A stretch of DNA of 15,426 nucleotides from Flavobacterium psychrophilum (GTDB taxonomy: Bacteria; Bacteroidota; Bacteroidia; Flavobacteriales; Flavobacteriaceae): the NCBI GenBank assembly GCA_022729635.1, contig DZAU01000038.1:1-15426 (forward strand), in the 5' to 3' direction. Under the pieces are notes generated by a model. That model saw only the letters and a program-made list of their open reading frames with translations. It ran no database searches and was not told the DNA's origin. The translations under genes and the position numbers were made by a program. Shown piece after piece: positions 1 through 15,426 of this stretch (its first letter is position 1; each line of letters opens with the position of its first letter).

Positions 1-1896
1 TCCAGCCTTTAGATAGCATTTCACTTTTTCAAAATGAAACGAATATCCAGCATCTACATTCAAAATGGCATAATCTGGCGTTCTGTCTTCACCATAAAAA
101 GGACTGAATTGGGTTTGTGTTGCATTGCCGAGAACCGCAATTTCTGAAGTGAATTTTCCTCTTTTATAATCTAAAGCAGCGAAATATCGCAACGGACTTA
201 TAAAAGGTAAATTTCTTTTTTCGAAGTCTTTCCCGTAGCTGTAAACCAATTGTCCTTTCCATTTTAATTCATTGGTAAAATGGTATTCCAAATTCAAATC
301 TGCGTTGAAAATAGTGGCATAATCCAGTGCTGTATAAATTTTTACGCCGCTTGCACCAATAGTCATTGGAATTAAAGTCTCGTCTGGTTTGCCAACAATA
401 TAATTGGAAATATGAAAATACGATGACGACATTTTCGCACTCCATTTTTGTGTTTTATAACCAATGAAAACATTTCCTTCTATAGAATTTTCATTTTTCA
501 TTTCTGGATTTCCAATGTAATCATAATTATCAAAACTATTGAATAAATAAAACCCATATCCTTCAGAAACCGAAGGTGCACGTTCGCCGTAAGCCAATCC
601 AAAACCATAAGAAAAACTATTTTCATCATAAGAATAACTAGAAGAAATACTTGGCAAAATTCTGTTTTTACTGTCATTCATATCGGGATAAAAAATCTGT
701 AAACTTTCTAAACCCAATTGGCTGTCAACCTTATTAAAATGGTTTGCCAAACTTGTCGAAAATTTCAAACTCGAATGACCATTCAGTGCGATATTGTCTT
801 CTAAAAACAAGGCTGTATAAATTGTTTTCACGTCTGGCCAAGTGTACATAAACATCAGTTTTTCGTTAGAATCAGCAGGATACATCGTCATTTCGGCAAC
901 AGAACGATTGTAAAAAGAATTCAAATCGGCCAGAAAATGATGTTTCCCGGAAACTCCTTTTATTTTGGAATAAAAGCCCGAAGTATCGCTCCAACCCGGC
1001 ATATCCATGTGAATAGGAACCGAAGGACGCTTGGTGTCATCCATTTTATGAGTGATGGTGTTGTAGTAAATTTTGGTTTCCCAGTTTTCGATTTTGGAAG
1101 ATTTTGGAGCATATTCAAATTTCAGGGAAGTGATTAATGCTTCTGCCAAAGAAACATCCATTGGCAAAGCCGGATAACCTACATTAGTTGCTTTGTCATA
1201 GATAATTGAAGCTTCAACCAATTTATTTTCATCAAAATAAAATCCGGAAGTTGCTGAAATATTGAATTTTTGAAACTGTGAAAACAAGACTTCCTGATCA
1301 TTCCCATCGGAATAATTTTCGGCATCACGAAACATAAAATCGGTGTCAACATAATACAAACTATCTGCATAATTTAGGGCAGTTCCGAAGATTTTTTGTT
1401 GGCTATTCGTTTCATATCCTGCGTTTGTTGAAGCATCCCAGCCAGTTTTTGAAAATCCGCTTCGGTTTCTTACTAAATCGACAGAACCTCCAATTGTCGC
1501 GCCATGACAAGCACCTTGTTGTCCTGATTTTAGGGTAGCTTCAGACAAATTAGAAACCTCAACATAAGAAGTAATAGGATCCATTTTATCGGTGCAAGCA
1601 CCAAAAACCCGCATCCCATCAATGGTGATCAAGGTTCTTTCGGTAGTCATATTATTGATTATGGGTTCCCATGCATAACTGCCACGACGAATCATATCTA
1701 CTTTTGTGGATTGTTGCAAATATTCATCTATTGTAGCCAATGGCTTGGTTTGTTTTTGGTACAGTTGTGCCTTTTTGCCAATGACAATAACTTCCTTTAA
1801 ATCTTTTGGAGCTATCGTATCTGCGGGTTTTCCTTGGGCAATAACAGCATTGGAAACCAAAAAAAACAACATTATAAAAATGATAAAGTTTTTCAT
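1..1896 (-). CDS. nosA: NosA/OprC-type TonB-dependent copper receptor (3' end off window)
   Basis: An open frame of 632 codons runs from the ATG at 1896 to the left edge without a stop; probably only a few dozen C-terminal residues are missing. A signal peptide (about 1-20, ending VIA-Q) is followed by a TonB-box-like segment near 31-42, a plug domain (about 50-145) and a long beta-barrel region. The plug carries GACTDKMDPITSY, with C101 and M105 in a CxxxM pattern, and the barrel carries THKMDD with H283-x-M285. These match the CxxxM and HxM copper ligands of Pseudomonas OprC, whose spacing (143 to 323) is nearly the same. OprC/NosA is an outer-membrane copper importer linked to N2O reductase maturation. 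The protein lacks the N-terminal carboxypeptidase-like domain of Bacteroidota SusC receptors. It lies behind two small metal-binding-type genes, probably in one transcript. The family call is firm; copper as substrate is inferred from the motif and the nos context. Confidence 0.88.
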   Translation of the reverse strand, partial: MKNFIIFIMLFFLVSNAVIAQGKPADTIAPKDLKEVIVIGKKAQLYQKQTKPLATIDEYLQQSTKVDMIRRGSYAWEPIINNMTTERTLITIDGMRVFGACTDKMDPITSYVEVSNLSEATLKSGQQGACHGATIGGSVDLVRNRSGFSKTGWDASTNAGYETNSQQKIFGTALNYADSLYYVDTDFMFRDAENYSDGNDQEVLFSQFQKFNISATSGFYFDENKLVEASIIYDKATNVGYPALPMDVSLAEALITSLKFEYAPKSSKIENWETKIYYNTITHKMDDTKRPSVPIHMDMPGWSDTSGFYSKIKGVSGKHHFLADLNSFYNRSVAEMTMYPADSNEKLMFMYTWPDVKTIYTALFLEDNIALNGHSSLKFSTSLANHFNKVDSQLGLESLQIFYPDMNDSKNRILPSISSSYSYDENSFSYGFGLAYGERAPSVSEGYGFYLFNSFDNYDYIGNPEMKNENSIEGNVFIGYKTQKWSAKMSSSYFHISNYIVGKPDETLIPMTIGASGVKIYTALDYATIFNADLNLEYHFTNELKWKGQLVYSYGKDFEKRNLPFISPLRYFAALDYKRGKFTSEIAVLGNATQTQFSPFYGEDRTPDYAILNVDAGYSFHFEKVKCYLKAG

Positions 1897-1911
1897 AAAA
1901 AAATGTAAAAT

Positions 1912-2087
1912 AATGAGGCTCTCTAGAAAAATTGTCATTTCGACGCAGGAAAAATCACATCTGTTGCTTTCGCCACAGCGAACAGGGTCGTTATGTGATT
2001 TACTTCGTCCGTTCGCTTTGCTCGGGTCTCCCTTTGGTCGAAATGACAAAATTGATTCTTAATTTTGATTTTTAGCCAGCCTCATTT
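1912..2087. repeat. Compound inverted-repeat element (MITE/REP-like) between two genes
   Basis: This 198-bp gap carries several nested or crossing inverted repeats. AATGAGGCT (1912-1920) pairs with AGCCTCATT (2079-2087). TTGTCATTTCGAC (1932-1944) pairs with GTCGAAATGACAA (2037-2049), a perfect 13-bp pair. AAATCACAT (1952-1960) pairs with ATGTGATTT (1993-2001). AGCGAAC (1977-1983) pairs with GTTCGCT (2011-2017). The last two pairs cross, so a pseudoknot-like fold is possible in RNA. The GTCATTTCGAC...GTCGAAATGAC ends resemble dispersed intergenic repeats I recall from Flavobacterium genomes. The core is more GC-rich than its surroundings. No transposase is present. It lies inside the presumed copper-module operon, so it may affect read-through into the receptor gene. 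Confidence 0.6.
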
Positions 2088-2094
2088 CTATTTA

Positions 2095-2934
2095 TTAAAA
2101 CTCGATTTCGAAGTAAATACTGCTTGCTGGAACGGCATCAGTAATGGTTTCTCCTTTCAAAATAGTTCCCGAAGCGTTGAGTAATTGCAAATTAATTTTC
2201 CAGTAACCTGTCATTGTCAGCGATAGTTTTCCGTTGTATAAATCTCCCGAAACCGTTTGGGTTAAATCTACATTATTAGGCGAACTGTGATTTCCCATGC
2301 TTGGCATTCTTGGATCAATTTTCAACTTAAAATTATCAACAGCCGGAAAAGTCATCATATCCTGCATTTTCCAGACGCCTGTTATCATATCGTTGATTCC
2401 TACTTTTGGATGATGTGGATCTGCGAAAGCTGCTATATATTTCACTCCATCAGAACCAGTAAATGTGGTTACTCTTTGTTTTGCAGAAGCGGGAACATCA
2501 ATTACAGATGTCATAGAATAGCTGGTTCCGTTTATGGTGTAGTCAATCTTTAAATCCCAGTATTCAGTTGCATTTTGCGCCATTTGAAAAACGATATAAC
2601 CTTCATAAACCAATCCGTCAGTGGAGATTTTCTCTATGGCAGATTTTGGACAAGAATGTGTCATCGTCGTCATGTGCATTTTAGGCATCCAAGAAACGGT
2701 AGCGTTTTTTATGTATTGATTGCTGGCATTGTCTTTGATTTTTAGGGCAATTTCGTTAAAACCTTGCTCTAAGCCTCCCATGTGTTTGTATAATTCAATG
2801 GTATGAGTAGTGTTTGTTATTTCTTTAAATTTAGTCATTCCATCTAATTCATCTACAGCCGGTTCATTCGAATCTGAAGTGCATGAAGCAAATATGGTTA
2901 CTAAAACCAATGGTAATATTCTTAAAAATTTCAT
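2095..2934 (-). CDS. Lipoprotein with two Met/His-rich YtkA-like repeats, putative copper binder
   Basis: A 279-residue protein with a lipoprotein signal peptide (IFASC, lipid Cys18) followed by an acidic stretch. Two similar beta-rich units follow. The first (about 55-135) contains the dense metal-ligand cluster MPKMHMTTMTHSCP at 83-96 and then a YWDLKIDY strand. The second (about 200-255) contains MPSMGNHSSPNNV at 210-222 and then GYWKINLQLL. The pattern of MPxM-H-SSP, strand, then GxWxIxLxL is that of YtkA-like/FixH-type domains found in copper-handling proteins. The gene sits between the small Cys protein and the NosA-like receptor on the same strand, so it could present copper to the receptor or accept it inside the envelope. 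The acidic residues after the lipid Cys leave open whether it faces the surface or the periplasm. Copper binding is inferred from ligand content and neighbours; the exact family is a judgement by eye. Confidence 0.7.
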   Translation of the reverse strand: MKFLRILPLVLVTIFASCTSDSNEPAVDELDGMTKFKEITNTTHTIELYKHMGGLEQGFNEIALKIKDNASNQYIKNATVSWMPKMHMTTMTHSCPKSAIEKISTDGLVYEGYIVFQMAQNATEYWDLKIDYTINGTSYSMTSVIDVPASAKQRVTTFTGSDGVKYIAAFADPHHPKVGINDMITGVWKMQDMMTFPAVDNFKLKIDPRMPSMGNHSSPNNVDLTQTVSGDLYNGKLSLTMTGYWKINLQLLNASGTILKGETITDAVPASSIYFEIEF

Positions 2935-2969
2935 TTTAATATTTTTTAAATTTGATAATAAAAAGTCCC

Positions 2970-2990
2970 TTCGATAAAGATTTTATCGAA
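2970..2990. repeat. Perfect 9-bp inverted repeat in copper-module leader
   Basis: TTCGATAAA (2970-2978), a 3-base spacer and TTTATCGAA (2982-2990) lie 36-56 bases upstream of the lipoprotein start, in the 82-base gap after the small Cys gene. On the transcribed (minus) strand the stem is followed by GGGAC and then five T residues. It could be a weak attenuator, an mRNA-stability hairpin or an operator. No known operator consensus is recognised. Confidence 0.4.
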
Positions 2991-3016
2991 AAAATAGTTG
3001 CAAAAAACTTGAAAAA

Positions 3017-3391
3017 TTAAGAAATGAAAATGGGAGGACGAAAAACAGAATCACTATTCAAATAGCAGTAAAAATTAGCATAAAAATAGTTTATTGTTGG
3101 TGTTTCCTCAAAATATAAAGATTTGATTTTAAATGATTTGAATTCTTCAAAAAATAATACTTCTAATTTATGATTTGCCGATTTTTTATCTGAGGAAATA
3201 GGCTTGTCGTTTTCAGAAGCTTTAGCAAGTTCTTTCATCAAATGACATTTTCCATTGCATTTCATTTTTGGTTTGTCCTTATTGACACAAAGTACTTGAG
3301 AAATATATTCATAATTAGCGATGTACTCTATAACCGGAAGTATTGGTTTTAGAAGGATGAACAGTGCTAATAGAGTTATAATTTTATTCAC
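3017..3391 (-). CDS. Small membrane-anchored Cys/Met/His protein (CNGKCHLM motif)
   Basis: A 124-residue protein. The N-terminal hydrophobic segment (about 4-25) is a signal anchor or uncleaved signal. It is followed by LCVNKDKPKMKCNGKCHLMK at 34-53, giving ligands C35, M43, C45, C49, H50 and M52. The rest is charged or aromatic, ending in VFRPPIFIS. The start is GTG: an in-frame TAA lies ten codons upstream and no ATG fits before the hydrophobic segment. An AAGGA precedes the GTG by about 12 bases. A perfect -7 element (TATTTTTG, minus strand, 3403-3396) lies so close that transcription from it would be nearly leaderless. I recall similar short proteins with the CNGKCHLM motif beside metal or TonB genes in Bacteroidota, but no established function. 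The cluster suggests Cu(I) or other soft-metal binding. It is the likely first gene of the copper module. Confidence 0.7.
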   Translation of the reverse strand: MNKIITLLALFILLKPILPVIEYIANYEYISQVLCVNKDKPKMKCNGKCHLMKELAKASENDKPISSDKKSANHKLEVLFFEEFKSFKIKSLYFEETPTINYFYANFYCYLNSDSVFRPPIFIS

Positions 3392-3463
3392 AGGACAAAA
3401 ATATCCTTTTTTAAAGAATTATTTTTATGATTATGGTCATATTTTTTTTAATTTTATAAAAAT

Positions 3464-3471
3464 TAAATTTG
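3464..3471 (+). promoter_or_regulatory. Bacteroidota -7 element for the Crp/Fnr gene
   Basis: TAAATTTG is a full match to the Bacteroidota -7 consensus TAnnTTTG. It predicts a start site near 3475 and a 5' leader of about 55 bases for the regulator gene. No clear -33 TTTG is visible; the upstream DNA is a T-rich tract. Confidence 0.45.
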
Positions 3472-3498
3472 CGGTCGTTGAATTTTGCTTTTCGTAAA

Positions 3499-3512
3499 TT
3501 GAAAAAAATCAA
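3499..3512 (+). promoter_or_regulatory. FNR/DNR-type box upstream of the regulator gene
   Basis: TTGAAAAAAATCAA matches TTGAT-N4-ATCAA at nine of ten fixed positions. It ends 17 bases before the ATG of the Crp/Fnr gene and lies downstream of the predicted start site. A bound regulator there would be expected to block its own transcription. The regulator's ExxxR recognition helix is of the class that reads this box. The tract is A-rich, so some chance match is possible. Confidence 0.5.
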
Positions 3513-3529
3513 CTTTATTAAAATTATTT

Positions 3530-4123
3530 ATGCAAATAAACATCGATTTACTTTATTCCTGGGGAGCAGTTGCAAAAAAATACAAAAAAAACGAAATTGT
3601 TTTTAATGAAGATGAAGTTGCCTTTTTCTATTACCAAATCTTAGAAGGTGGTGTTAGAATGTACAATTCTAATGAAGAAGGAAAGGAATTTACCCAAGGC
3701 CTTTTTTGCCCTGGAGATGCTTTTGGCGAGCCACCATTATTTATTAACGACACTTATCCTTCTACGGCTGTTACCATTCAAGACAGTACAATATTAAAAT
3801 TGTCAAAAGACAAATTTTTAAAAATTTTGGAGGAGTATCCATACATACAAAAATATTTTTTGACTCTATTTGCCCAAAAAATTCATTCAAAAGCAAACAC
3901 ATCAAAAGAAATCATCAATCAAAAACCAGAGTTTAGAGTCATTGCGTTTTTAAATTCATTCAAGAAAAAATCAGGAAATCCCGGCGAAAGAGAATTTATT
4001 CCATATACTCGTCAGGAAATTGCCAATTTTACGGGATTAAGGGTAGAAACCGTAATTCGAGTTTTAACAAAAATGAATGAATGCAATAAAGTGGAAATCA
4101 TCAATCACAAAATATATTATTAA
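3530..4123 (+). CDS. Crp/Fnr-family transcription regulator, DNR-like (no Fe-S cysteines)
   Basis: A 197-residue protein with a cyclic-nucleotide-binding-type beta barrel (about 16-100, including FCPGDAFGEPPLF at 59-71), a dimer helix (about 105-130) and a C-terminal winged helix-turn-helix (about 156-195). The recognition helix reads RVETVIRVLTK (171-181); E173 and R177 form the ExxxR pattern of FNR and DNR, which read TTGAT-N4-ATCAA. FNR's N-terminal cysteine cluster is absent (only C60 and C185), so O2 sensing through a 4Fe-4S cluster is unlikely. Heme-based NO sensing as in DNR, or another effector, is more plausible but cannot be read from sequence. A matching box lies in its own leader and another before the nos operon, which makes it the obvious local regulator. 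Its stop codon abuts the ATG of the next gene, so the two are probably translated together. Confidence 0.85.
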   Translation: MQINIDLLYSWGAVAKKYKKNEIVFNEDEVAFFYYQILEGGVRMYNSNEEGKEFTQGLFCPGDAFGEPPLFINDTYPSTAVTIQDSTILKLSKDKFLKILEEYPYIQKYFLTLFAQKIHSKANTSKEIINQKPEFRVIAFLNSFKKKSGNPGEREFIPYTRQEIANFTGLRVETVIRVLTKMNECNKVEIINHKIYY

Positions 4124-5356
4124 ATGCTATTGAACACAAAATTTTGGCTCAAATTCTCTTTGTTAAACTTATGTATTGTTGCATCTCTCGGGGTTTTGAT
4201 GCGCTATAAAATTGGTTTTGAATTTCCTTATTTTGAGCAAAAAAACTTGCAGCATTCGCATTCGCATTTTGCCTTTGCCGGTTGGATCAGTCATACTTTA
4301 ATGGTGTTGATGGTCTATTATCTTCAAACCAAAATAACCCATTTTCAGGAAAATAAATACACAAAAACAATTATTGCTAATTTAGTTTGTTCTTATGGAA
4401 TGCTCGTTTTCTTTATAATTCAAGGCTACGGATTGTACTCCATAATTTTTTCGACCGCATCAATATTTGTTTCTTATTATTTTGGTTACCAATTCTTAAA
4501 GGATTTAAAATTATTGGATGAGGATTTACTGGCAAAAAAATGGTTTAAAGCCGCAATATTTTTTAATATAATTTCGTCTTTAGGCACATTTTATCTGGCT
4601 TATATGATGATCAGCAAAAATTTTGTTCAGGATTTATATTTGTCTTCGGTCTATTACTATTTGCATTTTCAGTACAATGGTTGGTTTTTCTTTGCTTGTA
4701 TGGGGTTGCTTTTTGGTTTATTAAATCTTCGGAAATCTGAACATCTCTTCTATGAAACTACATTTAAATTGTTTGCGATAGCCTGTATTCCTGCTTACCT
4801 TTTGTCAATACTATGGTTAGATTTGCCTGTTTGGCTGTATATTATTACAGTAATTGCTGCATTGACACAGGTTTTTGCTTGGTTCAAATTCCTATTTATT
4901 TTATGGAAAACCAAAAGGAATTCACTTGAAAACTTTTCTCCATTGTTACAATACATTTTAGTTTTTGTGGGTTTTTCTCTAAGTGTAAAATTAGTACTCC
5001 AACTAGGCTCTACAGTTCCAGCTATTAGCCAATTGGCTTTTGGTTTCAGACCCATTGTTATCGCTTATTTACATCTTGTTTTATTAGCAATAATTACTTT
5101 ATTTTTATTGTTTTATATCTATGCTAATCATTTAATTTATCCCAACAAAAAAATTAAATTTGGAGTATTCCTATTCTCTGTTGGAGTTATCCTAAACGAA
5201 ATTGTCTTGGCTATTCAAGGTATCACTTCAATAAACTATACCATAATTCCATACATTAACGAAATCCTTTTTGGAGTTTCGATTATATTATTTATTGGAA
5301 TTGCTATAACTGCCTTTTTTTCTTTAAAAAAAGTTAAAAATTATCTTCCTTTATGA
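4124..5356 (+). CDS. 12-TM membrane protein with heme-copper-oxidase-like His layout, function unknown
   Basis: A 410-residue polytopic protein with about 12 predicted helices (approximately 8-27, 47-67, 82-100, 103-123, 141-163, 178-201, 212-232, 235-261, 273-294, 309-335, 345-366, 378-400). Histidines are concentrated in three helices: HSHSHFAFAGWISH in helix 2 (H44, H46, H48, H57), YLHFQYNGWFFF in helix 6 (H181) and AYLHLVLL in helix 10 (H317). Twelve helices with His in helices 2, 6 and 10 recall heme-copper oxidase or NO reductase subunit I, but the HH pair of helix 7 and the remaining CuB ligands are not evident. It may be a degenerate relative or an NnrS-like heme protein for NO stress. 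It abuts the DNR-like regulator (TAA immediately followed by ATG), pointing to a regulated role in NO or N2O metabolism. The gene is clearly real; the function is unassigned. Confidence 0.6.
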   Translation: MLLNTKFWLKFSLLNLCIVASLGVLMRYKIGFEFPYFEQKNLQHSHSHFAFAGWISHTLMVLMVYYLQTKITHFQENKYTKTIIANLVCSYGMLVFFIIQGYGLYSIIFSTASIFVSYYFGYQFLKDLKLLDEDLLAKKWFKAAIFFNIISSLGTFYLAYMMISKNFVQDLYLSSVYYYLHFQYNGWFFFACMGLLFGLLNLRKSEHLFYETTFKLFAIACIPAYLLSILWLDLPVWLYIITVIAALTQVFAWFKFLFILWKTKRNSLENFSPLLQYILVFVGFSLSVKLVLQLGSTVPAISQLAFGFRPIVIAYLHLVLLAIITLFLLFYIYANHLIYPNKKIKFGVFLFSVGVILNEIVLAIQGITSINYTIIPYINEILFGVSIILFIGIAITAFFSLKKVKNYLPL

Positions 5357-5422
5357 TTGCACTCATAAAATAATTGTTAAAAAATGAAGTGCTTTGTCTT
5401 ATAACATTTAAGTTTTTTAAAT

Positions 5423-5977
5423 ATGAGAAAATCTATTCAATTAGTATTAATTGCTAGCTTATTCGCTGTTTTTGGATGCAAACAAAATAGCGAAGCTAAA
5501 ACTGAAGCAACAACCGAAAACACAGAAGTAACACCAACAGGGCAAGAAGCTGTTGTTGACGAAACATCGGCACCAAACATTGTTCAAGTAGCTTCCGGAA
5601 GTAAAGACCACACCACATTAGTAGCTGCTGTAAAAGCTGCAGATCTTGTTAGATCATTAAGTAATGCTGGTCCTTTCACTGTTTTTGCTCCTACAAATGC
5701 TGCATTCGATAAACTTCCTGCTGGAACTGTTGAAGGTTTATTGAAACCAGAAAAAAAGGGAGATTTGGAAAATATTCTAGGGTATCATACCTATGTAGGC
5801 GTATTGAAAATAGAATATATGCAGGATGGTCAGGAGTTTGACATGGTTTATGGCGGAAAAGTAAAAATCACTAAACAGGGAGAGAAAACTTTCGTTAATG
5901 GCTCTGAAATAGTTGCTTCAATACCTACATCAAATGGAATCATTCACGTTATTAACGACGTTTTACTTCCAAAATAA
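5423..5977 (+). CDS. Fasciclin (FAS1) domain lipoprotein
   Basis: A 184-residue protein. The signal peptide ends in VFGC (probable lipid Cys19, with an unusual Phe in the lipobox), followed by a Glu/Thr-rich linker (about 22-50) and one FAS1 domain (about 52-184). Hallmarks are FTVFAPTNAAF (85-95), the YH motif at 121-122 and the C-terminal NGIIHVINDVLLP (171-183). FAS1 domains usually serve adhesion or protein interaction in the envelope. The protein lies 66 bases behind the 12-TM gene with no convincing promoter of its own, so it may be read through from the regulator transcript. From memory, single-FAS1 lipoproteins recur near denitrification genes in Bacteroidota, so a role in envelope assembly or protection is possible. 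The family is certain; the role is not. Confidence 0.9.
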   Translation: MRKSIQLVLIASLFAVFGCKQNSEAKTEATTENTEVTPTGQEAVVDETSAPNIVQVASGSKDHTTLVAAVKAADLVRSLSNAGPFTVFAPTNAAFDKLPAGTVEGLLKPEKKGDLENILGYHTYVGVLKIEYMQDGQEFDMVYGGKVKITKQGEKTFVNGSEIVASIPTSNGIIHVINDVLLPK

Positions 5978-6011
5978 AATTACTAATTCATCTTACTATT
6001 ACCAAAACCCT

Positions 6012-6044
6012 AAAAAGCGTAAGTTTTAAACACTTACGCTTTTT
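6012..6044. terminator. Bidirectional intrinsic terminator between FAS1 gene and nos operon
   Basis: AGCGTAAGT (6016-6024) and ACTTACGCT (6032-6040) form a perfect 9-bp stem with a 7-base loop. Flanking A and T tracts extend it to 13 bp and give a U-tract on either strand. It ends the FAS1 transcript on plus and the globin end of the nos operon on minus. Confidence 0.85.
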
Positions 6045-6073
6045 TTTAATCCATCAATTAAGAAATAGCAGTA

Positions 6074-6445
6074 TTAACCCAATGCTTTATTACTCATCTC
6101 TTTCGAAATATTTATAGCTCTCAATTTTATTTCTTCTGCTTTTTCACCAGAAAACAATTCATCTACGGTTTTAACGAAAAGTTCATTCCAATAAGCAAAA
6201 TGCTCTTGGGTTACTACACTTTTTTTATGTAATTCTTCGTGTGTTACCATAGGATTTCCGTCGTAATCTCCAGTAGAAAACAATATATTTTCAAAAAAAC
6301 TATACATTTTAGGCAAATGATCTTCCCATTTTACTTTGACAACGTCAGTAAAAAAATAACTGATTCCTGCATCTAACTTAATTTTTTCATAAAAAGCATT
6401 GACAAGTATTTCAATATCTGCCCTATTTTTAATGTCTGTCTTCAT
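6074..6445 (-). CDS. Group III truncated hemoglobin
   Basis: A 123-residue single-domain globin. Motifs fit truncated hemoglobin group III: FYEK with Tyr19 (position B10), WEDHLPKMYSFF with His43 (a likely E7 residue), GNPMVTHEELHKK with the proximal His candidates H69 and H73, and HFAYWNELFVKTVDELF with Trp86 (position G8). The Tyr-His-Trp distal set is that of Campylobacter Ctb, which binds O2 tightly and is induced under nitrosative stress. It starts 57 bases after the nosY stop on the same strand, before the shared terminator, and only a 7-of-8 -7-like match lies between, so it is probably the last gene of the nos operon. It may bind NO or O2 to protect N2O reductase assembly or respiration. 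Family call firm; role inferred. Confidence 0.9.
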   Translation of the reverse strand: MKTDIKNRADIEILVNAFYEKIKLDAGISYFFTDVVKVKWEDHLPKMYSFFENILFSTGDYDGNPMVTHEELHKKSVVTQEHFAYWNELFVKTVDELFSGEKAEEIKLRAINISKEMSNKALG

Positions 6446-6502
6446 TTTTTAAAGTATAGTAAACCCAAAAAAAGGCACGAACCATTTTGGAGTTTATTTA
6501 AA

Positions 6503-7279
6503 TTACAAATCTTTTATTTTAAATTTTTTGAGAGAAATAAATAAAGGAACAAAAATCCAAATACACAAGAGTATAAATGAAACGATTAGCCCAACTGAAG
6601 TTCCAAAAAAATCTTTAAAAATAGCACCTGTGTAGCCCATCATTGCCGAAACATCAAGGTGTAACAAAATTTGGATTCGAGCCAAATCTATTGGACTCAA
6701 TGCCGTAACCGCTATCATGGCTTTTTCTATTGGATAATCTGAAAATTGAAATAATAGGAACAAAACCATTCCGTCAAAAAGCAAGGCAAAATATAGCCAA
6801 GTCATTATGGCAAACCCAATGCCTTTGGCTTTGTCTCTGGTAAGAATAGAACTTAGGAAAGCCAAAGCCACAAAAATAACAGAAATCAAACAGCCTACAA
6901 GAATCATCATAATTCCGATAACGTCAGGTGAATTGATTAATAATGGGATTCCTGCACCAATAAAAAAAGCAACCGTCATAGAAAGTGACAATCCGATGAA
7001 TAGGCTCAACCATATTTTATTTCGCTTAACGGGTTGACTCAATAAAAGTTCAATGAATTCATTAGAATTGTATAAATAAATTGTTGCAAAAAGGATGGAA
7101 ACTAAAGGAACGGTAAACAAAATCACATTCAATATGGTAAGCAGGCCTTTGGCAGAATTATCTTCTAATGCAAACGAACTCCAGGAAAGTAATGCAAGTA
7201 TAAAGGTGTATGCCAATACAATCTTGTTTTTTAAAATGTCAAGAATTATAATTTTAATGATTCTATTCATTGCTTTCAC
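6503..7279 (-). CDS. nosY: NosY, ABC permease for N2O reductase maturation
   Basis: A 258-residue protein with six hydrophobic segments (about 19-37, 50-70, 94-114, 118-144, 151-179, 226-249) and the short loops of an ABC-2-type permease. NosY is the membrane partner of NosF; with periplasmic NosD they form NosDFY, needed to build the CuZ site of NosZ. It overlaps the nosF stop by 17 bases if it starts at 7279; the second Met (codon 4, at 7270) is an equally good start and would still overlap. Order and strand (D, F, Y) are those of nos operons generally. Sequence alone would give only 'ABC permease'; the assignment rests on neighbours. Confidence 0.88.
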   Translation of the reverse strand: MKAMNRIIKIIILDILKNKIVLAYTFILALLSWSSFALEDNSAKGLLTILNVILFTVPLVSILFATIYLYNSNEFIELLLSQPVKRNKIWLSLFIGLSLSMTVAFFIGAGIPLLINSPDVIGIMMILVGCLISVIFVALAFLSSILTRDKAKGIGFAIMTWLYFALLFDGMVLFLLFQFSDYPIEKAMIAVTALSPIDLARIQILLHLDVSAMMGYTGAIFKDFFGTSVGLIVSFILLCIWIFVPLFISLKKFKIKDL

Positions 7280-8021
7280 TTTTTAAAATTTTGGCAATTG
7301 CTTTTGATATTTTTTGTTCGTTTGTTGATTGCAATAAATTTTCAATAGATTTATGAAAATGTACTTTCCCGTCTTGCATAAAAATAATTTGACTAATCAT
7401 ATCGTCTAGTTCGCTTAAAAGGTGAGACGTAATTAATATAAGTTTTCCTTTTTCTTTTTCTTTAATAATTTTCTCTTTTAGTATTTCGGATGCCAATGGG
7501 TCTAATCCTGCTGTTGGTTCATCTAAAATCAAAACCTCTGGATTAAATAAAAAAGCTAAAACGGCACTCACTTTTTGTGTTGTTCCGCCTGAAAGTGTTC
7601 GCATTTGTTTGTCGAAAATTTTTTCGAATTCAAAGGCTTTGAGTAAATCTTCATCTAAATTCTGTTCAGAGTTTCGGATTTTTTTAATCATTTCTATGAT
7701 TTGCCTCACTGTCATATAATCTGGATAACGCCCTATTTGTGGCATATAACCAATATTTTCTCTGTATTTGTATTTTTTTAGTATTGATTTTTGATCAAAT
7801 AAAATATCGCCTTTGGTTGGGATTACCATTCCTAAAATACTTTTTATTAAGGTTGTTTTTCCGCAACCATTTGGGCCAATTAATGCGATGCATTCCCCTT
7901 TTTCGAAAGTAAGATTGACATCTTGTAATGCTTCAAATTTTCCAAACTTTTTGTGTATGTTTTTTATTTCTATCATTTTATTGGTTGCGGGTTTCGGGTT
8001 TTTCTCTTCAACTTGTGTCAT
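7263..8021 (-). CDS. nosF: NosF, ABC ATPase for N2O reductase maturation
   Basis: A 252-residue ABC ATPase with all catalytic motifs: Walker A GPNGCGKT (49-56), Q-loop at MPQ (93-95), signature LSGGTTQK (143-150), Walker B VLILDEPTAGLDP (163-175) and switch His200. It powers NosDFY, which interacts with NosL and NosZ during copper-centre assembly. The ATG at 8021 lies one base after the nosD stop, typical of coupled translation, so I keep this start. However, the ABC domain itself begins at the second Met (codon 16, MIEIKNIHKKFG), and the 15-residue lead is Lys/Pro-rich and encoded by degenerate ACCCGAAACCCG-like DNA, so the shorter form is possible. Confidence 0.93.
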   Translation of the reverse strand: MTQVEEKNPKPATNKMIEIKNIHKKFGKFEALQDVNLTFEKGECIALIGPNGCGKTTLIKSILGMVIPTKGDILFDQKSILKKYKYRENIGYMPQIGRYPDYMTVRQIIEMIKKIRNSEQNLDEDLLKAFEFEKIFDKQMRTLSGGTTQKVSAVLAFLFNPEVLILDEPTAGLDPLASEILKEKIIKEKEKGKLILITSHLLSELDDMISQIIFMQDGKVHFHKSIENLLQSTNEQKISKAIAKILKSESNE

Positions 8022-8022
8022 T

Positions 8023-9252
8023 TCAACCCGGAATTTTTTTCATTAATGGCTTATTGTCTATAAAATTATCTGGCGTTATACTTGGTAATATTTTTTCGGA
8101 TTTGTCTAAAAGGGTTATCATAAAACTTCTGAATAAAAGCATCGCAGAGGGATTATTTTCAATAAGAACAGCAAACAAGCTCAGTGGATGGTATGGGACA
8201 TCGCCTATTTCATCTTTATTCAAATCGTATCCTTGATATTTGTCCCAATAATTTGAGTTGAAAGTGTTCAACACCAAGCTTCCATTGGTTCCCATATCAA
8301 AGGTGTTTCCAACAAAATTATTATGCACAATCTCATTGTCTATACTACTTGCTTGAATTTGCATAGCCCAACCATTACTTATAAATTGGTTTTTTTCTAT
8401 TTTATTTCTACTACTTCCTTCAACATAAATAGCCGAAGTATTTTTTATAAATTTATTATTAAAAATGTAACTGTCTGAAATGTCTTTTAAAAGCAACCCA
8501 TAGGCAGATGCACCCCAATTTTCATCAAAAGTGTTGTTGAACATTTTAACATCTTTGGTGTACATAACCGCAACTCCTGCACCGTTATTTCTAAAAACAT
8601 TGGTGATATAAGTGTCACTATGAGAAAACATAAAGTGTAAGCCGTATCGTATATTATTTGTGCTTATGTTTCTCCAAATTAAAGAATCATAGACAAATTC
8701 AAAATAAATCCCATCTCTATGACCATCAATGCGATTAGCAATAATTAATATGTCGTTTGATTTCCAGCAATGAATTCCGTTTCCAAGTTGTTGCTCTTCT
8801 TCACCGTAAGCTTTTAGATAGTTGTTTTTTATGGTACAATTTTGACAATTTTGAAGATAAATTCCAAAAAAATTATCATCTAAAACATTATTTTGAATTA
8901 ATACATGGCTTTTATTATAAACTTTAATGCCACAAGGATCTGTAATGGTAGCATACGCACTTTTTATTATTTTAAAACCATCTACTACAACACTATCTGC
9001 TTGAATTGATAAGACTTCGTGTTTTTTTTCTCCATCTAAAATGGGTAAGCCCTCGCCTTTAAAAACAATTTTTTTATCAATTATGATATTACCTTCTCGA
9101 TATTTCCCACTATGCACTATAATGGTATCACCATCTTTGGCTAAAGAGATGGCTTTTTTTACTGATTTTACAGCATAATCCTTACCAACGTGAATCGTGG
9201 TTGCTTTTAGCGTAAGCGAAAAAAAAAGTAGTAGAATTAGGAAATATTTCAT
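8023..9252 (-). CDS. nosD: NosD, periplasmic beta-helix copper-assembly protein
   Basis: A 409-residue protein with a Sec signal peptide (about 1-17) and a long parallel beta-helix made of repeated NxxxN/G strands (about 40-330), for example LIQNNVLDDNFFGIYL and MFNNTFDENWGASAYG. The C-terminal NYWDKYQGYDLNKDEIGDVPY is the usual NosD/CASH ending, followed by a tail of about 65 residues including a hydrophobic patch. NosD binds in the periplasm to the NosFY transporter and receives copper from NosL for NosZ. The gene begins 6 bases after the nosL stop. No frame damage is seen. Confidence 0.95.
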   Translation of the reverse strand: MKYFLILLLFFSLTLKATTIHVGKDYAVKSVKKAISLAKDGDTIIVHSGKYREGNIIIDKKIVFKGEGLPILDGEKKHEVLSIQADSVVVDGFKIIKSAYATITDPCGIKVYNKSHVLIQNNVLDDNFFGIYLQNCQNCTIKNNYLKAYGEEEQQLGNGIHCWKSNDILIIANRIDGHRDGIYFEFVYDSLIWRNISTNNIRYGLHFMFSHSDTYITNVFRNNGAGVAVMYTKDVKMFNNTFDENWGASAYGLLLKDISDSYIFNNKFIKNTSAIYVEGSSRNKIEKNQFISNGWAMQIQASSIDNEIVHNNFVGNTFDMGTNGSLVLNTFNSNYWDKYQGYDLNKDEIGDVPYHPLSLFAVLIENNPSAMLLFRSFMITLLDKSEKILPSITPDNFIDNKPLMKKIPG

Positions 9253-9258
9253 TTCACT

Positions 9259-9678
9259 TTAATTAATAATTTCTTTCCAAGTAATTGGACTTGCACTATA
9301 TTTTGTTGCTAATTGTTTTGCTTCATCTTCAGTTTTTACGGCGATTATATTGCCATGCATCGGACTATTTATTTGTTCTCCTTTTACATAATACGCTGTT
9401 TCGGCTGGGATTAAAACATTATCTTGGCTAAAATCGTGAATATAAAAAGATTGTATTTGAACAGCTGTATTTTCTTTGTGATATTTAACCATACAATGCA
9501 TATCGTCAAATTTATAAATTCTTCCTTTGGTAGTGATAAGTTCGGCTCCAAATTTTCCGTCTGCTATTTTCATTTTGCAGAAATCACATCCATCAGAATT
9601 TAATTTAATTGGTTCCGCTCCTTTTGGTGAGCAAGAAACCATTATTAAAAAAATTAAAAAAAAAGACAACTTTTTCAT
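9259..9678 (-). CDS. nosL: NosL, Cu(I) chaperone lipoprotein
   Basis: A 139-residue lipoprotein (MVSC, lipid Cys16). The mature part opens with DGCDFCKMKI, the conserved CxxCKM (C31, C34, M36) of NosL, and continues with FDDMHCMVKY (M60, H61, C62, M63) and SPMHGNIIAV (105-114). NosL holds Cu(I) with Cys/Met/His and passes it to NosD/NosZ. Its ATG abuts the stop of the preceding 4-TM gene, so the two are translationally linked. In many clade II clusters nosL lies at the distal end; here it sits before nosD. Confidence 0.96.
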   Translation of the reverse strand: MKKLSFFLIFLIMVSCSPKGAEPIKLNSDGCDFCKMKIADGKFGAELITTKGRIYKFDDMHCMVKYHKENTAVQIQSFYIHDFSQDNVLIPAETAYYVKGEQINSPMHGNIIAVKTEDEAKQLATKYSASPITWKEIIN

Positions 9679-10263
9679 TTATATTGATTTTTTATATTTG
9701 AATTCTTTTAAAACTACAGTAAACAATAAAATTCCTGCTGCTAAAAGCATCCATCCACCCATATCTGGAATTGAATAAGCTCCAAAATTCAATAATTGTT
9801 TGTATCCTATTAATGGCGGTTGATAACTCATTCCAGGGACTTTAATTGCTGCATTTGGGTCGAGATTGTGACCATATTCGTAATTCCATCTGTAAAAATC
9901 TATTCCGGCAAAAATTACAAATAGCACAAATATTATCAAAAATCCTAAAACGGCTTTTCTTTTGTTTATGAATATCAAGGCTAACGAAATAATTGCAAAA
10001 GCACCAAAAATATACGGAAGAATTTTAAACTCAAAAAAGTTTTCTGTATGTAAAGTTGCCATTCCAATATAGTGATTTAGTCCGTTAATAATATCAACAT
10101 CACCACCGATTTTATTGGCATGTAATTGAAGCACTAACCCTTCTGGATATTGCGGAGCTTCTAATTCAATTCTCCACATAGGCACAAATAAAGAGCCTAA
10201 GAATAATAAGCCAATGACCAAAAGCATGGCTTTTGATAACATTGTTAAATTTGAATTTTTCAT
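9679..10263 (-). CDS. 4-TM protein of the nos operon (between nosZ and nosL), function unknown
   Basis: A 194-residue protein with four predicted helices (about 10-28, 80-99, 103-122, 168-186). An outward loop of about 50 residues after helix 1 holds LQLHANKIGGDVDI and GLNHYIGM (H48, H64, M68, H72). A second loop holds YGHNLDPNAAIKVPGMSY (H132, M145). The loops are rich in His and Met, compatible with copper or heme contact. I recall a conserved membrane protein in this place in Bacteroidota nos operons; it could correspond in role to the NosB-type membrane proteins that follow nosZ in clade II clusters, but I cannot confirm homology, so no symbol is given. It starts 52 bases after the nosZ stop, just behind the terminator-like hairpin, and abuts nosL. 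Confidence 0.75.
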   Translation of the reverse strand: MKNSNLTMLSKAMLLVIGLLFLGSLFVPMWRIELEAPQYPEGLVLQLHANKIGGDVDIINGLNHYIGMATLHTENFFEFKILPYIFGAFAIISLALIFINKRKAVLGFLIIFVLFVIFAGIDFYRWNYEYGHNLDPNAAIKVPGMSYQPPLIGYKQLLNFGAYSIPDMGGWMLLAAGILLFTVVLKEFKYKKSI

Positions 10264-10277
10264 TTTTTTTAGGATTT

Positions 10278-10306
10278 AAAAAAGGGAGCATTTTGATTTG
10301 CTCCCT
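10278..10306 (-). terminator. Terminator-like hairpin directly behind nosZ (likely attenuator)
   Basis: On the minus strand AGGGAGCA, an 8-base loop and TGCTCCCT (10306-10283) form a perfect 8-bp GC-containing stem followed by a run of T (10282-10278). It starts about 10 bases after the nosZ stop. Because the assembly genes continue on the same strand 15 bases further and no clear promoter fits in the gap, it probably lowers, rather than ends, transcription, leaving cytochrome c and nosZ in excess over nosLDFY. Confidence 0.7.
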
Positions 10307-10315
10307 ATTTTTGAT

Positions 10316-12307
10316 TTATTTTGTAGAAGAGGCGGGTAAATTAGTACCTAAACTATAACTAATTGGAACATTACTTCCAGCTGGTGATACCCGAATATAT
10401 CCTTGCATTTCTTGATGTAAAGCACTACAAAAATCGGTACAATAAAACGGAACCATACCCACTTTTTTAGGTTTCCAATTTAATGTAGCTGTTTCACCAG
10501 GCATGATAAGTAACTCTGCGGTTGGTGCTCTTCTAATTGAAAATCCATGAGGAACATCCCAATCCTGTTCAAGATTTGTAATGTGGAAATAAACATCATC
10601 CCCCACTTTTATTCCTTCAATATTATCTGGAGAAAAATGAGAGCGTACCATAGTCATATAAACATGTACTTTATTTCCTTCTCTAACCACTTTAGTTTCT
10701 TTTTCGCCTTTTGCAACTTTAGGGTGATTGTTTTTCTTTATATCGTAAATTTTCAACTGTCCATTATTACGAATTAAATCTGCCGGAGCTGCTTGAGCGT
10801 AGTGTGGTTCTCCAATAGTTGGGAAATCCAACAATAATTGCATTTTGTCTCCACTAATATCATACAATTGTGCTGATTGAGTTAATTCTGGGCCTGTTGG
10901 CAAATATCTGTCTTTCGTAATTTTGTTATACGCAATTAGGTATTTACCATAAGGTTTTTTAGAATCACCACCAGGAATACATAAGTGTCCAACGGAATAA
11001 TAAGTAGGAACTCTATCTAAAACTTTCAACGATTTTATATCCCATTTTACCACTTCAGAAGAAACAAAGAATGTGGTATAAGCATTTCCTTTACCATCAA
11101 ATTCTGTATGCAATGGTCCTAATCCAGGTTTTTGAACTTCGCCATGTAGTACAGAGTTATATTTTAAAACAGGAATCCCTTCGTAGTCACCTTCATAATC
11201 TTTTTTAGCAATAGCATTCGTCATTTTGTCAAAACTAAATACAGGGATTAATGCGGCTAATTTTCCAGAACCTACAATGTATTCTCCGGTTGGGTCAACA
11301 TCGCAACCATGTGGTGATTTTGGACAAGGCATTAGGTAGCAAATATCTTTCATCGCCATTGCATCTAAAACTAACACTTCATCTTTAATTACAGAAGTCC
11401 CTGTGTGAGTTTCATCATTCCAGGTATTGTGAGCATATTTTGTTTTTTCAATTTTACCTTTCCCTGCTTTAATATATTCTTCCGCTTTTTTCCAGTTTAC
11501 TGCCATTATAAAATCTTTATCTCTTTGAGAGGCGTTTACTTCTAAAAGCGTATTGGCTTGTTCTGAATTGTAGCAAGTGAAGAAAAACCATCCGTGAGAT
11601 TTTCCTTTACCAGCATGAGAAAGATCAAAATTTACCCCTGGCAAACGCAATTGGAAGGCAATACTCATACCTCCTGTTTCTTTATCAACTTTTATAAAAC
11701 TTATGTGTGCTTTAAAATTTTGTTTATAAGTGTTAATTGGCACATCACCATTTTCATAATCTCCAGGCACACCAAAACGTGTTCCTGCCACGACATATTC
11801 TGTATTTTCGGTAATAAATGGAGAGGAGTGATTACCAGCAGAATTAGGTAATTCGATAATTTCTGCCGTTTTAAAACGTTTTAAATCTACTCTTGCAACA
11901 CGGGGTGTGTTGTTTGCGTTTGCAAAAATCCATCTTCCATCAACTTCACCATTCGTTTGAGATAATTCTAAATGGTGTTGATCGTCCCATGGTATAAACC
12001 CTTCAGAGGTGTTTAACATTGGTTTTGATTCTTCATTAAAACCCCATCCGCTTTCTGGATCTACCGAAAAAATTGGAATAACTTTCAACATTCTTCCACT
12101 TGGCAAACCATAAACGCTCATTTGACCGCTAAAACCACCAGAAACGAAATTATAAAATTCATCATATTTACCTGGTGCAACATAAACACGTTGAGCAGCA
12201 TCTCCAGTTACAGCATCTCCAGAATTTTTAGGCTTACAAGAGGCGAAAAAAGCTGTTACTAATACAATAGCAAAAATTGCTTTTAAAAATTTGTTTTTCA
12301 TATTCAT
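10316..12307 (-). CDS. nosZ: NosZ, clade II nitrous oxide reductase, apparent lipoprotein
   Basis: A 663-residue copper enzyme reducing N2O to N2. The N-terminus is a Sec-type signal with no twin arginine, ending FFASC, so Cys24 would be lipidated. The seven CuZ histidines are visible: H111 and H112 (DDQHHLEL), H160 (GNHSSP), H333 (SPHGCDVDP), H400 (PLHTEFD), H441 (VGHLCIPGG) and H502 (GEPHYAQA). The C-terminal cupredoxin domain (about 535-645) has the CuA ligands H587 (VPHGF), C623, C627, H631 and M634 in CTDFCSALHQEM. The Sec signal and CTDFC, in place of the CxWxC of clade I, mark clade II. All ligands are intact, so the enzyme should be active. Met3 (12301) is an alternative start. Behind it follow a hairpin and the assembly genes; before it lies its likely electron-donor cytochrome. 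Confidence 0.98.
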   Translation of the reverse strand: MNMKNKFLKAIFAIVLVTAFFASCKPKNSGDAVTGDAAQRVYVAPGKYDEFYNFVSGGFSGQMSVYGLPSGRMLKVIPIFSVDPESGWGFNEESKPMLNTSEGFIPWDDQHHLELSQTNGEVDGRWIFANANNTPRVARVDLKRFKTAEIIELPNSAGNHSSPFITENTEYVVAGTRFGVPGDYENGDVPINTYKQNFKAHISFIKVDKETGGMSIAFQLRLPGVNFDLSHAGKGKSHGWFFFTCYNSEQANTLLEVNASQRDKDFIMAVNWKKAEEYIKAGKGKIEKTKYAHNTWNDETHTGTSVIKDEVLVLDAMAMKDICYLMPCPKSPHGCDVDPTGEYIVGSGKLAALIPVFSFDKMTNAIAKKDYEGDYEGIPVLKYNSVLHGEVQKPGLGPLHTEFDGKGNAYTTFFVSSEVVKWDIKSLKVLDRVPTYYSVGHLCIPGGDSKKPYGKYLIAYNKITKDRYLPTGPELTQSAQLYDISGDKMQLLLDFPTIGEPHYAQAAPADLIRNNGQLKIYDIKKNNHPKVAKGEKETKVVREGNKVHVYMTMVRSHFSPDNIEGIKVGDDVYFHITNLEQDWDVPHGFSIRRAPTAELLIMPGETATLNWKPKKVGMVPFYCTDFCSALHQEMQGYIRVSPAGSNVPISYSLGTNLPASSTK

Positions 12308-12360
12308 TAAAATTAGAAACCGTCTTTGGATTTAAATACAATAAGACAGTCGGGTTAGTT

Positions 12361-12840
12361 CTATTTTATTTCATCATTTTTACGCATGAACTCCAAAATA
12401 TTTCTTGCATCATCATCAGACAAACCTTGATTTGGCATGCGCACAAGGCATATTTCTAATTGTGCTTGTACTTCAGGATCTTTATCAATCATTGGATCTG
12501 GATTTGTGATAAAGTTCATAATCCATTCTGGTTTTTTTCTCTTAGTAACACCTTTCCATCCAGGTCCAACTAATTTCTCTTCTGTTGTTTTGTGACATGA
12601 AGTACACTTTACTCCCGCTGCCTCTTCTCCTTTTTTGGCCATAGCTTCATCTATTGAAGCTCCAAGATCTACAGTTGTAAATTTTCCTTCACCCCTTTCT
12701 GGATCATAAGAAGACGGATCGGTTGTAGCTGTTGTTTCAGTTGCAGCTTCTTTAGTTGAAAAATCTTCGCTAACGTTTTCTTTCTTGCCACATGAAGTAA
12801 ACATTACAAATGCAAGAATAAATAATAATAATTTGTACAT
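12361..12840 (-). CDS. Lipoprotein monoheme cytochrome c, probable NosZ electron donor
   Basis: A 159-residue protein with a lipoprotein signal (MFTSC, lipid Cys17), an acidic/Thr-rich linker (about 20-60) and a small class I cytochrome c domain (about 62-155). The heme site is CTSCH (C79, C82, H83); M135 in VRMPNQGLSDDDARNIL is the likely sixth ligand. VGPGWKGV (91-98) is the usual loop after the heme helix. It is the first gene of the nos operon, 53 bases before nosZ. With no nosR or nosX in view, quinol electrons would reach NosZ through such a cytochrome, presumably from a cytochrome c-reducing complex elsewhere. The linker would let the heme domain swing between partners. Confidence 0.9.
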   Translation of the reverse strand: MYKLLLFILAFVMFTSCGKKENVSEDFSTKEAATETTATTDPSSYDPERGEGKFTTVDLGASIDEAMAKKGEEAAGVKCTSCHKTTEEKLVGPGWKGVTKRKKPEWIMNFITNPDPMIDKDPEVQAQLEICLVRMPNQGLSDDDARNILEFMRKNDEIK

Positions 12841-12865
12841 AAAAATTGGTTTTTAAATTTCTTGT

Positions 12866-12873
12866 CAAATTTC
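12866..12873 (-). promoter_or_regulatory. Putative -7 element of the cytochrome c/nosZ operon
   Basis: Read on the minus strand, GAAATTTG matches TAnnTTTG except for the first base. It would place the start site near 12862, about 20 bases before the cytochrome ATG, and the upstream palindrome near -41. No good -33 element is seen, as expected for an activator-dependent promoter. Confidence 0.4.
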
Positions 12874-12894
12874 TGAATAGAGTTACAAACAAGT

Positions 12895-12910
12895 TATGAT
12901 TGTAATCATA
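12895..12910. promoter_or_regulatory. FNR/DNR-type palindrome upstream of the nos operon
   Basis: TATGATTGTAATCATA is a perfect inverted repeat (7-bp arms, 2-base spacer). Its core TGAT-N4-ATCA matches the FNR/DNR box TTGAT-N4-ATCAA except for the outermost T and A. Its centre lies about 62 bases before the cytochrome start codon and about 41 before the predicted start site, the classical position for class II activation. The DNR-like regulator at 3530-4123 is the natural candidate to bind. Confidence 0.6.
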
Positions 12911-12921
12911 CTTCATAAAGT

Positions 12922-12949
12922 TTTTTTGTCTTGTTTTGATGACAAAAAA
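12922..12949. repeat. Inverted repeat in divergent nos/Spy-like promoter region
   Basis: TTTTTTGTC (12922-12930) and GACAAAAAA (12941-12949) are perfect 9-bp arms around a 10-base spacer. It lies between the nos palindrome and a near-consensus -7 element (TAAACTTG, 12953-12960) that could serve the plus-strand Spy-like gene. It may be an operator; part of the match comes from A/T runs. Confidence 0.35.
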
Positions 12950-13024
12950 TGATAAACTTGTGTTAATAATTAAACTTTATAAAGATGTTGAAGTCCTATG
13001 ACTATAACTTAAAAATATAAAAAA

Positions 13025-13522
13025 ATGAAAAAATTAATTTTTGTGCTAATGCTCGTTGTTGGATTTTCTGCTTTTGCTCAAAACACTAAAGAAATGAGAA
13101 ACAGAACAGGTAGAGGTTCGATTGAAAAAATGGCCCCAGAACAACGAAACTTGTTAATGTTAAAAAAAATGACGTTAAAACTTGATTTGAATGCAAAACA
13201 ACAAGAACAAATCAAACCAATCATTGCCGAACGAAGTGCAAGAAGGGAAGCATTAAAAGCTGAAAGAATGGCTAGAAAACAAAACAATGAAAAACTTTCG
13301 GCCGATGCTATTTTTGAAATGAAAAGCAAAAGGTTAGACAACCAAATTGCTACTAAAAAAAGAATGGAGAAAATCCTCACTACGAAACAATTCGAAAAAT
13401 GGGCTTCAATACAAGAAGAAAATAAAAGCTTTCGTCAAGAAAGACTTAAAAACTCAAAAAAAGGAAACAGGGGAGGAAACCAACAATGTGACCAACAAGG
13501 AAAAAGACAAAGACAAGGTTAA
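13025..13522 (+). CDS. Spy/CpxP-like periplasmic LTxxQ-type protein
   Basis: A 165-residue protein with a cleaved Sec signal peptide (FSAFA-Q, cut after about 18). The mature part is almost entirely helical and rich in Lys, Arg, Gln and Met, with two degenerate LTxxQ units: LDLNAKQQEQIKPI (about 53-66) and ILTTKQFEKW (about 117-126). The C-terminal tail is Gly/Gln/Lys-rich with a single Cys. This is the pattern of Spy/CpxP-family chaperones and metal-stress sensors; Bacteroidota carry many such proteins. It is divergent from the cytochrome c/nosZ operon and shares its 184-base upstream region, so it may respond to the same signal. Whether it acts as a chaperone for periplasmic nos proteins is speculation. 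It ends at its own terminator. Confidence 0.7.
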   Translation: MKKLIFVLMLVVGFSAFAQNTKEMRNRTGRGSIEKMAPEQRNLLMLKKMTLKLDLNAKQQEQIKPIIAERSARREALKAERMARKQNNEKLSADAIFEMKSKRLDNQIATKKRMEKILTTKQFEKWASIQEENKSFRQERLKNSKKGNRGGNQQCDQQGKRQRQG

Positions 13523-13546
13523 AAATTGGTTAGTATAATTTGTCTG

Positions 13547-13579
13547 AAAACTTCCGATTTGTTCTCGGAAGTTTTTTTG
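13547..13579 (+). terminator. Intrinsic terminator of the Spy-like gene
   Basis: ACTTCCGA (13550-13557), a 7-base loop and TCGGAAGT (13565-13572) form a perfect 8-bp stem that A/T flanks extend to 11, followed by a T-tract. It begins 25 bases after the stop. The A-run on the other side may also help to stop hemL transcription from the right. Confidence 0.85.
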
Positions 13580-13612
13580 TTTTATTCTCATCAAATTGAT
13601 GTCATCAAAATA

Positions 13613-14899
13613 TTAAAAAGTTTTTGAAACCGTATCAATGGCTTGAATGGTAAAATCTAAATCTTCATAGGTCAACGCATCAGTGATAAACCAGGTTTCA
13701 TAAGCCGAAGGCGCAATATAAATTCCTTCTTTCAATAATCCGTGGAAGAATTTTTTAAAAGTTTCATTATCGCCTTTTGCAGCACTTTGAAAATCGACAA
13801 CTGTATCTTTTGAAAAATGTACAGAAACCATTGAACCCACTCTGTTGATTGTAAAATCTACTTTATTTTTCGTTAAAACTTTGTCAATTCCTGCAGCTAA
13901 ATAGGCTGTTTTTTCTTCTAATCTAGTAAAAACAGTGCTATCATTATTCAATGCTTGCAACATGGCTAAACCAGCTGCCATTGCCAAAGGATTGCCTGAT
14001 AAAGTTCCTGCTTGATAAACTGGTCCAAGTGGTGCCAAATAATTCATGATTTCGTTTCTCGCAGCAAAAGCTCCTACCGGCAAACCCCCGCCAATTACTT
14101 TTCCGAAACAAACAATATCCGCTTTAATATTCAGCAGTTCTTGAGCTCCACCTCTTGCAAGTCTGAAACCGGTCATTACTTCATCGAAAATTAGGAGAAT
14201 ATTATTGTCTGTACACAATTGGCGCAAGTCTTCATGAAAGCCTTTTTTTGGTGGAATACATCCCATATTTCCTGCAATTGGTTCAATAATTATGGCGGCA
14301 ATTTCGTTTTTATTGGCTTCGATTAAAGCAGCAACGTTTTCTAAATCATTGTATTTTGCAAGCAAAGTATCTTTTGCAGTTCCTGCTGTTACGCCCGGAC
14401 TATTTGGCATTCCGAAAGTAACGGCACCGCTTCCGGCCTGTATCAAAAACGAATCGGAATGACCGTGATAACAACCGGCAAATTTAATTATTTTATCTTT
14501 TTTTGTAAATCCTCGAGCCAAACGAATGGCACTCATACAAGCTTCGGTTCCTGAGTTTACAAAACGAATTTTATCGATATTTGGAACCATCGAAACCGCC
14601 AATTCGGCAATTTGGGTTTCAATTTCTGTTGGCATCCCGAATGAGGTTCCTAATTTTGCTTTTGCAATGACAGCGTCAACAACGGGTTGGTATGCGTGAC
14701 CTAAAATCATTGGACCCCAAGAATTGATGTAATCTATCAATTTGTTTCCGTCTTCATCGAACAAATAGGCACCATTAGCACTTTTGACAAAAATTGGAGT
14801 TCCTCCAACTGCTTTGAAGGCACGAACTGGCGAATTTACGCCACCTGGAATTACTTTTTCTGCTTCAGCAAAAAGCTGACTGCTTCTTTTATATATCAT
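13613..14899 (-). CDS. hemL: Glutamate-1-semialdehyde 2,1-aminomutase
   Basis: A 428-residue PLP enzyme that turns glutamate-1-semialdehyde into 5-aminolevulinate, the first committed tetrapyrrole precursor made by the C5 route, in the cytosol. Motifs: [15 protein letters not shown] near the N-terminus, [36 protein letters not shown], and [15 protein letters not shown] with the PLP Lys at 267. I start it at ATG 14899 ([10 protein letters not shown]), where family similarity begins. A longer frame from 14944 adds only 15 low-complexity residues encoded by a heptamer tandem repeat. It is probably a single-gene unit and shows no sign of co-regulation with nos, although heme is needed by the cytochrome and globin nearby. 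Confidence 0.97.
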
Positions 14900-14910
14900 T
14901 ATATTTTGAG

Positions 14911-14935
14911 TTTTCGGTTTTCGGTTTTCGGTTTT
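14911..14935. repeat. Heptamer tandem repeat upstream of hemL
   Basis: The unit TTTTCGG occurs three times in exact tandem (14911-14931) followed by TTTT, about 3.6 copies, ending 12 bases upstream of the hemL start on the minus strand (read there as CCGAAAA). Similar CCGAAAA runs are, to my memory, common between genes in Flavobacterium. Copy number could vary by slippage and alter the leader. Confidence 0.7.
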
Positions 14936-14991
14936 GTGCTTCAAGCAAAACGTATATTCCTAAGCTATTTTTAATTTTTAATTCAAACTTT

Positions 14992-15426
14992 TTAATTAAT
15001 TTTTAGGTTTTGACCTATTGAAATTGTGTTTTCAGATATGTTGTTTTTGTTTTTTAATTCCGTGACCGAAATATTGAATTTTTTTGAAATGGAGTACAAA
15101 GTATCTCCTTGCATCACCCGATATTCCGAAGGATTTATTACAAGTTGTTCACTCGAATTGTCCTCAACTACATCATTACCTGTAACTCCAACATCATATT
15201 TATACAACTGAAATCTTTCGATTAAACCAATTAATTTAGTTGGATATTGTGAATCTGTGGCGTAACCGGCATCTTTCAAACCTTTGGCCCAAGCCTTATA
15301 ATCGGTTTTATCCAATTTAAAAAGCGAAGCATATCTTGGTCTTCCTGTCAAAAAAAGTGCGTGATCCCGAAAGGAATCGGAAGGATTATTATATTTTCTA
15401 AAACATTCGGCAATAGAATCGTCATC
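14992..15426 (-). CDS. Glucosaminidase (GH73-like) with C-terminal LysM, N-terminal part off window
   Basis: The frame enters from the right edge open, and 144 residues are visible. The first part (FRKYNNPSDSFRDHALFL, RPRYASLF, YKAWAKGLKDAGYATD, YPTKLIGLIERFQLYKYD) is the end of a GH73/FlgJ-type N-acetylglucosaminidase domain, which cuts peptidoglycan glycan chains. The last 43 residues (YRVMQGDTLYSISKKF...ISIGQNLKIN) are one LysM peptidoglycan-binding repeat. The catalytic Glu and signal peptide would lie beyond the window. There is no ATG start inside the visible part. It is likely a secreted or periplasmic cell-wall hydrolase unrelated to the nos genes. Confidence 0.88.
   Translation of the reverse strand, partial: DDDSIAECFRKYNNPSDSFRDHALFLTGRPRYASLFKLDKTDYKAWAKGLKDAGYATDSQYPTKLIGLIERFQLYKYDVGVTGNDVVEDNSSEQLVINPSEYRVMQGDTLYSISKKFNISVTELKNKNNISENTISIGQNLKIN

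Follow-up and report, generated by a model that had tools for sequence, protein, structure and literature searches.

We found that three genes of Flavobacterium psychrophilum, located beside its genes for nitrous oxide reduction, probably form an operon for copper import that carries its own copper switch. All three ORFs that a sequence-only reading had grouped into a copper acquisition module lie together on the minus strand of the window (the whole 15,426-nucleotide stretch analyzed) and encode a small CNGKC protein, a lipoprotein, and an OprC-like TonB-dependent receptor. Judging from its sequence and its relatives, the CNGKC protein resembles a copper-sensing switch more than it does a carrier of copper.

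The operon begins with the CNGKC ORF (3017..3391, minus strand; 124 amino acids, GTG start). The CNGKCHLM motif that had been read in this protein is at residues 45 to 52, with CNGKC itself (residues 45 to 49) encoded at 3245..3259, and its C-terminal FRPP motif (residues 117 to 120, 3032..3043) lies four residues before the end. Across 135 CNGKC sequences, the only invariant positions are three Cys (the two of CNGKC and C35), one Gly, and the C-terminal Pro-Pro, which is 1 to 9 residues from the C-terminal end in all 134 homologues. The distance from the Cys motif to Pro-Pro is 63 to 71 residues, and the sequence between them is variable. The N terminus is hydrophobic.

In its anatomy, the ORF matches the copper-sensing leader ORFs CruR and CutF, with no homology to the CruR family that we could detect. 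CruR (Bordetella bp2923, DUF2946; PMC9426467) is likewise a first gene with a hydrophobic N terminus, a Cys motif, PP near the end at a fixed spacing, a C>G stretch, and a long gap before downstream genes of the same types, and the CNGKC leader shares the DUF2946/CruR trait of heading copper operons with conserved motif spacing. The two differ in that CruR has CXXC and RAPP spaced by 45 residues, whereas the CNGKC leader has CxxxC and F[HRK]PP spaced by 68, and in the leaderless promoter geometry of the Flavobacterium-rich CNGKC set. We found no sequence homology between them: hhalign of the leader against a DUF2946 profile of 7 sequences gave a probability below 1%, so we rejected DUF2946 membership, and Pfam and NCBIfam held no family for the leader, only single weak chance matches. 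The amino acid sequence accounts for nearly all of the C>G stretch (expected 12.2, seen 13.3). The C excess over expectation was 1.1 points (P 0.009), against 0.6 (sd 4.0) for controls, and NNC codons made up 29.6% of the leaders' last 35 codons and 30.1% of those of controls, which leaves little if any codon-level selection for C in this rut-like stretch.

The promoter predicts a leaderless transcript in the Flavobacterium clade. A sigma-A -7 box of the TAnnTTTG type, TATTTTTG (3396..3403, minus strand), ends exactly 4 nucleotides before the GTG, and because such boxes occupy -12 to -5 (PMC9723704), the mRNA is predicted to start at the first base of the start codon. This exact geometry was found for 67 of 84 leaders of L001-L080 and for 0 of 50 in the distant sets. 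A palindrome, TATGA-N6-TCATA (3426..3441), is centered at about -42 from the predicted start and recurs at 5352-5367 and 12895-12910; it may be a Crp/Fnr-type operator. The divergent gene (3530..4123, plus strand) encodes a Crp/Fnr-family regulator (Pfam cNMP_binding and HTH_Crp_2), which from its position is a candidate activator of the operon.

The 82-nucleotide spacer between leader and lipoprotein (2935..3016, minus strand) was scanned for a TAnnTTTG box, and none was found. It contains a hairpin (2970-2990) whose pairs are preserved through one double and three single changes across 8 sequences and never broken, and a second spacer hairpin shows covariation in another clade. If the leader worked like CutF, extracytoplasmic copper would promote pausing and thereby open a stem-loop that covers the beginning of the gene behind it; copper would then turn the operon on. 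The conserved hairpins are in keeping with this, and a 68-residue spacing is enough to reach beyond the translocon. CutF-like leaders, which form 29 clusters, are also short and have CxxxC, a PP that falls within the last 15 residues, and a same-strand downstream copper gene (PMC9973294); the window leader has 124 residues, PP in the position given above, and the 82-nucleotide gap, and list D of that source holds many Bacteroidota proteins and TonB-type neighbors. However, switching on by copper makes little sense in an uptake operon, and leader spacers were no more structured than other co-directional gaps (z, -2.99, n = 72, versus -2.94, n = 111) and less structured than gaps inside operons (-3.08, n = 72, versus -4.42, n = 81). 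A special RNA hairpin is therefore not supported, and the evidence on a stem-loop role in this spacer is mixed, the hairpin being conserved but its structure no stronger than in controls. Rfam gave no match in the window at gathering thresholds. We consider a CutF-like mode of action unlikely.

We also found that the CNGKC gene heads different operons, most of them with copper genes. MbnP(H) genes follow 67 of 134 leaders, and 104 of the 134 stand before MbnP(H), OprC-like/lipoprotein, or YHS/SCO1 genes, so the partners do not occur mostly with noncopper receptors; 13 leaders head other TonB receptors and 8 head porin-like genes. Leader L141 precedes a SusC/SusD pair, and leader L066 precedes an AraC-type regulator. 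Of the strong receptor matches in the phylum set (E ≤ 1e-85), 12 of 14 had a leader, compared with 5 of 26 weak ones.

These contexts bear on the proposal that the CNGKC protein belongs to a relay, that is, that it is a stable membrane-anchored carrier whose Cys/His/Met module is loaded with copper by the receptor or lipoprotein and passes it on. The three invariant Cys, the conservation of H50 and M52 (98% of close homologues), the hydrophobic N terminus, and neighbors that are mostly copper genes would all suit a carrier. In contrast, leader copies sit before each operon, some of them in tandem or internal, and are not limited to one per genome. Some genomes have two copies, each before its own genes, and copy numbers are lower bounds, since scoring took in just the top few candidates of each genome (8 or 4 for the receptor). 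Pro-Pro is invariant, is placed like an arrest motif, and lies at a fixed spacing behind a variable middle, and the predicted structure is poor (mean pLDDT 63.8, pTM 0.21, 0 residues above 90). Upstream of 12 distant lipoprotein-receptor pairs (L160-L171), we found 0 qualifying leader ORFs (at least 50 codons, Cx2-3C, and PP within the last 14 residues); these came from 14 phylum-set pairs chosen for having no CNGKC match, with G413 (contig end) and a second copy in G339 left out. On these grounds we downgraded the relay role and hold it to be quite unlikely, while the leader could still be made as a stable protein.

The third gene (1..1896, minus strand) encodes 632 residues of the receptor within the window, its 3' end lying beyond the window edge; a 657-residue database protein is 100% identical to it over 99%. 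The receptor aligns with the OprC structure (PDB 6fok, E 9.8e-18), and the copper motifs coincide: GACTDKMD aligns with GACPNRMD of OprC (C101 and M105, 1582..1596), and THKMDD aligns with DHIMDN (H283 and M285, 1042..1050). The CxxxM and HxM ligands of plug and barrel are thus at the same aligned places as in Pseudomonas OprC/NosA (TIGR01778), and their nearly identical spacing, which had been read from the sequence, was borne out (C to H, 182 versus 180 in OprC). The four residues are identical in every one of 121 sequences and are kept in 42 of 42 receptors of a second set, including two Proteobacterial OprC-type ones. We call the receptor only OprC-like because it scored 128 bits, below the 472-bit cutoff of the TIGR01778 equivalog, with its C terminus cut. 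It differs from OprC in extra motifs of the (H/R)MDMP, MxMY/F, and M(F/Y) types, which are present in the 37 lipoprotein-type receptors of the second set but missing or dissimilar in its remaining five. From its ligands, it would bind and import copper.

The sequence-only reading had doubted that OprC needs such partners, and this calls for correction. On three Proteobacterial plasmids, a DUF2946 (CruR-type) ORF lies directly upstream of an OprC-type receptor, an arrangement also found in PMC9426467; a small upstream leader ORF is a further likeness. On two Pantoea plasmids, DUF2946 genes precede a "DUF2534 family protein" rather than a receptor. Whereas the window-type receptor has a dedicated lipoprotein, oprC shares its operon with PA3789, a gene for a reductase-like, FoxB-like protein of the inner membrane (available part of PMC8610252). 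A link to N2O reduction is common to the window receptor and NosA, for which that source shows it to be disputed between strains.

The lipoprotein (2095..2934, minus strand; 279 amino acids, lipobox Cys18) has two tandem CrdA/YtkA-like domains. The two Met/His clusters ascribed to it are present and nearly invariant: MPKMHMTTMTHSC (residues 83 to 95, 2650..2688) and MPSMGNH (residues 210 to 216, 2287..2307). PF13115 scored over its cutoff in the second domain (28.1 versus 25.9 bits). In a Foldseek search against the PDB, the top places went to many unrelated Ig folds, and CrdA stood out on a second look: the lipoprotein matches its fold and Met-rich motif, an Ig-like fold with a Met-rich motif being what it shares with Helicobacter pylori CrdA and the YtkA family. 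Unlike CrdA, the window protein carries two such domains in tandem on a lipoprotein, adds His and Cys, and is tied to an OprC-like receptor. The lipid Cys is followed by a stretch with many Ser/Thr, Asn, Asp, and Glu residues. These come near SDDFE, the export signal of F. johnsoniae (available part of PMC5080379), but do not match it; the lipoprotein may or may not lie at the cell surface.

The lipoprotein accompanies the OprC-like receptor in 35 of 35 family genomes, far beyond chance, and in the phylum set the receptor adjoins it in 28 of 30 lipoprotein matches. This upholds the lipoprotein as the receptor's partner, and we infer that it is a dedicated one that binds copper and hands it over. 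The claim that the module is placed next to nos was true only in part: nosZ, found in 69 of 149 family genomes, is present in 29 of 35 receptor genomes versus 40 of 114 others (P 6e-7), but six of the 35 receptor genomes lack it. That the lipoprotein and receptor serve silver/copper detoxification or another metal instead of copper supply is suggested by the name of CrdA, a copper resistance determinant, and is made highly improbable by the OprC-type ligand set, the nosZ link, and the fact that TonB receptors import.

According to the leader model, the divergent Crp/Fnr-type regulator would turn the operon on together with the nos genes, and in the Flavobacterium clade RNA synthesis would start on the first base of the leader GTG. 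The nascent CNGKC peptide would be directed to the membrane, where its three-Cys module may sample copper as the ribosome reads the C-terminal F[R/H]PP. Copper would then decide whether the ribosome pauses at PP and so whether RNA polymerase or newly loaded ribosomes get as far as the lipoprotein and receptor genes. The sensible sign for an uptake operon, as with CruR, would be on at low copper and off at high copper. Through its two CrdA-like Met/His copper domains, the lipoprotein would serve the receptor as a dedicated copper-binding partner, and the receptor would take copper at CxxxM-HxM and, powered by TonB, bring it in to supply NosZ and other copper enzymes of the periplasm. More tentatively, these leaders may form a lineage of copper-sensing arrest peptides of their own within Bacteroidota, with leaderless GUG-start mRNAs in Flavobacterium and one leader per operon, setting copper for NosZ, oxidases, and MbnP. 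The fixed stretch of about 68 residues from Cys to PP would be a ruler: the Cys module would be just out of the translocon when the ribosome is at Pro-Pro, and copper would therefore be read in the periplasm and signaled back to the ribosome.

N2O reductase is limited by the supply of copper, and Bacteroidota rank among the main carriers of clade II nosZ. For this phylum, the operon offers a concrete, testable copper-import unit, an OprC-like receptor and its lipoprotein partner under a putative copper leader. Leaders of this kind have been screened for in two papers. In the available part of PMC12992588, RAPP/RGPP leaders of TonB-related genes are found across Gram-negative bacteria, and those of copper-related genes are missing from Bacteroidota; the available part of PMC9973294 contains no experiments on Bacteroidota CutF-like proteins. 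Proteins of the CNGKC family, which carry F[HRK]PP near the C terminus, may close this leader gap, and a hypothetical protein present in 91 of 149 family genomes becomes a candidate regulator open to assay.

The window spans a Flavobacterium-like nos region, in which NCBIfam names a clade II-type nosZ (10316-12307) and nosD; nosL, nosF, and nosY were named from place and sequence. A 194-aa membrane protein without a clear family lies between nosZ and nosL (9679-10263). The sequence-only reading proposed a copper relay of CNGKC protein, lipoprotein, and receptor, and we found that the three-gene module is real. On the minus strand, a 124-aa CNGKC ORF with a GTG start (3391 to 3017) is transcribed first, followed by a gene for a 279-aa lipoprotein (2934 to 2095) and a TonB-dependent receptor gene (1896 to 1) truncated by the window edge. 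The gap between the latter two is filled by nested inverted repeats (1912-2086; arms 1912-1929/2069-2086 and 1932-1944/2037-2049), which look like a small repeat element within the operon.

The receptor matched OprC in the PDB (E of 9.8e-18). It scored 128 bits against TIGR01778, under the equivalog cutoff of 472, and hence we call it OprC-like. The copper ligands of OprC are Cys143, Met147, His323, and Met325 (PMC8610252), and these align with C101, M105, H283, and M285 of the receptor. This set was kept in 121/121 aligned sequences and in all 42 receptors that we compared. In addition, the 37 lipoprotein-type receptors have an (H/R)MDMP motif and other Met motifs, in most cases EMTMY and MFM, which could form a docking site or a methionine track. 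These extra motifs were absent or altered in 5 of the 42 receptors (those of loci L122, L139, and L147, Cupriavidus, and Serratia); a lipoprotein of this kind was looked for at L122, L139, and L147 and was not found. At these three loci, CNGKC-headed TonB receptors of 757 to 788 aa have the OprC ligand set (NACPNRMDPIT, DHLM) and no nearby lipoprotein.

Next, we screened 149 genomes from the family for the three genes (receptor, E ≤ 1e-40; lipoprotein, E ≤ 1e-5; CNGKC gene, E ≤ 1e-6). Receptor and lipoprotein were found in the identical 35 genomes, and the CNGKC gene was found in 91. Each of the 35 receptors lay downstream of a CNGKC gene, with the lipoprotein as its same-strand neighbor, so the three families occur together in every receptor genome. 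The order was leader-lipoprotein-receptor in 25 and leader-receptor-lipoprotein in 10. The proposed link to copper also held, both in the OprC ligand set and in the distribution of nosZ. nosZ exceeded its cutoff in 69 of the 149 genomes: 29/35 with the receptor versus 40/114 others (P of 6e-7), and in 15/35 the receptor was <10 kb from nosZ. Among 296 genomes of the phylum, 80 had the CNGKC gene. There, strong receptor matches (E ≤ 1e-85) were accompanied by the lipoprotein in 14/14 and the leader in 12/14, and weak matches by the lipoprotein in 14/26 and the leader in 5/26; 28 of 30 lipoprotein matches adjoined a receptor. These counts strongly support the lipoprotein-receptor half of the module. 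They suggest that the pair is the older core, with the leader linked to it in Flavobacteria and some relatives.

We collected 134 CNGKC homologues, 84 from a genome scan (best 80 of 154 loci) and 50 from 40 further regions. Pro-Pro was found 1 to 9 residues from the C terminus in 134/134, versus within the last 15 residues in 15/853 neighboring genes; it was not among the genome-scan patterns. It was preceded by H, R, or K in 125 homologues and, before that, by Phe in 118. The Cys motif lies 63 to 71 residues N-terminal to Pro-Pro (mean, 68.4; SD, 1.7). Conservation was lowest in the middle, at 1.2 bits versus 3.7 bits for F[RH]PP. Only three Cys, one Gly, and two Pro were invariant (135 sequences including the window), the Cys conservation being biased since homologues were found partly via the Cys region and counting required CxGxC.

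A codirectional gene followed the leader in 129/134 cases; four of the other five leaders were at contig ends, and one had a spurious overlapping ORF. The gap to the next gene had a median of 109 nt, versus 54 nt for later gaps. The downstream genes, in classes backed by Pfam on 30 representatives, were MbnP(H) (67), OprC-like/lipoprotein (31), another TonB receptor with or without PepSY_TM (13), porin-like (8), YHS/SCO1 (6), and other, tandem leader, or contig end (9). At some loci (L046, L048, L133, L150, and L151), two leaders each precede their own genes, an arrangement that a trans-acting protein would not need. The invariant Pro-Pro, the operon-heading position, and these paired leaders argue against a carrier. 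Most likely, the CNGKC gene is a leader that serves as the operon's copper sensor rather than part of a relay.

Several contexts stood out. L113, L114, and L119 have a small ORF of ~145 aa between two leaders, upstream of MbnP-type genes; in L113, it is a lipoprotein by its lipobox, without a Pfam match. In many loci, L007, L048, and L050 among them, MbnP and MbnH are followed by a third gene whose porin-like product contains the stretch DACGCSA(S/N)GGSMGF; its L113 counterpart had no Pfam match. The sole clear non-copper-looking context was L141, where the leader precedes a SusC/SusD pair.

Copper-responsive leader ORFs are already known. CruR (DUF2946) is encoded first in a TonB-receptor operon: it detects copper through a CXXC motif and stalls the ribosome by its C-terminal RAPP, with Rho termination as the outcome of copper exposure (PMC9426467). 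In CutF, a CxxxC motif is combined with a Pro-rich end and a stem-loop; readout is periplasmic, and copper switches its operon on (PMC9973294). In layout, the CNGKC gene resembles both. DUF2946-type ORFs also lie directly 5′ of OprC-type receptors on Serratia, Pandoraea, and Cupriavidus plasmids (annotated for the first two, our reading for Cupriavidus), the same position as the CNGKC gene in the window. A profile comparison with seven DUF2946-type sequences found no homology between the families. The leader was modeled poorly (pLDDT, 63.8), as is likewise reported for CruR. A C>G stretch at its 3′ end (+12.9 versus -2.9) resembles the rut region of cruR and favors a Rho route, yet it is nearly accounted for by the amino acids. 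Spacer hairpins were conserved with modest covariation and were not above control gaps. We favor copper-off control because the operon genes serve uptake. The 68-residue spacing would let the Cys module exit the translocon before the ribosome reads Pro-Pro.

Bacteroidota contribute 19% (40% normalized) of 5,334 CutF-like proteins, with TonB-type genes among the neighbor classes (PMC9973294). RAPP/RGPP leaders of copper-related genes are reported to be missing in Bacteroidota (PMC12992588), which fits a different motif there. In our searches of the open-access PMC literature, we found no description of the CNGKC family or of a tandem CrdA lipoprotein and OprC-like receptor. Thus, the family may be a new version of a known kind of leader.

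A TAnnTTTG box ended exactly 4 nt 5′ of the start codon in 69/134 leaders (62 GTG, 7 ATG), versus 4/812 other genes of L001-L080 with all starts in the first 31 codons allowed. In F. psychrophilum, the sigma-A TAnnTTTG box occupies positions -12 to -5, with leaderless transcripts making up only 5.5% of examined mRNAs (PMC9723704). A box so placed predicts a transcription start at the first base of the leader's start codon. The exact geometry was found in 67/84 leaders of the Flavobacterium-rich set and 0/50 of the distant sets (start fixed at the same column), where the box was ≤25 nt from the start in 29/47. Start codons were GTG in 83, ATG in 24, TTG in 22, and undecided in 5.

Divergent to the CNGKC operon is a Crp/Fnr-family gene (3530-4123). 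Immediately 3′ of it, a 410-aa polytopic membrane protein without a Pfam match is encoded (4124-5356), and several related loci have a similar-sized gene there. An ATGA-N6-TCAT palindrome lies upstream of 16/31 receptor-operon leaders, centered in 16/16 at -41 to -42, where a class II Crp/Fnr site would sit. It was found upstream of 7/102 other leaders, in five cases at -63 to -67. The window has four copies (shuffles: mean, 0.65; highest, 4). The extended form, TATGA-N6-TCATA, precedes the leader operon (3426-3441), a fasciclin gene (5352-5367), and the cytochrome c-nosZ operon (12895-12910), which are a candidate regulon of the Crp/Fnr gene. Because they share this palindrome, one Crp/Fnr regulator may couple copper uptake to N2O reduction.
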